Shown piece by piece: positions 1 to 64,000 of a stretch of DNA of 64,000 nucleotides. Source of the stretch: Candidatus Nitrosymbiomonas proteolyticus (GTDB lineage Bacteria; Armatimonadota; Fimbriimonadia; Fimbriimonadales; Fimbriimonadaceae); NCBI GenBank assembly GCA_017347465.1, contig AP021858.1, forward strand, positions 2,188,472 through 2,252,471. Reading direction: 5' to 3'. A model generated the notes under the pieces. That model was not told where the DNA came from and searched no databases. It worked only from the letters and a program-made list of their open reading frames with translations. How positions within the stretch are numbered: the first letter of the stretch is position 1; every line of letters starts with the position of its first letter. Made by a program: the position numbers and the translations under genes.

Positions 1-131
1 CGGGTCCCGCTGGGTCCGTACGACAGCGAATCCGGATGGCTCCGGTCTTCCGACTTCCCGAGGGAGAGCACAAAGCCCGCGACAACCAACAAGCCGAGCA
101 GCGCCCAGATCGTACGGGGGACCGAACGCAT
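1..131 (-). CDS. DUF4350-like membrane protein (partial, N-terminus only)
   Basis: Only the first 43 or so codons are inside the window; the gene runs off the left edge. The reverse strand from 131 reads MRSVPRTIWALLGLLVVAGF, a single N-terminal membrane anchor, followed by a short polar stretch and SYGPSGTR. That last motif resembles the start of DUF4350 domains, which usually begin with a Ser-Pro-x-Gly-x-x-Ala-Leu segment. The ATG overlaps the stop codon of the upstream DUF4129 gene (ATGA), so the two are translationally coupled. DUF4129 and DUF4350 genes are commonly neighbours in MoxR/DUF58 operons of unknown membrane function. The family call rests on context and one motif. Confidence 0.55.
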   Translation of the reverse strand, partial: MRSVPRTIWALLGLLVVAGFVLSLGKSEDRSHPDSLSYGPSGT

Positions 132-1102
132 CACGCCGCCACCTCCTCAAGCCGGTAGGTAAGCCGCTGATACTCCGCGCGAAACCACGCTGAGTCGGCC
201 TCGGAGCATGGCGCGTGGCCATACCAGAAGTTGTCGAACAAGCGGGTCGCGCGCCGAAACTCGATGTCCCGAGGCAGCTGGGGACTGGCCTCGATCCTTC
301 TCAGGTGCTCCCAGTTGGTCTGACCGCGATAGAACCTCGCGATGCCGCTCTGGTCGAACCGCAAGAGACATGCGATGTAGAGGCACCGGATGGCTTCCCG
401 ATGCCGGCCCTCGCTCATGAACTGATCCGCAAGTTCGAGCCATTCATCCAGCGTTCGTTCCGGCTCGTCTTCGTCCAGAAGCGCCGACGCGCGACGCCTA
501 AGCTTCTGCTTCCATGCGAAGTACCGGATCGCGAAGTAAGCGAAGGTGACCAAGACGATGCCGATGATCACCCAAGCGATCACTCGCACCAGGTCCCCGA
601 TCCCGGACACAGAAGCCGGAGGGTTGAACTCTCTTGGCTCACGGCGCCCAGAGAACAGCCTTCGCAACAGCTCCCCGAGTTGGTCCATCGCGCTGGCGAA
701 CCAGGAGGACGACTGCGTCCCACGATCTTTATAGAACGGGTTCTTCTTGATTTGGGCGGCCTTTTCGCGAGTCTGCTCGCTATTCGAAGGCGTGGGGACC
801 GCTTCCGTTTCAAGGGCGGCGCGGACTCGAACGGCCTCGATCGCGTCTTCAAGGTACTCAGGGTTAGGGTCGTACTGATCGTAGTCGATCGTTTCCCGGA
901 GGAGCGCATCGATGCCGGGGTCGGCCCTCATTTTGGAGAGCACGGCCCTCTTCGCATCGTCCGAGGTCGCGCTTTCGATTTGTTCGAGCGCGTTCCCATA
1001 GTCGAACCCCCAAGCCGAGGAAGCGAGAAGGAGGAGGCTACACCTCAAAACGGTTGTGACGATCTGCCCGCAAAACCTCTTGCTTGAGCAACTGGATGTC
1101 AT
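131..1102 (-). CDS. DUF4129 domain-containing membrane protein
   Basis: 323 aa. An N-terminal hydrophobic stretch (about residues 18-32, LRCSLLLLASSAWG) looks like a signal peptide. A polar extracytoplasmic region follows, then one transmembrane helix near residues 170-195 and a cytoplasmic C-terminus. The last 110 residues (EAIRCLYIACLLRFDQSG, then TRLFDNFWYG) match the DUF4129 pattern of a helical domain with conserved R-x-L-Y and F-x-x-x-x-YG. I chose ATG 1102 because GGAGGGG lies directly upstream, although this start overlaps the preceding gene by 65 bases; a TTG at 1048 would overlap by only 11. It sits between a multi-pass membrane gene and a DUF4350-like gene. DUF4129 is found in MoxR/DUF58/transglutaminase operons; its biochemical role is unknown. 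Confidence 0.75.
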   Translation of the reverse strand: MTSSCSSKRFCGQIVTTVLRCSLLLLASSAWGFDYGNALEQIESATSDDAKRAVLSKMRADPGIDALLRETIDYDQYDPNPEYLEDAIEAVRVRAALETEAVPTPSNSEQTREKAAQIKKNPFYKDRGTQSSSWFASAMDQLGELLRRLFSGRREPREFNPPASVSGIGDLVRVIAWVIIGIVLVTFAYFAIRYFAWKQKLRRRASALLDEDEPERTLDEWLELADQFMSEGRHREAIRCLYIACLLRFDQSGIARFYRGQTNWEHLRRIEASPQLPRDIEFRRATRLFDNFWYGHAPCSEADSAWFRAEYQRLTYRLEEVAA

Positions 1103-2084
1103 ACCCCTCCAATCGAATACGGCGGTCGAAATAGACGAGAGTGCAGAAGATGGACCAAGCGGGCATCACCGCCCAGATCGCGAGGAACCAAGGCGAAAGT
1201 CGGATCGCCTCGGCGACCAGAGGGCCGACGTGCCCAAACGCCGAAAGCGATTCGATCGTCAAGAGGCTGTTCACGATGCCGAAACTCGCCAGAATCCCCA
1301 GAATCGCAAGGAGCGCGATGAGAGACACCATTACCGCGCCGCCGAAGAGGACGCCGACTCCCGATGAAGCGTGGCCCTGCTCCTTGAGTAATTCCCTCGC
1401 GCGGCGGAGGGCGGCGAATGGGCTCCGAACGTCTTCGATCACCATCACCGACGGCGCGAGGCCATAGTAGATCGTGACGACAGGAAGCATGACTGCGCCG
1501 ATCAAATAGCCGACGATTCCAAACAGAGCGAAAAGGCCGGACCAGAGAGCGTCGTCCCTAACCACTTCGCCCAAGACCGCCGCGAGCATCATCGAAATCG
1601 TGGCCACTACGATCCCAGCCCACCCGTAGACCAACTGGAGCAGCGTGAGCCAAAAGAGCCGCCACTGAATTCGCCGGGCGGCATCGACCGCTGCTTTCGG
1701 TTCGGGGACGCGGCCCAGCAAGTAATCCGCCGTAAGCTTGACTGACACCGCGTTCGAATAGGCAAAGCCGAAAACCATGAGGGGGCCGCCCACCGCAAAG
1801 GCCATTGTGAGCAGCAAGATGGCCTCGCCCACCTGGGCGCGGGTGTCTCCCGGCGCATCGGTGACGCCGAACGCCGGCATCACGTAGAACAACACGAAAG
1901 CCACGCTTGCAAGAATCAGGAGACTCGGGAAGACGGTGGTTCGCAGAATGAGCCTGCCGACGCCCTGATAGGCTTGCAGCGCAGCATCGAGCGCCGTCCC
2001 TTGAGGAATCATTCGCAACCGAGCCGTCCGGGCCGAACGGCCCGACCTATTGGCCAAGAAACGTCTCAGGGGTTCGGACGTCAT
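1038..2084 (-). CDS. Multi-pass membrane protein of unknown function
   Basis: About 348 aa from ATG 2084. It has an N-terminal cytoplasmic stretch rich in arginine, then five or six hydrophobic segments (TVFPSLLILASVAFVLFYVM, AILLLTMAFAVGGPLMVFGF, a pair near the middle, and two near the C-terminus). Such long helices with intervening Gly/Pro resemble the membrane domain seen in glycerophosphoryl-diester-phosphodiesterase-like or DUF975-type proteins, but I cannot assign it. It is the first gene of a leftward operon with the DUF4129 and DUF4350-like genes. A TACACT hexamer lies 8 bases upstream of the ATG with no Shine-Dalgarno, so the transcript is probably leaderless. A longer reading to 2168 is possible but has poor sequence character. 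Confidence 0.6.
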   Translation of the reverse strand: MTSEPLRRFLANRSGRSARTARLRMIPQGTALDAALQAYQGVGRLILRTTVFPSLLILASVAFVLFYVMPAFGVTDAPGDTRAQVGEAILLLTMAFAVGGPLMVFGFAYSNAVSVKLTADYLLGRVPEPKAAVDAARRIQWRLFWLTLLQLVYGWAGIVVATISMMLAAVLGEVVRDDALWSGLFALFGIVGYLIGAVMLPVVTIYYGLAPSVMVIEDVRSPFAALRRARELLKEQGHASSGVGVLFGGAVMVSLIALLAILGILASFGIVNSLLTIESLSAFGHVGPLVAEAIRLSPWFLAIWAVMPAWSIFCTLVYFDRRIRLEGYDIQLLKQEVLRADRHNRFEV

Positions 2085-2092
2085 CAGACAAG

Positions 2093-2098
2093 AGTGTA
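2093..2098 (-). promoter_or_regulatory. -10-like element (leaderless start)
   Basis: TACACT on the minus strand ends 8 bases before ATG 2084, so transcription would begin at or next to the start codon. No -35 match to TTGACA is seen. Confidence 0.4.
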
Positions 2099-2191
2099 TC
2101 CGAGGTACAACCTCGGAACTCACAAGGAATGGATGGGAATCGCGAAAGTGCCTCGCGCAAAGGCTCAAACGCGAACACGCAAGGAGAACGA

Positions 2192-2908
2192 ATGACCGCT
2201 TTAGTAGGACTGTTGGCGCTGATCCCCGCTTGGACGGACGCCGATCCGACGTTGGACGACGTCTTGCAGAAGGGCTTCAAGGACGCCCAGTTCTCGATCG
2301 TCGTGGTGCAGGCCGACCAGCGCGAGCTTGCCAAGATCAACAAAGACTTCGGCGCGTCGTACCGGTTCAAAACGAGCGAAGCCACCATCAAAGAGCCGTT
2401 CAAGCTGAGGCTCTCGGGCAAGGTGGACGACACGGAGATTCTCTTCATCGTCAACGGAACTACCCAGTGGATTCGAGTGCCGCGCGCGAACATCAGCCAA
2501 AAAAACGAACTTGCCAAGTCACCCGGCAAACGTCAAACGATGATGGACTTCGGCGTTCTTACGCCGTCTCTGTTCGACGAACTGTTTTCCGCTAAGTTCG
2601 TCCGTGTGGACCGAGCTACCGGCGACTACGTGTTCGACCTGACCTTCCAAAAGCCAAGGTATGTTGATACGACGCGTTTTCGCCTGTGGATCGATCCGAA
2701 GCTCCGATATACCAAGCGGCGCGAATGGTACAACCGCGTGGGCGAGTTGATGGCGACCTTCCTTTATGAGCTCCCCGTCACGCAAGGCGGCGCCACGCTG
2801 CCCACGAAGGTAACGGTACGGAACGTCGATGGCAAGTTGGCGGGCGTAACCGAGTACCGTTCGGTGGCGATCAATCGCGGACTTTCCGATTCGTTGTTCT
2901 CGCCCTAA
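2192..2908 (+). CDS. LolA-like exported protein
   Basis: 238 aa. The start at 2192 is chosen because AAGGAGAACGA precedes the ATG and the next residues (MTALVGLLALIPAWTDA) form a short signal peptide; the frame is open further upstream but without signal-peptide character. The mature part alternates basic and hydrophobic strands (FKLRLSGKVDDTEILFIVNG, FRLWIDPKLRYTKRREWYNR, PTKVTVRNVDGK), typical of the open half-barrel of LolA/LppX-like lipid-binding proteins. No lipobox is seen. It is divergent from the membrane operon at 1038-2084 and convergent with the dioxygenase downstream, overlapping it by four bases. The fold call is an inference from the repeated strand pattern. Confidence 0.5.
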   Translation: MTALVGLLALIPAWTDADPTLDDVLQKGFKDAQFSIVVVQADQRELAKINKDFGASYRFKTSEATIKEPFKLRLSGKVDDTEILFIVNGTTQWIRVPRANISQKNELAKSPGKRQTMMDFGVLTPSLFDELFSAKFVRVDRATGDYVFDLTFQKPRYVDTTRFRLWIDPKLRYTKRREWYNRVGELMATFLYELPVTQGGATLPTKVTVRNVDGKLAGVTEYRSVAINRGLSDSLFSP

Positions 2909-3744
2909 GGCACGGCACCCCGAGCGAACACGATGGGGTTCAACCGGCTGGCTGCGAGCTCGCCTGGCTGCTGGCCTGGGTGCCACCGTTCGAGGTCCCG
3001 CTGCCGGTCGGCGTGATCGGGCTCCAAGAGCCGGGCGCCGTCCTCAAAGTAAATGATCGTCATCGCTTCGCGCGTGATCGAGCTTCGATTTGCGCCTGCC
3101 GCATGAAGAACCCACCCTGAGTGAAACGTCGCGTCCCCCGCTTGGAGGATCGGCGGCTCTGAGACCTCGTAGCCGTTCGCGGCGATGAACTCCTCAAAGA
3201 ACGTTTCCGATTCGTCCGAAATCGAAATCGGCCGAATCGAACCCAATTGGTGGGAGCCAGAAGCGAAGCGCATCGTTCCCATCTCCAGCCCCGCGGGGAC
3301 CAGAGGCATCCACATCGTGATCGTGCGGTCCGTGTCGAGCGGCCAGTAGTATTGGTCTTGATGCCAAGGGGTCGGTCCGCCGCCCGGCTCCTTGAAGAGG
3401 GCTTGGTCATGGTAGAGCCGAACCGAATCGACGCCCATCAAGTCGGCGGCGACTTGCGCGAACCTCCTTCCCAGCGTAAACAGCCTCACGGCATCATCGA
3501 ACTCCCACAGGTTGGTCGTCTGCAAGAAGGCCCTGCCGTACGTATCCCGTTCGACGAGAGGACGCCTTTCCTGATTCTGCGAAGCCACCGCGCTGAGGAT
3601 TCTGGGACGCACGGCCTGAATCTCCTCCTCGGAGCACAGAGACCTGAGGCGGATGTGCCCGTTCCGTTGGTATTCGCCCCGATCCTCTGCGGTAACGTTG
3701 TAAGGAGAGTCGAACGTTGGGATCGAGGTTGTGTGTTTGGCCAT
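2905..3744 (-). CDS. Phytanoyl-CoA dioxygenase (PhyH) family protein
   Basis: 279 aa, the usual size for PhyH-family Fe(II)/2-oxoglutarate oxygenases. The iron-binding His-x-Asp is visible as TPWHQDQYYW near residue 125, and the distal His lies in SGWVLHAAGANRSS near residue 215, followed by an Arg (ITREAMTIIYFEDG) suited to bind 2-oxoglutarate. The double-stranded beta-helix core is therefore complete and the enzyme is probably active. Its substrate cannot be read from the sequence; bacterial members hydroxylate diverse small molecules. It stands alone, convergent with the LolA-like gene. TACAAT lies 9 bases before the ATG, suggesting a leaderless message. Confidence 0.88.
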   Translation of the reverse strand: MAKHTTSIPTFDSPYNVTAEDRGEYQRNGHIRLRSLCSEEEIQAVRPRILSAVASQNQERRPLVERDTYGRAFLQTTNLWEFDDAVRLFTLGRRFAQVAADLMGVDSVRLYHDQALFKEPGGGPTPWHQDQYYWPLDTDRTITMWMPLVPAGLEMGTMRFASGSHQLGSIRPISISDESETFFEEFIAANGYEVSEPPILQAGDATFHSGWVLHAAGANRSSITREAMTIIYFEDGARLLEPDHADRQRDLERWHPGQQPGELAASRLNPIVFARGAVP

Positions 3745-3753
3745 GGCGCGTTC

Positions 3754-3759
3754 ATTGTA
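3754..3759 (-). promoter_or_regulatory. -10-like element (leaderless start) for PhyH-family gene
   Basis: TACAAT on the minus strand, 9 bases before ATG 3744; no TTGACA-like -35 and no Shine-Dalgarno between it and the start. Confidence 0.5.
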
Positions 3760-3852
3760 TCCATACCTGTCCAGTATTTCGAGAGGCAGGGAGAGTTTGG
3801 AGTTGAATTGAGCGATCTGAGAACCGTGTTTCAGAGCCGATCTCTTCGCTCG

Positions 3853-4242
3853 ATGACGGGCCTATTGCTCGGCGCGGTGGCGGGGGCGTTGATGGGAGCG
3901 ATTTACGGCTCGAATCATGTGCCGGCGGACGTGTACGGGGCGGCGGAGGAGTCCAACTGGCTTCTCGACAACATTATGTTAGGGATGTCAGCGTTCGGGT
4001 TGGTGAGCACGGTCGTTGCTCTTTTGCCCCGACCTCTCTATACGCTCTCAGGCCTGCTCTTCGGGAGCGCGATCGGCCTCGCCCGGACGGAGCTATGGGC
4101 TCTCCTTGAAGTTGGGCTGATGGGGGAGCATTTCCCCGGCGAAGGCAGGCTCGTCATCTTGGCTCTCAGCCTTGGGTTCGCGGCTGCGTTTGCCCTCGTC
4201 GGGCCGTCGATCCTTCGATCGATGGCGCGCCCAACGAACTGA
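3853..4242 (+). CDS. Small four-helix membrane protein
   Basis: 129 aa from ATG 3853. It consists almost entirely of four hydrophobic helices: LLLGAVAGALMGAIYG; LDNIMLGMSAFGLVSTVVAL; a glycine-rich helix containing LSGLLFGSAIG; and ILALSLGFAAAFALVGPSIL. Short polar loops separate them. The first helix is rich in small residues (Gly/Ala repeats), typical of tightly packed helices. I do not recognise a family. The start is uncertain: no Shine-Dalgarno is present and a GTG lies about 30 bases upstream in frame. It lies 34 bases upstream of the sensor kinase, which has its own -10 element, so they are probably separate transcripts. Confidence 0.5.
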   Translation: MTGLLLGAVAGALMGAIYGSNHVPADVYGAAEESNWLLDNIMLGMSAFGLVSTVVALLPRPLYTLSGLLFGSAIGLARTELWALLEVGLMGEHFPGEGRLVILALSLGFAAAFALVGPSILRSMARPTN

Positions 4243-4261
4243 GGCCGTGCGCGGCGTATTG

Positions 4262-4267
4262 TAGAAT
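4262..4267 (+). promoter_or_regulatory. -10-like element (leaderless start) for sensor kinase
   Basis: TAGAAT lies 9 bases before GTG 4277. The expected transcription start falls within three bases of the start codon. No Shine-Dalgarno is present. Confidence 0.5.
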
Positions 4268-4276
4268 CAGGCTTCT

Positions 4277-5578
4277 GTGGATACCAACGAGCGACTCATA
4301 CGGGCCGTCCAGCTTGCCGCAGCCAAGTTGGTCAGTAACGCCGACATCGATCAGTTGCTCGACGAGGTGCTTGCGATCTGCGTCGAGGCGGTCGGCGCCA
4401 GCGGAGGCACGATCTACCTTCACGACGACCGCAGCCGCAGGCTCGTGTTCCATAGCGTTCGCCCCGCCGAGGTCCGAACGAAGCTCCCCGTGCAAGACAT
4501 CCCCGACGATTACGGCGTCGCAGGGAAGGTGTTTCATACGAGGCGATCGGAGATTAGCGAGTTCCCGGAAGTGCCCACCGCCAGCCGAACGGACTTCGAA
4601 TCGGCCACGGGGGTGTACCTCAAGACAATGCTGACGAGCCCGCTGATGATGGAGGGAGAGATTCCGATCGGCGTGGTTCAACTCATCAACAAGAAGGAAG
4701 GATCGTTTACGGACACCGACGTCGCGGTGCTCGAGACCGTCGCAGCGGTCTGCACAATGGCGGTAATCAACTCGCAGCTCGCCGACGAGGCCTCTCGCGC
4801 TTCGACGCTTCTCGGAATGGGCAAGGTGAGCCACGATATCGGGAATCTGGCGGCGGCCCTCTTTGCCAATATCTCGTACGCCGGCATGGCGGTGGAGGCG
4901 ATCCAAACGAGCCTGTCCTCTCAAGAAAGCGAACTCGACGGGCAGCGGCTCGCCGACCTTTCCGCAAACCTCGGTGGGTCGCTCGATGACCTGAAGGGCG
5001 TCGCTGACCGGATCGTAGGCTACGCCCGGCTCATCAGCGACCTTTCGGCGGGACGGCCCCTGCGCCCCATCCGCACCCGCGGATCGCTTTCCGCGATCAT
5101 CGAAGCGGCCGCGCGCGAGGTTGAAGGCGACTGCGAGCAGAGTGGCGCTTGCCTCAGCCTCGACCTTCAAGAGGGCGCGCCGGAAACGTGCATCGACTCT
5201 CAGTATATGGCGAGGATCGTCCAGAACCTCTTGGGGAACTCGATCAAGGCGATCGGCGAGGCCCCACTCCACCCCGGCGCGAGCGGAAAGAAGGCCAAGG
5301 GCATCGTTCGCGTCGAGTATCGGTTCAAGAGGGGGCAGCACATCCTGACCGTGGCCGATAACGGGCCAGGCATGACCCGCGAACAGGTTCGGGCGGTGCT
5401 TTCGGGCGCAGGACGGAGCTACTGGTCGAAATCGAGCGGCTCCGGATGGGGCATCCGAATCGTCCTTGAATTGGCGGCGACCCATGAGGGGAAGGTGGAC
5501 GTCGAAAGCGAACCTGGCAAAGGCGCGACATTTCGGCTTTCGTTCCCGCATGTGGACCCGGAAGCGGGCTGTCCGTAG
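4277..5578 (+). CDS. GAF-domain sensor histidine kinase
   Basis: 433 aa, soluble, starting at GTG 4277. Residues about 5-165 form a GAF domain (GGTIYLHDD, GVAGKVFHTRR, SPLMMEGEIPIGVVQLIN). The phosphoacceptor His sits in KVSHDIGNLAAAL near residue 186, in a non-canonical H-box, followed by a long dimerisation helix. The C-terminal ATPase has an N box (QNLLGNSIKAIGE), G1 (VADNGPGM) and G2 (GSGWGIRIV) boxes, all intact. No transmembrane segments are present, so it senses a cytoplasmic signal. No response regulator is adjacent, making it an orphan kinase; the next gene is an LCP-family enzyme with its own upstream region. Confidence 0.9.
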   Translation: MDTNERLIRAVQLAAAKLVSNADIDQLLDEVLAICVEAVGASGGTIYLHDDRSRRLVFHSVRPAEVRTKLPVQDIPDDYGVAGKVFHTRRSEISEFPEVPTASRTDFESATGVYLKTMLTSPLMMEGEIPIGVVQLINKKEGSFTDTDVAVLETVAAVCTMAVINSQLADEASRASTLLGMGKVSHDIGNLAAALFANISYAGMAVEAIQTSLSSQESELDGQRLADLSANLGGSLDDLKGVADRIVGYARLISDLSAGRPLRPIRTRGSLSAIIEAAAREVEGDCEQSGACLSLDLQEGAPETCIDSQYMARIVQNLLGNSIKAIGEAPLHPGASGKKAKGIVRVEYRFKRGQHILTVADNGPGMTREQVRAVLSGAGRSYWSKSSGSGWGIRIVLELAATHEGKVDVESEPGKGATFRLSFPHVDPEAGCP

Positions 5579-5633
5579 GTCCTAAGGGAACTTTAGGCGC
5601 GGGTCTGCGGTGTCATAATTTAGGTTCGGAGCT

Positions 5634-6617
5634 TTGAAGAATTCCCACACAACCGTCATCCGACGTACCCCTCCTCGTTCGAGGAGGTGGCTCTCCGCCC
5701 TCTCATGGTTCGCCTACGCGATCGTGTGCGCGGTTGCGCTGTTGGGGGGCACTGCTGCGGGATGGCTCAAGTCGAGCCCCGTCCTCTCGGCCATGAGCGC
5801 CCAGTTCCTCACCAACAAGAACGCATCCGACGTGTTCGACGACGATGCCCTGACGGTGCTGGTGCTGGGATGCGACGAGGATCGGAGTCGGGGAGGGGCG
5901 AAGGTCGTTCGCGAAAACGCCCGAAGCGACATGATGTTGGTCACGAAGATCGACTTCGCCAACAAGCGAGTCGGTGGGATTTCCATTCCGCGCGACCTCG
6001 AAGTTGGGTTGCCTGGATACCGTGCCCAGAAGATCAACGCGTACCACTCCATCGGCGGAAAGGACCTCGCCAAGCGGGCCGCCGAGAGCGTGCTGGGAGT
6101 CCCGATCGACCGCGTGATCGTGCTCAACTACAAGGCGTTTCAAGAACTGGTCGATGTGGTGGGAGGGGTCGAGGTGTACGTCCCCAAGAACATGAAGTAC
6201 ACCGACCGGCCGGGCGACCTCTACATTGATCTCAAGAAGGGCAGGCAATGGCTCGATGGGTATCAGGCGATGGGCTTCGTTCGCTTCCGACACTCCGACA
6301 GCGACTTCAAGCGGATGGAGCGTCAGCGGGACTTCTTGTTCGCCCTGAAGGATCGAGTGATGAAGAACTCGAGCTTGCTTCCGACGATCGTCAACAAGGG
6401 TTCCGAGGTGATCGGGGACGAGTTTTCGCCGGACGAATTGGCTTCGCTCGCGCTCTTTTTGCGAGGGGTCTCGAACGACAACATTCGAATGTCCTCGTTG
6501 CCGGTCGTCGAGGGCCGAGGCACGAACCTCAACCTGGACGCGGGCAAGTTGTCTGAAGTACTTTTGGAGAACTTCCTTAGCGGCTACGCGGTGGAGGGCC
6601 GCGTCAGCCAGCGATGA
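5634..6617 (+). CDS. LytR-CpsA-Psr (LCP) family envelope enzyme
   Basis: 327 aa from TTG 5634. A basic N-terminus is followed by one signal-anchor helix (LSWFAYAIVCAVALLGG, residues 22-42), placing the catalytic part outside the membrane. LCP hallmarks are in order: ARSDMMLV, GISIPRDLEV, KINAYHSIGG, VLNYKAFQELVDVVGGVEVY and FVRFRHSDSDFKRMERQRD. These include the conserved Arg and Asp residues that bind the polyprenyl pyrophosphate. LCP enzymes transfer polymers from undecaprenyl carriers onto peptidoglycan or related acceptors; in diderms the acceptor is less clear. The stop overlaps the ATG of the next gene (ATGA). A CATAAT hexamer lies 14 bases before the start. Confidence 0.93.
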   Translation: MKNSHTTVIRRTPPRSRRWLSALSWFAYAIVCAVALLGGTAAGWLKSSPVLSAMSAQFLTNKNASDVFDDDALTVLVLGCDEDRSRGGAKVVRENARSDMMLVTKIDFANKRVGGISIPRDLEVGLPGYRAQKINAYHSIGGKDLAKRAAESVLGVPIDRVIVLNYKAFQELVDVVGGVEVYVPKNMKYTDRPGDLYIDLKKGRQWLDGYQAMGFVRFRHSDSDFKRMERQRDFLFALKDRVMKNSSLLPTIVNKGSEVIGDEFSPDELASLALFLRGVSNDNIRMSSLPVVEGRGTNLNLDAGKLSEVLLENFLSGYAVEGRVSQR

Positions 6618-7423
6618 GCTTGGGAGGTTCGGTCGCAAACGACCGGCCCGAGGGTCCTTCCAGTTCGTATCTCACCCGAAAGCAGCTTTATGCCTTGATA
6701 GTGGGCGCGAGCATCTTCCTCTTGCTGTTTGCTTTGTGGTACGTCATTATGAAGGGGCAATCGGATAAGGCGCTTTGCCGCCGTAACCTCAAAGACGCCT
6801 TCACGGCGATGGGCCTCTACCTCTCGCAGAACGACGACCGCTACCCTCCGGTCGCTCACCAACTGCCGAATGGCGCGCCTCTGCTCCTCGACGGGAAGGC
6901 CTTCACTTGGGCCACGTTGATCCAGGGCGGCATGAGCGCCCGCCGTTCGCTTGTTTGCCCTTCGAGCCATGAGGACGAGCGCGCTCGCAATGTGTTCTTT
7001 GAAGACTCGAACGCCACGCTGCTCACGGCCTACGGAATGTACATGGCGTGGTCGTCCTACGAGCAAGGGAAGATCGACGCTCCGAGCCGGGCGGTGCTGC
7101 TCTCTGAGACCAGCAACCACGGGGCGAGGGACACCTACAACCCGATTCCTTTTACCGATCCTTGGGACGGCGCGATCCCTCAGGACGGCTTCGCGATCGG
7201 TTGGGATCAGGGCGTCATCGAGCCAGGCGAGGACGCGCAATGGGTCACCCGTCTCGCCTTTCCGGGTACGGCCGGCCGCAAATTTGAGGCGGAAGGGAAG
7301 GGCAGGCACGACGGTGGGCTGTTTGTGTTGTTCGCGGATGGCCACCTGGGAATGATTCGCCCCCCCGAAGCCAAGATCGAACGCGGGACCTACGGACTCA
7401 GCGGGTACTGGGCGACGCGGTAG
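6614..7423 (+). CDS. Prepilin-associated H-X9-DG domain protein
   Basis: 269 aa. One transmembrane helix (residues about 24-47, LYALIVGASIFLLLFALWYV) is followed by KALCRRNLKDAFTAMGLYLS, the position where DUF1559/prepilin-like proteins carry their first helix. The C-terminus has RHDGGLFVLFADGHLG: a His, nine residues, then Asp-Gly, matching the H-X9-DG motif exactly. Two Cys (CRRN and CPSS) may form a disulphide. Unlike most members it lacks the G|F-T-x-x-E prepilin cleavage motif, so it is probably an anchored protein rather than a processed pilin. It is translationally coupled to the LCP gene, suggesting an envelope-linked role. This family is abundant in planctomycetes, Lentisphaerae and Armatimonadota. 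Confidence 0.8.
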   Translation: MSLGGSVANDRPEGPSSSYLTRKQLYALIVGASIFLLLFALWYVIMKGQSDKALCRRNLKDAFTAMGLYLSQNDDRYPPVAHQLPNGAPLLLDGKAFTWATLIQGGMSARRSLVCPSSHEDERARNVFFEDSNATLLTAYGMYMAWSSYEQGKIDAPSRAVLLSETSNHGARDTYNPIPFTDPWDGAIPQDGFAIGWDQGVIEPGEDAQWVTRLAFPGTAGRKFEAEGKGRHDGGLFVLFADGHLGMIRPPEAKIERGTYGLSGYWATR

Positions 7424-7440
7424 GGATTCCCCACCCCTGG

Positions 7441-7977
7441 TCAGACGACATGGAACGCCCGCTCGAACTCTTCGAAAACGGGGAGGTAATCGAGCCACTC
7501 CACCCGCGAGCGCGCCTTGAGATACACCGGCAGCGCCAAGTACGGGATGAAGTGCGGTCGCTTCGGCCTTCGAGCGAGATTCATGTTCGCCTGCTGGGGC
7601 GTCTTGTCGCCTTTGCGGAGGTTGCACCTACGGCAACAGGCCACGAGGTTGTCCCACGAGTGAGGTCCGCCTGCCCACCGGGGTACGACGTGGTCGATGG
7701 TCAAATCGCGCGCTTTCGAGCCGCAGTATTGGCAGGTGTACTGGTCGCGGGCGAGGATCGAATGCCGGGATAGCCTCAGCTCGGGCATCGGCCTACGCAC
7801 GAGATACCGCATCTTGACTACGGAAGGGGCGGGCAAGGGACCGCCGGCCGTCAGGATCGGCTCGGGACGTTCGTGCACAACGTCGGCCTTTCCGAGGATC
7901 AGCAGCGATAGGGCCCGCCGCACGTTGCACACGTTGAGCGGCTCGAAGTTGTGGTTGAGCAGCAAGACTTCAGGCAA
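7441..7977 (-). CDS. HNH endonuclease family protein
   Basis: 178 aa from TTG 7977, with GGAGGG about nine bases upstream. The N-terminal 70 residues (LNHNFEPLNVCNVRRALSLL) are typical of the stand-alone HNH family found in cyanobacteria, Deinococcus and others. The nuclease core is complete: DQYTCQYCGSKARDLTIDHV, with the metal-binding CxxC and the catalytic DH, then SWDNLVACCRRCNLRKGDKT, with the second Cys pair, Asn and His-equivalent positions. The C-terminal 45 residues are basic. It lies downstream of mfd on the same strand, separated by a strong terminator and a long inverted repeat, so its expression may depend on readthrough. Function in the cell is unknown; no modification methylase or toxin-antitoxin partner is adjacent. 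Confidence 0.88.
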   Translation of the reverse strand: MPEVLLLNHNFEPLNVCNVRRALSLLILGKADVVHERPEPILTAGGPLPAPSVVKMRYLVRRPMPELRLSRHSILARDQYTCQYCGSKARDLTIDHVVPRWAGGPHSWDNLVACCRRCNLRKGDKTPQQANMNLARRPKRPHFIPYLALPVYLKARSRVEWLDYLPVFEEFERAFHVV

Positions 7978-7996
7978 CTTCCCGACCCTCCGAACG

Positions 7997-8025
7997 AAAA
8001 AGACCCACGCGCAGACGCATGGGCC
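7997..8025 (-). terminator. Rho-independent terminator between mfd and the HNH gene
   Basis: On the minus strand GGCCCATGCG (8025-8016) pairs with CGCGTGGGTC (8011-8002), ten pairs including two G-U, closing a TCTG loop, followed directly by five T (8001-7997). It stands 20 bases before the HNH start codon and more than 200 bases after the mfd stop. Confidence 0.8.
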
Positions 8026-8184
8026 TATCGAAAGCCGCCGGAATCGAGGCGCATATGATCGAGTCCGCCCAACTGGGCGGATGACAAAGATGCCTCGGCT
8101 CGAATGCGTACGAACCCATGCTCACTACCACTATACGACGATCTGGGCCGTTCTGAGGTCGCAAACGAGGTGCGATAGGCCCAT
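8019..8184 (-). ncRNA. Candidate structured leader RNA (riboswitch/attenuator-like)
   Basis: A perfect 12-base inverted repeat closes a 166-nt segment on the minus strand: ATGGGCCTATCG (8184-8173) pairs with CGATAGGCCCAT (8030-8019). The 3' arm shares seven bases (8019-8025) with the 5' arm of the terminator at 7997-8025, so closing stem and terminator cannot form together. Inside the segment is a strong hairpin, TCCGCCCA/TGGGCGGA (about 8063-8080 on the plus strand), itself enclosed by a CGAGG/CCTCG pairing. This is the layout of an 'on' switch, in which stabilising the closing stem would allow transcription of the HNH gene. I do not recognise a known aptamer. It could also simply be an mfd 3' structure. 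Confidence 0.45.
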
Positions 8185-8232
8185 CGTCAAGAGGGGATTC
8201 GACGCCGCGCGCGGCATTCCTTCCCGGAGTCG

Positions 8233-11200
8233 TTAGTCCGCGGCCGAGACCAGTTCGACCTGCTCGATCACAGCCTGCATCTCGGCGATCATGCGCTCGG
8301 TGGCCGCAAGGGCATCTCCCGAAAACGGCCAGATCAGTTGAGTTTGGCTGAAATAACACTCCCGCACCCGCTTGGAAAGCAAGCTCCAAACCATGGGTGA
8401 GATCGCGGCTCGGTCGGCGAAGGAGATGGCAAGCCTTCCGCCGGAACCCTCGACCTTGCTGATTCCAATATCCCGCATCGCGATCCGACACCGCACGACC
8501 CTCATCATTGCGCGAACGGTGTCCGGAGGGTGTCCATACCGATCCTCGATCTCGGCGCCCACCTCGGCCAGTACCTCGGACGAAGGCGAGACGACGATTC
8601 GCTGGTAGTAGTGGAGTCGCTGGGCGGCGACGGGGATGTAGCTTTCAGGGATCAAAGCCGCCACTGGGATGTCGAGCGTGGGTAAGGGCTCGAGTTTCGC
8701 AGATTCCGGTTCGCCTTCGCCGCCCTGATGCGAAGGATCGAGCAACTTCGCCCTTTCTTCGCTTACGGCCTCTTGAATGAGTTGCGTGTAAAGCTCATAG
8801 CCCACGCTCGCCATCGAACCATGCTGCCGAGTGCCTAATATCTCCCCCGCACCTCGAATCTGCAAGTCGCGGAACGCCAGCGAATAGCCGGCCCCAAGGT
8901 CGGCAAATTCTTGGATCGCCCGGAGTCGAGCCAGCGCGTCGTCGTCCATGTCCCGCACAGGATGAAAGAAGAACAGAGCGTAGGCTTGACTGTCGGACCT
9001 TCCCACGCGGCCTCGAAGCTGATACAGTTGGGAGAGTCCAAACCGATCTGCGTTCTCGACGATCAGCGTGTTGGCGTTGGCGATGTCCAGGCCGTTCTCG
9101 ATGATCGTGGTCGAAAGGAGCACGTCGATCTCCCCTTCGAGAAAGCCCATCATCACGGGTTCGAGTTCGGATTCTGCCATTTGACCGTGGCCCACGCCGA
9201 TCCGCGCGGTCGGAACGAGCTTACGGAGCTTTTCCGCGACGTGGTAGATGCCCTGTACGCGGTTGAAGACATAAAACACTTGCCCGCCTCGGCTCAGTTC
9301 GCGGAGGATCGCCTCACGCACCGACTCGGCGGAATACGGCCTGACCACCGTGCGGACCGGAAGCCTTCCAGGCGGAGGGTCGTTGATCAACGACATCTGC
9401 CGGAGGTCCATCAGGGCCATGCTGAGCGTGCGGGGGATCGGCGTCGCAGACATCGAAAGAACATCGACCTCGACGCGCAGCTTCTTGAGCGTTTCCTTTT
9501 GCTTGACCCCAAACTTCTGCTCTTCGTCGACGATCAGGAGTCCAAGGTTCTTGAACACGATCTCCTGGCTGAGCAGGGCATGAGTTCCGATTACGATCTC
9601 CGCATCGCCGGATTTCAACATTGCCAGGGTCTCGCGCCTTTCCGAAGCCTTTCGGAAGCGATTGAGGAGTTCGATCTTCACGTCGAACGGTCCCAAACGC
9701 TCCTGAAAGTTCCGAAAGTGCTGCTCCGAGAGGATCGTCGTGGGGCACATGACCGCGACCTGACGCCCGTCTTGAACCGCCTTGAACGCGGCACGCAGCG
9801 CCACTTCCGTCTTGCCATATCCAACGTCCCCGCAAATGAGCCGGTCCATCGGCCATGCCTGCGCGAGGTCGCGCTTGACGTCTTTGATGGCGGCGAGTTG
9901 ACTGGGGGTCTCGACCCAGGGGAAGGTGGCTTCCATTTCCTGCTGCCACGGGGTGTCAGGCCCGTACTGTCTGCGATGGACGAGCGTCCTTTGAGCGTAG
10001 AGACGGATGAGCTCCGCGGCGACCTTTCGCGCGTCTTCCCGGGCCTTGGAGATGGTCTTCTGCCATTCGGTCCCGCGCAGCCGGTTGACCTTCGGCTCGA
10101 TGTCTCCTGGATTGAGGTACTTCTGAACCCGGTCGAGCTGATCGGTGGGGACGAAGAGCTTGTCACCGGCCGCATATTCAAGGAACAGAAACTCCTTCTC
10201 GACTCCGTCCACCGACCTCTTGGCGAGACCGTGATAGCGTCCGATACCGAACTGGATGTGAACGACAAAGTCGCCCGCTTTGAGGTCGAGCAAGGTCGTA
10301 ACCGGACTTCCTTCGAGGAACCGCTTTTGGGGGAGTCGGAGACGCGCGACGCCAAAAAGCTCTGCGTCGGTTACAACCGTGACCTGGTGTTGCGGCAGCG
10401 CGAAACCACCTGCGAGGTTGCCTTGGGAGAGGTAAACGCCCGGTTTCAGCTCTCCGAGCCCGTCCAGCGACTCGACAGGTTGGGGGAAGAAATCGACTTT
10501 CGCCAGGACGGCTTTGCTTCGGTTCGCTTGATCTGTCGCGAACACAATTCGGTGGTTCGAGGACTTCCACTGCTTGAGCGACTTGGTAAGACCCGTGGGG
10601 CTTCCATGGAGCGAAGAGAGCGAATTCGCTTCGACGGCAACCCGCTCGTCCGGCGTTAGCCAGTCCGGGTACGCATTCATCGAGCCCATCGCAAGCACCG
10701 GAACGTTTTCGGCAAGGTGCTCGACGGGTGCGAGGAAGTCGCTCACATAACCCTGCAGCATCTCGCCCCTCGATGAGCGCGACTTGAGGGCTTGGTCCAT
10801 CTCCTCCTGAGCCTTGAGAGCGGCAATCTCGACTTCAAGCGGCTCGTCCAAGACCACGAGGCCGTCGCCTCCGATGAGATCGACGACGCCGCACGCATCA
10901 GGGTGGATCAGCGGCCGGTAGAGGTCCAAGCGGTCGAAGTACTCCCGACTTTCGAACCTCCGAACGTCCTCTTCGATGTGCTCGATCAGGCTGTCTCGGT
11001 ACGTCGCCTCGAGCGCCGCCGCTTCCAGTTCGAGGGACCTCCGCAACATGTCTACGAACTGGCCTGAATCGCTGGGGAGGAGAGTCTCTCGCGAAGGGGC
11101 GAACGAGACCCCGGGGACCTTGCCGATGGACCGCTGGGTGACTGAATCGAAGCTGCGCAGGCTCTCAACCTCGTTGCCGAACATCTCGATCCGAACCGGA

Positions 11201-11769
11201 CAATCGAGTCCCATGACGAACACGTCGATAATGCCTCCCCGCCGGGAGAAGTGCCCTGGCAGGCGAACGGGTTCGTGGTGCTCATATCCGAGTTTCAGGA
11301 GTCGCCGCGTGAGGGCCTGGGGTTCGATCCGCACTCCGGGCTTAAGACTGAACGTCACCTCGCGCAACACGTGGGCGGGAAGCGTGCGTTCGAGGGCTGC
11401 GGAGGCGGTGGCAACCACGATCACAGGGTCGTCGTCGGCCAAGGCCTGCAAGGCGGCTATGCGGTCGGAGAGCGCCACAAACTCAGGCGGGTCATCGTCG
11501 AAAAGCGCGGTCAGCCCGTTCGGAAGTGTCCGAACCGACTCCCTGGAAACTCCACAAAGGAGCAGTTTAGCCTGCCATTTGAGCGCCCGATCGACGTTCG
11601 GAACGATGACAAGCGTCTTGCGAGGGGAGGCTAGGTACGCGCCCGCAAGCAGCACAGGCCGGGCCTCGCCGCAGATCGATTCCCATGCGACCGTCCTGCG
11701 GGAAGCTGAACCGGGCTGCGCGATCGGAAAGAGCTCTCCAAGAGCCCGCGACCAATCCGCGGCTCGCAT
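8233..11769 (-). CDS. mfd: Transcription-repair coupling factor Mfd
   Basis: 1178 aa, full length for the family. Mfd removes stalled RNA polymerase at lesions and recruits UvrA. The UvrB-like N-terminus (domain 1-2; LTRRLLKLGYEHHEPVRLPG) is followed by the RNA-polymerase-interacting domain (GDFVVHIQFGIGRYHGLAKR, residues about 500-570). The RecG-like translocase follows, with Walker A CGDVGYGKTEVAL near 645 and the DEEQ box near 748. Later helicase motifs are SATPIPRTLSMAL, TTIIENGLD and QLRGRVGRS, and the C-terminal TRCF domain is GHPPDTVRAMM. All key motifs are intact. TAGATT lies eight bases before the ATG, consistent with a leaderless start divergent from ispH. Confidence 0.98.
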   Translation of the reverse strand: MRAADWSRALGELFPIAQPGSASRRTVAWESICGEARPVLLAGAYLASPRKTLVIVPNVDRALKWQAKLLLCGVSRESVRTLPNGLTALFDDDPPEFVALSDRIAALQALADDDPVIVVATASAALERTLPAHVLREVTFSLKPGVRIEPQALTRRLLKLGYEHHEPVRLPGHFSRRGGIIDVFVMGLDCPVRIEMFGNEVESLRSFDSVTQRSIGKVPGVSFAPSRETLLPSDSGQFVDMLRRSLELEAAALEATYRDSLIEHIEEDVRRFESREYFDRLDLYRPLIHPDACGVVDLIGGDGLVVLDEPLEVEIAALKAQEEMDQALKSRSSRGEMLQGYVSDFLAPVEHLAENVPVLAMGSMNAYPDWLTPDERVAVEANSLSSLHGSPTGLTKSLKQWKSSNHRIVFATDQANRSKAVLAKVDFFPQPVESLDGLGELKPGVYLSQGNLAGGFALPQHQVTVVTDAELFGVARLRLPQKRFLEGSPVTTLLDLKAGDFVVHIQFGIGRYHGLAKRSVDGVEKEFLFLEYAAGDKLFVPTDQLDRVQKYLNPGDIEPKVNRLRGTEWQKTISKAREDARKVAAELIRLYAQRTLVHRRQYGPDTPWQQEMEATFPWVETPSQLAAIKDVKRDLAQAWPMDRLICGDVGYGKTEVALRAAFKAVQDGRQVAVMCPTTILSEQHFRNFQERLGPFDVKIELLNRFRKASERRETLAMLKSGDAEIVIGTHALLSQEIVFKNLGLLIVDEEQKFGVKQKETLKKLRVEVDVLSMSATPIPRTLSMALMDLRQMSLINDPPPGRLPVRTVVRPYSAESVREAILRELSRGGQVFYVFNRVQGIYHVAEKLRKLVPTARIGVGHGQMAESELEPVMMGFLEGEIDVLLSTTIIENGLDIANANTLIVENADRFGLSQLYQLRGRVGRSDSQAYALFFFHPVRDMDDDALARLRAIQEFADLGAGYSLAFRDLQIRGAGEILGTRQHGSMASVGYELYTQLIQEAVSEERAKLLDPSHQGGEGEPESAKLEPLPTLDIPVAALIPESYIPVAAQRLHYYQRIVVSPSSEVLAEVGAEIEDRYGHPPDTVRAMMRVVRCRIAMRDIGISKVEGSGGRLAISFADRAAISPMVWSLLSKRVRECYFSQTQLIWPFSGDALAATERMIAEMQAVIEQVELVSAAD

Positions 11770-11777
11770 CTGGTGTG

Positions 11778-11783
11778 AATCTA
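11778..11783 (-). promoter_or_regulatory. -10-like element (leaderless start) for mfd
   Basis: TAGATT on the minus strand, eight bases before ATG 11769. It shares the 91-base divergent region with the ispH -10 element. Confidence 0.4.
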
Positions 11784-11849
11784 CCAGATCGGAAGGGAAG
11801 GCTACCGGCGGTCCCGTTCCTCGGCCAGTCCTTAGGTGGCGGCCTACGC

Positions 11850-11855
11850 TACAAT
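11850..11855 (+). promoter_or_regulatory. -10-like element (leaderless start) for ispH
   Basis: TACAAT ends five bases before GTG 11861, so the predicted transcription start coincides with the GTG. No ribosome binding site fits in the gap. Confidence 0.5.
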
Positions 11856-11860
11856 AGGCC

Positions 11861-12805
11861 GTGGACCGAATCCTGCTGGCCGCGCCCCGAGGGTTTTGCG
11901 CCGGGGTGGCCTATGCGATCGAAGTCGTGGACTTGGCGCTCAAGGCCCACGGCTCGCCCCTCTTTGTTCGGCACGCCATCGTACACAACGAGTGGGTCGT
12001 CAAGAGCTTTGAAAGCCGCGGGGTGACGTTCGTCGAAGACGTGAAGGACATCCCTTTAGGGTCGACCGTTGTCTTTTCCGCGCATGGAGTGTCGCCCGCC
12101 GTTCGCGAAGAGGCGGAGCGGCGCAAGCTTCGGGTGATCGACGCAACCTGCCCGCTCGTGACCAAGGTTCATAACGAAGCCCGGCGATACGCCTCACGCG
12201 ACTACTTTATGATCTACATCGGACACGCCGGCCACGTCGAAGCGGAAGGGACGATGGGGGAAGCGCCAGATCGAATGATCTTGGTCGACACGGTAGAAGA
12301 AGCAGAACGGATGGAGCTTCCTCCCCATGAGAAGCTGGCCGTCCTCACGCAAACCACGCTCAGCGTCGAAGAGGTTCAGAGAATTCTTACCGTGCTCGTC
12401 CGGAGGTTTCCCCACTTGGAAACACCCAAGAAAGAGGACATCTGTTATGCGACGACCAATCGGCAAGCCGCGGTCCGGCAACTCGCGCCCCTTTGCGACT
12501 TGGTACTCGTCATTGGGTCGCAGACGTCGAGCAACTCGAACCGGCTACGCGAAGTAGCGGCGTCGCTGGGAGTCGAAGCTCATCTGATCATGGGTCCCCA
12601 CGAAGTCCGGCCAGAATGGAAGTCGGACTACCCGGTTGTGGGGGTCACAAGTGGCGCCTCGACGCCCGAGCACTTGGTCGAAAACGTCGTCGGAGAACTC
12701 CTTGTGGGACAGCCCACTGTCCCCGTCCTAACCCACGAAGCGATCGAGGAGGATGTTCGGTTCATTCCTCCGCGTGACCTGATTCAGCTTGCCTTGGCCA
12801 AGTGA
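11861..12805 (+). CDS. ispH: 4-hydroxy-3-methylbut-2-enyl diphosphate reductase IspH
   Basis: 314 aa from GTG 11861. IspH is the last enzyme of the MEP pathway, reducing HMBPP to IPP and DMAPP with an oxygen-sensitive [4Fe-4S] cluster. The three cluster cysteines are present: APRGFCAGVAYAI (near residue 13), IDATCPLVTKVH (near 97) and EDICYATTNRQ (near 194). The family's catalytic Glu lies in VHNEARR or the following GHAGHVEAEGT region, and the conserved TTLSVEE and SQTSSNSNRL substrate motifs follow. The gene is monocistronic, divergent from mfd and convergent with the Crp/Fnr gene. It implies that isoprenoids are made by the MEP route. Confidence 0.97.
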   Translation: MDRILLAAPRGFCAGVAYAIEVVDLALKAHGSPLFVRHAIVHNEWVVKSFESRGVTFVEDVKDIPLGSTVVFSAHGVSPAVREEAERRKLRVIDATCPLVTKVHNEARRYASRDYFMIYIGHAGHVEAEGTMGEAPDRMILVDTVEEAERMELPPHEKLAVLTQTTLSVEEVQRILTVLVRRFPHLETPKKEDICYATTNRQAAVRQLAPLCDLVLVIGSQTSSNSNRLREVAASLGVEAHLIMGPHEVRPEWKSDYPVVGVTSGASTPEHLVENVVGELLVGQPTVPVLTHEAIEEDVRFIPPRDLIQLALAK

Positions 12806-12819
12806 GGAGTATTGCCGCG

Positions 12820-13527
12820 CTAAGTGTCGATCACTTCATCGATTCGGCTGGGCTTCAGAAGAGTGATCAGGTGATGGTCCGTCCGAATGACCCCGCTCTT
12901 CTGCCACCGGCTCATGACTCGAATCGTAGTTTCGACCGTCGTCCCGGCCATGTCGGCAAGGTCTTGACGGGTCAGCGGGATTTCGATGGTCATGTGGCCG
13001 TTCGCCTCCACGCCATACGAACTCGCAAGGACCTTCAGCAGAACGGCCACGCGCTGCTCGATCCGCCCTTTCGTCAGGGCCGTCATCAGGTGGGTGGTCG
13101 AGTGGAGCCGCGTCAAAGCCCGCCGAAGCAACTCGTCTTTGATGGTATGAGAGCCCTCGTAGATCGGACGGAAAGTCTCCTTCGGAACCTGGGCGTACGT
13201 TGCGTTCGTGATCGCGATTGCGGTCAGGGGACACCCCAAGCCTTCGATGGAGCCAAAAAGCCCGAAAATTTGGCCCGGGCCGAAGATTTCCAGAATGACC
13301 TCGGCACCCTTGCTCGTACCTCGGACCATCTTTACGAAGCCTTCGATGACGAGGCCGAAGAAATCGACGTGCGAGCCGACGAGCCAAATGACCTCGCCTT
13401 TCTGCGCCCTCTTCAGTCTGCAAGCCCCTAGGAGAGTCTCCTTCTGCGCTTGCGTGAGCGAGGCAAGAAGACTACTTCGAGCGACAGCCTGCGTCAAGCC
13501 GACCGGGTCAATCGCGGCTTTGTCCAA
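12820..13527 (-). CDS. Crp/Fnr family transcriptional regulator
   Basis: 235 aa from TTG 13527. The N-terminal cyclic-nucleotide-binding fold runs from about residue 20 to 130 (KRAQKGEVIWLVGSHVDFFG, then GPGQIFGLFGSIEGLGCPLT). A dimerisation helix follows, and the C-terminal winged helix-turn-helix contains LTRQDLADMAGTTVETTIRV with the recognition helix ETTIRVMSRW. The GE-x6-R-x-A signature of cAMP-binding CRP is not present in canonical form, and the N-terminus lacks an FNR-type Cys cluster, so its signal is unknown. TACAAT lies nine bases before the TTG, again a leaderless arrangement. It is convergent with ispH and directly upstream (same strand) of nothing obviously coupled. Confidence 0.92.
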   Translation of the reverse strand: MDKAAIDPVGLTQAVARSSLLASLTQAQKETLLGACRLKRAQKGEVIWLVGSHVDFFGLVIEGFVKMVRGTSKGAEVILEIFGPGQIFGLFGSIEGLGCPLTAIAITNATYAQVPKETFRPIYEGSHTIKDELLRRALTRLHSTTHLMTALTKGRIEQRVAVLLKVLASSYGVEANGHMTIEIPLTRQDLADMAGTTVETTIRVMSRWQKSGVIRTDHHLITLLKPSRIDEVIDT

Positions 13528-13536
13528 GATGGCCCT

Positions 13537-13542
13537 ATTGTA
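13537..13542 (-). promoter_or_regulatory. -10-like element (leaderless start) for Crp/Fnr regulator
   Basis: TACAAT on the minus strand, nine bases before TTG 13527, with no Shine-Dalgarno in between. It lies in the 38-base gap after the BNR-repeat gene. Confidence 0.5.
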
Positions 13543-13565
13543 CTTCTGCCGAGGGCGCCGATTCG

Positions 13566-16100
13566 CTAGTAGGGCTTGTCGGGTAGGTGTACCTTCACGG
13601 AAGTGGTGTATGAGGATTCGCCGATTTGAAGCGTGACGCGGTAGTCGCCAGGCACGATCCGGGTTCGCCCCCTAGGCGTCCAAACCGCTACGTTCATCCC
13701 CTTTTCGACGTTCGCCGTAAGGCTCCCGACGGTCTCTCCGCCCGCGTTGGTGATCGTGATCCTCGCGTTGCCTTCCTTCGCTTCCTTGGAATAGAACCAG
13801 ATTCGAGTCCCCGGTTGCGAGTTGCGCGAAACCCAAAGCGCGTCGCCCTCGAATCCCATTCCCGTCAGTCCGCCCATAAGCACGATATCTTGTGGCTTGG
13901 CGAGCGTTACGTCTTCGTTCAGCTTCTCTTGGGACAGCGCTTCGAGTCCGTTCACGTCAAGAATCCAGATCCCGCGTCCGTGGGTTCCGATCACCAAATC
14001 CAGTTCGCGCGGGTGAACATCCAGGTCGTGGACCGCAACGGTGGGGAATCCTTCGGTCAGCTTCGTCCAACTGGTCCCCTTATCGAGCGAAATGTGCAAG
14101 CCCATCTCCGTCCCGAGGTACAGCAGGTCCGGGTTGTTGACGCCCTCCTTGATGACGTAGGCGCAGTCTCCGACCTGGGGCAGTCCGTTCGTGATCTTGG
14201 TCCAAGTCTGGCCGTAGTCCTCGGTGACGTACACGTACATGTTGTAGTCGTCCATTCTGTGCCCGTCGAAAGTGGCGTAGGCCCGGCCTTCGGCGTAGCG
14301 GGAGGCGGTAACTCGCGAGCACCAGGTGTTTTGCGGCACGCCGTGTACGTTGTTGACGACGTTGTCCCAGGTCACTCCGCCGTCTTTGGTGACGTGGACG
14401 AGCCCGTCGTCCGTGCCGACCCAAATCAGTCCCGGCTTCATCGGGGATTCACTGATCGTGATGATCGTGCAATGGCGCTCGGCACCCGTGTTCTCCGGCG
14501 TCACGCTTCCTTCGCCCGGCCTCTGCTTGTCGGGGTCGTTCGTGGTGAGGTCGGGGCTAATCACGTCCCAAGTATCGCCGCGGTTCACCGACCGGAAGAG
14601 CTTGTTGCCGCCGAAGTAAACGGTACGTGGGTTGTGTGGAGACAGCACGATCGGCGAACTCCAGTTGAACCGGTACCGCTCCCCCTGTGGCGCGCGAGGG
14701 CGAATCGATCTCCGTGAGCCATCGGAGAGGTCCGACCGGCCGATCGCCCCGCCTTGGCTCTCGGAATAAACGGTCGCCCAGTCCGTGGGATCCACCTGGA
14801 CGTGAAAACCGTCACCGCCGCTTATCATGAACCAATCGAAGAAGGCCACTCCGCCGCGGGGCGTTTGTGTGGGCGCACCCCAGGTTCCGTTGTCCTGAAG
14901 CCCCCCATACACGTAATAGGGCCTGCGAAAATCGAAAGCGATCGCGTAGAACTGGCTGACCGGGATGTGGTCGAGGTGCTGCCAGGTGTCGCCACGATCC
15001 CGGCTCAAACCGACCCCACCGTCCTGCCCGATGATCATGTGATTGTTGTCCGTGGGATCGATCCACATGGCGTGGTGATCGACGTGGACGGTAGTGCGGA
15101 AGTTGCGGAACGTCTTGCCCTGGTCTTCGCTAAAGCGCATCTGAACGCCCGGCACGTAAACCCGGTTGGCGTCGAGAGGGTCCTGACGAGGGATACTGAA
15201 ATAGAACGGGCGGGGGTTCTCCCGACTCATTCTCGTCCAAGATTCTCCTCCATCCGTGCTGCGGAAGAACCCGCCTTCCTTGTTCTCGATCGTCGCGATC
15301 ACAACCTTCGGGTCTGCATAAAAGTAGTCGATCCCCATCCTCCCGATGGGACCTTCCGGCATCCCCTTGGTGACCTTCTTGAAGGTCTTTCCGCCGTCGG
15401 TTGAACGATAGAGTCCGCTTCCGGGACCGCCGCTGATGAAGGTCCACGGCTTTCGGTCGCGCTGCCACATGGCAACCAGCATGTTGCGAGGGTTCTTGGG
15501 ATCGACGGCCATGTCGATCACTCCCGTCTTGTCGTCGACGTAAAGGACGCGTTCCCAAGTTTTTCCACCGTCGCTGGTTCGATAGAGGCCCCGCTCAGCG
15601 TTGGGCCCCCAAAGGTGCCCGAGCGCCCCAACGAACACTTCGTCCGGCTTGCTCGGGTTGATGTAGATGTCTCCGATGTGCCTGGAATCCTTGAGGCCCA
15701 TGTGCGCCCAGGTCTTGCCACCGTCGACCGACTTGTAGACGCCGTCACCCCAAGCGACTGAGTTTCGGCTCGTCTGCTCGCCGGTACCCACCCAGACGAT
15801 GTCGGGGTTCGTTTGGCAAACCGCCACCGCGCCGATGGAGATGGACGATTCTCGCTCAAAGACCGGCGTGAGCGTCAGACCCCCGTTCAAGGTCTTAAAC
15901 AGCCCCCCGGACGCGCTCCCGACATAGAAGATGCGCGGCTCCTTTTCATAGACGGCGATCGCCGACACACGGCCCGCCATCGCGGTCGAACCGAGATTCC
16001 GGGGCGCTAACCCACGAAGTAGCTCGGCTTGGCCCCAAGTAAGAGCCGAAACGACGAAAGCGGCCAACACGACCGCGCTAGTTCGGAGACGGTTGCTCAT
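13566..16100 (-). CDS. Exported BNR/sortilin-type beta-propeller protein
   Basis: 844 aa. Residues 1-23 form a signal peptide (LRTSAVVLAAFVVSALTWGQ). The rest contains many BNR/Asp-box repeats of the S-x-D-x-G-x-T-W type: KSVDGGKTWAHM, RTSDGGKTWERV, RSTDGGKTFKKV, RSTDGGESWTRM, LSRDRGDTWQHL, VTKDGGVTWDNV, SLDKGTSWTKL. These build one or two beta-propellers like those of the VPS10/sortilin and WD40/YVTN/BNR families. The last 100 residues form a beta-sandwich (NARITITNAGGETVGSL) like the tail found in many such secreted proteins. Catalytic residues of a glycosidase cannot be identified, so 'glycosyl hydrolase' labels used for this family should be treated with caution. It is monocistronic, with a GAGGACT site before the ATG. 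Confidence 0.85.
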   Translation of the reverse strand: MSNRLRTSAVVLAAFVVSALTWGQAELLRGLAPRNLGSTAMAGRVSAIAVYEKEPRIFYVGSASGGLFKTLNGGLTLTPVFERESSISIGAVAVCQTNPDIVWVGTGEQTSRNSVAWGDGVYKSVDGGKTWAHMGLKDSRHIGDIYINPSKPDEVFVGALGHLWGPNAERGLYRTSDGGKTWERVLYVDDKTGVIDMAVDPKNPRNMLVAMWQRDRKPWTFISGGPGSGLYRSTDGGKTFKKVTKGMPEGPIGRMGIDYFYADPKVVIATIENKEGGFFRSTDGGESWTRMSRENPRPFYFSIPRQDPLDANRVYVPGVQMRFSEDQGKTFRNFRTTVHVDHHAMWIDPTDNNHMIIGQDGGVGLSRDRGDTWQHLDHIPVSQFYAIAFDFRRPYYVYGGLQDNGTWGAPTQTPRGGVAFFDWFMISGGDGFHVQVDPTDWATVYSESQGGAIGRSDLSDGSRRSIRPRAPQGERYRFNWSSPIVLSPHNPRTVYFGGNKLFRSVNRGDTWDVISPDLTTNDPDKQRPGEGSVTPENTGAERHCTIITISESPMKPGLIWVGTDDGLVHVTKDGGVTWDNVVNNVHGVPQNTWCSRVTASRYAEGRAYATFDGHRMDDYNMYVYVTEDYGQTWTKITNGLPQVGDCAYVIKEGVNNPDLLYLGTEMGLHISLDKGTSWTKLTEGFPTVAVHDLDVHPRELDLVIGTHGRGIWILDVNGLEALSQEKLNEDVTLAKPQDIVLMGGLTGMGFEGDALWVSRNSQPGTRIWFYSKEAKEGNARITITNAGGETVGSLTANVEKGMNVAVWTPRGRTRIVPGDYRVTLQIGESSYTTSVKVHLPDKPY

Positions 16101-16236
16101 GAGTCCTCAGTCGATTCGTTGAGGGTTTTCGACGTCCTCAAGGGAACTCCTCTCAACTTTAGTACTCACCACAAGCAAGGATGCGGCAGCGAACCTCTGC
16201 CGGAGGGGGACGGCAGCGTTCTTTGCGCCTCTGACC

Positions 16237-16680
16237 TTAGCGCCGATGGGCGATCTCTTCGGGCCAAAGGTTACGAACGGGTTTCGGGAGGAGGTGGGCC
16301 ACGTCGCGCATCTCCCCAGCGGAAATCCGCTCTGAAAGGAAGCCAAATACCGTGCGGACGAGCTGCTCGGGAGAGTCCTTCCAACGCCCGTCGAAGCGAT
16401 CGACCACGTCGTCCAGAAACGCCTCGCGGGAGCGTTCGAAAGTGGCCTCCGAACCCGGGTTCCAACCTTCGAAGTACATGCCTCGAATGAGCATGGGCAT
16501 CTGTGCGGCGAACTCCGCGCTTTCGTCGACGGTGAGGCGGTCGCGGAGCGCATGAAGGACGGTTCGCAGGGCTTGATAGGCCTCCTGGGAACTGGCAGAG
16601 CCCATCTTCGTCGAAAGGTCCTTCAGCCAGAGATTCGACTTCTGCAACGTGCTTTCGAATACGGGAAGGGAAGCGTTCAT
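16237..16680 (-). CDS. DUF2267 domain-containing protein
   Basis: 147 aa, all helical. DUF2267 features are clear: AYQALRTVLHALRDRLTVDE, then AEFAAQMPMLIRGMYFEGW, then ERSREAFLDDVVDRF and the closing LPKPVRNLWPEE. The function is unknown, but the family is often found beside Hsp20, CBS and universal stress proteins. Here it is the third gene of such an operon, with AGGAG ahead of the ATG. A six-pair hairpin lies in the short gap to the CBS gene. Confidence 0.85.
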   Translation of the reverse strand: MNASLPVFESTLQKSNLWLKDLSTKMGSASSQEAYQALRTVLHALRDRLTVDESAEFAAQMPMLIRGMYFEGWNPGSEATFERSREAFLDDVVDRFDGRWKDSPEQLVRTVFGFLSERISAGEMRDVAHLLPKPVRNLWPEEIAHRR

Positions 16681-16693
16681 TTCAACTCCTCAT

Positions 16694-16709
16694 CGCCTGG
16701 TGTCAGGCG
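16694..16709 (-). promoter_or_regulatory. Intercistronic hairpin between CBS and DUF2267 genes
   Basis: CGCCTG and CAGGCG form a perfect six-pair stem with a four-base loop that contains the end of the CBS stop codon region. No T-tract follows, so it is more likely a processing, stability or translation-modulating hairpin than a terminator. Confidence 0.45.
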
Positions 16710-17131
16710 AGGATGTACGCGGACTCGGCCTTCAGGATCGATGCCACATTCGCGAGTCCCGCGCCGAGATATTGGATGACGTCATCGAGGCTGAATAGTC
16801 CTCGAATGCGACCCGAGTCATCGACGACGGGGTAGCGGCGGAACGGGCGCTTGCGGACGAGTTCAAGCGCCTCGTGGAGGTCCAGTCGGTGGTTGAGAGT
16901 GACGACATCCGAAGTCATAATCTCCTCCACGCCGACCTTCTTGGCGTCGAGGCCCGGATTGACGAGCCTCAGAACGATGTCGCGGTCCGTGAGAATGCCC
17001 TCCGCCTTGCCTTCCTGGACGACCAGCACACAACCCACGTTCTTCGACTCCATGAGCTTGGCCGCCTCGGCGACGGGAGTCCCCAGGTCGACGGCGACGA
17101 CTTCAGGGTGCGAGAAACTTAGAATGGTCAT
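16703..17131 (-). CDS. Tandem CBS-domain protein
   Basis: 142 aa made of two CBS domains and nothing else. CBS1 (residues 1-65) shows GTPVAEAAKLMESKNVGCVL and GILTDRDIVLR. CBS2 (residues 70-140) shows VVTLNHRLDLHEALELVRKR and RYPVVDDSGRIRGLFSLDDV. Such Bateman modules bind adenosine nucleotides and act as energy sensors. The gene is the second of the hsp20-CBS-DUF2267 operon, with an ideal AAGGAGG six bases before the ATG. The likely role is to relay cellular energy state during stress; the partner protein is unknown. Confidence 0.92.
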   Translation of the reverse strand: MTILSFSHPEVVAVDLGTPVAEAAKLMESKNVGCVLVVQEGKAEGILTDRDIVLRLVNPGLDAKKVGVEEIMTSDVVTLNHRLDLHEALELVRKRPFRRYPVVDDSGRIRGLFSLDDVIQYLGAGLANVASILKAESAYILA

Positions 17132-17156
17132 CGCAAACCTCCTTGGAAGGATGGGG

Positions 17157-17190
17157 GAGGAAAGGGGTCGATGACGAGGCCCCTTTCCTC
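17157..17190 (-). promoter_or_regulatory. Strong intercistronic hairpin downstream of hsp20
   Basis: GAGGAAAGGGG (17157-17167) is perfectly complementary to CCCCTTTCCTC (17180-17190), an 11-pair stem with a 12-base loop in the hsp20-CBS gap. No T-tract follows on either strand, so it probably protects the hsp20 message or gives differential expression within the operon. Confidence 0.6.
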
Positions 17191-17200
17191 GGGAGACGGG

Positions 17201-17626
17201 TCAGTCGACGGTAACGGTGACTTTGTGAGGCGCGGCCTGGGCAACCTTCGGCGCTGTGACTTTCAGCACGCCGTTGGAAACCTCGGCGACGACCTTGTCC
17301 TCGGCCACGGCCGTCGTCAAGGCGTATCGCCTGTGAAACGAGCCATAGCAGCGTTCTCGTCGGATGTAGTCGTCAGCGCGTTCCTCGTTGGAGAACTCGC
17401 GCTTTCCTGAAAGGGTGAGCGTGTCTCCCAAGACTTCGACTTCGATATCCTTGGGGTCGATTCCGGGAACGTCGGCGTAGAAGATGAACGCCTCGTCGGT
17501 TTCCTTGACATCCACGTGCGGACGCCACCCGGTTCTTAGCTCGTCGAGGGGAGGAAGCAACTCGTCGATCAGCCTCGACCAGCGGTCGAAAGGCTGAATG
17601 TTGGATTGGGTTTGCAGTGTCGACAT
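17201..17626 (-). CDS. Hsp20/alpha-crystallin small heat-shock protein
   Basis: 141 aa. The alpha-crystallin domain spans residues about 40-135: VDVKETDEAFIFYADVPGID, LSGKREF, the conserved RRERCYGSFHRRYAL and the A-x-x-x-NGVL motif VVAEVSNGVLKVTAPK. The short C-terminal tail lacks a clear I-x-I/V anchoring motif, ending in HKVTVTVD, which might serve instead. It holds unfolding proteins in a refoldable state. It is the first gene of the three-gene stress operon, with AGGAGGT nine bases before the ATG. No CIRCE element is seen in the 255-base upstream region. Confidence 0.95.
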   Translation of the reverse strand: MSTLQTQSNIQPFDRWSRLIDELLPPLDELRTGWRPHVDVKETDEAFIFYADVPGIDPKDIEVEVLGDTLTLSGKREFSNEERADDYIRRERCYGSFHRRYALTTAVAEDKVVAEVSNGVLKVTAPKVAQAAPHKVTVTVD

Positions 17627-17881
17627 TCGCCTAACCTCCTATGGGGTTTGAGCGTCCCGAAAGCCGTGTGATCTCCGCTGTAGTGCCAGTTTGAGGTACT
17701 TCCGGGATCGCTACACCCAGCATATTCGCCGGGCCTTCGAGCTACTATGATAGACGTCATACAAACAGGATTCGGGTTCAGGGCACGATAGATCTGTCGC
17801 GGGAGGCGAGCTAGGGTCCCTGACCACGAAGATCGCAACCTCCGGAAAGGACATTTCGCCCCCGCGTCGAATTTTCCCCCC

Positions 17882-19111
17882 ATGACGCTAACGATCCTTG
17901 CCGTGCTCATGGCGATCGGGCAGACTCCCGAAGCCCCGTCCCAAGACCTCGACCTGCTTTCCCAAGCGATCGGCATTCACGCCAAGTACCCCCTTATCGA
18001 CGGGCACAACGACCTCCCCTGGCGCCTCCGGGCTCTCAATCAGAGAAACCCCATGGCGCTCGACATCAGCAAGAGGCTAGATGATGGGCAGACCGACATT
18101 CCGCGCCTGCGAGAAGGTGGACTGGGCGGGCAGTTTTGGTCGGTGTATGTGCCCGCTACGCTCACAGGGGATGAGGCCGTTCGAACCACGAAGGAGCAAA
18201 TCGGGATCGTCTACAAGCTGGCGAGGACGTATCCCGACGTGTTCGAAATCTGCACGACCGCCGAGCAAGTGGAGCGAACCTTCCAAAAGGGCCGGATCGC
18301 CTCGCTGATCGGGATGGAAGGGGGACACTCCATCAACGCCTCGCTCGACGTGCTCCGCGATATGTACTTTCTTGGGGCAAGATACATGACCCTCACGCAC
18401 TCCAAGAACACGCCTTGGGCGGACTCAGCGACCGACACCCCTCAGCACGGCGGCCTCACGGAGTTTGGAGTTGAAGTCGTGCGCGAGATGAACCGGTTGG
18501 GAATGCTCGTGGACCTTTCGCATGTGTCGGAAGAGACCATGAACGACGTGCTCGACGTGGCCGAGGCGCCGGTGATCTTCTCACACTCCAGCGCGCGGGC
18601 GATTTGCGGGCACGCGCGCAATGTCCCGGACGGCGTTCTGAAGAGGTTGAAGTCCAACGGCGGAGTCGTCATGGTCGTGATTCTCGATTCCTACGTCTCG
18701 GAAGAACTGCGGCTATGGCAAGAAGCACGGCAGGAGCACCGCAGGAGCCTGGACGTTCAAGCTGTCGGAGTCGAGGCCATCGAAGCTCAGATGCGGGAGT
18801 GGGAGCGTAAGAACCCGCAACCCAAGGCCACGCTCGCGCAGGTGGCAGATCATATCGACCACGTTCGCAAGGTCGCCGGCATCGACCACATCGGGATCGG
18901 CGGCGATTACGATGGGGGTGGCGGAGTCGAGGGTCTCGAGGACGTGTCGAAGTACCCAATGCTGACAGCCGAACTTCTGAGGAGAGGCTATTCCACTTCA
19001 GACATCGGCAAGATCCTCGGACTGAACGTTCTGAGGGCCATGCGCGGAGCTGAGAAGACCTCCCAGCGGCTCAGGCGCGAGGAAACCGCCATCGCTGCCG
19101 CTCGGCATTGA
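17882..19111 (+). CDS. Membrane dipeptidase (peptidase M19 family)
   Basis: 409 aa with a short signal peptide (MTLTILAVLMAIGQT). M19 enzymes are di-zinc dipeptidases that cleave dipeptides, including some with D-residues. Metal ligands and signature motifs are present: PLIDGHNDLPWRL (His-x-Asp), GMEGGHSI (bridging Glu), VDLSHVSEETM and IFSHSSARAICGHARNVPD (His ligands), and IGIGGDYDGGGGVEG (catalytic Asp region). Length and order match renal-dipeptidase relatives. The gene stands alone before the tRNA. The upstream 255 bases contain no clear promoter that I can identify. Confidence 0.95.
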   Translation: MTLTILAVLMAIGQTPEAPSQDLDLLSQAIGIHAKYPLIDGHNDLPWRLRALNQRNPMALDISKRLDDGQTDIPRLREGGLGGQFWSVYVPATLTGDEAVRTTKEQIGIVYKLARTYPDVFEICTTAEQVERTFQKGRIASLIGMEGGHSINASLDVLRDMYFLGARYMTLTHSKNTPWADSATDTPQHGGLTEFGVEVVREMNRLGMLVDLSHVSEETMNDVLDVAEAPVIFSHSSARAICGHARNVPDGVLKRLKSNGGVVMVVILDSYVSEELRLWQEARQEHRRSLDVQAVGVEAIEAQMREWERKNPQPKATLAQVADHIDHVRKVAGIDHIGIGGDYDGGGGVEGLEDVSKYPMLTAELLRRGYSTSDIGKILGLNVLRAMRGAEKTSQRLRREETAIAAARH

Positions 19112-19183
19112 GCGCTGGGGCGCGGGCGTTCTGGAGGAAGGATCGAGGTCCCGAAACCGGTGTGAGCGGCCGTCTGCAGAACG

Positions 19184-19189
19184 TATAAT
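19184..19189 (+). promoter_or_regulatory. -10 element of the tRNA-Leu gene
   Basis: A perfect TATAAT stands 17 bases before the mature tRNA 5' end, giving a short 5' leader. A good -35 match is not evident. Confidence 0.6.
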
Positions 19190-19206
19190 AGGGCTCGCAT
19201 CCACGT

Positions 19207-19291
19207 GCCTTCGTGGTGAAATTGGTAAACACGCACGGTTCAGGTCCGTGTGCCGCAAGGCTTGGGAGTTCGAGTCTCCCCGAAGGCACCA
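19207..19291 (+). tRNA. tRNA-Leu (anticodon CAG)
   Basis: 85 nt including an encoded CCA. Acceptor GCCTTCG (19207-19213) pairs with CGAAGGC (19281-19287), followed by discriminator A and CCA. The D-arm has the class II pattern TGGTGAAATTGGTAAACAC. The anticodon stem CACGG/CCGTG holds the loop TTCAGGT, so the anticodon is CAG and it reads CUG. A long variable arm (TGCCGCAAGGCT) and the T-arm GGGAGTTCGAGTCTCCC complete a normal leucine tRNA. There is no intron or integrase nearby. Confidence 0.97.
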
Positions 19292-19349
19292 TCGCTCTAT
19301 CGTGAGAATCGAGAGGAAGCCCGAACCCACAAGGCGAATCCTTCTGGCA

Positions 19350-20509
19350 TGGTTCGCCTCGCCCTCATCCTCTTAGGCAGTTCTCTTGCCGTCGCGCTAT
19401 ACGCGCAATCCGCCACTCCGCAAGACCTTTCTGGCAAGATCGACGCCCTCGTGACGAGCGTTATGTCGGAAGAGCGGATTCCCGGCGTTTCCGTGGCCGT
19501 TCTGAAGAACGACCGGATCATCCACAGCGCAGGATATGGTCTTGCCGACATCGAGAACAACGTTCCTGTGACTCCCCGCACGGTCTTTCGGCTTGCGTCA
19601 ATCAGTAAAGCGTTGACGGGAGTCTTGGCCGGGAGGCTCTTCGAAAGGGGCGTGCTCGATCTGGATAGGCCGATCCGGGAGTATGTCCAGGAATGGCCCG
19701 AAAAGCACCCCCCTCTCACTTGCCGGCAACTCCTGGGCCACCTTGGGGGCATTCGCCACTACAAGGGCGATGAGGTGAACAGCACGAAGTTCTATCCCGA
19801 CCTCAGCTCGTCGCTCGCCATCTTCAAAGACGACCCGCTGATCGCTGCTCCAGGCGAACGGTATTCCTACACAACCTATGGATTCACATTGTTGGGTCGC
19901 GCGCTCGAAGTCGCGGCAGGGAAGAGCTTCCGCGAGTTGATTCGAGAGGAAGTGCTCGCTCCCGCGGGAATGGCGAGCACCTATATCGACGAGGTGGCGA
20001 TGATTGTCCAAGGCAGAGCCCAAGGTTATCGCAGAAACCCGTTGGGGGGAATCTCTAACTCGGCCTTGGCCGACACGAGTTACAAGCTTCCAGGCGGAGG
20101 GCTTTGTGGCACGGCTGAGGACCTTGTTCGCCTCGCAAGCGCGCTTCTAAGCGGGCGCATACTGAAGCCCGAAACTCGCGAGCTCCTGTGGACGCCCCAA
20201 AGCACGTCCGACGGGAAGAAGACGAGTTATGGATTGGGCTGGGTGGTCGGTGAAGTCTCCAATCGAAGAGCCGTCATGCACTCCGGAGGGCAGCAGCGGG
20301 TCAGCACGTTCCTCCTGATCGTTCCCGAGGCCAGCCTTGCGGTCGCCGTAATGACGAACCTCGAAGGTGCTGGAGCGGGCCGCATTGCGCGTTCGATCGC
20401 CCCTGAACTGATGGAAAACTCAAGCGTCGTCACTGTCGGTCGAGGGAGCCTTTGCGTTCCCGCTGCTTTCGAGCACCATCAAAGCGGCCTCAACGCCCCT
20501 TGCCGCTGA
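19350..20509 (+). CDS. Serine hydrolase, class C beta-lactamase/penicillin-binding-like
   Basis: 386 aa from ATG 19350, which begins a signal peptide (RLALILLGSSLAVALYAQ); the open frame extends upstream through the tRNA but is not coding. The active-site Ser-x-x-Lys is FRLASISKALTG near residue 88. The Tyr motif is YSYTTYGFTLLG near 172, and the third motif is VMHSGGQQRVS near 310 (His-Ser-Gly-Gly in place of Lys-Thr-Gly, as in many esterase/peptidase members). Such proteins are periplasmic D-Ala peptidases, esterases or lactamases; resistance cannot be inferred. Its last 30 codons overlap the convergent MscS gene by 90 bases. Confidence 0.9.
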
Positions 20510-22126
20510 CCTCTCGACAACCTCTTTAGGCACAGGCGGCATCGGACGGTGCGAAGCCTCGTCATTTCGTAAGTAAACGGTTTGGCTGGGAAACGCGATC
20601 GAGACGCCAAGCGTAGCGGCAAGGCGGAAGATGTCGAGGAGAAGCCGGTGCCGATCGCTCAGTTCCGCGGGCCAATCGGGGGCCTCGAAGAAGACACAGA
20701 GCAGAATCTCGATGGCCGACCCTCCAAACTCGTTCGCGTACACCTGAAAATAGTCTTTTCGGGTGTTTGGGTGCCGTCGGATGAGCTCCCTAACGCCTTC
20801 GCAAAAGGCTTCGATTTGCTCGGGAGCCGTGCCGTATTCGACGCCAAGGGTCGTCTTCCAACGTCGAAAGTCCCTTGCGCCCATGTTGTCCACCGCAGAA
20901 TCGAGAAGCCTCGAGTTCGGGAGGGTCAAGACCGAGTTGTAGAAGGTGCGAATGCGCGTCGTGCGGAACCCCACCTCGATCACGTTGCCTTCATGATCTC
21001 CAATCTTGACCCAGTCGCCGACTTGGAACGGGCGGTCCATCAAGACGGCGAGAGAGCCAAACATGTTCTTGAGCAGGTCCTGGGCTGAGATCGCCAGAGC
21101 CAACCCGCCTATCCCCAAACCGGCGATCAGGCTCGTGATGTTCACTTGGAGGTTGTCGGCGATGAAGACGACCCCAAATGCAACGGTAATGACCTTGAGG
21201 GACTTCCGAATCAAGGGCACAAGCAGATCGTCGAAACGGGTGTCGGTCCGCTCGGCGCGTTGCTCCATTACGGCGCTCAGCACGTCCACGAGCCGGTAGG
21301 CCTGCCAGACGACCGCGCTCGTCGCGACCAACTTGATGGCGACCGCGACAACCGCCATGACATCCGGGGGAAGGCCCAGCGCCGTGACGGTCAGCATCCA
21401 CCAAAGCGCCATACCCAAAAGCCCGATGGGCCTCGTGCGATCCAAGATGAGTTTGGAGTCGACGGTGAGGGCGCTCCAGCGCAAGAACCGTTCGGCTACG
21501 GCCGCCCCGACCGCGCGCAGTAACCTGTCGATCAGGAGACCCAGCACCAGAATGACCAAGAGCCCGAGCCATTGCCAGGTCTCGATGAGAATGCCTTCGC
21601 CCTTCAGCGCGGGGGGCATCGACGCTCGAATCCATTGGGACAACGATGCGAGTTCCTCGGTCCCCGGAACCGTCGGGAATGAAACGGAACGCAAGTTCAG
21701 CATCTGCAACCGCGGAACCGCCGCGACCGTGCTCGCCGTAAACTTCCACTCCCCCGATGGGAACCGGTCCAGCGTAATATCGCCTGCCTCGTCCGTGAAG
21801 TAAACGAACGGCTCGCCCGCTGGCGCATCCGGAAGGGCTGAGTAGTCGATGGGACGAACCCTCTCCAACACGTCCTTGAGAGCGAGCGACGTCGTGTGGC
21901 CGTACTCGACCCGTGCCGACTCAGGAACGTTGCTTAGGTCGAGACACGATGCCGCGACATCGAGAGGCGAGAGATCGCTGGGTTTCGCGCTCTTGACGGC
22001 CTCGTAGAACGCCCGGAAGGTCCTTCGAGGGGTCGAAAGGTCGGGAGATTCGCCCGTTTGCGCCATCGAGAACGCTGCCGGAAGCAGGGTCAGGAGGGAG
22101 ATAACGGCACGAAAACAAGGACGCAT
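20420..22126 (-). CDS. MscS-family mechanosensitive ion channel
   Basis: 568 aa, larger than E. coli MscS (286 aa). Residues 1-22 form a signal peptide, followed by a roughly 150-residue extracytoplasmic domain and then several transmembrane helices (LLVILVLGLLIDRLL; LLGMALWWMLTVTALGL; VAVAIKLVATSAVVW; VITVAFGVVFIADNL). The pore helix is the Gly/Ala-rich GLGIGGLALAISAQDLLKNM, followed by the conserved beta-domain RPFQVGDWVKIGDHEGNVIE and TLPNSRLLDS. The C-terminal vestibule domain is complete. The channel releases solutes on hypo-osmotic shock. It overlaps the convergent hydrolase gene at its 3' end and has the ALDH gene upstream on the same strand, 29 bases away. Confidence 0.95.
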   Translation of the reverse strand: MRPCFRAVISLLTLLPAAFSMAQTGESPDLSTPRRTFRAFYEAVKSAKPSDLSPLDVAASCLDLSNVPESARVEYGHTTSLALKDVLERVRPIDYSALPDAPAGEPFVYFTDEAGDITLDRFPSGEWKFTASTVAAVPRLQMLNLRSVSFPTVPGTEELASLSQWIRASMPPALKGEGILIETWQWLGLLVILVLGLLIDRLLRAVGAAVAERFLRWSALTVDSKLILDRTRPIGLLGMALWWMLTVTALGLPPDVMAVVAVAIKLVATSAVVWQAYRLVDVLSAVMEQRAERTDTRFDDLLVPLIRKSLKVITVAFGVVFIADNLQVNITSLIAGLGIGGLALAISAQDLLKNMFGSLAVLMDRPFQVGDWVKIGDHEGNVIEVGFRTTRIRTFYNSVLTLPNSRLLDSAVDNMGARDFRRWKTTLGVEYGTAPEQIEAFCEGVRELIRRHPNTRKDYFQVYANEFGGSAIEILLCVFFEAPDWPAELSDRHRLLLDIFRLAATLGVSIAFPSQTVYLRNDEASHRPMPPVPKEVVERSAARGVEAALMVLESSGNAKAPSTDSDDA

Positions 22127-22155
22127 GGCTCTGTCTGTACCCTTAGGATACGGAT

Positions 22156-23583
22156 TCAGGAGCGCTGGAGCAAGACCTTGGGCTCGGTCATCGCTTCCAT
22201 CGCGTGCGCGACGCCTTCGCGGCCGAAACCGCTATCCTTGATCCCGCCATAGGGCATGCCGTCGAAACGAATCGTCGGCGCGCAATTCACGATCAAGCCC
22301 GCGACCTCCAGGTTGTCGTGGCAGGCGCGGACCACCTCTTCGCTTTGCGTAAAGAGAGAGGCGTGGATGCCGTACTTCGAGGAGTTGACCCTTGCGAGGG
22401 CCTCATCGAGCGAATCCACTCCGACGAGGGTCAGCACGGGACCAAACACCTCTTCGCAGCCGAGCTTAGATTCGGGGGGTGCGTTTTCGACTAAGGTGGG
22501 CGGGTACCACGTGCCGTTGCGAACGCCGCCTGCCAAAAGGTTCGCGCCGCCCTTGAGGGCCTCCTCGACCCAGGCTTCGACCCTCGCGGCCTCGCCCTCG
22601 GAGATCATCGGCCCGCAAACCGTGTCGCGGTCGAGCGGCGAGCCTATCTTGCAAGACAGCGTCGCCTCCGTTAGCCTCACCCTCAGCTGATCCAGCACGC
22701 CCGCGCTCGCGAGCACATGCTGAGCGGAAATGCACACCTGCCCCGCATACCCGTACGCGCTGGCTACGATCCTTTGGGTGGCCCATTCGATGTCGGCGTC
22801 CTCCCAGACGATCAACGACGCGTCGCCTCCCAACTCGAGCACCACCGGCTTCCTCGGGACGAGGGACTTCAGAAACCAACCGACCCGAGGCGAACCCGTG
22901 AAACTTAGCAGCTTCACCCCGTCATGTTGAGCCAGCCATTGCGCGTCGTCGTTCGAGAGGTTCATCGCATTGACGACGCCTGCGGGGCACCCGACATCGT
23001 GGATCAGTCGAACGAGTTCAAGCGAGGAAATGGGAGCAAGCGGGGAGGGCTTGAGAACGATCGTGTTGCCGGTGGCCAGCGCGGGCGCGAGCTTGTGCGC
23101 GGCGAGATTGTAAGGCCAGTTGTAAGGGACGAAAGCCAAGACCGGCCCCCTTGGCTCCCGTTGGACGGACCCGGCGAAGTCCTTGCCGCGAGGATCGTAG
23201 CTGAGATCGAGAGTCTTCGGGCGCTCGATCGATGCCAGTTGCGCCGCGAGTCGAAACGTGATTTCGAGCCGCGCGATCTCGCCCTCTGCCCACACGATGG
23301 GCTTTCCGATCTCGAAAACGAGAAGCTCCGCGAGCCTCTCCTTCCGATGGGCGATTTCGTCGGCGACTCGAGTTAGCAGGGAAGAGCGTTCCTCCGAGCT
23401 CGATCGCCGCCACACCTCAAAGGCCCTTAGGCTCGATTCGACGGCGTCTTCGACCAGCTCCCGGCCAGCTAGGAAGCTGCGGCCGATCCACTTGGGGTCC
23501 CAAGGCGACTGGACCTCGACAACTTCAGCGTTCGGGGGCTGAGCGATCTCTTCGCCGCCCACAAACGCTCCCCGCCACTCCAT
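22156..23583 (-). CDS. Aldehyde dehydrogenase family protein
   Basis: 475 aa, standard ALDH length. NAD(P)-binding and catalytic motifs are in place: PYNWPYNLAAHKLAPALATG; LSFTGSPRVGWFL; the general base Glu in VVLELGGDASLIV near residue 245; and the nucleophile Cys in YAGQVCISAQHV near 279. Next come EEVFGPVLTLVG and the C-terminal PYGGIKDSGFGREG. It resembles the branch that includes succinate-semialdehyde, lactaldehyde and non-phosphorylating glyceraldehyde-3-phosphate dehydrogenases. The substrate is not deducible. It lies 33 bases downstream of the retropepsin-PDZ gene on the same strand. Confidence 0.95.
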   Translation of the reverse strand: MEWRGAFVGGEEIAQPPNAEVVEVQSPWDPKWIGRSFLAGRELVEDAVESSLRAFEVWRRSSSEERSSLLTRVADEIAHRKERLAELLVFEIGKPIVWAEGEIARLEITFRLAAQLASIERPKTLDLSYDPRGKDFAGSVQREPRGPVLAFVPYNWPYNLAAHKLAPALATGNTIVLKPSPLAPISSLELVRLIHDVGCPAGVVNAMNLSNDDAQWLAQHDGVKLLSFTGSPRVGWFLKSLVPRKPVVLELGGDASLIVWEDADIEWATQRIVASAYGYAGQVCISAQHVLASAGVLDQLRVRLTEATLSCKIGSPLDRDTVCGPMISEGEAARVEAWVEEALKGGANLLAGGVRNGTWYPPTLVENAPPESKLGCEEVFGPVLTLVGVDSLDEALARVNSSKYGIHASLFTQSEEVVRACHDNLEVAGLIVNCAPTIRFDGMPYGGIKDSGFGREGVAHAMEAMTEPKVLLQRS

Positions 23584-23616
23584 GACCCATTGAACCTGAT
23601 CGCCCGACTCGAAGTC

Positions 23617-24789
23617 TCAGTAGCCGTTGACGAGGTAGGTGCGCTCGACCTCGAGCCGCATGAGGTTGCCGCCCCGTGACAATGCAAGCTTGACCTTCGA
23701 ACCCAACGGACCCTCCATCATCTTGGCGAGTCTTCGATAGCCGACATTGAGTTCGCTCACTTCATCGATTGAGAGCACGGCGTCCCCGACCTTGATGCCC
23801 GCCTTATCTGCCGGGCTCGCGGGCGCAACGCGATACACCCGGACCCGCCCCGCGCGAGGATCGAATCCCGCGGTGATCCCAATGTCCGCAACCGGATGGT
23901 TGCCCACCTCGCCCGTGAAGTTCTCCAGCCACACCCGACGCCTTTCGTAGTCGATGGTGATGTTGAAGTTCTTAAGGAACCCGAACCCGATCGTTCCATC
24001 GCCCTCGGCCGAACTTGAGGGAAGATCGATGATGCTCCAAACGCTCTCCGGTACCTTCACTCCAAAGATGGTGACGTTCTTCATCAGGATGTCCCAGCTA
24101 GGCACTTCTCCTGAGGCGACCATCGAAGACCTCATATACTTGGCTTCGGCGCCTGGTTTCCAGAGCCCGACCCTTTCGAGCACGTCCCGGTGCGTGGTGG
24201 CGAAGAAAGCGTTCCCCGTGTCGAGGGCGAGGATCATCCGCTCGCCGGCGTCCGTTTGAACGCTCATCTCCAGCGAGTTGTGGCCCGTGGGCAGCAGCCG
24301 GTTGAGGAAGGTCTTCGCGCCATCGGGGGTCCTCTTCGTCACGTCGAGGGAGTTTGGGTGGAAGATGAACTTCTGGCCTTGAAAGTTGATCTCGGTGATG
24401 TTGTGCTTGATGACCTCGAAACCCATAATGCCGTCAACGTGGGTGTTGTACGACATCGAGTAGTTCGCCGAAGGCGTCAGAACCGCTTCCATTCCCGTGG
24501 GGTCGATCGTTTGCGCCCCGATCTTGAGCGAGGTCACCTTGACCGTAGGGACTTCAAGCTCGCCAACAAAGTCCCGGAGCACCATCTTTCCGGTGGGCTT
24601 GCCGATGTTGATCGTGTCGTTGAGCACGACCGACCCGCCGAAGCCCGTGTCGAACATGAGCGACACCTTCTTGCCGTTCACCTCGGCGTCGACGACGATC
24701 GCATCCTCGCCGAGCCGGAAGGGGACCTCAACACGCCCGCCCGCTTGGGCGCCCGCAAGAAGCAGCGTCGCGATTAGAATGCCTGACAT
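23617..24789 (-). CDS. Exported retropepsin-like aspartyl protease with PDZ domain
   Basis: 390 aa. A short signal peptide (ILIATLLLAGAQAGG) precedes two tandem aspartyl-protease-like lobes, each with a Asp-Thr-Gly motif: SLMFDTGFGGSVV near residue 47 and ILALDTGNAFFATT near 188. Both lobes therefore keep a catalytic Asp, as in pepsin-type two-lobe enzymes built from retropepsin halves. The C-terminal 90 residues form a PDZ domain (RVYRVAPASPADKAGIKVGD, AVLSIDEV). It probably acts in the periplasm on partly exposed peptides. Similar proteins are common in planctomycetes and Acidobacteria. Proteolytic activity is an inference. Confidence 0.85.
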   Translation of the reverse strand: MSGILIATLLLAGAQAGGRVEVPFRLGEDAIVVDAEVNGKKVSLMFDTGFGGSVVLNDTINIGKPTGKMVLRDFVGELEVPTVKVTSLKIGAQTIDPTGMEAVLTPSANYSMSYNTHVDGIMGFEVIKHNITEINFQGQKFIFHPNSLDVTKRTPDGAKTFLNRLLPTGHNSLEMSVQTDAGERMILALDTGNAFFATTHRDVLERVGLWKPGAEAKYMRSSMVASGEVPSWDILMKNVTIFGVKVPESVWSIIDLPSSSAEGDGTIGFGFLKNFNITIDYERRRVWLENFTGEVGNHPVADIGITAGFDPRAGRVRVYRVAPASPADKAGIKVGDAVLSIDEVSELNVGYRRLAKMMEGPLGSKVKLALSRGGNLMRLEVERTYLVNGY

Positions 24790-24849
24790 TCCGCCGTCAT
24801 CACCTCATTCAGTCTTTACGTAAGAAGGACGCGCGGGCGTCGCAAGGCG

Positions 24850-25815
24850 TTAGCTCCGGCCCTTCCACATATAGATGAGGATCACCGGCCCATGGAAGCC
24901 ACAGCAACAACAGATCACGAACGGCAGCATCCAGAGCCAGGGTCCGCGTCGATCGGTAAGCTCAAGGATCATCCAAATGAGCGCGACCAAAGCGACGAGC
25001 ATCGAGATCATCGAGAGCGCCATTTGACCCGGCGTACTCCCCAAGAAGCCGCTTTGACTCTGAGCGAACGCTTCCATATCGTTCATCATCGCCGGGAAGT
25101 CGACCAAGATGGCCTTGCCCCAATTGATCGCCGCAATTGCTGTCCCGATTCCCCCGATGACGTAGCCCAGAGCCGACCAACTCGAGCCGAGGTTCTCGAC
25201 GAACGAAAGCGAATGGACGGTCGAAGACGACTCGTACCCCGGACGGTAGTAGGCGCCTTCCGGAGAGGTCCCATAGGGTGAAGTCCCGTGAGGCGACGAC
25301 TCGTAGGGCGAGGACCCCGTCGGCGGCTGCGCAGAAGGAGCAGGCCTCTGAGGCTCGCCGAAGGGCGGTCCGCTCGAAGAAGGCGCCTGGCCGCCTCCGG
25401 GCGAATAGGGAGAAGGGCCTTCGATGGCGGTGCTGATCGGCTTTTCGGGAGCCCGTTCCGCTTCGATCCGCGAAAGCAGGTCGCGCGCGCCCGCATGACG
25501 GGGATCGATTCGCACTGCCTCACGCGCCATCTCCTCCGCTCCGACCTTGTTACCGGTCGAAAAGTAGTGGACGCCAAGGTTGAAGTACGCCTTTGCGTTG
25601 TACGGAGAAAGCATGATCGCTTGGCGAAACGCCTCGACCGCGGCGTCCGCTTCTGCAGTTTGCGAAAGCGCGACCCCCTTGATCACGTAGGCGTCGCTGG
25701 AGTTTGGCTCCAACGCGATGGCTTGCTCGATGAACTCGAGCGCTCCCTTGAAGTCAGAATTCTGGATCGACTGTGTCGCTTGATCGATAAAGGACTGGGC
25801 TTGCTCAGACGCCAC
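24850..25815 (-). CDS. TPR-repeat protein with C-terminal membrane helices
   Basis: 321 aa from GTG 25815, chosen because GGGAGGA lies five bases upstream; the frame is open a few codons further. Residues 1-105 hold three TPR units (SFIDQATQSIQNSDFKGALE; AIALEPNSSDAYVIKGVALS; AFRQAIMLSPYNAKAYFNLG), a protein-interaction scaffold. A low-complexity linker rich in Pro, Ser, Tyr and Gly follows (PYESSPHGTSPYGTSPEGAY). The C-terminus has two or three hydrophobic helices (LGYVIGGIGTAIAAINWG; LSMISMLVALVALIWMIL; LPFVICCCCGF) with a run of four cysteines. I do not recognise a family for the C-terminal part. It is divergent from carA. Confidence 0.65.
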   Translation of the reverse strand: MASEQAQSFIDQATQSIQNSDFKGALEFIEQAIALEPNSSDAYVIKGVALSQTAEADAAVEAFRQAIMLSPYNAKAYFNLGVHYFSTGNKVGAEEMAREAVRIDPRHAGARDLLSRIEAERAPEKPISTAIEGPSPYSPGGGQAPSSSGPPFGEPQRPAPSAQPPTGSSPYESSPHGTSPYGTSPEGAYYRPGYESSSTVHSLSFVENLGSSWSALGYVIGGIGTAIAAINWGKAILVDFPAMMNDMEAFAQSQSGFLGSTPGQMALSMISMLVALVALIWMILELTDRRGPWLWMLPFVICCCCGFHGPVILIYMWKGRS

Positions 25816-26009
25816 GGCTTCCTCCCACCTCGCAGATGCGGGCATATTACCCAGGCTCAGCGACCCGAACGCTGAAAGAAGGGCCCAACTTATTCGATAC
25901 TCCCGGCTCCCAAGCCCTAGCCCCTCCCGACCCTTCCGGGTAGAATTCGTAGGGTCTTCGACAGGTGTCGGCGCAGCGGAGCGCTCATCCGGGGGCCTGG
26001 AAGAGTGAC

Positions 26010-27112
26010 GTGCCGAGCTACCTCGTCCTAAGCGACGGTTCCATCTATCAAGGCGAGCCGCTGGGGTCGCAGGGCGATACCATTGGCGAGGTCGTCTTCA
26101 ACACCGGGATGACCGGCTACCAAGAGATCCTCTACGATCCGAGCTACGCGGGCCAAATCGTCACCTTCACCTACCCTTTGATCGGGAACTACGGCATCAA
26201 TGACGACGACTTCGAGTCCGATCGGGTGCAGGTAGCCGGAATCGTCGTCAGGGAAGCCTGCGAAGTGCCTTCGAACTGGCGCTCCCGTCGTTCGCTTGGC
26301 GCGTTCTTGGCAGAAAGCGGCGTCACCGGCATCCAAGGGATCGACACCCGGGCCGTCACCAAGCACATTCGCAGCCGGGGCGTCACGATGGCGACGATCA
26401 CCTCGACACAGCCGGAACTTGCCGTCGAAAGACTCCAGTCGGCCACCGCTTATGACGACACCGACTTCGTTCAGCAAGTCACGACGAAGGCCCCCTACAA
26501 GTGGGGAAGGACAGGTAAGGAGTCGGTCGAGGAGGCTGACGACGAGGGCCGCCCCCGCCTTGTGGTTCTCGATTTCGGGCTCAAGTTCAACATCCTTCGT
26601 AGGTTCTGGCGGGCCGGTTGCCGACCCATCGTCTTGCCCGCGACTGTTACAGCAGACGAAATCCGGGCCTGGAAGCCGGACGGCATCCTCCTTTCGCCCG
26701 GCCCGGGAGACCCCGCAAGGCTCGGCCCCCAAATCGAAGTCGTGAAAGAACTCCTCGGCGAACGGCCGCTGTTTGGAATCTGTTTGGGGAATCAGATCCT
26801 GTGCCACGCGGTCGGCGGCTCGACGTACAAGCTGAAGTTCGGGCATCGGGGCTCCAACCAGCCGGTCAAGGACCTCGAAACCAACACGAACACCATCACC
26901 TCGCAGAACCACGGATACGCGGCCGACGCGAACTCGCTTTCGGGCACAGACGCGCGAGTCACCCAGATCAACCTCAACGACGAGACGGTCGAAGGGATCG
27001 ACGTCCCCGGCGCGGACGCTTTCGCGATTCAGTACCACCCCGAAGCCGCTCCGGGCCCTTGGGATTCCCGCCCGTACTTCGAGAAGTTCGTGGGCCTGAT
27101 GGGGGCCATGCG

Positions 27113-27116
<4 letters not shown>
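26010..27116 (+). CDS. carA: Carbamoyl-phosphate synthase small subunit CarA
   Basis: 368 aa from GTG 26010, where the family's N-terminus (xLVLxDG) begins; an earlier GTG at 25965 is close to a TAGAAT hexamer and cannot be excluded. CarA hydrolyses glutamine and channels ammonia to CarB, for arginine and pyrimidine synthesis. The N-terminal domain shows [14 protein letters not shown] and YPLIGNYG. The C-terminal class I amidotransferase has the nucleophile Cys in [11 protein letters not shown] near residue 257 and the His-Glu pair in [13 protein letters not shown] near 346. The stop overlaps the ATG of the carB N-terminal half (ATGA), so the two are translationally coupled. Confidence 0.97.
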
Positions 27117-28861
<1,745 letters not shown>

Positions 28862-28963
28862 CCCCAAGACCTGAAGATCGCACAGCGTTTTTTGGGAACT
28901 AAGTGTATATTCAAAACATTAGACCGTTTGTCGAGCCGCGTCCGGCTCGCTGGAGGAAAGTGA

Positions 28964-29515
28964 ATGAATCGTAAGTTTCTCATTGCCGCGTCCGCGCTCT
29001 CTCTTCTCGTCGTCCCCGCGCTTGCGAATTGGGCCGAATCGGGCCTGAACGTGGGTGAGACGGTCACGCCGTTCTACCCGAGCCACATCGCCGGGCCCGA
29101 CAAGGGAACGAAGAACTGCCCACCTTGCACCTATGGCAACCGCCCGGCCGTTCAGGTTTGGTTCCATAACGAGGACAAGAACAACGCCGCCGGGATTCTC
29201 ACCGCGCTGCACACCGCCGTCGAGACCAACAAGTCCAAGGAGTTCAAGGCCTTCGGGATCTTCGTCGCCGACTGCGAGATGTGCATCACGAACACGAACG
29301 CCGTCGTCGAAATGCTGAAGTTCAACAACGTCGGCATCGCGACAGTTACTCACGACGACCCGGCACCCAAGAACTACAAGATCGACACCTCGGAAGAGGT
29401 GAAGAACACGGTGCTTGTTTACGTGAACAAGAAGGTCGTGGCCAAGCTCGTCAACGTCAAGGCGGATAAGGCCGGCCTTGCCAAGCTGAACGAAGCGATC
29501 ACGAAGTCCCTGTAA
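28964..29515 (+). CDS. Exported thioredoxin-like protein with CPPC motif
   Basis: 183 aa with a clean signal peptide (KFLIAASALSLLVVPALA, residues 4-21) and GGAGGA before the ATG. The mature protein begins VGETVTPFYPSHIAGPDKGT and then has NCPPCTYGNRPAVQVWFHN, a C-x-x-C redox pair at the start of a thioredoxin-like fold. A second pair, DCEMCITNTN, follows about 45 residues on. The C-terminal strand-helix part (NTVLVYVNKKVVAKLVNV) completes the fold. Similar proteins occur in planctomycetes and Armatimonadota but their role is not established; periplasmic thiol exchange is a guess. It has its own terminator and separates the two carB halves. Confidence 0.75.
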   Translation: MNRKFLIAASALSLLVVPALANWAESGLNVGETVTPFYPSHIAGPDKGTKNCPPCTYGNRPAVQVWFHNEDKNNAAGILTALHTAVETNKSKEFKAFGIFVADCEMCITNTNAVVEMLKFNNVGIATVTHDDPAPKNYKIDTSEEVKNTVLVYVNKKVVAKLVNVKADKAGLAKLNEAITKSL

Positions 29516-29533
29516 CGACGATCCAGTACCTCA

Positions 29534-29576
29534 CAACGGCAGGACCCGCAATTCGCGGGCCCTGCCGTTGTTTTTT
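29534..29576 (+). terminator. Rho-independent terminator after the thioredoxin-like gene
   Basis: CAACGGCAGG pairs with CCTGCCGTTG, with an inner CCCGC/GCGGG stem, followed by six T (29571-29576). It is a textbook terminator and would block co-transcription of carB's second half from the carA promoter. Confidence 0.93.
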
Positions 29577-29606
29577 GGGAGGCGACCGCGTTGAAGAGGG
29601 TGTCGC

Positions 29607-30170
29607 TCACCGTTTCGACTTCCTCGCTCCACAAAGCCTCTCGGTAAAGCCACCTTCGTTCTCAAAGGAGTTCGCCTGAGACTGAATCTGTCTCGTGAGC
29701 AGGGCAGTGGCCACGGCGATCAGCGCAAGGGCAGCGTTGGCGCGGATTTCGGGTTCGGGGGATAGGGTGGACGAATTAGATTGGATCCGAGCATCGATAT
29801 CGTCGAGGGATCGGGGACGGGCGTCGATGAGGCGTTGCCGTCGGGCGTCGTCGCGGTCCCACTGAAGCAGCTTCCTGTGTCGTAGGAAGTCCTCGTAGTC
29901 AAGGCGCAGCTCCTCCAGGCTCGCACGCGCCACGCTGGTGAGCTTCATCTCCATCTTCTTGGAGGTCGCGCTCACCTGGCTGCCTTCTGCGATGTTCTGT
30001 ACACCTGAGCGAGCCGCCTGCACCATCTGATCCCTGGTTCGGCTCCTCGAGTCCACATATCGGTCTACAAAGTCCACCGTCAGGTCGTAGGCCAACTGCG
30101 CAACCTGAAAGGACTTGAGGTTCCTATATCCGCCATGCCTCGGAATCAATCCATCGTTCACTCCGTCCAC
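29607..30170 (-). CDS. Four-helix-bundle protein (23S rRNA IVP/S23 family)
   Basis: 187 aa. The core (residues 15-130) matches the family: YRNLKSFQVAQLAYDLTVDF; TRDQMVQAARSGVQNIAEGS, with the hallmark Asn-Ile-Ala-Glu-Gly; SATSKKMEMKLTSVARASLE; and ELRLDYEDFLRH. The C-terminal 55 residues include LALIAVATALLTRQIQSQ and are an extension found in one subgroup. The founding members are encoded in intervening sequences of 23S rRNA, but many lie free in the chromosome and have no known function. The first codons (GTG GAC GGA GTG) are themselves part of the adjoining GTGGACNNN repeat, so the true start is uncertain (GTG 30170, GTG 30161 or a TTG a few codons later). Confidence 0.82.
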   Translation of the reverse strand: MDGVNDGLIPRHGGYRNLKSFQVAQLAYDLTVDFVDRYVDSRSRTRDQMVQAARSGVQNIAEGSQVSATSKKMEMKLTSVARASLEELRLDYEDFLRHRKLLQWDRDDARRQRLIDARPRSLDDIDARIQSNSSTLSPEPEIRANAALALIAVATALLTRQIQSQANSFENEGGFTERLCGARKSKR

Positions 30171-30272
30171 CTAGTCCACTCCGTCCACTTAGTCCACACG
30201 GTCCACCTAGTCCACTCCGTCCACCCAGTCCACTCCGTCCACCCAATCTTCGCTGTCCACCCAGTCCACTCC
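30165..30272. repeat. GTCCACNNN nonamer tandem array (12 units)
   Basis: Twelve consecutive 9-base units. Eleven begin GTCCAC and end CTA, TCC, TTA, ACG, CTA, TCC, CCA, TCC, CCA, CCA and TCC; unit 10 is the diverged ATCTTCGCT. The last three bases alternate, giving an 18-base composite period. On the minus strand it reads GTGGACNNN and runs directly into the start of the four-helix-bundle gene. It has no spacer structure of CRISPR type. The copy number may change by slippage. Confidence 0.9.
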
Positions 30273-30404
30273 TTCCCCCAAAAAGCCTACTGATTCCCCC
30301 ATCCAGGAATCTCGGCCGTCCGTTCTCCCCGCGGCCCTTCAGGCAAAGCCACGTCGTACGGTGACCGGAAAGCCAGACGACGGCAGGGAGGGGGAGGCGT
30401 CGGA

Positions 30405-30410
30405 TACAAT
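30405..30410 (+). promoter_or_regulatory. -10-like element (near-leaderless start) for carB C-terminal half
   Basis: TACAAT lies 11 bases before ATG 30422 without a Shine-Dalgarno, giving an expected leader of only about four bases. It supports independent transcription of the second carB half. Confidence 0.5.
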
Positions 30411-30421
30411 ATCCTTTTGAA

Positions 30422-32131
30422 ATGCCACAGAAGGTGCTCGTGCTCGGCTCCGGGCCGATTCGGATCGGACAAGGAATCGAGTTCGACTATTCCTGTGTCC
30501 ACTGCGCTTGGGCTTTGCAGGACATGGGGTACGAGGCGATCCTTCTCAACAACAACCCCGAGACCGTTTCGACGGACTTCGACACCGGGGATGCCCTTTA
30601 CTTTGAACCTGCGACGCTGGAGGACGTCCTGGACGTGTACCGTCGGGAGTCTCCAATCGGCGTGGCGGTGCAATTTGGTGGGCAGACCGCGATCAACCTC
30701 GCGCAGGGGCTTCATGACCGGGGCTTGAATATCCTAGGGACCTCGGCCGAGGCGATCGCATTGGCGGAGGACCGAGACCAGTTCGAGCGGTTGTTGCGGC
30801 GGCTGGGGATTCCGAAACCTCTGGGCAGGGCGGTGCGAAGCTTATCGGAGGCGCTGGAGGTGGCCGAGGAGATCGGCTTTCCGGTGCTGGTTCGCCCGAG
30901 TTTCGTGCTGGGGGGCAGGGCGATGGAGATCGTTTTCGACGCGGAGCAGCTCCGTCGCTTCTATCGGATCGCGGAGGACGAATCGCCGGGCCAGCCGGTC
31001 TTGATCGACAAGTATATGCAGGGGATCGAGGCCGAGGTCGACGTGATCTCAGACGGCGAGGCGACATTGGTGCCGGGCGTGATGGAGCACATCGAGCGGG
31101 CCGGAGTCCATAGCGGCGACTCGATGGCCGTGTTTCCCCCGGTGAACCTCTCGGACCGGGTGATTTCGCGGATGGTGGCCGCCGCTTGCGACCTTGCGCG
31201 AGAGATCGGGGTTCGGGGGCTGATGAACATTCAGTTCGTGGTCGCCCCGACCGAAGGTTCGGGGGGCGAGGCCGTCCCGCAGATTCTGGAGGTGAACCCT
31301 CGCGGCTCGCGCACGGTTCCTTTCTTGGCGAAGGTAACGGGGATTCCGATGGTGGACCTCGCAACGCGGGCGATGATGGGGCAAAGCCTTTCGGAACTAG
31401 GGTACGAGTCGGGGCTTTGGCGGCTCGACACTCGCGGAAGGCTGCATGGGGCGGAGCCTGAGGTGAGGTCGAAGTCCAAGGGGACGGTACTTTCCGAGGC
31501 GGAGATCTCGCGGCTGATGGATGGGACCGCGGTTTCGCGAAGCCTATTCTCGGGCGCGCCCTTCTATGCGGTAAAGGCCCCTGTCTTCAGCTTCCAGAAG
31601 TTGGCGCGAGTCGAGCCGAGTCTTGGCCCTGAGATGAAGTCGACGGGTGAGATCATGGGGATCGATTCGACGTTCGAAGGCGCGCTCTATAAGAGCCTGG
31701 TGGCGTCTGGGATTTCGCTCCCGTCTGGAGGGGTGGTGGTGATCAGCGTCAACGATGCCGACAAACCGGCGGCCATCGAGATCGCGAAGAGTCTCTCGGC
31801 GCGGGGGCACGAGATCGCGTGCACGGGCGGAACTCATCGGGCCTTGCAGGCTGCGGGCGTGGCGAGTCAAAGGGTCGCCAAAATCAGCGAGGGCTCGCCC
31901 CATCTGCTCGACCTGGTGATGTCGCGGCGGGTCAGCTTGCTGATCAACACCCCCGGAACGGACGCGGAGACCGAAGCCGAGGCCTCTCGCATTCGGAGGG
32001 GATGCATCGAGACGGGCGTTGCTTGCATCACAAACATCGACACGGCGGAGGCTCTGGTGAAGGCGCTGCCGTTCTTCGAGGACCCTTCGGGAGTCTCGTG
32101 CCTTCGGCTCGACGAGTACTTCGGGCGGTAG
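30422..32131 (+). CDS. carB: Carbamoyl-phosphate synthase large subunit, C-terminal half
   Basis: 569 aa. It begins KVLVLGSGPIRIGQGIEFDY, exactly the start of the second half of one-piece CarB. It contains the second ATP-grasp domain (VQFGGQTAINLAQ, VLVRPSFVLGGRAME, LEVNPRGSRTVPFLAKVTG), which phosphorylates carbamate. The C-terminal 130 residues form the MGS-like allosteric domain (AAIEIAKSLSARGHEIACTG, NTPGTDAETEA, CITNIDTAEALVKALP), where effectors such as UMP bind in E. coli. With the gene at 27113 it makes a complete large subunit. The gene has its own -10-like element and a clear preference for G in third codon positions (GTG, GCG, CGG, GGG). Confidence 0.96.
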   Translation: MPQKVLVLGSGPIRIGQGIEFDYSCVHCAWALQDMGYEAILLNNNPETVSTDFDTGDALYFEPATLEDVLDVYRRESPIGVAVQFGGQTAINLAQGLHDRGLNILGTSAEAIALAEDRDQFERLLRRLGIPKPLGRAVRSLSEALEVAEEIGFPVLVRPSFVLGGRAMEIVFDAEQLRRFYRIAEDESPGQPVLIDKYMQGIEAEVDVISDGEATLVPGVMEHIERAGVHSGDSMAVFPPVNLSDRVISRMVAAACDLAREIGVRGLMNIQFVVAPTEGSGGEAVPQILEVNPRGSRTVPFLAKVTGIPMVDLATRAMMGQSLSELGYESGLWRLDTRGRLHGAEPEVRSKSKGTVLSEAEISRLMDGTAVSRSLFSGAPFYAVKAPVFSFQKLARVEPSLGPEMKSTGEIMGIDSTFEGALYKSLVASGISLPSGGVVVISVNDADKPAAIEIAKSLSARGHEIACTGGTHRALQAAGVASQRVAKISEGSPHLLDLVMSRRVSLLINTPGTDAETEAEASRIRRGCIETGVACITNIDTAEALVKALPFFEDPSGVSCLRLDEYFGR

Positions 32132-32139
32132 AGCCGACC

Positions 32140-34347
32140 CTATCGGGGAGGAGGTGGGTTGCCGCGTCCCATGTTGCCGAAGTTCGGCATCGTTTTCTTG
32201 AGTTCCGCGACCTTCTCGTCGATCAATTTCGAGAGGCCCGGAGGAAGCTGGGAAAGGGGAGTAAGGGGAGCGTCCTTGGGTACCCGGTCGTCGTTGAGCG
32301 TTTTCTCGGCGCGGACTCTTGGGGCGACGTGAAAGTTGAACTTGAGGGTCGAGCGCGACCCGAGCCTAAGGCCGTCCATCGTGGGCATCCCACCACTCAT
32401 GCTCGCGAAGTTCGGGTCTTCGGAGAACCACCGGAACAGCGCGAGTTCGTCGGCGCCCAGCGCAAAATCGAAGCCTGAGGGCCAATTCCCCCCGGCTGGC
32501 GAGCCGATGATCGACTCACTCGCATCGAGGGCCAAAGCCCCTGCCGGCGGCAGCCCGTTGGGCATGACCTCGGTCGGCTCGTCGCGAAAGTCCTGGTGAT
32601 TGGAGGGAGCGAAGTCCTCCATCATCGAGAAGAACGAAAGGGCGCTGGGCGGGGCGGCTTGCCCCCGGTCGACGGTGAGCTTTGTACCCGGCCCAAAGAG
32701 GATTTTGGAGGTTTGGGCCGAGATGCCGGGGGTGAGTTGGCTAAAGCGAAGCGTCCCGCCTTGGGTCAGGTTTGCGAGAATTCCCGGCGGGAGCATCCCG
32801 TAAAGCCGGAGCATGTTCCAGTCCGGCATACGCATCCCCGAGTTCAGCGTCTGCGGAGCAAAGCGGACGAGGTGCAGCATGGCGACTTGGTTCTCCATGG
32901 GCGCGGGCGAAGTGAGGGCGTACTGGGCGATGTCGGCGAGCCTTGCGCCGGCGTTGGCTTTGCTTGCGGCGATCAAGCGGGTCAGAGCTAGGCGGTCGGA
33001 CCTCTCGTTACGAGCGGCTTCGGCGAACTTGGGTCGCACCTCGAGCCACCCTTCCGTTTCTGCGACTTCGCACTCCATGGAGTCTTGGAGCAGCTTCAGA
33101 TAACGGCTGGGCGTGAGGTCTTGCGAAAGCCCGGTGAGCATCGACAAGCCGGAGGCGGTGTCCGGGAGATTGGCCACGACGCTACGTTTCTTGGCCTGGG
33201 CGACAGCAGGAAGCGCTGAGGCATGGACAATGCGCAAGGGGTCGTTCAGGTCGGGGCGACTCAGCCACTCGTCGACTGCGGGTTCGAAGTTTGGCGCAGC
33301 GCCCATGCTCCCGAACGTCTTCAGCACCGACGTACTGATCTCGTCGAACTTGATGGGATCTTCCTTGGGCGCTGGGGGCTGGTCGGATTGCGGTTTCGTT
33401 TCGCCTTCGGGTTCCACAACGTCTGTGCTCGCGGACACCATCATCCCGCCGAAGCCTGGCATCCTTCCCAACCCCTCGCCGGCAAGGACCGTGGATTCTT
33501 CGAGCAGGACCTCCCCTGATGGACCGTAGAGCCGGAAGGCCAGGTTGATGCCAAAGGACATCTGAGGCGACTCAGCGACGAGCAGGGCCTTGGTGGGCGG
33601 CTCGGTGATCGGCTTTTCTCGCCTGGACCCTCCAAACATCCCCAGCAATCCCTGGAGCGCGGCTGCCCCTTCGTCGTCCTCGACCGCGGTTTCGCGGGGA
33701 GGGGCTTTGGCCGCCCTTGCGTTGTGCGAGGCGACGAGGCGGTCGACAATGGGACCGATGTTACGCGGAAGCGGACGCTGCATTCGGTTGGGCGAAGAGG
33801 AGAACACGACCCGGTTGCCACCGATCGCTTGCGTAAGGTGGTTGGCGTCGATCAGGGGCAATAGATCGGCGAACACGCGATTCGACATGCCGAACATGAA
33901 TCCGAACATTTCAGCGTCGACACCCTCCGAGGACTCCTCCTGGGCTCGATTCGCTGCCTGGTTGGCGGCTTTCACCAGTTGCTGGACCGCCTTCCGAACG
34001 GCTGCGAGCCTGATTTGGTACTCCGCCTGCACTTCGCGCCCCTGTTGAGCAGCGTTCCGAACGAGCCGACGCTCCTCGCCGTCCTGACTCCACTCCCCGC
34101 TCGTCACCTTGGCGATCCGTTGGAGAACCTCATCGAGGGGTCGCTCGGAAACTGAAAGAAACACGACCGGTGAGGCCATGCTTGGGGAAACCTCGAGCTT
34201 TGCGCCGGTCGCCTCGACGATCTTGGCTACGACTTGTGATACTCTTGCGGGGCCGAACGTGAGGGTCAGCGATTCCTTCTGCAAGGGCAGGGAAGAGGCC
34301 GGAGCGGGCGCGAGCAAACTGAGAGCGACCAGGGTTGGAAGGATCAT
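32140..34347 (-). CDS. Large exported protein with STN-like N-terminal domain
   Basis: 735 aa. A signal peptide (LPTLVALSLLAPAPASS) is followed by a segment like the secretin/TonB short N-terminal domain (STN): LTLTFGPARVSQVVAKIVEA, PVVFLSVSERPLDEVLQRIA, with WSQDGEERRLVRN closing the strand. The remainder is helical and beta-rich, with low-complexity linkers (PEGETKPQSDQPPAPKEDP), and has no recognised catalytic motif. STN domains normally gate secretins or FecA-type receptors, but no beta-barrel or plug is recognisable here. It is translationally coupled (ATGA) to the upstream VanZ-like gene. The function is unknown; it may be an outer-surface or secretin-associated component. Confidence 0.55.
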   Translation of the reverse strand: MILPTLVALSLLAPAPASSLPLQKESLTLTFGPARVSQVVAKIVEATGAKLEVSPSMASPVVFLSVSERPLDEVLQRIAKVTSGEWSQDGEERRLVRNAAQQGREVQAEYQIRLAAVRKAVQQLVKAANQAANRAQEESSEGVDAEMFGFMFGMSNRVFADLLPLIDANHLTQAIGGNRVVFSSSPNRMQRPLPRNIGPIVDRLVASHNARAAKAPPRETAVEDDEGAAALQGLLGMFGGSRREKPITEPPTKALLVAESPQMSFGINLAFRLYGPSGEVLLEESTVLAGEGLGRMPGFGGMMVSASTDVVEPEGETKPQSDQPPAPKEDPIKFDEISTSVLKTFGSMGAAPNFEPAVDEWLSRPDLNDPLRIVHASALPAVAQAKKRSVVANLPDTASGLSMLTGLSQDLTPSRYLKLLQDSMECEVAETEGWLEVRPKFAEAARNERSDRLALTRLIAASKANAGARLADIAQYALTSPAPMENQVAMLHLVRFAPQTLNSGMRMPDWNMLRLYGMLPPGILANLTQGGTLRFSQLTPGISAQTSKILFGPGTKLTVDRGQAAPPSALSFFSMMEDFAPSNHQDFRDEPTEVMPNGLPPAGALALDASESIIGSPAGGNWPSGFDFALGADELALFRWFSEDPNFASMSGGMPTMDGLRLGSRSTLKFNFHVAPRVRAEKTLNDDRVPKDAPLTPLSQLPPGLSKLIDEKVAELKKTMPNFGNMGRGNPPPPR

Positions 34348-35192
34348 GACGGTGGTTCCTCGGTGCGTTCGATTGATTGTACGACAGTCTGGCGAAAAGG
34401 TTGCTTTCTTCCGCCTCTATAAACGAAGAGCGCCAAGGCGACGAACACGGTCGCTCCCGCGAGATCGAGCCCCACGTCGGCAAGACTCCCGGTGCGGCCC
34501 ACCGAGAACCCCTGGCGCGCTTCATCGAACGCTCCGATCAGCGTAGCGAACGCCAAGGCCAGCAGCGCCGCCAGGTGGCGTGAGACCGTCCAAGCCGCCG
34601 CAGCGAAGAAACAACCTGCGGCAAGCCCGTACGCCAGGAAGTGAACCGACTTTCGGAAGGCGACCACCAAGCGGTGCGCTTCAGGTTCGCTGAGGTCGAA
34701 CGTTCGGATCAGCCACTCGATCATCCCGCCCGCTCCGCCTCCTTCGCCGCTGAGTCCGCCGACGGCCAGGGCAAAGAGAACGCAAATCGAGAACAGCGCC
34801 ACGGAAGCTGAGGAGGGTTGGCCCCTTCGCCAGCCGAGGAAGCCGTGCAGTAAAGTGCCCACCGCAACGACCCACCCAAGCGCCGCCGCCAACGGTGGAA
34901 AGTACTTCACGAGGGTCGATTGCGCGCCCATGTCCCGAGTCCATGCCTCGAGCGCCCAAAGGCCGGGAAGGCCGCTGAATAGTGCGGCAGCGTGGAGTCG
35001 AAACTGGGCTGCGCGGGCCCACAAAAACATCATCGATGCGTTTGCCGCAACTAACGCCGGAAGCTCCCGACCCTCAGCTTGATTGGGAGTCACCACGAAC
35101 AGCCCCAAGAGGGCGAGAGCGAAGCACATGCTCGTCAGGAGAAGCACGTTCGGAAGGGAATGACGCGCCAACACAGCGCCATTTTGATCCAT
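34344..35192 (-). CDS. VanZ-like membrane protein
   Basis: 282 aa from ATG 35192; an open frame further upstream lacks coding character. The N-terminal half has five or six transmembrane helices. The C-terminal half carries the VanZ motif: KSVHFLAYGLAAGCFFAAAA with the conserved Lys/His, then TLIGAFDEARQGFSVGRTGS with Asp-Glu-x-x-Gln and Arg, and LADVGLDLAGATVFV. VanZ confers low-level teicoplanin resistance in enterococci, but the wider family is of unknown function and no van operon is present. The N-terminal multi-helix extension is unusual for the family. The gene is divergent from surE. Confidence 0.75.
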   Translation of the reverse strand: MDQNGAVLARHSLPNVLLLTSMCFALALLGLFVVTPNQAEGRELPALVAANASMMFLWARAAQFRLHAAALFSGLPGLWALEAWTRDMGAQSTLVKYFPPLAAALGWVVAVGTLLHGFLGWRRGQPSSASVALFSICVLFALAVGGLSGEGGGAGGMIEWLIRTFDLSEPEAHRLVVAFRKSVHFLAYGLAAGCFFAAAAWTVSRHLAALLALAFATLIGAFDEARQGFSVGRTGSLADVGLDLAGATVFVALALFVYRGGRKQPFRQTVVQSIERTEEPPS

Positions 35193-35268
35193 CGGCCCGA
35201 TCCGCTGAACCTTCCCCTTAGGTTGGCCCAGCTTCGAAGCCTTGGAAACGGGTAGATAGGGAGTTCTT

Positions 35269-36021
35269 ATGCGAATTCTGGTCACCAACGACGATGGCGT
35301 TCGCGCCGAAGGCTTGCAGGCGCTGGTTCGGGCTCTCGAAGGATTCGGCGAGGTCAAGATCGTTGCGCCCGACCATGAGCAAAGCGCCTGTGGCCATGGG
35401 ATGACCCTGCGGAGACCGCTCCGAGTCTGGCCGGTCGAGTGGGATGGCCATGAGGCCTACGAAGTGGACGGGCTGCCGGTGGACTGCATCAACGTGGGGC
35501 TGACGGTGGCCTGGCCCGAGGGTTGCGATCTGATCCTGAGCGGGATCAACAACGGTCCGAACCTGGGTTTCGACGTCACCTACAGCGGCACGGTAGCCGG
35601 CGCTATCGAGGGCGCGATCAACGGGATTCGGTCAATTTCGATCAGCATGGCGGTGTTCGTTAGCGGCGCCCCGTATCACTACGAAACCGGCCAGGCCTGG
35701 CTCAAGGAGAATCTGCCGTTGCTGCTCGAATTGCCCAACCCTCCATTGAGTTTCTTCAATATCAACGTCCCCGCGATTGCGGCGGCGCAGTTGCGGGGCC
35801 ATAGATTCGTCGCCATGGGAAAGAGAGTGTATGAGGACCGAGTCATTCGCCGCGAGGACCCTTGGGGCAGGCCGTACTATTGGCAAGGCGGCAGCGTCGT
35901 GATGAGTGAGCAGCAACCGGGCACCGACGTGGAGGCCGTACGACAAGGCTACGTTGCCATCACGCCTCTCTCTCTCGACTGGACTCACCCTGGCTTGCTC
36001 GCCGAGATCGAAGGGAAGTAG
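35269..36021 (+). CDS. surE: 5'/3'-nucleotidase SurE
   Basis: 250 aa, the standard size. The metal site motif RILVTNDDGVRAEGLQALVR is at the N-terminus (Asn-Asp-Asp), with the second metal ligands in VAPDHEQSACGHGMTL and the Asn in LSGINNGPNLGFDVTYSGTV. SurE dephosphorylates nucleoside monophosphates and short polyphosphates and is linked to stationary-phase survival. A GGGAG site lies nine bases before the ATG. It is divergent from the VanZ-like gene and convergent with flagellin. Confidence 0.97.
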   Translation: MRILVTNDDGVRAEGLQALVRALEGFGEVKIVAPDHEQSACGHGMTLRRPLRVWPVEWDGHEAYEVDGLPVDCINVGLTVAWPEGCDLILSGINNGPNLGFDVTYSGTVAGAIEGAINGIRSISISMAVFVSGAPYHYETGQAWLKENLPLLLELPNPPLSFFNINVPAIAAAQLRGHRFVAMGKRVYEDRVIRREDPWGRPYYWQGGSVVMSEQQPGTDVEAVRQGYVAITPLSLDWTHPGLLAEIEGK

Positions 36022-36047
36022 AAAAAAAGCCCCGAGCGTGTCGGGGC
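36022..36047 (-). terminator. Rho-independent terminator of the flagellin gene
   Basis: On the minus strand GCCCCGA pairs with TCGGGGC around a five-base loop, followed by seven T (complement of 36022-36028). It lies 40 bases after the flagellin stop. The same hairpin is just downstream of surE on the plus strand but lacks a T-tract there. Confidence 0.9.
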
Positions 36048-36087
36048 CAAGAGGATAGGAGGAGGTTCTTTCGTCTATTCCCGGGGC

Positions 36088-37545
36088 TTATCCACCCCTG
36101 AGAAGCTGGAGTACGCCCTGCGGAATCTGATTGGCCTGAGCCAAGACGGCCATGCCGCTTTGCTGCAGGATTTGCAGGCGCGTGTACTGCGTGATCTCAG
36201 ACGCCATGTCGGCGTCTCGAATCTGACTCTCGGTCGCTGTGAGGTTCTCTTGCGCGATGCCGAGGGAACGGACCGTGGATTCAAGGAAGTTCTTTTGGAA
36301 CGAGCCAAGGTCGCCGCGAAGCTGCGCCAGTTCCTCGATCGCGCTGTCGATAATCTTCATCGCCTCTTGCGCGCCCGCGGGGCTGGTGACGTCGAGGTCG
36401 GCCAGAGATTTCCCAGCCACGGCGTTTCCTCCCAATCGGTTGGCAAACACCACTGGCATGGCGAACTGCGACGACTGATCGCTGTTCGCTCCGATCTGGA
36501 AGAGGACGGAACCCGCGGTCACTTGGGCGATCTCCGAGGGAGTGCCTGTGAGATTGGCGTTCCCTGTTTCGGTCAGCGTCAAGGCGTTGCCGAAGTTGTC
36601 GCTGAGCCGCAACCCGGAGACGCCGGGTCCGCGTCCTCCGGTGAACGGCACCGTCGTCACTCCCGCACTCGTCGTTAGGGATACGTCGAAGACCGCGTCG
36701 ACGCCTGCGTCGGAAGCGCTCGAGGACGTGTGGAGAATGCTATTGGCGTCGAAGAAGTCGATGCGGTGTTGCGCGCCGAAGTCGTTTTGAACGAGTTGAA
36801 CGCTCACAGGTCCCGACCCAGCGATCTGAGCCGTTACGCCCGTGACGTTCGACATAGCGTTGATTCGGGAGACGATCCCTTGGACGGTCTCTGAGCCTGA
36901 GCTAACGAACGAGTACCCGTTGATTACGAACGACCCGGCGACCGTTACCAAGGCTGTCGCGGACGCGAACGACTGGGCAAGGGCTACTTGCGCGCGTTCG
37001 CCCTGGGTCACGCGGGCCACAGTCACGGGGCCGCTTTGCACTCCATAACCCGCGAACGTGCTGCCAACGTAGACGCTGGAGACGTTTGCCGAAGAAGTGA
37101 CGTTGGCCATGACCCCGGCCGATCCATCGAGGAGCTTCTTCTTTCCGAATTGCGTTTGCGTAGCGATCCGATTGATCGACTGAATCGTCGAGTGAATCTG
37201 GTTCTGATTCGCTTGAAGAGTGGCCGCATCGACGACCGCTGCGTTCGCGGAGTGAACCGTCAGCGCTCGGACATTGCGGAGCAGACGCTGCACCTCGTCG
37301 AGGGCCGCCTCGGCGGTCTTCGACATGTTGACGGCGTCTTGGGAGTTCTTGATCGCTTGCTCGATTCCCTTGAGCTGCGCGCGCATGTTCTCGCTGATGA
37401 TCAGGCCGGCAGGATCGTCGGCCGCCGTGTTGATTCTCAGTCCCGAACTCAGGCGCTGAATCGTGCCGCCCAGCTCATTCTGGGTGGTTTCCAGGTTCCT
37501 GAGCGCCTGGATCGACGGGATGTTCGTATTGATCCTTAGACTCAC
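36088..37545 (-). CDS. fliC: Flagellin
   Basis: 485 aa from GTG 37545 (AGGAAGG upstream). The N-terminal D0/D1 region is canonical: LRINTNIPSIQALRNLETTQ, then RLSSGLRINTAADDPAGLII and MRAQLKGIEQAIKNSQDAVN. The C-terminal D1/D0 is AMKIIDSAIEELAQLRGDLG through LQILQQSGMAVLAQANQIPQ, ending LLRGG. Between about residues 150 and 390 lies a variable, Thr/Ser/Val-rich surface domain. It is the filament subunit exported by the flagellar type III system. No other flagellar gene is in the window; the gene is monocistronic with its own sigma-28 promoter and terminator. Confidence 0.97.
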   Translation of the reverse strand: MSLRINTNIPSIQALRNLETTQNELGGTIQRLSSGLRINTAADDPAGLIISENMRAQLKGIEQAIKNSQDAVNMSKTAEAALDEVQRLLRNVRALTVHSANAAVVDAATLQANQNQIHSTIQSINRIATQTQFGKKKLLDGSAGVMANVTSSANVSSVYVGSTFAGYGVQSGPVTVARVTQGERAQVALAQSFASATALVTVAGSFVINGYSFVSSGSETVQGIVSRINAMSNVTGVTAQIAGSGPVSVQLVQNDFGAQHRIDFFDANSILHTSSSASDAGVDAVFDVSLTTSAGVTTVPFTGGRGPGVSGLRLSDNFGNALTLTETGNANLTGTPSEIAQVTAGSVLFQIGANSDQSSQFAMPVVFANRLGGNAVAGKSLADLDVTSPAGAQEAMKIIDSAIEELAQLRGDLGSFQKNFLESTVRSLGIAQENLTATESQIRDADMASEITQYTRLQILQQSGMAVLAQANQIPQGVLQLLRGG

Positions 37546-37633
37546 TTCTCTTGACCTTCCTGTGCTTGCCGGCTTGCAGTTTCAACCTACAGCATCGACT
37601 CTTTCCAGATTCCAGCCAATGCTCCATGGGGAA

Positions 37634-37660
37634 TTCTCGGCGAAACATGGAATAACTTTA
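37634..37660 (-). promoter_or_regulatory. Sigma-28 (FliA-type) promoter of flagellin
   Basis: On the minus strand TAAA (37660-37657), exactly 15 bases, then GCCGAGAA (37641-37634). This matches the consensus TAAA-N15-GCCGATAA at all but one position. The expected start near 37626 gives an 80-nt leader with an AGGAAGG site. Confidence 0.88.
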
Positions 37661-37851
37661 GGTTTCGCTTCGCGCAGCTTCGGGCGGAGCCCTCGCGCGT
37701 ACCAATGTTTGCGATTTCATACGCAATGACCTTAGAACAATTCCAGCCAGCTAGCAGTCATACTTACTTGGGAGTTGGCTGATCCTGAATTCGCTGCCAC
37801 CCGAAGGTGTGGGGCAAGGGGGAAAGGGCAGCCTGCCATTAGGGAGGATGG
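37661..37851. other. Intergenic region between flagellin promoter and wecC
   Basis: Part of a 306-base gene-free interval. I see a small inverted repeat, TTGCG-N8-CGCAA, near 37709-37726, and an AGGGAGG ribosome binding site just before wecC. No clear promoter for the polysaccharide cluster can be named. Confidence 0.4.
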
Positions 37852-39165
37852 ATGACGACTCGCGGATCGGTGACGACTCGCCACGCAGTAGCCAACGTTG
37901 AAGCGGCCGAACGCATTCTCGTTGTTGGCTTGGGCTACATTGGCCTGCCCACGAGCCTTGCCTTCACGGAAGCCGGGTTCGAAGTGGTTGGGTTCGACGT
38001 CAACGCCGAGACCGTTCGCATGTTGAACAGCGGCGAGCTTCACATTCACGAGGCTGGCCTTCAAGAACGCCTCGACTCGGCCCTTGAGAAGTCGTCCTTC
38101 CGAGCCACGGGAGTTCCTGAGGCGGCCGACGTCTTTATCATTGCCGTGCCGACCCCCTGCTCCGATGCGTTCCGCGCCGACCTTTCCTACGTCAGAGCCG
38201 CCGCGGAGTCGGTAGCCCAGCAGATTCAGCCCGGCAACATGGTCGTACTCGAGAGCACGGTCCCGCCCGGAACCACGGAATCGATCGTAGGCGAGGTGAT
38301 CCGGCAGAAGACCGGCCTGAGTCATGAAGACGATTACGATCTCGTTCACTGTCCCGAGCGGGTGATCCCGGGCCGGATCTTTGAGGAAATCGTCGGCAAC
38401 AGCCGCGTGATCGGCGGGACGACCGTACGAGCGACCGAGCGCGCCGCGGAGCTTTACTCCAGCTTCGTCGAGGGCAAGGTCCTGACGACCGATGCCCGCA
38501 CCGCCGAGATGGCCAAGCTGATGGAAAACGCCTTCCGCGACGTCAACATCGCGCTCGCGAACGAATTCCGGAGCATCGCCGAACTCCATGGGATCGACGT
38601 CTTGCGGGCCATCGAACTCGCCAACCACCACCCACGCGTGCACGTCCACCAGCCTGGAATCGGAGTGGGCGGGCACTGCATCCCCGTCGACCCTTGGTTC
38701 TTGATATCGTCTGCGCCGGGGCGGTCCAAGCTGCTCCGCACGGCGCGGGAACTCAACGCGTCGATCCCTTTGCAAGTGAGTTCGTGCGTGTTGGACCGCG
38801 CGTACTCAACCGGGGCAAAGAGCCTCGCTTTTTATGGTCTTGCCTTCAAGCCCAACGTCGATGACCTGCGGGAATCTCCGGCCATCGAAGTTGTGAAGCA
38901 TGTTGCCAGCCACCTGGACCCGAACGTTCGTATCGCCGTCATTGAGCCCTTCGCCGAGAGCCTGCCCGAAGACCTGAGCGAGTTCAGCAACGTCGAGTTC
39001 GCCAACGCCCGCCCTCCCGAAGCCGAATTCGACCTGCACGTCGGGTTAGTGGCTCACGACCAACTTCGGCGGCAGGGTCCCCCGACCGCGGAGTTGGAGC
39101 GGATTCTAGACTTCGTTGGAGTCTGGGGGCTTCCCAGGCCGGTCGTCACGGCGGGACCTGCTTGA
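37852..39165 (+). CDS. wecC: UDP-N-acetyl-D-mannosamine dehydrogenase (WecC-type)
   Basis: 437 aa. It oxidises a UDP-HexNAc (UDP-ManNAc in the best-matching subgroup) twice to the uronic acid using NAD. The Rossmann motif is ILVVGLGYIGLPTSLAFTEA; subgroup features are VESTVPPGTTESI-like (VVLESTVPPGTTES) and YDLVHCPERVIPGR. The catalytic Cys lies in GIGVGGHCIPVDPWFLI near residue 283, and the C-terminal domain starts SLAFYGLAFKPNVDDLRESP. AGGGAGG precedes the ATG. It opens the polysaccharide cluster, supplying a ManNAcA-type precursor. The 2-epimerase WecB that normally works with it is not in the window. UDP-GlcNAc or UDP-GalNAc dehydrogenase activity is the main alternative. Confidence 0.9.
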   Translation: MTTRGSVTTRHAVANVEAAERILVVGLGYIGLPTSLAFTEAGFEVVGFDVNAETVRMLNSGELHIHEAGLQERLDSALEKSSFRATGVPEAADVFIIAVPTPCSDAFRADLSYVRAAAESVAQQIQPGNMVVLESTVPPGTTESIVGEVIRQKTGLSHEDDYDLVHCPERVIPGRIFEEIVGNSRVIGGTTVRATERAAELYSSFVEGKVLTTDARTAEMAKLMENAFRDVNIALANEFRSIAELHGIDVLRAIELANHHPRVHVHQPGIGVGGHCIPVDPWFLISSAPGRSKLLRTARELNASIPLQVSSCVLDRAYSTGAKSLAFYGLAFKPNVDDLRESPAIEVVKHVASHLDPNVRIAVIEPFAESLPEDLSEFSNVEFANARPPEAEFDLHVGLVAHDQLRRQGPPTAELERILDFVGVWGLPRPVVTAGPA

Positions 39166-39197
39166 CCCTGCGCTAGCGATCTGTCACCATCAGAACG

Positions 39198-41093
39198 ATG
39201 TGCGGAATTGTTGGCGCGATCAGCTTCGAAGTTTCTGGCTTCGAGATCACTTCCTCCTACATCGAACGTATGCGCGATGCGATGGCGCACCGTGGCCCTG
39301 ATGGCGCGGGAACTTGGATCAGCCCCGACCGGACGGTCGGGCTGGGCCATCGCAGGCTGAAGATCATCGACCTCTCCGAGCAGGCCGCGCAGCCCATGTC
39401 CAACCTGGACGGCGCACTCTGGATTACCTTCAACGGCGAAATCTACAACCACGCCGAGATTCGAAAGGAACTCCAAGCTCTCGGACACCGGGAATGGAAG
39501 ACCGACCACTCCGACACCGAAGTGATTCTGAGGGCCTATGAACAGTGGGGGATCGAGTGCATACAGAAGTTCAAGGGGATGTTCGCCTTCGGGTTGTGGG
39601 ATGGCCGCTCGCGAGACCTATGGCTCGTGCGCGACCGGATGGGGATCAAGCCGCTTTACTACTCGTGCCACCATGGACGGCTCGTGTTCGCTTCGGAGAT
39701 CAAGGCGCTGCTCGAAGACCCTCAGCAGGTTCGCGAGGTCGAGCAAGAGGCGCTGATTCCGTACATGGCGTTCATGAGCGTTCCGGCTCCGATGACGCTT
39801 TTCAAGGGAATCCACAAAGTCCCATGTTCTCGGATTGTGAGTGTGCGTCCGAACGGTTCCGTTTCTGTTCGGAGGTACTACAACCCGCTCGAATCCCGCG
39901 AAGACGCGGGTCGGTCGGAGGAGGAGACGGCCTCGCTCGTGCTGGAAACGTTGCGCGACGCCGTTCGGATTCGGAAAGTCTCTGACGTTCCGGTGGGGGT
40001 CTTTCTTTCAGGCGGGATCGATTCGAGCACGAACGCAGTGTTGTTCTCGGAAGGGGAATCGGGACCGGTTAAGACGTTTACCGTTTCCTACGATGGCCAT
40101 TACTCCTCCTATCCGAACGAATCGAAGTATGCCCAAACCGTCGCAGACCTGGTGGGCGCGGAACATCATGAGATCGTTCTCGGCCCCGACGACGTCCTCG
40201 ACTTCCTGCCGCGAATGATCGAGTTGCAGGACGAGGCGATCGCGGACCCCGTGTGCGTCCCGAGCTACTACGTTTCCAAATTGGCGCGTCAGAACGGGGT
40301 CATCGTAGCTCAAGTCGGCGAAGGCGCGGACGAGTTGTTTTGCGGATATCACGGCTGGAAATCAGCCCTGAAGATCGCGGGCTGGAACGAGATTCCGATG
40401 ACGGGCGCGCTGAAGAGGCTCCTGCTCGTGGCGTTGGACGTGTGCGGAAGGTCGAGAAGGCCGCATCGGGAGCGCCTTCGGAGAGGGATCGCGGGGTATC
40501 CGGTTTTCTGGACCGGTGCCGAGGCGTTTGGCCAGACCGAGCGCGAATGGCTGATCGGAGAAGCCGCGCGTCCCCTTCGGCGAAGAGACGCCTGGGAGTT
40601 CATCCGCCCGCTTTGGCAGGAGTTTCAGGACTCTCCCGCCGAGAAGACCCACCTCAACTGGATGACCTACTCCGACCTGAACTTCCGGTTGCCCGAGTTG
40701 CTCCTCATGCGCGTCGACAAAATGAGCATGGGCGTGAGCTTGGAGGCGCGGGTTCCGTTTCTCGACCACCGGCTCGTCGAACTCGCGTTTTCGATCCCTT
40801 CAGCCACTCGCATCAAGGAGGGCAATCTGAAGTACATCCTCAAGAAGGCGGTCCGTGGGCTGATTCCCGACGAGATCATCGATCGAAGAAAGCAGGGGTT
40901 CGGGGTTCCGCTGGTCGAGTGGTTCTATGGCAAGGTCGGCGAGCAGGCGAAGAAAGATTTGAAGGCGTTCTCGAAGCGCACCGGGTATTTCGACGGTGAG
41001 AACGCCTGCGCGCTGATCGACCAAGGCGAGGGCAAGCGAGCCTGGTATCTGTGGAACTTCGCCAAGTGGCACGAACGGTTCATCGAGTCGTAG
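39198..41093 (+). CDS. asnB: Glutamine-hydrolysing asparagine synthetase (AsnB) homologue
   Basis: 631 aa. The N-terminal glutaminase begins MCGIVGAISF with the nucleophile Cys2, and continues with RMRDAMAHRGPDGAG and WITFNGEIYNHAEIR. The synthetase half has the ATP-pyrophosphatase loop VGVFLSGGIDSSTNAVLF near residue 270, then QVGEGADELFCGYHGW and RVDKMSMGVSLEARVPFLDH. All catalytic elements are intact. In polysaccharide clusters AsnB homologues have been linked to amidation of uronic acids (as proposed for WbpS in Pseudomonas O-antigen loci). Next to wecC this is a plausible alternative to plain asparagine synthesis. It is followed after three bases by the heparinase-like gene, so they are probably co-transcribed. 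Confidence 0.93.
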   Translation: MCGIVGAISFEVSGFEITSSYIERMRDAMAHRGPDGAGTWISPDRTVGLGHRRLKIIDLSEQAAQPMSNLDGALWITFNGEIYNHAEIRKELQALGHREWKTDHSDTEVILRAYEQWGIECIQKFKGMFAFGLWDGRSRDLWLVRDRMGIKPLYYSCHHGRLVFASEIKALLEDPQQVREVEQEALIPYMAFMSVPAPMTLFKGIHKVPCSRIVSVRPNGSVSVRRYYNPLESREDAGRSEEETASLVLETLRDAVRIRKVSDVPVGVFLSGGIDSSTNAVLFSEGESGPVKTFTVSYDGHYSSYPNESKYAQTVADLVGAEHHEIVLGPDDVLDFLPRMIELQDEAIADPVCVPSYYVSKLARQNGVIVAQVGEGADELFCGYHGWKSALKIAGWNEIPMTGALKRLLLVALDVCGRSRRPHRERLRRGIAGYPVFWTGAEAFGQTEREWLIGEAARPLRRRDAWEFIRPLWQEFQDSPAEKTHLNWMTYSDLNFRLPELLLMRVDKMSMGVSLEARVPFLDHRLVELAFSIPSATRIKEGNLKYILKKAVRGLIPDEIIDRRKQGFGVPLVEWFYGKVGEQAKKDLKAFSKRTGYFDGENACALIDQGEGKRAWYLWNFAKWHERFIES

Positions 41094-41096
41094 CCC

Positions 41097-43160
41097 ATGC
41101 GTTTCGTGAGCGTGTTGCGTCGCGGATTCCAAGTCCCTCCGAGGATATTGCTGAGCAAGTTCGGCGAACGGCTTCACAACGCCCTGGAAGCTCCCCTCCG
41201 GCGAAGGCAAGACTGGCAGCGCGACACCTATGGCGGCGTCCCCGAAGGAATCCGCATCGAATACCTCTTGCCCCCGAATACTCTCGACGACCTTTCCGAA
41301 CTGCATCCGGGTCTTCAACACTTCGCCGGACAGGCGCTTGCCGGACGCATGAACCTCTTGGGTTCTGGTTGGCGATCGACCGCCTTCGAGGGCCCTGAAC
41401 AGCGCCAGGTCCCGCCGAACACGCGGGCCACTTCTGAGAGGATCGAGGGACTCAAGAACGACCGTTGCACGCGGATCGATTGGCACAAGGACCTTCGCTC
41501 GGGGCATCGGTACAACCCGCTTTGTTGGTACCGCGACGCTCCGATCGGGCGACCCGTTGGAGCGGAGATCAAGACGCCTTGGGAGTTGGCGCGTTGCCAT
41601 CACCTCCCCCAGTTCGCCTGCATGGCGCGATTCGCAGAAGAACCCGCGACATGGGTGCGGGCCATCGAGGACCACCTTCTGGACTTCTGGGCGGCGAACC
41701 CTCCGCGGTGGGGGGTCAATTGGCGCTGCGCGATGGACGTCGGGATTCGAATCGCCAACCAACTTCTGGCCCTCGACCTCCTGCACGCATCGAGTTGCGA
41801 AGTGCGCAAAGAGGTCGAAGAGGAGGCCGCGCGCGCGGCTTGGCTTCACGGCGAGTACATCTCCAGCCACCTCGAATGGAGTCCGTCGCATCGAGGCAAC
41901 CACTACCTCGCCGACCTTCTCGGGCTGGCTGCGTGCGGAGCTTATCTTGGGGGTCACGAGACCCCGCGGGCTTGGCTGCGCTTCGCCATCCACGAATTGA
42001 ACGCGGAGGTCCTTCGGCAGTTCCTCTCTGACGGGGGTGGCTTTGAAGGCTCGACGTGCTATCACAGGCTCTCGGCTGAACTGGCCGTATGGGGGCTTGC
42101 CCTCGCGAGCGCGACGACCCCCGAACAGAGGCAGGCCCTCGAAAACGCGGACCCGAGCGGGCTGGGTAGGCGACCCTGGACTTCGAACCCTCCCCCCACG
42201 TTTCAGGCTTCGACGGGCGCGTTCTGGCCCGAGACCCTGCAGAGGCTTCACCTGGCACGTAAGTTTGCGGAGTGGCTCACCAAGCCGGATGGCCGCGTGT
42301 CCCAGATCGGGGACAACGATTCTGGCCGCGCAATCAAACTCGACGGCGCCTACAGAGAGTCGGGCGGATCCTATGTTGAGTACTCGCTGAATCTCGAAGG
42401 TGTAGTTGATTTGTTGGGCGTCGTAGTCGGCGTTCCTCCCACGACCCCCGGCGGCAGCGTCTTGCGGGCGCTGCTTTCGAAAGACGCCTTCGGTGAACCT
42501 AATCCGCCAGAGGAAAATCCACCGGCGTTGGACCCCATCGACCCCGATCAGTTCCTTCATGCGAAGTCGCGTTTCCCGCGCAGGACGTACCGGTTTGAAC
42601 TGCCGGAGCGTTGCCTTCGGAATCTCCGGTTTCGGGCGTTTCCCGAATTCGGAGTTTGCGTTTGGAAGAGCGACTCGCTTTTTGTGAGTTTCCGGTGCGG
42701 CAAGTCGGACCTCGACGGACGAGGGGGCCATTCGCACAACGACCAACTATCGATCGAGCTCCAGGTCGAGGGAAAGGACTGGATCGCCGATCCCGGGTCG
42801 TACCTCTACACGTCGGACCCGTCGGCGCGAAATCGCTACCGGTCGTGCCAGGCGCACTTCGTCCCCCGAGTCGGACGCTCGGAGCCCAACCCGCTCGACT
42901 TGGGGTTATTCTTGTTGCCCGATCGGTGCGGGGGCAGGCTCCTCGGCGCGGGAGCCTCCGGCGCAGTCGGCGGACATCTGGGGTTCAAGTTCCCGGTTTG
43001 GCGCGTCGTGAAGTTTGTGGGTTCTACGCTCGAAGTGACCGACATCGCCGAATCGGAATCTGCCGAACTCGAAGAACTGAAGTTCATGGGCAACCGCTTC
43101 TTGTCATCTGTACCCTTCAGTTCGGGGTACGGCGAGGCTTCGAAGGAGGGTTCGGACTAA
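41097..43160 (+). CDS. Heparinase II/III-like polysaccharide lyase
   Basis: 687 aa, no signal peptide. The N-terminal half is an alpha/alpha toroid (KDLRSGHRYNPLCWYRDAP; WRCAMDVGIRIANQLLALDL, HLEWSPSHRGNHYLADLLGL). The C-terminal beta-sheet half has the family motif GRGGHSHNDQLSIELQVEGK followed by WIADPGSYLYTSD and RNRYRSCQAHF, with the catalytic His and Tyr candidates. Such proteins are encoded in many O-antigen and exopolysaccharide loci, where a lyase acting on uronic-acid polymers may trim or edit the chain. Lack of a signal peptide is typical of this branch. It sits between asnB and the Wzy-like gene. Confidence 0.9.
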   Translation: MRFVSVLRRGFQVPPRILLSKFGERLHNALEAPLRRRQDWQRDTYGGVPEGIRIEYLLPPNTLDDLSELHPGLQHFAGQALAGRMNLLGSGWRSTAFEGPEQRQVPPNTRATSERIEGLKNDRCTRIDWHKDLRSGHRYNPLCWYRDAPIGRPVGAEIKTPWELARCHHLPQFACMARFAEEPATWVRAIEDHLLDFWAANPPRWGVNWRCAMDVGIRIANQLLALDLLHASSCEVRKEVEEEAARAAWLHGEYISSHLEWSPSHRGNHYLADLLGLAACGAYLGGHETPRAWLRFAIHELNAEVLRQFLSDGGGFEGSTCYHRLSAELAVWGLALASATTPEQRQALENADPSGLGRRPWTSNPPPTFQASTGAFWPETLQRLHLARKFAEWLTKPDGRVSQIGDNDSGRAIKLDGAYRESGGSYVEYSLNLEGVVDLLGVVVGVPPTTPGGSVLRALLSKDAFGEPNPPEENPPALDPIDPDQFLHAKSRFPRRTYRFELPERCLRNLRFRAFPEFGVCVWKSDSLFVSFRCGKSDLDGRGGHSHNDQLSIELQVEGKDWIADPGSYLYTSDPSARNRYRSCQAHFVPRVGRSEPNPLDLGLFLLPDRCGGRLLGAGASGAVGGHLGFKFPVWRVVKFVGSTLEVTDIAESESAELEELKFMGNRFLSSVPFSSGYGEASKEGSD

Positions 43161-44482
43161 TCGCTCCCGACGGGCTCCGGCCAAAATCGAACCTCGTCCG
43201 GTCTGTCGCGATCGGGTGCGCCGCCCTTTATTTCGTGTCCGGCCTTCAAGCCTACACGCTCGGGCCGGTCCCTTTCGACTGGATCGCGTCCGCAGGTTGG
43301 ATCGGGGCGGCGCTGACCCTGCTCGTCTACCGCCCCGTCGGAATCCCCAAGGTCATGCTCGGCTTCGTGCTGTTCGTTGGGGTCGCGGTGGCGTTCACTG
43401 CGTTCGCTTCGCTTCAAGGCGATTACTCGCGCCACATGCCCTCGATGGCGTCGAATCCATACCCGGTGTATATGGCGCTGCGCGTGTTTGTTTTGGCGGC
43501 GTTCCTCAGCGCGGGCTACTGCGCCTGGTGGCTGTGCAAGAGGGCCCGATTCGAAATCTTCGCCGGCGCCATCGTATTCGTCGGCGTCGTCTTGTCCGCG
43601 CTGGCCCTCTACATCTTCATCGCACAAGTGGTCGGGCTGCCCGAGCCGCCCCGAAGCCGTGCGGGGACGAGCGGAGCCGAACAGGCGACAACATTCAGCT
43701 ACGCGGTCCACAGGGCGATCGGGACGTTTAGGGAGCCGAGCCACCTGGCTTCCTTCCTGCTCCTGCCGCTGTTTCTCTCGCTTCGGGGCAAGGGCTTGGC
43801 TTCGCTGGCGAAGTCCGTGATGATCGGCAGCGCCCTCTTGCTGACTGGGAGCCTGACGGGCATCTTCGGGGCCGTGATCGGCTTGGTGCTCGGCGCAGGG
43901 TCGCTCTCGGTCAGGAGCCCACGGGTCCTGGGGATCGTCGTCACGATGCTGGGAGCGCTCGCGCTCGGCTCGGGCGTGTTCGTACTGGTCATGGCCCTCA
44001 CCGGAGGCGGACAGGCGTCGATCTTCAGCATCCTCCTCGATCGTGTGCTGCCTATGCTCGAAGGCGGAGCGGCGGCGAGCAACCGGGCCTTCGTGTACAC
44101 CTACGTGGCCAGTCATCCGCCCGCGATCATTGGGGTCGGCCTGGGAAACTCGAACCTGCTCTTTGCCGACGCTCTCAACCTCAAGGTCATCCCCAGCTTT
44201 TCCAGCCTCTATCTTTCCGTGGCGTATGGACTTGGCTATCCGGGGATCGCGCTCTTGGCCTACGCGCTGCTCGCCCCTGTGGGTCACGCCTTCCTTCGAG
44301 TCCGCCGCAGCAACGAGGTTCAAGTGGCGCTGCTGCTTTCGGCGTATGTAGGATGGATGGTAGCGTTTGCGGCGCAGGCGGAGGAACTCAACGTCTCGTT
44401 CGGGCTTGTCTTGGGCCTGCTCGCATGGCAGACCTCGAAGTCGGCTCGTGCCCCCTTGCTGGCCGAGGCGGAGGGGTCTTGA
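43160..44482 (+). CDS. Wzy/O-antigen-ligase-like membrane protein
   Basis: About 440 aa with ten or more transmembrane helices (NLVRSVAIGCAALYFVSG, VLFVGVAVAFTAFASL, RVFVLAAFLSAGYCAWWL, and others). The family motif is AIGTFREPSHLASFLLLPLF, followed by a large loop with SNRAFVYTYVASHPPAIIGV and GLGNSNLLF. Proteins of this type polymerise lipid-linked oligosaccharide repeats or ligate glycans. The start is odd: no ATG, GTG or TTG occurs in frame near the upstream gene's end, and the first in-frame ATG (about 43352) would delete two helices. An ATC at 43160, ten bases after AAGGAGGG and touching the TAA of the heparinase gene, is the best candidate, so the coordinate is tentative. Confidence 0.75.
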   Translation: MAPDGLRPKSNLVRSVAIGCAALYFVSGLQAYTLGPVPFDWIASAGWIGAALTLLVYRPVGIPKVMLGFVLFVGVAVAFTAFASLQGDYSRHMPSMASNPYPVYMALRVFVLAAFLSAGYCAWWLCKRARFEIFAGAIVFVGVVLSALALYIFIAQVVGLPEPPRSRAGTSGAEQATTFSYAVHRAIGTFREPSHLASFLLLPLFLSLRGKGLASLAKSVMIGSALLLTGSLTGIFGAVIGLVLGAGSLSVRSPRVLGIVVTMLGALALGSGVFVLVMALTGGGQASIFSILLDRVLPMLEGGAAASNRAFVYTYVASHPPAIIGVGLGNSNLLFADALNLKVIPSFSSLYLSVAYGLGYPGIALLAYALLAPVGHAFLRVRRSNEVQVALLLSAYVGWMVAFAAQAEELNVSFGLVLGLLAWQTSKSARAPLLAEAEGS

Positions 44483-45768
44483 ATCTCCTCGTCGTGACGT
44501 TTTCTTATTCCCCTGCGCTCTCTCCGCGCGCTTTTCGCTGGACATCGCTCGCGGAGGCTTGGGCCGCAGAGGGCCACCAAGTCGATGTAGTCTGTTCCGC
44601 AGTACGGGGTCTGCCCACAGAGGAAGCGCTCAGCGGCGTATGCGTCCATCGCGTCGGAGGAGGGCTCCGCCAAAAACTGACTCAAACCGCCTCGCAAGGC
44701 CCCACGAGCGTGGGACAGCCCGCTACGCCTGCCGGACCCATCATCGTGGCGGCTAAGGCGGCAAGGGCCCTCTATCGAGTCGCGGTGAAGCCCTTTCAGT
44801 GGCCCGACTACGCGGCCTCATGGCGAAGGTTGGCGGCGCACACGGCGAAGGAGATCGTTCACCGGCGCGGTGTCGATCGAATCGTCGCGGTTTCCCACCC
44901 GTTTTCTTCGCTCCTCGCGGGCTCGGAAGTCGCGGCCGAGACCGGGATCCCTTGGCTCGCCGACGTTGGCGATCCCTTTTCGTTTGACGAACAAGTGCCG
45001 CTCAACAACCGCGTGTTATTTGGCGCAAGAAACCGCAAGGCGGAGCGAGAAGCCTTGGGGCGAGCGAAGGCCGTCGCCGTTACGAACGATCTCGTGAGGC
45101 AGGAATACGCGCGCCTGTTTCCGGAACTGGCCGAAAAGCTCGCCGTCATCGGACCGCTCGCTTCTGACCTTGCGGCAAGCGAAGACGCGGAACCCCTCTT
45201 CAGCGCGGAACAAGGGAAGTGCAAGCTACTCTTTACCGGCACGGTCTACCGGGACATCCGGAGCCTGAACCCCGTGCTCGCGGTGTTCAAACGGCTCGTC
45301 GAGTCGACTTCGAGATGTGAGTACGAAATCCACTTCGCGGGTCGGCTCCAGGGCTGCTCAAGGTGCTTGGAACCTGTCCAGGACTGGATCGGAACGAAGG
45401 TGTTCGTACATGGATTGGTGAGTCGGGAACGGATTGCCGCCACGATCCCGGGATGTTCGGCGCTCGTCAACATCGGCAACTCCACCCCCTACCAGCTTCC
45501 CAGCAAGGTGGCGGAGTACGCGGTTTCGGGCAAGCCGATCCTCAACTTCCATACGCGGGACGACGATGCGAGCAAGTGCTTCTTGAAACCCCACCCGGGG
45601 GTGTGCAACGTTCTATGCGCGGAGGGCTTCTCTCCCGATCAGCGGGCCAGCGAAATCGAAGCGTTCTTCGCAGCTATGGCTCAATCCCCCCCTCGCCCCT
45701 GTGAGGAGTGGCTCGACACGTTTCGTTTGCCCTACCTCAAGGCTAGGTACGAGGAGTTGCTGAGGTGA
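44479..45768 (+). CDS. GT4-like glycosyltransferase
   Basis: 429 aa from TTG 44479, which overlaps the preceding TGA (TTGA) and has GGAGGGG just upstream. The N-terminal GT-B Rossmann domain begins LNLLVVTFSYSPALSPRAFR and carries SLAEAWAAEGHQVDVV; the central acceptor part shows VSHPFSSLLAGSEVAAETGI and WLADVGDPFSFDEQ. The donor domain includes CKLLFTGTVYRDIRSLNPVL and a late YQLPSKVAEYAVSGKPILN, which takes the place of the usual E-x7-E segment. It probably adds one sugar of the repeat unit. The donor and acceptor are unknown. Confidence 0.85.
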   Translation: MNLLVVTFSYSPALSPRAFRWTSLAEAWAAEGHQVDVVCSAVRGLPTEEALSGVCVHRVGGGLRQKLTQTASQGPTSVGQPATPAGPIIVAAKAARALYRVAVKPFQWPDYAASWRRLAAHTAKEIVHRRGVDRIVAVSHPFSSLLAGSEVAAETGIPWLADVGDPFSFDEQVPLNNRVLFGARNRKAEREALGRAKAVAVTNDLVRQEYARLFPELAEKLAVIGPLASDLAASEDAEPLFSAEQGKCKLLFTGTVYRDIRSLNPVLAVFKRLVESTSRCEYEIHFAGRLQGCSRCLEPVQDWIGTKVFVHGLVSRERIAATIPGCSALVNIGNSTPYQLPSKVAEYAVSGKPILNFHTRDDDASKCFLKPHPGVCNVLCAEGFSPDQRASEIEAFFAAMAQSPPRPCEEWLDTFRLPYLKARYEELLR

Positions 45769-46967
45769 GAGTCGCCGTAATCGCACCCCATTACCTCCCC
45801 GGAACGAGAGCCGGAGGGCCCGTCCGGAGCATCGCGAGCCTCGTCGAGACGCTTGGGGATGAGATCGAGTTCTTCATTCTCACCCACGATCATGACTTTG
45901 GGACTTCGGAGCCTTACCCTGGAGTCGTTCGTGGGCAGCCGGTGAGGGTCGGGAAGGCAAGTGTGGTCTATCTTTCTGAGGAGGACTTCCGGCCGAAAGC
46001 CCTCGAGGCGAGAATCCTCGCCTCTGAACCCGACGCCCTGTATCTCAACAGCTTCTTTCACCCGCTGGCCTCGATCGGTCCCGTTCTTCGAAGGAAGTTT
46101 GGAGGGTTGCACGGTCTGCCTCTCCTCATCGCTCCGAGGGGCGAGTTCGCCGAAGAGGCCCTCCGCATCAAAGGACGCAAGAAATCCGGCTATCTCGCCT
46201 TGGCAAGAGTGCTCAGCCTCTATCGCGACGTGATCTGGCAGGCCTCTTCCGAGTTCGAAGCCGCCGACATCCACCGGGTCGTTGGCAGGGAAGCGAAGGT
46301 CCGGATCGCCCACCTTCCACCCAGCCTCCCTCAGGAAGCGGAGGAGGCTCAGGGGGAATCGCGGCGACAAAAGTCCGCAGGTTCGCTCCAACTCATCTTC
46401 GTGGGCCGTTTCGCCCCGATGAAGAACGTGGAGTTCGCTCTTTCGGTGCTTGCTGGCGTCGAGGGAAAGGTTCGTTTCGAGCTTGTCGGCCCGAAAGAAA
46501 CGGAGGAGTATTGGCGGCTCTGCCAAGACGCCGCGCGCCGCTTGCCGCTGAACGTACAAGTGGAGTTCGCAGGCGCTTTGCCGCACGACGAGGTCCTGCG
46601 CAGACTCAACAATTCTCATGCCTTTCTGTTGCCGACTCGTGGCGAAAACTTCGGCCACGGGATCCTCGAGGCGATGTCTTGCGGGTGTCCGGTGGTCATC
46701 AGTCAAAACACCCAATGGCGGGACCTTGCGCCGCGGCGGGCAGGTTGGGACTTGCCGCTTTCGGCCCCTGGCCAGTTCACCCATGCGCTTCAGCGATTGG
46801 CCGACATGGAGAGCGACGAGTGGTTGGAATGGTCTCGCGGAGCTCGGGAGTACGCCCGCGGCCGGACCCTCGATGCCGACGCCGTCGAGGCCACGCGAAG
46901 GCTCTTCCTCGACGCCGCCCGAGTCGCCCCGGCAAGGCGTTCGCGGGGCTCGTCAGAGGTAACCTAA
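45765..46967 (+). CDS. GT4 family glycosyltransferase
   Basis: 400 aa from GTG 45765, overlapping the previous stop (GTGA). The N-terminus RVAVIAPHYLPGTRAGGPVR is typical of GT4 enzymes in exopolysaccharide clusters, including a Gly-Gly-Pro that lines the acceptor site. The donor half shows LIFVGRFAPMKNVEFALSVL, then NSHAFLLPTRGENFGHGILE and AMSCGCPVVISQN, the classic E-x7-E nucleotide-sugar-binding region. It is cytoplasmic, with no membrane segments. It is coupled to the GT before it; which sugar it transfers is unknown. Confidence 0.93.
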   Translation: MRVAVIAPHYLPGTRAGGPVRSIASLVETLGDEIEFFILTHDHDFGTSEPYPGVVRGQPVRVGKASVVYLSEEDFRPKALEARILASEPDALYLNSFFHPLASIGPVLRRKFGGLHGLPLLIAPRGEFAEEALRIKGRKKSGYLALARVLSLYRDVIWQASSEFEAADIHRVVGREAKVRIAHLPPSLPQEAEEAQGESRRQKSAGSLQLIFVGRFAPMKNVEFALSVLAGVEGKVRFELVGPKETEEYWRLCQDAARRLPLNVQVEFAGALPHDEVLRRLNNSHAFLLPTRGENFGHGILEAMSCGCPVVISQNTQWRDLAPRRAGWDLPLSAPGQFTHALQRLADMESDEWLEWSRGAREYARGRTLDADAVEATRRLFLDAARVAPARRSRGSSEVT

Positions 46968-47010
46968 ATCTTATGCTCCCTTCGAAACTCCGCCAGGGAG
47001 AGCGCTCGCG

Positions 47011-49155
47011 TTGAAGTTACTGTTGCAGTCGCTCTCGTCGGGTGAGATCGACCTCATCGACGCCCCGGTTCCTCGCCCTCGCCCCCACGAGGTGCTGATC
47101 CGCTCGCAGACGACCGTGATCTCGACGGGCACGGAAGGGATGCTCCTTGAGTTCGGGCGGGCGGGCTGGATCGGCAAGGCGAAGCAGCAACCTGACCGCG
47201 TGCGGGACGTTTTGGATAAGATCAAGACCGACGGCTTGGCGACCACGCTCGAGGCCGTGCGGCGCAAGCTCAACCAGCCGATTCCGCTTGGGTACAGCCA
47301 CTGTGGAGTCGTCCTGGCCGTTGGCTCGGCGGTTTCGGACATCTCGGTGGGCGATCGGGTCGCCAGCAACGGCAATCACGCTGAGGTGGTCTGCGTCCCC
47401 AAGACCTTATGCGTTCGAGTTCCTGCCGAGATCGACGACGAGAGCGCGGCCTTCGCGACTCTGGGGGCCATTTCGCTGCAAGGGATTCGGCTCCTGTCTC
47501 CGACGCTCGGTGAATCGGTCGCGGTCATCGGCGTCGGCCTGCTGGGTTTGCTCGCCGTTCAAATGCTGGTGGCGAACGGGTGCCAGGTGCTCGCTTTCGA
47601 TCCCAATGAAAGCCGCTGCAAGCTGGCGGAGGAGTTCGGCGCGGAAGCGTGCTGGGTTCGGGAAGGCGTCGATCCGGTAGATCGCGCCTTGGCGTTTACG
47701 AAAGGTCTCGGAGTCGATGGCGTCCTGATCACGGCGTCGGCCTCGGGTTCTGAGATCGTGCAGCAGTCCGCGAAGATGAGCCGGAAACGGGGACGTGTGG
47801 TTCTGGTCGGCGTGACCGGGCTAGAACTCAATCGGAGGGACTTCTTCGACCGCGAGCTTTCCTTCACCGTCTCGTGCTCCTATGGCCCCGGCAGGTATGA
47901 ACCCGACTACGAAGGGCGGGGCGTTGACTACCCTCCAGGCTTCGTTCGTTGGTCGGCCCAACGCAATATGGAAGCGTTCCTCGAACTCGTGCGCCGAGGC
48001 TCGGTCCGGGTTGGGCCGCTCATTACCCACAGGTTCGAATTCGAGCAAGCCAAACAAGCCTATGAAGCGCTGGGTTCGGGGGCAATGGGGATCGTCCTCA
48101 GGTACCGCAAATTCGATGGCGGCCAAGAAACTCAATTCCAGAGCCGGGTGCGTCACTCCGAGCCCGCCACGGCGCGCGGCAAGGCCGTTCTTGGGTTCAT
48201 AGGAGCAGGGAATTATGCGACGGCCGTCCTGATTCCTGCGTTTAAGGAGGCGGGCGCCCGACTGAAGATCGTCGCGAGCGGGGGCCACAGTTCGGCGCTT
48301 GCGGCCCGGACATTCGGTTTCGAGGAGTCCACATCCGACTCGGTGAACGTACTCGACGACCCTGAAGTGGGCGCCGTTGTGATCGCAACCCGCCATGAGA
48401 GCCATAGCCGACTTGCCGTCGAAGCCCTGCAGCGGGGAAAGCACGTCTTCGTCGAAAAGCCCCTCGCGCTCGATCTGGAGTCGCTCGGCGCATTGGAATC
48501 AGCGGCGCATGAGGCCGCGGCCCGCGGCGTCCACCTCATGGCCGGCTTCAACCGCCGGTTCGCCCCCGCCACGGAAGCCCTGCGAGACCTCCTCGCGGGC
48601 ATAGCCGAACCCAAGACTTTCGTCGCGACCATGAACGCCGGAGAACTGCCGCGCGAGCACTGGACCCGCGACATCGAAGTCGGTGGCGGCAGAATCCTCG
48701 GTGAGGCCTGTCACTTCATCGACTTATTGCGCTTCTTGGCCGGGTCGCCCATCGTCGGCGTAGACGCCCGAGGCATGAGGGGGGAGACTCCGCGCACCTC
48801 GCCCGAGGACTCCGCTTGCATCCTCTTGAGCTTTGAAGACGGGTCGATCGGCACGGTGGTCTATACCGCTGCAGGCGCGAAGAGTTATCCTAAGGAGCGG
48901 ATCGAGTGCTTTGCGGGAGGTAAGGTTGCTGTGATCGACAACTTCAAGTCGCTGCGGCTGTTCGGATTCGGCAAGTTGCGTTTGCCCGCCTTGGGCAAGC
49001 AAGACAAGGGGCAGAAGACGTTGGCGGCGGCTTTTGTGAATCTGGTCGCCCATGGGGGTGAGAACCCAATGGCGCTCGACGAGATGTTCGATGGCGGCAA
49101 AGCTACCGTCGAGGCGGCGCTCAGGATTCGAAGGCAATTCGACGCGGAGGTATAG
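47011..49155 (+). CDS. Bi-domain oxidoreductase (zinc-type ADH fused to Gfo/Idh/MocA)
   Basis: 714 aa from TTG 47011. Residues 1-375 form an MDR/alcohol-dehydrogenase domain (PRPRPHEVLIRSQTTVISTG, GYSHCGVVLAVGSAVSDISV, GDRVASNGNHAEVV, VAVIGVGLLGLLAVQML). A linker of about 20 residues leads to a Gfo/Idh/MocA domain from about 390 to 714 (AVLGFIGAGNYATAVLIPAF, GKHVFVEKPLALDLESL with the catalytic Glu-Lys-Pro, and GGRILGEACHFIDLLRFLAG). Such fusions recur beside heparinase-like genes in exopolysaccharide loci, so they probably act on the same glycan or its nucleotide-sugar precursor. No substrate has been established to my knowledge. Confidence 0.92.
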   Translation: MKLLLQSLSSGEIDLIDAPVPRPRPHEVLIRSQTTVISTGTEGMLLEFGRAGWIGKAKQQPDRVRDVLDKIKTDGLATTLEAVRRKLNQPIPLGYSHCGVVLAVGSAVSDISVGDRVASNGNHAEVVCVPKTLCVRVPAEIDDESAAFATLGAISLQGIRLLSPTLGESVAVIGVGLLGLLAVQMLVANGCQVLAFDPNESRCKLAEEFGAEACWVREGVDPVDRALAFTKGLGVDGVLITASASGSEIVQQSAKMSRKRGRVVLVGVTGLELNRRDFFDRELSFTVSCSYGPGRYEPDYEGRGVDYPPGFVRWSAQRNMEAFLELVRRGSVRVGPLITHRFEFEQAKQAYEALGSGAMGIVLRYRKFDGGQETQFQSRVRHSEPATARGKAVLGFIGAGNYATAVLIPAFKEAGARLKIVASGGHSSALAARTFGFEESTSDSVNVLDDPEVGAVVIATRHESHSRLAVEALQRGKHVFVEKPLALDLESLGALESAAHEAAARGVHLMAGFNRRFAPATEALRDLLAGIAEPKTFVATMNAGELPREHWTRDIEVGGGRILGEACHFIDLLRFLAGSPIVGVDARGMRGETPRTSPEDSACILLSFEDGSIGTVVYTAAGAKSYPKERIECFAGGKVAVIDNFKSLRLFGFGKLRLPALGKQDKGQKTLAAAFVNLVAHGGENPMALDEMFDGGKATVEAALRIRRQFDAEV

Positions 49156-49249
49156 GATCGTTCGGCGTGAAAGAACCGTCCGTCTAGTGGATCCAAACCG
49201 TTGGGCGTCCAATAGCTTGCTTGGTTTCGAGTAAACGAAAGGTTCGGCG

Positions 49250-50524
49250 ATGCGAATTCTCTTCTTAGCGGACAACTATCCCCCCGAGTCGAACGCCGCG
49301 GCGTCTCGCGTTCATGAGCGGGCGGCCCTCTGGGTCCAGGAAGGGCACGAGGTCACCGTCATCACCAGCGCCCCCAACTTCCCCGAAGGCAAGCTCTACG
49401 CTGGGTACAGAAACCGGCTCGTTCAGCGGGAACGGATCGACGGCGTGGATGTGATTCGGGTCGTCACGCTCATCATGCCTAACAAGGGCGTCTACCTCCG
49501 GATCGCCGACTTCCTTTCGTACATGGTTTTTAGCACTCTGGCTGGAGCGTTCTTACGCCGTCCCGATGTGGTCGTCGCGACCTCGCCGCAATTCTTCTGC
49601 GCCGTCGCGGGCTGGATGGTCTCCAAGCTGAAGCGACGCCCCTTCGTCTTCGAACTGAGCGATTTGTGGCCCGCGTCGATTCGAGCGGTCGGCGCGCTCA
49701 AGAACCGGCGCGTGTTGCGCTGGGTCGAGCGGATGGAGTTGGGTCTCTACCGAAAATCCACCCAGATCGTCGCGCTCACGGGAGCCTTTCGGGAGGACCT
49801 CGTCTCTCGTGGGATCGATCCGGCGAAGATCACCGTGATTCGCAATGGCGTGGACGGCTCGCGCTACTCCCCAGGACCAAAAAACGTGGAGCTGGCCCGA
49901 AAACTCGGGCTCGAAGGGAAACTCGTCGTCGGGTACATCGGCACTCATGGGATGGCCCATGCCTTGGAGGGAGTCCTGGAGGCGGCCGAACTCTTGCGGG
50001 ACGACCGTCGGGTTGCATTCCTCCTCGTAGGAACCGGAGCGAAGCGCGAGGAACTCCTGCGCAAACGGGACGAAAGGGGTCTCTCGAACGTGGTGATGCT
50101 GCCGTCGCAACCCAAAGAAAGCATCGTCGAATACTGGCGGCTCTGCAATGTCTCGCTGGTTCATCTCAAGGATGATCCAGTTTTCAAGACCGTCGTTCCT
50201 TCCAAGATCTTTGAGGCGATGGCGATGGGGCTGCCGATTCTTTTCGCAGGGCCCGAGGGGGAGGCGAGTTCGATCATCGAGCAGGAGGGGTGTGGCGTCT
50301 GCGTACCCTCCGAACGGCCCCAGGTCCTCGCCGACGCCGTACTCCATTTACTCGAAGACCCCGAACTCGTTTCCCAACTTTCTGCGGCGAGCGCTCGGGC
50401 CGCGAAGGACCATACTCGGCAGCAGCAGGCCACGGAATTCTTGGCGGTTCTCAGGCCGATCGCGGGGAGGCAGTCGGCAGAGCCTTCAAAGCAGGTTTCC
50501 TCCAAGGAATCGACCCTCGTTTGA
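49250..50524 (+). CDS. GT4 glycosyltransferase (WbuB-like)
   Basis: 424 aa from ATG 49250. The N-terminus ILFLADNYPPESNAAASRVH and the basic membrane-associating segment FLSYMVFSTLAGAFLRRP (about residues 85-105) are typical of WbuB-type enzymes, which add aminosugars such as L-FucNAc in some O-antigens. The acceptor half continues VVATSPQFFCAVAGWMVSKL. The donor half has IGTHGMAHALEGVLEAAELL, MLPSQPKESIVEYWRLCNVS and PSKIFEAMAMGLPILFAGPE. It is the last gene of the rightward polysaccharide operon, convergent with the Wzz-like gene. Confidence 0.92.
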   Translation: MRILFLADNYPPESNAAASRVHERAALWVQEGHEVTVITSAPNFPEGKLYAGYRNRLVQRERIDGVDVIRVVTLIMPNKGVYLRIADFLSYMVFSTLAGAFLRRPDVVVATSPQFFCAVAGWMVSKLKRRPFVFELSDLWPASIRAVGALKNRRVLRWVERMELGLYRKSTQIVALTGAFREDLVSRGIDPAKITVIRNGVDGSRYSPGPKNVELARKLGLEGKLVVGYIGTHGMAHALEGVLEAAELLRDDRRVAFLLVGTGAKREELLRKRDERGLSNVVMLPSQPKESIVEYWRLCNVSLVHLKDDPVFKTVVPSKIFEAMAMGLPILFAGPEGEASSIIEQEGCGVCVPSERPQVLADAVLHLLEDPELVSQLSAASARAAKDHTRQQQATEFLAVLRPIAGRQSAEPSKQVSSKESTLV

Positions 50525-50529
50525 GCCCG

Positions 50530-51858
50530 TCAATCCTCAAGCGCAAGCCGGTTGCGAACGTGCGGCCACACTTGAACCAGTACCGCTAAGACGAAGATCA
50601 CGCCCGCGATCATAGCCCGGCGGGGACCCACGGGCTCTTCGAGGCCCATCGGTTCATCGACGACTTCAAATCGGGACGGGTCTCGATCTTCGGCGATCCG
50701 CGCGATTTCAAGTTCGTTCTTCAGGGCGGTCACTCGGGAGAGCGCCGCCTCGGACTCGCGTTTGGCGCGGGAAAGGTCGACGTCTTGACGGGCCGAAGCG
50801 CCGAGCCTCCGCTCGTACTGCTTGCGGAGCTCTTCGTACCGCGATAAGGTGGCCTTCATCGTAGCGAACTCGACTTTGGCCTGAGAGAGTTGCGGCGAGT
50901 CGCCCGATCGGATCGCGCTCTTTTCCGCGTTGACCAACTGTTCGGCAAACGACTCGATCACATCGAGGTCCCGCTTGGCGTCTCGGAACTCGGAACTGGT
51001 CTTGGTGAACCGGTCCATCGTTCGCTCCAAGGCGAGCCTTCGGCCTAGGATGTCCGCCGCAATGCTCGAAAGGCTGTCGTTGACGTACTGCAGCGCGAGC
51101 ATCCGGAACGGATACTCCTGCGACATGTCGATGAGTTCGAGCAGCCTGGCCTCGCCGGCCTTGAGCCGAGCCTCCGCGAGAATCATCGAAGTCCTCGCGT
51201 CTTCGATCTTGGCGACGAATTCCGCGTAATTCGAGGACGCGCCCGCGAGTTCGGCCACCTTCGGGTCTGACATCAGTTCGACCACTTCGTTCTCAAGCTG
51301 CTCGGCTTGCTCCGCAGCTTCGGTGAGTCGCTCCTCGATGAACTGGCGGTTCTTTCGGCTTACGTTGATCGAAAGCTGATTCGCTCTGCGATTGAGGTGC
51401 GATTGCAAATCCTTGAGCAACTCGGTGCAGAATTCGCGCGATTCTCCGGAAACCTCGACCTTCAGGAACCCGCTGTCGTCGATCTCGACTTCGAGCGATT
51501 TTCGCAGCAACTCGATGGCCTTACCCTCGGTCACTCCCCATCGTTGGGCGAGGTCGCGCTTTTGAACGACCTCCCGGAGCGCCGTCATGCTCGCAAGAAT
51601 GCCCTTCGCGGTTTGCGGCCCGGAGGCGACCACGGGCGATACGAGCGCCCCCCCAAGTGTCTTGATCGAGCCTGGGTCCGAACCTCCCGACTGGGCTGGG
51701 GCTGTGGGGAGCGAGGGAAGTGAGGGCGCAGCATTGGGGAAATACAGCGAGAATCGCGCGGCATAGGTCGCTGGAATCAGGTAGGTCGCCAAGTACGCAA
51801 GGGCCGCGATCCCCACAGAGATCCCCCCGACTTTGGCAATGGTCCGAAACTGAGACAT
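50530..51858 (-). CDS. Wzz-like chain-length determinant (polysaccharide co-polymerase)
   Basis: 442 aa. Two transmembrane helices flank a long extracytoplasmic region: TM1 near residues 12-33 (GISVGIAALAYLATYLIPAT) and TM2 near 418-436 (AMIAGVIFVLAVLVQVWPHV). The region between has coiled-coil segments (EERLTEAAEQAEQLENEVVE; MKATLSRYEELRKQYERRLG), as in Wzz/PCP proteins. A Pro/Gly-rich region follows TM1. The conserved Pro-rich segment precedes TM2 (VVDEPMGLEEPVGPRRA). No cytoplasmic tyrosine-kinase domain is present. It sets polymer length together with a Wzy polymerase, which fits the gene at 43160. It is transcribed toward the rest of the cluster. Confidence 0.88.
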   Translation of the reverse strand: MSQFRTIAKVGGISVGIAALAYLATYLIPATYAARFSLYFPNAAPSLPSLPTAPAQSGGSDPGSIKTLGGALVSPVVASGPQTAKGILASMTALREVVQKRDLAQRWGVTEGKAIELLRKSLEVEIDDSGFLKVEVSGESREFCTELLKDLQSHLNRRANQLSINVSRKNRQFIEERLTEAAEQAEQLENEVVELMSDPKVAELAGASSNYAEFVAKIEDARTSMILAEARLKAGEARLLELIDMSQEYPFRMLALQYVNDSLSSIAADILGRRLALERTMDRFTKTSSEFRDAKRDLDVIESFAEQLVNAEKSAIRSGDSPQLSQAKVEFATMKATLSRYEELRKQYERRLGASARQDVDLSRAKRESEAALSRVTALKNELEIARIAEDRDPSRFEVVDEPMGLEEPVGPRRAMIAGVIFVLAVLVQVWPHVRNRLALED

Positions 51859-51982
51859 GGCAAACGCAGCAAGCAGAGGCTCGCAAACCTTCTCTGTGAG
51901 GACGAGCCAGCGTCGCCAAACGCGGCGAGTCTAAGGGCAGAAAACTCAAACGCCGTCGAGGGAGCTCGGCCTGAACTATTCG

Positions 51983-53533
51983 CTAGGTTGCGATGTACAC
52001 AGAGTACTGGTAGGTGATCTCGGCGGACTCGCCGGAACTCAGGTCGAGCTTCCATTCGATGCGGTTCCGAGGGTTGACCGCGCGAAGCCCTTTGGCGAGC
52101 ACGGTCACCTTGGGGTTTCGATCCGTTGCGAGAATCTCACCCGATACGCCCTTCGAGAGTTCAAGGCTGACGGCTTGCGCTTTGCGGTTGATCACCCGGA
52201 TTCTCCCCTTGATCGTGACCTTGTCGTAGGTCCTGCTCCGAGTACGGAGCGCGTCCCGCTGACGCTCGATCTCTTCTTCGGCGTCCTCGACCGCGACGTC
52301 CAGCGCTTTCGTGATCTTGACGGTCGCCTCAGCGTTCGCCGACGTATAGTGCATCATGTCTTGGCCGAGGAGCGAGGAGTCCTTCATCGTGATCGCCGAA
52401 GCCGTGGTAAAGGGCTTGCCGCTCGTATTCTTGAATTTCAGGCTATGCCACACGTCCCGCGGCCCCTCAGGGCGCTCGACGTATTGGTCGTCCACGATCG
52501 AGTCACCGAGTGAGCAGGTGTAGACGTGGGCGTATTCGCTTTCGGCCGTAAAGAGAACGTGATAGCCTCGGTCACCGCGCTTCAGCGTGACCTTGGAGAG
52601 CGGGTAGAAAAACAGGTCCTCGTTCTGTTCGCCCGTTGCCTGAGAGATCGGAAACGCCTCGGCGAAGTCCAGCTTTTCTGAAAGCCGGTTGCGCGCCATC
52701 TGGTAAGCCATGCCCGATTGCGCTGCGTCTTCAGGCGCGCCCGCCCGCATCAAAGCGCTCACGAACATCTGAAGGTTCTGAAAGGAAGTGAACGGGTCTT
52801 GAATGTTGAGGAACGGAACGTTCGGAAAGCCCGTCACGAGGCGAACATCCACCCCGTCGAGGTCGAGGCTGTCGTTGATGAGCGACGCGCGAGCCACGAT
52901 TCGGAGGGTCTTTTCGTCGCTGATGTCAAGAGCGTAGGCAGGCGCCCAACTGATGCCAGGCTCTAGGCTGACGATCTTGATCACTCCCCCGCGTGGAGCG
53001 GAGGCCGTGAAACGGAGCGCCTGTTGGTTGGTCTTCTGCTTCACCTTCCACACCACTTCACCCGTCGCTCCCGAGATTTCCAGGACGGACCCTTTCGGGA
53101 GGATCAACACGCCTCGCTGTTGCGTTCGTTCGGTGGGCTCAAGTATGACGATCGAACCGGCTGCGCTCAGAATCTTGGCCGTCCCCTCGAAGTGTTCGCG
53201 GACCTTGATGCCGACGACCTTTCCCACGTTCGCGGTAAGCGCCTCGTCGAGGCTCTGCACGTCGCGGTCGGACTCCTTCGTTAGGGTCGTCGCAATCAGT
53301 TCGCGGATTTGAACTCCAGGGCTCGAACTGATCCAGAAGGTCCCCAAGACAGACTGCGGAGGGGCGGGGATGATCCCCTGACCTGTGGTTGGCACCAGAG
53401 CTTCTCGAACAACGACGGCATAGCCGTTCTTGAAAAGGGACGCAGAGACGACCTTGGCGGAGACTTCGGGAAGATCACCCTGAGCAAAGCCAGTGGAGAG
53501 CAGCGTCAAAGCAGCGATTGCGGACATCGTCAA
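51983..53533 (-). CDS. DUF4139 domain-containing exported protein
   Basis: 516 aa. A short signal peptide (SAIAALTLLSTGFAQG) precedes strands typical of the DUF4139/mucoidy-inhibitor-A-like group: VVSASLFKNGYAVVVREALV near the N-terminus, GVLILPKGSVLEISGATGEV, and the conserved core ISWAPAYALDISDEKTLRIV with ASLINDSLDLDGVDVRLVTG. The C-terminal half is beta-rich and ends in EWKLDLSSGESAEITYQYSV, the canonical DUF4139 terminus. The function of the family is unknown. It lies 128 bases downstream of the metallopeptidase on the same strand, beyond a strong terminator, and has AAGAGG before its ATG. Confidence 0.82.
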   Translation of the reverse strand: MTMSAIAALTLLSTGFAQGDLPEVSAKVVSASLFKNGYAVVVREALVPTTGQGIIPAPPQSVLGTFWISSSPGVQIRELIATTLTKESDRDVQSLDEALTANVGKVVGIKVREHFEGTAKILSAAGSIVILEPTERTQQRGVLILPKGSVLEISGATGEVVWKVKQKTNQQALRFTASAPRGGVIKIVSLEPGISWAPAYALDISDEKTLRIVARASLINDSLDLDGVDVRLVTGFPNVPFLNIQDPFTSFQNLQMFVSALMRAGAPEDAAQSGMAYQMARNRLSEKLDFAEAFPISQATGEQNEDLFFYPLSKVTLKRGDRGYHVLFTAESEYAHVYTCSLGDSIVDDQYVERPEGPRDVWHSLKFKNTSGKPFTTASAITMKDSSLLGQDMMHYTSANAEATVKITKALDVAVEDAEEEIERQRDALRTRSRTYDKVTIKGRIRVINRKAQAVSLELSKGVSGEILATDRNPKVTVLAKGLRAVNPRNRIEWKLDLSSGESAEITYQYSVYIAT

Positions 53534-53610
53534 TTACCTCTTGCAGCCCCAAAACGGCGGGCCGCTCCTCTTGCAAGACGCTCCAACGCTTCGGGTGTTA
53601 CCGTGCGAAC

Positions 53611-53645
53611 AAAAAGAAAGCGCAGGCCCCCAAAAGGACCTGCGC
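53611..53645 (-). terminator. Rho-independent terminator of the metallopeptidase gene
   Basis: On the minus strand GCGCAGG (53645-53639) pairs with CCTGCGC (53626-53620), with extra G-C pairs inside and a T-rich loop, followed by TTTCTTTTTG (53619-53610). It begins 16 bases after the metallopeptidase stop and separates it from the DUF4139 gene. Confidence 0.85.
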
Positions 53646-53660
53646 AGATTAGGGCAACAA

Positions 53661-56252
53661 TCAATTGCAGAGCAATCGTTTGACGACGAAGTGGTCGACG
53701 CCGGCTTCCGTGATCGAGTTGTTCGGGTTGTCCGCCACTCGGAACCGAACCCTAACTTGACTGCTGGGAGTGACGTACTGGCCGACTTGGAACGACCTTC
53801 GAACCCAGGAGTTCTGGATGCCCATAACGGCCTCCACCTGAACCCAACTGTTTCCGTTGTCGTTGGATATCTCGACGTAGAGCACGTCGTCGCCGTCGTC
53901 GTTATAGAACCACCGGCTGTATTCGACGATCGCGTTGTCGCCTTGCAGGTTCAGCAAAGGTGAGGTTAGGATCGTCGGGCCACCATCGACGTCGGCAGCC
54001 CCAACTGAACCGCCGACCGTACCCTGGCCCGTAAAGTAGCACTGCGCGCCGGGGTCGCTGGAGTCGTCTTCGGGGTTCGCCTGTTGGCCGTTTTGGGTCG
54101 TGCCGTTGGGGTTCGCCCGGACCCAGGCGCCCGAAGTCAGGCTCTGGTTGCTTACACCCCAGCCAAGGTTCGTTTCAAACGTGTCTTCAAGGATCGTTTG
54201 AAGGCCCTGAGCCACGATGAAGGTCTTGAGATCGGCAGGGGCGTTGAAAGGATAGGTCGACTCGTGTCCTTGCGTGTCTTCCGTCGTCAAGTACCAATCG
54301 ACTACGGTTCCGCAAGGCGGCAGCGCCAGCTTGAGGATGTACCAACCCGGGTCGGCGTAGTTGATGAGTTCCCGAGACTGCCAGGCGCCGCCATTGAAAC
54401 GGTACTTGAGAACGACAGGCGCGCCCACGGGGTTTACGTTCGGCAGGACGCGGAACAGCCACGCCGGGGGAACAATGTCGTTCGGATTCCACAGCACGAA
54501 CGCAGGCGGCTCGACGAACTTGGTGTACTTGACCCATTCGAGTTTGGGGGCGTGGAGGTTCTTTGCTCCAAACCCAGTTGCGATTTCGTCGTAATGGGGC
54601 GTGCCGTTGTAGATGTCGCCATCGTTATCGTCCAGGGTCAGCACGTCGATCGTGATGCCAGGATCGATTGCGGGCGGGTGGAGCAGGATGCTGTTGAGGT
54701 ACCAGGACCGAGCTCGTTCGAGCGCAGCCGGGTTGCCTTCGGTGAGCTTCAACTCATCGTAGGTCAGCCAGAACGCGCCGCTAATCACCTGGCCCGCGGT
54801 ATGGGCTTCCGCCGTACTGGGGTAGGTGATGCTGTTGTAGCAGCTTCGGAGCGGGCCGGTGTTGGGACCTCGAAAGTCCTCGCCAAGCCAGGGGGTGTCG
54901 CCGCAAAACGCTGCCGTCACGTCCGCCATTCCTTCGTGGTAGGCGCCGGTCGGGAACGGGTGCCCCATATCAATGATAAAGTGGCCGTACTCGTGCCAAA
55001 CGACGGTGCTATATGCCGTGTTGGGGCATCCGCCGCCGCTTGCATAGAAGTTGATCGTGCTGTTCGTGTAATAGGCGTTGCACGTGCTATTGCGGTTCAC
55101 AGTGCAGGTGATGGCGATGTCGATGCCCGGATAGGTCGGGATGATCGCCTTCGCGAAGTTGTGGACTCGGGTGGTATGAATGAACCCGTTGACTTGCGCC
55201 GTGGCTGCCTGAGCAGGCGCTGGATTATGGATGAAGTTCGCGGGCCCCGGAGGCGTCACGACCTGGCTCAGCGCGAGGGTGCTGCCCTGAAAGTCCACGA
55301 CGTTCACCCACTGGCCAAGCATGCCCAGATTGACCGTGACGTTCGCCGTTCCAGCATTGGGTATGACGAAATGGCCCGTCGCGTTGGAGTAGGCGTTGTT
55401 GCCACCCGTGATCGACGCGCGGATCAGTTCAAGGTCTTGAAGCGTCGGGGGGTTGTTTGTTTGGTCGGGCTTGAACCCCGGAGTCGCCCAGCCTTGGGCG
55501 CGCCCACTGACGTCCACAGCGAAGACCTCATTCCGTTCTTCGAGGATTCTGCCGGAGATTGCGTCGACGAAGATGTAGTAGCGCTCAGGCGCGTGAGCTA
55601 CGGTCCCGGAACAGCCGCACAGCGCCGGGTGATACACCGGGTTGTATTCGTGGTCTACGATCTCGGGATTCTCGCCCCGGAACGCCCAAGCGAGGTGCTG
55701 GCCCTCTCCCGTCCACACCCAGAGTTCGGGATCTGTGAACTGCTTGAGGCTCGGGCGGTTCTTCTTGGCTAGGGCAACGGCTTGTTTGGCGTTGACTTTC
55801 GCCACGGGCAGAGGCCGGTGGACCGTTTGAACGTTCGACGAAGCAAGCACCAGCGGATACCCGATCTGGTCCTTCGATAGCAGAGTCAGGTGCCCTTTGT
55901 CGACGGGTATGCCATCGACGCGTTGCCGGAAGTAGCCCGCCACGAACTTGCCGTCCATGATGTCCTGATCGCCGACGAACTCGAGTTCGCTGTCGCCGGG
56001 CGCGAACAGGTTGCCGTACCGAGTCACGAAAGTGCTGAACGCGTCGCTCGCGTTCACTCCGCCCCCAAAAGGCACGCCATAGACTCGCCGAATCGTATCG
56101 GAGGTTTCGTAAAAGAGAACTCGGGGCGCCTCGCTGAGCAACGAAGCCGACGCCTTGGCTCGCATCGCGGCGTCTCTGGGCGGGGTTTGAGCGACCGCAA
56201 AAGACGACAGAACAAGGGCCAGACCCCAAAAGGCCCTACTTACGTAACGCAT
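53661..56252 (-). CDS. Secreted HExxH zinc metallopeptidase (gluzincin-like)
   Basis: 863 aa with a signal peptide (ALVLSSFAVAQ). Residues about 25-200 look like an inhibitory FTP/PepSY-like propeptide (YGNLFAPGDSELEFVGDQDI and VVLASSNVQTVHRPLP-like strands). The zinc motif is TVVWHEYGHFIIDMGHPF near residue 428, with the third ligand Glu in AYHEGMADVTAAFCGD about 20 residues later, a gluzincin arrangement seen in M4/M36 relatives. The C-terminal 200 residues form one or two beta-sandwich domains (LQTILEDTFETNLGWGVSN, then YVEISNDNGNSWVQVEAV), likely binding modules. It is monocistronic with GGAGGA before the ATG and a terminator. Assignment to a precise MEROPS family needs a profile search. 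Confidence 0.85.
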   Translation of the reverse strand: MRYVSRAFWGLALVLSSFAVAQTPPRDAAMRAKASASLLSEAPRVLFYETSDTIRRVYGVPFGGGVNASDAFSTFVTRYGNLFAPGDSELEFVGDQDIMDGKFVAGYFRQRVDGIPVDKGHLTLLSKDQIGYPLVLASSNVQTVHRPLPVAKVNAKQAVALAKKNRPSLKQFTDPELWVWTGEGQHLAWAFRGENPEIVDHEYNPVYHPALCGCSGTVAHAPERYYIFVDAISGRILEERNEVFAVDVSGRAQGWATPGFKPDQTNNPPTLQDLELIRASITGGNNAYSNATGHFVIPNAGTANVTVNLGMLGQWVNVVDFQGSTLALSQVVTPPGPANFIHNPAPAQAATAQVNGFIHTTRVHNFAKAIIPTYPGIDIAITCTVNRNSTCNAYYTNSTINFYASGGGCPNTAYSTVVWHEYGHFIIDMGHPFPTGAYHEGMADVTAAFCGDTPWLGEDFRGPNTGPLRSCYNSITYPSTAEAHTAGQVISGAFWLTYDELKLTEGNPAALERARSWYLNSILLHPPAIDPGITIDVLTLDDNDGDIYNGTPHYDEIATGFGAKNLHAPKLEWVKYTKFVEPPAFVLWNPNDIVPPAWLFRVLPNVNPVGAPVVLKYRFNGGAWQSRELINYADPGWYILKLALPPCGTVVDWYLTTEDTQGHESTYPFNAPADLKTFIVAQGLQTILEDTFETNLGWGVSNQSLTSGAWVRANPNGTTQNGQQANPEDDSSDPGAQCYFTGQGTVGGSVGAADVDGGPTILTSPLLNLQGDNAIVEYSRWFYNDDGDDVLYVEISNDNGNSWVQVEAVMGIQNSWVRRSFQVGQYVTPSSQVRVRFRVADNPNNSITEAGVDHFVVKRLLCN

Positions 56253-56345
56253 AGTGCTTCCTCCAAACAGGCGAATGAACTCCTATGTCGGAGACGGCCC
56301 GCCCGAACCGGAGAGTTCTTGGCAGGGGTGAGACCTGGTAATTCC

Positions 56346-57164
56346 TTAACGGCGCGCGCCTTCTCGGAGACGCTCAACCACGCAGCGCGTGTCCCAGTTG
56401 CAGCGCTCCAGTTCGTGTCGAGCTTCTTCTTCGGTCGCGTTCGTTAGCTCTCTCACGATGCGGATGCACCGCTGCTTGAGCTTGGAGTTCTTGGGCGTCA
56501 CATCGACCATGAGGTTCTCGATCACCTTGCCGGAGAGCACCATCGCGCCGGTGCTGATCCGGTTGAGGGCCAGCTTTTGCGCCGTCCCCGCCTTGAGCCT
56601 CGTCGAACCCGTGAGGACCTCGGGGCCTGTGTCGAGGACGATCCCAAGGGTGGCTTCCTTCACGAGTGGGGTGTTCTTGTTGTTCGCGATCCCGCACGTC
56701 CAAACGCCCTTTTGATTGGCGTGGCGAATTGCCGATATCGTAAAGGGCGTCTTTCCGCTCGCCGCGACTCCGATCACCACATCGTCGAGTGAAAGATCGA
56801 GTTCGTTCAACATCTCGATCGCCATGTGTTCGTCGTCCTCCATGTCCTCGACCGCGCTACCTGCAGCCGCAGGACCTCCCGCGACGAGCGCTACGAACCT
56901 CTTGGGGTCGACTCCGAAGGTGGGAGGCATTTCGGCTGCGTCGGCGGCGGCGATCCTCCCGCTCGTGCCCGCTCCAACGTACACGATCCGTCCCCCAGAG
57001 GCAAATGCGCCAGCGACGCGCTCGACCGCCTGGGCGAGCAAGGGCTGCACCTTCTGCAGTGCGCGGAGGACCGAATACTCCTCCTCGTCCATCAAGCGGA
57101 CGATCTCCTCGGCGCTCATGTGGTCGAGTCCATACGAACGAGGGTTGCGGGATTCTGTACTCAT
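56346..57164 (-). CDS. murQ: N-acetylmuramic acid 6-phosphate etherase MurQ
   Basis: 272 aa, slightly shorter than the usual 300. MurQ cleaves the lactyl ether of MurNAc-6P to give GlcNAc-6P in peptidoglycan recycling. The SIS domain shows GRIVYVGAGTSGRIAAADAA, the catalytic Glu region in AEMPPTFGVDPKRFVALVAG and AAAGSAVEDMEDDE, GVAASGKTPFTISAI, and the signature GPEVLTGSTRLKAGTAQKLA. The C-terminal UBA-like helices (TNATEEEARHELERCNWDTR) are present. The ATG overlaps the stop codon of the sugar-kinase gene upstream (ATGA), forming a two-gene recycling operon. Confidence 0.96.
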   Translation of the reverse strand: MSTESRNPRSYGLDHMSAEEIVRLMDEEEYSVLRALQKVQPLLAQAVERVAGAFASGGRIVYVGAGTSGRIAAADAAEMPPTFGVDPKRFVALVAGGPAAAGSAVEDMEDDEHMAIEMLNELDLSLDDVVIGVAASGKTPFTISAIRHANQKGVWTCGIANNKNTPLVKEATLGIVLDTGPEVLTGSTRLKAGTAQKLALNRISTGAMVLSGKVIENLMVDVTPKNSKLKQRCIRIVRELTNATEEEARHELERCNWDTRCVVERLREGARR

Positions 57165-58048
57165 AGAAGATTCATTGCCAGTTTTGCGGCGCCGTACACA
57201 GGTGGCTTCGAAGGGCGTCGAACATGAAGTTCCCGTTGGGGGAGCACTTCGCCCAACTCTTTTTCAAACGAACGCTGAAACAGCAGCGAAATCTCCCAAA
57301 GCCCTCCCGACAGTCCCACCGAAAGCGGAGTTCTGGGGGGGAGAAATCGGTGGACGTGGCTGGCAACGACGGTCGCAAGTGCTTGAAACTCGCTTCGGAG
57401 GGCTTCGGTGGCGTAGGGAAGTCCGTCGGCCGCATCCTTCGCCAGCGGACGCGCGAACTTGGCGACTTGGCTCGCCACGGTCCTGCCGCCGTAGACTTTC
57501 GCTATCACCTCGGCGGGTTCCGTGGTGCCGAACCGTTTTTCGATGGCTTGGAGGACCCTGCAAGAGCACTCGTCCGGGTCGTCGAGGAAGTGCCGGAGCG
57601 CCGCGCGCCCAAACCGAAACGCCGAGCCGTCGTCGCCGATCGCAAACCCGCCTCCGCCCGACTTTGCGAACCCGTGCTCGCCGCTCGAACAAACCACCGA
57701 CCCTGTTCCCGAGATCACGCAGACGCACACGGGAGGATCGAATGAGGCGTACGCTGCGTAGTAGTCAGGCGTTACCCTGTGCCTAGCCTTGGGGAACAGT
57801 TCGGCAAGGAGATCGCCCGCCTGCAGAAAATTCGCCTTGGTCAGTATCCCGGCACCGCACAGGCAGACGGTGTCCGGCTCAGGGCAGCCAGAGGTCGCTT
57901 TTTGAAGGTTCTGTCGGACGAGCCTGGGGGGCGAGGTTGTGAAGTTGGCAGACCCTGCTTGACCTGTGAATAGGACCTGTCCAGCTTCGTTCACAAGCAT
58001 CGCACGCGTCGAAGTTCCGCCGGAGTCGATTCCAAGGTGAAAGGGCAT
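57161..58048 (-). CDS. BadF/BadG-type N-acetylhexosamine kinase
   Basis: 295 aa. An ASKHA-fold kinase: phosphate-1 loop FHLGIDSGGTSTRAMLVNEA, the connecting region TVCLCGAGILTKANFLQAG, phosphate-2 VCVCVISGTGSVVCS, and the adenosine site LSVGLSGGLWEISLLFQR. This family includes eukaryotic GlcNAc kinase and bacterial MurK, which phosphorylates MurNAc and GlcNAc. Being coupled to murQ, its likely role is to make MurNAc-6P for MurQ. TATAAC lies 13 bases before the ATG, and no Shine-Dalgarno is evident. It is divergent from the heptosyltransferase pair. Confidence 0.9.
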   Translation of the reverse strand: MPFHLGIDSGGTSTRAMLVNEAGQVLFTGQAGSANFTTSPPRLVRQNLQKATSGCPEPDTVCLCGAGILTKANFLQAGDLLAELFPKARHRVTPDYYAAYASFDPPVCVCVISGTGSVVCSSGEHGFAKSGGGGFAIGDDGSAFRFGRAALRHFLDDPDECSCRVLQAIEKRFGTTEPAEVIAKVYGGRTVASQVAKFARPLAKDAADGLPYATEALRSEFQALATVVASHVHRFLPPRTPLSVGLSGGLWEISLLFQRSFEKELGEVLPQRELHVRRPSKPPVYGAAKLAMNLL

Positions 58049-58061
58049 GGGGCCAAGGGCT

Positions 58062-58067
58062 GTTATA
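58062..58067 (-). promoter_or_regulatory. -10-like element for the kinase-murQ operon
   Basis: TATAAC on the minus strand, 13 bases before ATG 58048, giving an expected leader of about six bases. Confidence 0.45.
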
Positions 58068-58098
58068 CCCGCCGTTCCGCGTTCGGGGCCGAATTTGC

Positions 58099-58104
58099 TA
58101 GAAT
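58099..58104 (+). promoter_or_regulatory. -10-like element (leaderless start) for GT9 pair
   Basis: TAGAAT ends six bases before GTG 58111, so the predicted transcript begins at the start codon. Confidence 0.5.
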
Positions 58105-58110
58105 CACTTC

Positions 58111-59127
58111 GTGCGACGTCATGCTGGCGAGAAGATCGTGCCCGGAGGCAACGTCGCGGTTCTTGCCAACGACGCCATCGGGAACTTTGTCGCTGCCACT
58201 CCGCTGCTCCAGCTCCTGAAAACCGAGTCCAAGGCAGCGAGCGTGCACTTTTGGTGCGGAACCCGAGTCGCCGAGTTTCGCCACGCGCCAGAATTGTTCG
58301 ACCTCTTCTTGCCGCTTCACGGGAGTTCCCCAGCCGAGCTTCTGGGCCTCATCGCCGAACATACGGGAAGCTATGACTGGATCGTCAACCTCGAATCGAC
58401 GGCGCACTCGAAGGCCATCGCGGGCCTTTTGTCGGGCGAACTGACCTTCGTTTCTGGCCCTTGCGTCGGCCATGGCGGGAGGGGCGAACTGTCGTTCCCA
58501 GACGACCCGCAAGGCGAGCTTTGGGCGGACCGTCGCTGGGTCGCCGAGGACTTGAAGGAGCGATACCCTTTCCTCCGTTCGGGGTTCATCGCTGAAATCT
58601 TCGCGCGCGGATGCTATTTCGAGTCCGAGATCCCGCCGTACCGGGTGCCCAGCCAACCCCCCGGCCAGCAACCTCCTGATCTCCTTGTAGCCACATCGGC
58701 TAGCTTGCCGGAAAAGCTCTGGCCCCGAGAAAAATGGGCCTGGGTTCTGGACCGCGTAGGAAGCGCAGGCTACACGGCCGGTCTTCTCGGCGCAAAGCCC
58801 AAAGACCAGAAGACCCACTGGATGGGCGGCACGGCCGAAGATGAGCTAGTTGCCCAAGGGCTGCTGATCGATCTCAGGGGGCAGTACTCCCTGCCGGAGG
58901 TCGTTGGCGCGCTGGGCCAGTGCCGTGCGGTCTTGACTCTCGACAACGGGATTCTGCACCTGGCAGTGGCGGCCCGCGCAAGGACGGTCGGGCTCTACCG
59001 GCACGGCATTCACCGTCTTTGGGCGCCGCCTTCGGATACGCTCGTCGTGTTGACGCCAGGAGAGGGAAGGGAAGTAAGCGAGATCGAACCCGAGGTCGTT
59101 TGGGAGGCCGTGGCAAATGCCCTCTAA
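58111..59127 (+). CDS. GT9 heptosyltransferase-like protein (first of pair)
   Basis: 338 aa from GTG 58111. The N-terminal domain shows VAVLANDAIGNFVAATPLLQ, the GT9 Gly-Asp-like loop in a diverged form, and the acceptor region SYDWIVNLESTAHSKAIAGL. The donor domain includes VATSASLPEKLWPREKWAWV and the characteristic CRAVLTLDNGILHLAVAARA (Asp-Asn-Gly for the usual Asp-Ser/Thr-Gly). GT9 enzymes add heptose or hexose to lipid A-linked core. It overlaps the second GT9 gene by 11 bases. Its presence argues for an LPS-like outer leaflet. The diverged N-terminal motif leaves the exact donor uncertain. Confidence 0.85.
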   Translation: MRRHAGEKIVPGGNVAVLANDAIGNFVAATPLLQLLKTESKAASVHFWCGTRVAEFRHAPELFDLFLPLHGSSPAELLGLIAEHTGSYDWIVNLESTAHSKAIAGLLSGELTFVSGPCVGHGGRGELSFPDDPQGELWADRRWVAEDLKERYPFLRSGFIAEIFARGCYFESEIPPYRVPSQPPGQQPPDLLVATSASLPEKLWPREKWAWVLDRVGSAGYTAGLLGAKPKDQKTHWMGGTAEDELVAQGLLIDLRGQYSLPEVVGALGQCRAVLTLDNGILHLAVAARARTVGLYRHGIHRLWAPPSDTLVVLTPGEGREVSEIEPEVVWEAVANAL

Positions 59128-60091
59128 GAGAGTGGCAATGATCCTGAAGCCCAACTTCATCGGTGACGCCGTCATGACCGCTCCGGCGATTGACAGCCTG
59201 CGGGGTGCGGGGTACGAGATTAGCCTCTATTGCGGCCCGACCGTACGCGATGTGCTCTTCGACCGAGCGGACGGGGTCCAATTCGAGGTAGACGATTGGG
59301 CGGGTTCGACGAGCCGTTTGCTTCGGATTGCGCGCTCGCTGAGGAGAGGTAGGTTCGACGCCGCGCTCGTGGTCAACCGCAGCTTTCGTTCTGCGTTGGC
59401 CGCCTGGCTCGCGAGAATTCCCAACCGAGTGGGCCACGACACGGAGGGCCGTTCGTTTCTGCTCACCCGCAAGGTGGCGTACGATCAGGAGTGTTTTGAG
59501 GCTCGGTCGTTTCTGGACCTTGCCGACGCACTTGGCGGGAGTGCGGTGCCGGTCGAGCCTCATCTGAGCGTCACCTTCTCAGAGAGTGAACGGGGCGAAG
59601 AGCTTCGGGGAAATGCGACGGTAGGGATTCAACTCGGAGCTTCGACGTTGGGCAAGGTTGCCCCAAGTCGGATCTGGGCAGAAGTCGCCTCCAGGCTCGT
59701 CGCAGAAGGACACAAGATCGCGATCTTGGGCGGACCCAACGACCGCCCGCTCGCGGATGAGTTCCTCTCGCTGTTTCAGGGCGAGGCCGTCGATCTCGTC
59801 GGACGATGTTCGATCCGCGAGTCGATGGCCGTGATCTCCGGCCTTCAGCTACTTGCGGGAAATGACACAGGGTTTTTGCACGTCGCAGCCGCTTTGGGAC
59901 GCCCGACCGTTACGGTCTTCCGGCCCAGAATGGCGCGCAAATGGCGCCACGCAGGCGAAACGCATCCCTGCGTCATCGTGAGTTCGGGCAACCTATCGGA
60001 CGCCGAACCCGACGCCATTGTTGAGGCGGCGAAGAAGGCTCTCGCCGGGCGCGCTCCTATCCCCTCCGCTCGGCCTCGACGCGGTAGGTAG
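59117..60091 (+). CDS. GT9 heptosyltransferase (WaaF-like, second of pair)
   Basis: 324 aa. It is closer to the family consensus than its neighbour: VAMILKPNFIGDAVMTAPAI at the N-terminus, then FDAALVVNRSFRSALAAWLA, RVGHDTEGRSFLLTRKVAY. The donor half shows VGIQLGASTLGKVAPSRIWA, KIAILGGPNDRPLADEF, VDLVGRCSIRESMAVISGLQ and LLAGNDTGFLHVAAALGRPT. It is translationally coupled to the first GT9 gene. Its 3' end overlaps the convergent M61 peptidase gene by 99 bases. Presumed role: successive addition of sugars in the inner core of an LPS-like glycolipid. Confidence 0.93.
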   Translation: MPSKRVAMILKPNFIGDAVMTAPAIDSLRGAGYEISLYCGPTVRDVLFDRADGVQFEVDDWAGSTSRLLRIARSLRRGRFDAALVVNRSFRSALAAWLARIPNRVGHDTEGRSFLLTRKVAYDQECFEARSFLDLADALGGSAVPVEPHLSVTFSESERGEELRGNATVGIQLGASTLGKVAPSRIWAEVASRLVAEGHKIAILGGPNDRPLADEFLSLFQGEAVDLVGRCSIRESMAVISGLQLLAGNDTGFLHVAAALGRPTVTVFRPRMARKWRHAGETHPCVIVSSGNLSDAEPDAIVEAAKKALAGRAPIPSARPRRGR

Positions 60092-61798
60092 GTCCGAGGG
60101 AATCCTCAGCCACTCGTCTCTTCGTCGGACTTGTTCGGCTGAGGCGAACGGGTCGTTCGCAAGTCGATAGGCCGAAGGCGTAGAGCTGCCGACTGCGACT
60201 TCGACCCTCAGATTCTCGGACGACCTTTGTACGTCAACCTGAACCTTATCCCCCATCGTCAGCCCCGAGAACGCTCCCGGAGCGAACGGCCTTTGATTGA
60301 CAGCAAGGACCTTGTCGCCCGGTTGGAAGCCGCTCCCCGCGTCGGCCGATCGGACCACGTCGCCCAGAAGCTCAAACGGGAGATGCGCCTGAATTCGGCC
60401 CGGAATCGCCAACCGAAGTCCGATCTTCCTAAGTTCCTCATAGGGGAGTTCTTGCGTCGAGCGCACGCACCGATCGTAGAGCGCCGAGAGGTCTCTTCCG
60501 GCTATCTCATTGATCGTGGTCCGAAGGTCGTCTTCCCCATAGCCCGGCTGGGGCAACGCATGGCGTTTCATCAGGGTTCGGAGGACATCGTCGAGGCTCT
60601 GCTTGCCTTCAGTGGCGCCCCGCAAGGCCGCATCGAGAATCAGCCCCACGACGAGTCCCTTGTTGTAGTAGCTCAGGTCGCCGACCCCGAAGCCGCCATT
60701 CTCCCACGTCTCCCATCCCGCTTGTTCGAGCGTCTTCGTAAGCCGGGTCTTCGACCGCTGGAGCGTTTGGATTTCGTTGGAGAGTTGGCTCAGGAGCCAT
60801 GTCGGCCCCTGGGCGCCGGCTTGGTAAACGTGGAGTTGGGCGTAGTAGTCAGTCACGCCCTCGGCGAACCAGAGGTTGTTCGTTCGAACGGCTTGCGTGT
60901 AATCGAACGGGCCAAGAACCTTAGGGCGGATGTGCTTGACGTTCCAAGTGTGGAAGAACTCGTGCGCAGCTAGCGTCTCGAACTTGAGATTGGGAACGTT
61001 CGGCAGCGCCATAAGAGTGCTTGCCCGATGCTCCAATCCGCCTTGGAAGCCCCCTCGCGCGAGATGGATCAGATAGACGTATCTCTTGAACGGAGCTTCG
61101 CCGAACATCGCGATTGCCGGTCGGCTTAGCTGCATGAGCTCGTCCGCGATAGCGTCGGGCGAGGTGCGATAGGTTTGGTCTTCTGAGGCGATCGCAACTT
61201 CGAACCTGTACTTGCCGACAACGAACCTTCGCTTCTCAAACCGCCCAAGCTGCATCGGATGGTCGATGAACTCATCGTAGCTGGCTGCCGCGAACTTATC
61301 GACTCCGGCTTCGTCCATACCCGTCGCCACGTCCCACTCGTTGGGAAGTTGTACTCTCAGCAACGCGGATTCTCCCTTTCGGCCCTCGATGTACACGAAC
61401 GCTGCCGGGCCGTTTACGAATACGGTGTGCGGCTTGACGCTGACCCCGAAGAAACCGAGTCCCGCGTCATCGCCCAGAACCCGATAGCTGAAGGTGACCT
61501 TCGAGCCGGGCCGAGATCGCACACGCCAAGTGTGGCGATTCGGCCGCTCGATAGGGAGCGTCGCGCCGTCGTCGGAAGTGGCCTTCGCGTCGAACACCTT
61601 TGTCGGGTAGTCGAGCAAGAAATAGAAGCCGGGGCACCATGCGGGGATTCGGAAGTCGGTGATTTCGGAGGTCGCGGCCGCCGATGCCGACACGCGAATC
61701 GAACCTGCCGCTGGATCGGGGGCGAGGGAGTATTCGATCTGAGCCCGCGAGGCGGCGGACAACGCGACGAGGCCGAGAACAGCGCAAATCAGCTTCAT
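59993..61798 (-). CDS. M61 glycyl-aminopeptidase family metallopeptidase with PDZ domain
   Basis: 601 aa. A signal peptide (LICAVLGLVALSAASRAQ) is followed by the M61 N-terminal beta domain. The catalytic domain has the zinc motif TLAAHEFFHTWNVKHIRPKV near residue 283 and the third ligand Glu in NNLWFAEGVTDYYAQLHVYQ. A PDZ domain occupies the C-terminal 120 residues (SADAGSGFQPGDKVLAVNQR). M61 enzymes release N-terminal Gly or Ala and are exported in many Gram-negatives. TATACC lies eight bases before the ATG. Its last 33 codons overlap the second GT9 gene on the other strand. Confidence 0.95.
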   Translation of the reverse strand: MKLICAVLGLVALSAASRAQIEYSLAPDPAAGSIRVSASAAATSEITDFRIPAWCPGFYFLLDYPTKVFDAKATSDDGATLPIERPNRHTWRVRSRPGSKVTFSYRVLGDDAGLGFFGVSVKPHTVFVNGPAAFVYIEGRKGESALLRVQLPNEWDVATGMDEAGVDKFAAASYDEFIDHPMQLGRFEKRRFVVGKYRFEVAIASEDQTYRTSPDAIADELMQLSRPAIAMFGEAPFKRYVYLIHLARGGFQGGLEHRASTLMALPNVPNLKFETLAAHEFFHTWNVKHIRPKVLGPFDYTQAVRTNNLWFAEGVTDYYAQLHVYQAGAQGPTWLLSQLSNEIQTLQRSKTRLTKTLEQAGWETWENGGFGVGDLSYYNKGLVVGLILDAALRGATEGKQSLDDVLRTLMKRHALPQPGYGEDDLRTTINEIAGRDLSALYDRCVRSTQELPYEELRKIGLRLAIPGRIQAHLPFELLGDVVRSADAGSGFQPGDKVLAVNQRPFAPGAFSGLTMGDKVQVDVQRSSENLRVEVAVGSSTPSAYRLANDPFASAEQVRRRDEWLRIPSDLPTASRPSGGDRSAPGESLLRRLNNGVGFGVR

Positions 61799-61806
61799 TG
61801 CGGGCG

Positions 61807-61812
61807 GGTATA
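61807..61812 (-). promoter_or_regulatory. -10-like element (leaderless start) for the M61 gene
   Basis: TATACC on the minus strand, eight bases before ATG 61798. It shares a 59-base divergent region with the GNAT -10 element at 61845. Confidence 0.4.
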
Positions 61813-61844
61813 CCTCGAACCGCGCTCCAACTTGGGCCTTCTGG

Positions 61845-61850
61845 TATATC
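61845..61850 (+). promoter_or_regulatory. -10-like element (leaderless start) for the GNAT gene
   Basis: TATATC ends seven bases before ATG 61858; there is no Shine-Dalgarno in the gap. Confidence 0.4.
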
Positions 61851-61857
61851 TGCTGCG

Positions 61858-62421
61858 ATGGAATTCCCCATTCGCCGCGCGGAACTGGCCGACATCCCCG
61901 AAATTGTCCGGGTCGTCCGAACGGTTTACGACGAGTACGGCTTCACATGGGACGAGCAGGAGTATCACGCCGACCTGTACGACATTGAAGGGCACTATGA
62001 CCGCCTGGGCCACTCGTTCTTTGTCGTGGGAAGTGGCGCGATCCCAAGTGAGAGGCTTCTCGGGGTCGTGGCTCTCAAGCGCTTTGCGGCCGTTCCGGGC
62101 TCGCGAGGAGAATCGACGCTGCTCGAGGGAATCGTTCGGCTTGCTGGGGCGGATTGCTCGCTGGACCGGCTTTACGTGGACCCCGCGGCCCGCCGACAAG
62201 GGTTGGGGTCGGCCCTGACGGAGCATGTCATCTGCATAGCCCGTTCCGAAGGAAAGTCGGCCATGGAGATTTGGAGCGACAAGCGGTTCGTCGAGGCTCA
62301 CCGACTCTACCAGCGTCTGGGCGCATTCGTTGTCGCCGATCGAATCTGCTCCGACCCGGACAACAGCCCTGAATGGGGCCTTCTGCTACCGCTCGATGCC
62401 CCCGAAGCACCTACGCAGTAG
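61858..62421 (+). CDS. GNAT family N-acetyltransferase
   Basis: 187 aa from ATG 61858; the open frame extends upstream inside the M61 gene but without coding character. The N-terminal beta1-alpha1 is FPIRRAELADIPEIVRVVRT and includes a Tyr/Glu-rich segment (TWDEQEYHADLYDIEGHYDR). Acetyl-CoA binding motif A is LDRLYVDPAARRQGLGSALT, with the R-x-x-G-x-G/A loop intact, and motif B follows at HRLYQRLGAFVVAD. The acceptor is unknown; the C-terminus ends with a hydrophobic strand LLLPLD. It is convergent with the ABC ATPase gene and overlaps it by 11 bases. Confidence 0.9.
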   Translation: MEFPIRRAELADIPEIVRVVRTVYDEYGFTWDEQEYHADLYDIEGHYDRLGHSFFVVGSGAIPSERLLGVVALKRFAAVPGSRGESTLLEGIVRLAGADCSLDRLYVDPAARRQGLGSALTEHVICIARSEGKSAMEIWSDKRFVEAHRLYQRLGAFVVADRICSDPDNSPEWGLLLPLDAPEAPTQ

Positions 62422-63172
62422 GAAGGGAAGTCGCCGAGGACTTGTCCAATAGCTCCCGGATCGCAGGATGGCCCGAGCCTCGGAAGCCCTCCGTATCGCC
62501 CCAGTACGCGATCCGACCCTCCGCCAAGAAGGCCACCCGGTCGGCAGTCCGAAACACCGAGTTCACGTCGTGCGTCACGATCAGGCTGGTCATCCCGAAT
62601 TCGCGCCTGAGGGTTACCACCAACTCGTCGATAGCGTAAGTCGTGATCGGGTCCAGACCCGTCGTGGGCTCGTCATAGAGCATCAGTCGGGGGCTGAGCG
62701 CAAGCGCCCGCGCGATGCCCACCCGCTTCTTCATGCCACCGCTCAGCTCGGAGGGCAACAGCAGGTCGGAGCCTTCGAGCTTGACGGCGTTCAGCGAGCC
62801 GCTCAGAATGCCCTCGTGGTCCGACTTCGATCCTGGGAGCCAGCGATGGACCCCAAAAAGGACGTTGTCGCGCACGTTGAGCGAATCGAACAGCGCGGCT
62901 GATTGAAACACCATCCCCATGTGTTTTCGGGCCTCTTCGGGGTTCAACACCACGTCAACCCCATCGACTTCGATCACGCCAGAGGTGGGTGTGATCAGCC
63001 CGCTGATGCATTTGAGAAGCGTCGTCTTTCCTCCACCGGAACTCCCCATGATTGCGACGATCTCACCCTCGCGGACTTCCAAATCGATGTCGTTCAGAAC
63101 TCGCTTGGGTCCGAACGAGTGCGAGAGACCTCGAACCGAGACGAGCGGCGTTCGAGGGTCCTCTGCGGTCAT
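62411..63172 (-). CDS. ABC transporter ATP-binding protein (MlaF/Ttg2A-like)
   Basis: 253 aa. ABC ATPase with Walker A IMGSSGGGKTTLLKCISGL near residue 43, Q-loop HMGMVFQSAALFDSLNV, signature LPSELSGGMKKRVGIARALA, Walker B LMLYDEPTTGLDP and H-loop SLIVTHDVNSVF. The FQSAALFDSL and LSGGMKKR motifs are characteristic of the MlaF/Ttg2A group that drives phospholipid transport between the membranes. No MlaE permease or MCE-domain gene lies beside it. Its ATG overlaps the stop of the AraC gene upstream (ATGA), so the two are coupled. Confidence 0.9.
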   Translation of the reverse strand: MTAEDPRTPLVSVRGLSHSFGPKRVLNDIDLEVREGEIVAIMGSSGGGKTTLLKCISGLITPTSGVIEVDGVDVVLNPEEARKHMGMVFQSAALFDSLNVRDNVLFGVHRWLPGSKSDHEGILSGSLNAVKLEGSDLLLPSELSGGMKKRVGIARALALSPRLMLYDEPTTGLDPITTYAIDELVVTLRREFGMTSLIVTHDVNSVFRTADRVAFLAEGRIAYWGDTEGFRGSGHPAIRELLDKSSATSLPTA

Positions 63173-64000
63173 CGCTGGCCTCGGCGCTCGTCCCTCAGCG
63201 CGCTCGGAGGCGTGCCGTAGTGCCTTGCGAAAGCCCGGCTAAAGCTCGCCAGACTCGAAAACCCGAGTTCGGCGCCGATGTCCTGGACCGGGATATCGGT
63301 CTCGATCAACAGGCGCCGGGCTTGCTCGAGTCTTCGAGCCAGGAGATATTGCTGAAACGGCCTGCCCGTCGCTTGGCGGAACAAGTAGCGAAAATGCGAC
63401 GTGCTCAAGCCAACTCTGTGGGCGACTTCGTCGTCCGAGAGGTCCTTGCCGAAGTTCTGGTCGACGAAGCCGAGCGCAGCGCGAATCTGCCGGTCGGTGG
63501 GTCGGAACGGCTGGCCCATCAGGGGATCGAGGATATTGTGGACGGTCCTCTCGGTGATCTCGACGACCTCATCGAGGTCCTGCGCGCGATCCAGCCTACG
63601 GGCGGTTTCGAGTTGGACGCGGTGGAGTTCTCGGCCGCCTCCGATTTCGAGAGCGCTTGCGGCCACAACCGCGACGAAGAGGAGCGACTCGCTTCGGGCT
63701 TCGTCGAGGTCGCTGGCCTTCTGAAGTCCGGCGGTCAGTTGACTGATCGCCCGCCAGAGCGCGCCGACGTTTCTGAGCCGAATCGAACTCCCCAAGGCAG
63801 CCAGCGAGACCCCTTCGCTCGAAGAGTGGAATGGGCAGCCCGAAGCCGGGTTACTCAGAGCTTGCGCTTCGAAAATCACGAACGCAGCCGACGAACCGGA
63901 GTCCCGAAACACGACGTTCTCGACTTGCCGAGTCCCACCGAGATCGATTTCGAAGCTATCGACTCGCAGTGGCCGGTCTTCAAACTCGCCCTTTCCGAGG
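63169..64000 (-). CDS. AraC family transcriptional regulator (partial, 5' end outside window)
   Basis: The reading frame continues to the right edge without a stop, so at least 277 residues are visible; a GTG at 63912 is unlikely to be the start because the preceding sequence (for example VDSFEIDLGGTRQVENVVFR) continues as a sensory beta domain. The C-terminal 100 residues hold the AraC double helix-turn-helix: FGKDLSDDEVAHRVGLSTSH, FRYLFRQATGRPFQQYLLAR, RLLIETDIPVQDIGAELGFS and SFSRAFARHYGTPPSALRDE. The middle is helical. It is coupled to the MlaF-like gene, which it may regulate. The ligand is unknown. Confidence 0.88.
   Translation of the reverse strand, partial: LGKGEFEDRPLRVDSFEIDLGGTRQVENVVFRDSGSSAAFVIFEAQALSNPASGCPFHSSSEGVSLAALGSSIRLRNVGALWRAISQLTAGLQKASDLDEARSESLLFVAVVAASALEIGGGRELHRVQLETARRLDRAQDLDEVVEITERTVHNILDPLMGQPFRPTDRQIRAALGFVDQNFGKDLSDDEVAHRVGLSTSHFRYLFRQATGRPFQQYLLARRLEQARRLLIETDIPVQDIGAELGFSSLASFSRAFARHYGTPPSALRDERRGQR

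Follow-up and report, generated by a model that had tools for sequence, protein, structure and literature searches.

The window, a 64,000-nucleotide stretch of the Candidatus Nitrosymbiomonas proteolyticus genome, holds a short interval between a thioredoxin-like gene and the C-terminal half of carB (carB-C) in which a nonamer array precedes a four-helix gene (Table 1). The interval does not lie inside an rRNA gene, and an Rfam search over 27-33 kb of the window matched no known RNA family. On the plus strand, 11 exact GTCCAC cores (GTGGAC on the strand of the gene) were located at 30165-30269 in a 9-base register, with one degenerate unit among them and further degenerate units at both edges; the core is kept while the three spacer bases vary from unit to unit. 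TRF gave the array a score of 91 at period 9 and of 153 at period 18. Within the window, self-match peaked at 24 for lag 9 and at 58 for lag 18, far above the largest values of 11.5 and 13.0, respectively, obtained from 60 Markov-1 sequences of 64 kb. The nonamer array of the original prediction is therefore real, with coordinates right within a few bases, and it does run into the start of an S23/IVP-family gene, as had been claimed: the GTG start lies within the array and the protein scores above the NCBIfam cut-offs of both TIGR02436 (30.7 bits against 24) and TIGR04258 (59 against 40). Its score against Pfam PF05635 was 30.3, slightly under the cut-off of 33.8. Opposite the 5' array of about 12 units, the inverted side of the window copy consists of one unit in the linker, at the position where relatives and a second copy in the same genome carry inverted (a') arrays. 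The 3' array is missing, and the window copy has probably lost it or never had one. The gene is opposite in orientation to its neighbours, whereas co-orientation is the rule among loci. The large subunit of carbamoyl-phosphate synthase is encoded in the window by two half genes (27113-28861 and 30422-32131) with other genes between them; in some relatives, G009 and G091 among them, the C-terminal carB half lies inside one open frame of more than 1000 codons.

Table 1. Features of the window locus and of the two other four-helix loci of the genome (window coordinates unless marked otherwise)
Feature	Position	Strand	Remarks
Element-holding interval, terminator after thioredoxin-like gene to carB-C	29577..30421		boundaries approximate
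Four-helix gene, TIGR02436 + TIGR04258 suffix, 187 aa	29607..30170	minus	GTG start inside last array units
Four-helix suffix domain TIGR04258	29610..29753 (genome 2218081-2218224)	minus	
Single inverted unit GTCCAC (sense strand) in linker before suffix domain	29768..29773	minus	
5' array A, unit GTGGACNNN, ~12 units (11 exact cores)	30159..30280	minus	18-base higher-order period
Second suffix-type gene	genome 2438518-2439033		between mod-like and res-like genes
groES-groEL locus array CCAACANN x17	L020 4164-4297 (genome 158163-158296)		directly 3' of four-helix stop

Using an AlphaFold model of the window protein (pLDDT 89.7), a fold search returned the S23 structures 2gsc (five chains; Z 16.0, rmsd 1.8 over 113 residues) and 2rld (Z 13.8), which places the protein in the S23 fold. 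This relationship surfaced through the fold search, while phmmer found no match for the protein in the PDB. Next after the S23 proteins came Avd in DGR complexes at Z of about 12, amid unrelated helical bundles of similar Z. No catalytic domain was found in the window protein. The four-helix gene is the only gene of the element, in which Pfam and NCBIfam revealed neither domains relevant to transposition nor a Y1/HUH transposase. RVT_1 had no match at E <= 1e-8 in the window genome (G000), and neither a reverse transcriptase nor a template/variable repeat pair was found at the locus. Suffix-type proteins at L028, L037, L044 and L108 carry a C-terminal topoisomerase-type DNA-binding zinc ribbon, detected as PF01396 in the first three (two above cut-off); the motif occurred in 1 of 81 proteins of a wide sample of the suffix type. 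At L028 and L037, the linker to the zinc ribbon is itself encoded by repeat units.

Pattern searches of the 2.81-Mb genome were used for all genome-wide statements on arrays. Three consecutive GTGGACNNN units with at most two mismatches occurred in two places only, the window locus and 2435662-2438876, and strict GTGGAC arrays were confined to the surroundings of the two suffix-type genes. Judged by sequence features, the genes on either side of the second suffix gene resemble the mod and res genes of Type III restriction systems. This copy has a short 5' array and three inverted units in its linker, and GTGGAC-type units also lie inside the neighbouring methyltransferase (mod) gene. The mod gene additionally holds an array of CAATCCG heptamers, a different unit from the nonamers (L019 6023-6055, genome 2438022-2438054), in a 19-residue stretch absent from the G093 and G003 orthologues; it is perhaps the trace of another four-helix element. 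A third four-helix gene, which has no suffix, is located between groES and groEL (neighbours identified by eye from the flanking sequence). Inverted units GTTGGCAT and GTTGGACT lie 5' of its start, and arrays of the CCAACANN unit on its 3' side are found nowhere else in the genome.

Scanning one genome per species, we found at least 567 suffix-type relatives and kept 80, of which 71 could be assigned and were spread over 24 phyla. The suffix type was carried by one viral contig and one plasmid and by no phage record, and phage or plasmid carriage was rejected. With simple self-match scores as thresholds and many loci coming from metagenome-assembled genomes, 44 lag-9 arrays were counted near the suffix gene (-300/+200, 88 kb) versus 6 in 491 kb of flank, and 16 lag-10 arrays versus none; other lags gave one or two near the gene. 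The elements have mainly period 9 and in some cases 10, with the cores GTGGAC, ATGGAC and GTCNGAC, and CACGGAC with period 10. Arrays occupy the upstream and downstream sides as well as the linker between the four-helix and suffix parts, and the linker often holds a further pair of a GTGGAC-like array (A) and its reverse complement (a') before the suffix domain. Four such linker pairs, when folded, gave strong hairpins (z -3.4 to -5.5). At loci with both, A came before a' on the sense strand in 32 of 33 cases. Unusually homogeneous long arrays of at least 16 units adjoin the suffix genes at L070 (1591-1878) and L063 (4595-4683), which suggests recent expansion. Heptamer arrays, some of them inverted pairs, lie 0.7-2.5 kb from the suffix genes at L060 (6700-6813), L094 (6808-7103) and L109 (4279-4370) and may belong to other four-helix or gene-less elements.

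For the plain type, 97 TIGR02436 loci were examined: the groES-groEL gene, six plasmid loci and 90 loci of relatives. At 79 of them the flanks had a dominant period of between 7 and 11 bases, as did 3 of 91 distal flanks used as controls; the period was 7 at 58 loci, 8 at 10, 10 at 5, 9 at 3 and 11 at 3. About one locus in five had no clear array. Since sister families use 7, 8, 10 and 11, the idea that period 9 is special was rejected. Upstream and downstream arrays are reverse complements of each other: the median inverted match was 22.2 within a locus and 8.4 across loci, and it exceeded the cross-locus 99th percentile at 66 of 95 loci, compared with 1 in direct orientation and 0 for distal flanks. 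The upstream array was G-rich in 67 of 71 cases. S23/IVP four-helix genes are flanked by inverted tandem arrays, G-rich A on the 5' and C-rich a' on the 3' side, with a typical size of 4-5 units. One genome can hold several elements with different units (e.g. loci L251, L252, L273, L277 and L284 of G001), and tandem pairs with neighbouring genes are predominantly co-oriented (53:7 and 29:8). The original prediction had suggested searching related genomes for arrays next to such genes, and both the lag-9 counts and the plain-type periods show this association. Its counter-case, arrays of this type scattered independently of the gene, is mostly not so: strict arrays in the window genome keep to the two suffix loci, although in the relatives G028, G038, G044 and G140 a small number of GTGGAC arrays with one mismatch are not next to a suffix gene.

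The repeat unit follows the protein rather than the host. On the suffix-protein tree there are 7 changes of array core class, against a mean of 29.7 and a minimum of 24 after shuffling. Host phylum changes 53 times on this tree; this lies within the shuffled range of 50-59 (mean 55.4), so that the tree carries no host signal. On the plain-type tree, period changes 11 times (shuffled minimum 18) and loci with period 9-11 all fall within one clade. Unit similarity correlated with protein identity in the plain type (Mantel r 0.37, permutation maximum 0.22), also for pairs below 60% identity. Each element thus has its own period (7-11) and unit sequence, and both go with the protein. Part of the tree correlation would be expected from linked descent of array and gene alone. 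Retention of the unit between proteins that are only 40-50% identical points towards a constraint on the unit.

Sites that otherwise match differ in whether they hold an array element or a gene-less array pair. Plasmids of Nostoc, Calothrix and Picosynechococcus have filled and empty sites that differ by elements of about 0.4-0.5 kb, in backbones that are 89-93% identical. At Nostoc site A, the element (ATCAGGAGTCAGG... gene ...CTTCTGACTCCTGACTTCTGGATTCTG) sits at a stop codon, at the junction GGTTCTA/GGTTATGCAA. In the same operon, a different four-helix gene, with ends of the GGGAAAA type, occupies site B, and at site C some plasmids have gene-less A/a' pairs and others nothing. Plasmid L229 has a gene-less array element within its four-helix gene. 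One more filled/empty pair was found in Calothrix. In Picosynechococcus PCC 7003, a four-helix element separates cas10 from cmr3 in a type III-B CRISPR operon (L218 1992-2348); it is absent in PCC 7002 (L220). MAFFT partly misplaced this junction, so that the comparison speaks for insertion but does not fix its end point. Comparisons at the level of gene order, not base-exact, gave the same picture for the window genome: 7 bp separate mod from res in G093, at the junction that holds the element in G000, the same-genus genome G001 has 135 bases and no helix gene between the thioredoxin-like homologue and carB-C, and no helix gene was detected in the examined flanks of the other carB-C loci. The several empty plasmids versus few filled ones, the two independent elements in one operon and the nested case argue for insertion rather than deletion at the plasmid sites. 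Neither a target-site duplication nor a fixed target sequence was established for the elements. The suggestion that repeat and gene form a small mobile module is supported by these filled/empty pairs and by the association of arrays with the gene family, which is both general and specific.

We consider it likely that array and four-helix gene together form one compact, minimal mobile element whose protein recognises its own arrays. Elements related to the window's, each with inverted arrays of its own 7-11 base unit as boundaries, are spread over two dozen or more bacterial phyla. Judging by its fold, the four-helix protein is probably an oligomeric nucleic-acid-binding bundle like XCC0516 and Avd. 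The oligomer could recognise the repeated core via several subunits, perhaps with one subunit per unit, as proposed here beside arrays mostly of 4-5 units. Binding would bring the two arrays together or melt them, and insertion might be completed with host replication or recombination functions, which we propose because no nuclease, transposase or reverse transcriptase can be recognised in the element. Gene-less arrays would be mobilised in trans. Co-orientation with neighbours could reflect an RNA or transcription-linked step, or selection.

Movement of the element as a transcript, with the Avd-like four-helix protein as the RNA-binding partner of a reverse transcriptase supplied in trans, appears unlikely. 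The Avd-like fold, the strong co-orientation with neighbours (53:7 and 29:8), the family members inside transcribed 23S rRNA and a mild enrichment of RVT_1 genes in carriers (Fisher p 0.024) would fit such a route. However, RVT_1 is not detectable in the window genome or in the multi-copy carriers G001, G005, G014, G127 and G130, and the topoisomerase-type zinc ribbon on some suffix proteins is a DNA-binding domain. Because multi-copy carriers lack RVT_1, a reverse transcriptase as obligatory partner is unsupported. The window element shares with diversity-generating retroelements the related four-helix fold of Avd (also noted in PMC10053308), but its locus lacks both a reverse transcriptase and a template/variable repeat pair, and its genome has no RVT_1 gene.

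It is quite improbable that the arrays are RNA or DNA sites of a regulatory cassette controlling its own and neighbouring genes and spread by ordinary horizontal transfer and homologous recombination only. Co-orientation and insertion at gene junctions in operons, the resemblance of the G-rich 5' array to a ribosome-binding region, the correlation of array type with protein type and the well-folding linker hairpins are all compatible with control functions, but clean presence or absence between adjacent conserved genes is left unexplained, as are the gene-less array insertions and the copy nested in a four-helix gene. Further, the neighbours at the inspected loci (carB, mod/res, groES/groEL, cas10/cmr3 and plasmid genes) share no common gene set.

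That an ordinary, slippage-prone 9-base microsatellite overlaps the start of a resident gene by chance and could vary its N-terminus is very hard to credit: its unit length is a multiple of three and heptamer number differs among Coxiella strains (PMC4990558), but three upstream units of the window array contain an in-frame TAG or TAA, so that only the last one or two units are translatable and the array is mostly untranslated, spacer bases vary between units while the core is kept, most arrays of the family are located outside the ORF, with a period of 7, 8 or 10, and upstream and downstream arrays are reverse complements. The change of N-terminal length by slippage that had been proposed for this array is not supported in view of these stops, and no evidence of the equally proposed phase variation was found; either was rejected as the main meaning because of the in-frame stops and the inverted architecture.

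The mobile element has several known counterparts. In REP/RAYT elements (REPtrons), short inverted repeats enclose a gene, and copies that lack the gene occur elsewhere; in this general architecture they are like the element class described here. Unlike REPtrons, the window element has no Y1/HUH transposase and its family's ends are tandem arrays instead of single hairpins. The 23S rRNA intervening sequence (IVS) of Coxiella burnetii carries three tandem heptamers (GACAGAT) just upstream of the S23p start as well as terminal inverted repeats, with heptamer number differing among strains (Warrier et al., PMC4990558). Such IVSs are thus similar to the window locus in having an S23 ORF with tandem repeats before its start, and to the element class in being small selfish elements (about 0.4 kb) with complementary ends that carry a four-helix gene of the S23/IVP family (PMC4990558). 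In contrast, they lie inside rRNA and are removed by RNase III; the window element has protein genes on both sides, its array has period 9 and its protein has a suffix domain. Heptamers and ends were treated in that work as local features, with no array/protein specificity or mobility outside rRNA (PMC4990558). CPR rRNA insertions also carry a four-helix domain (PMC11270868). The 23S rRNA intervening sequences look like special cases of the array-bounded four-helix element.

The STRR and heptamer arrays of cyanobacteria, Beggiatoaceae and Xanthomonas are, like the element arrays, tandem short units with a kept core, and they were described with no link to a four-helix gene being drawn (MacGregor, PMC4679880; Rehm, PMC4692102). 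The distribution of TAACTGA suggested horizontal transfer with no mechanism evident (PMC4679880), and Xanthomonas has convergent inverted array pairs (PMC4692102). From the Nostoc plasmids only, we infer that STRR/heptamer arrays are gene-less copies. IVP genes in cas loci have also been noted before, by Zhang and Ye. That study placed an IVP gene between cmr2 and cmr3 in a cyanobacterium and counted it among CRISPR-Cas-associated functions (PMC3936711). The L218 locus of PCC 7003 is similar to this case, and comparison of its sequence with the empty L220 site indicates an insertion with array ends. In the literature searched, of which coverage was incomplete and preprints were outside, no published statement of the general array-gene unit was found.

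More tentatively, and with somewhat less than even confidence, we propose a new class of bacterial transposable elements that would need for movement, besides host functions, no more than an Avd-like four-helix protein and inverted tandem arrays of the 7-11 base unit which that protein recognises. Many short-unit arrays of unexplained origin (STRR, TAACTGA and GGGAATC heptamers) would then be non-autonomous copies, and 23S rRNA intervening sequences rRNA-resident members. To our knowledge, the S23/IVP four-helix family is widespread, with structures solved since 2006, and has no assigned function, a selfish nature has long been ascribed to 23S rRNA intervening sequences with no mechanism given, and there is no consensus on where the heptamer arrays of cyanobacteria, Beggiatoaceae and Xanthomonas come from. 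The four-helix family and the intervening sequences would be joined into one mobile element, which would also provide an origin for the heptamer arrays. This reading would explain why four-helix genes are found inside CRISPR, chaperonin and restriction operons, and a sequence-specific mobile element of about 450 bases that has no recognisable recombinase would surprise specialists. It would also provide a testable recognition rule, in that each protein has its own repeat unit and period.
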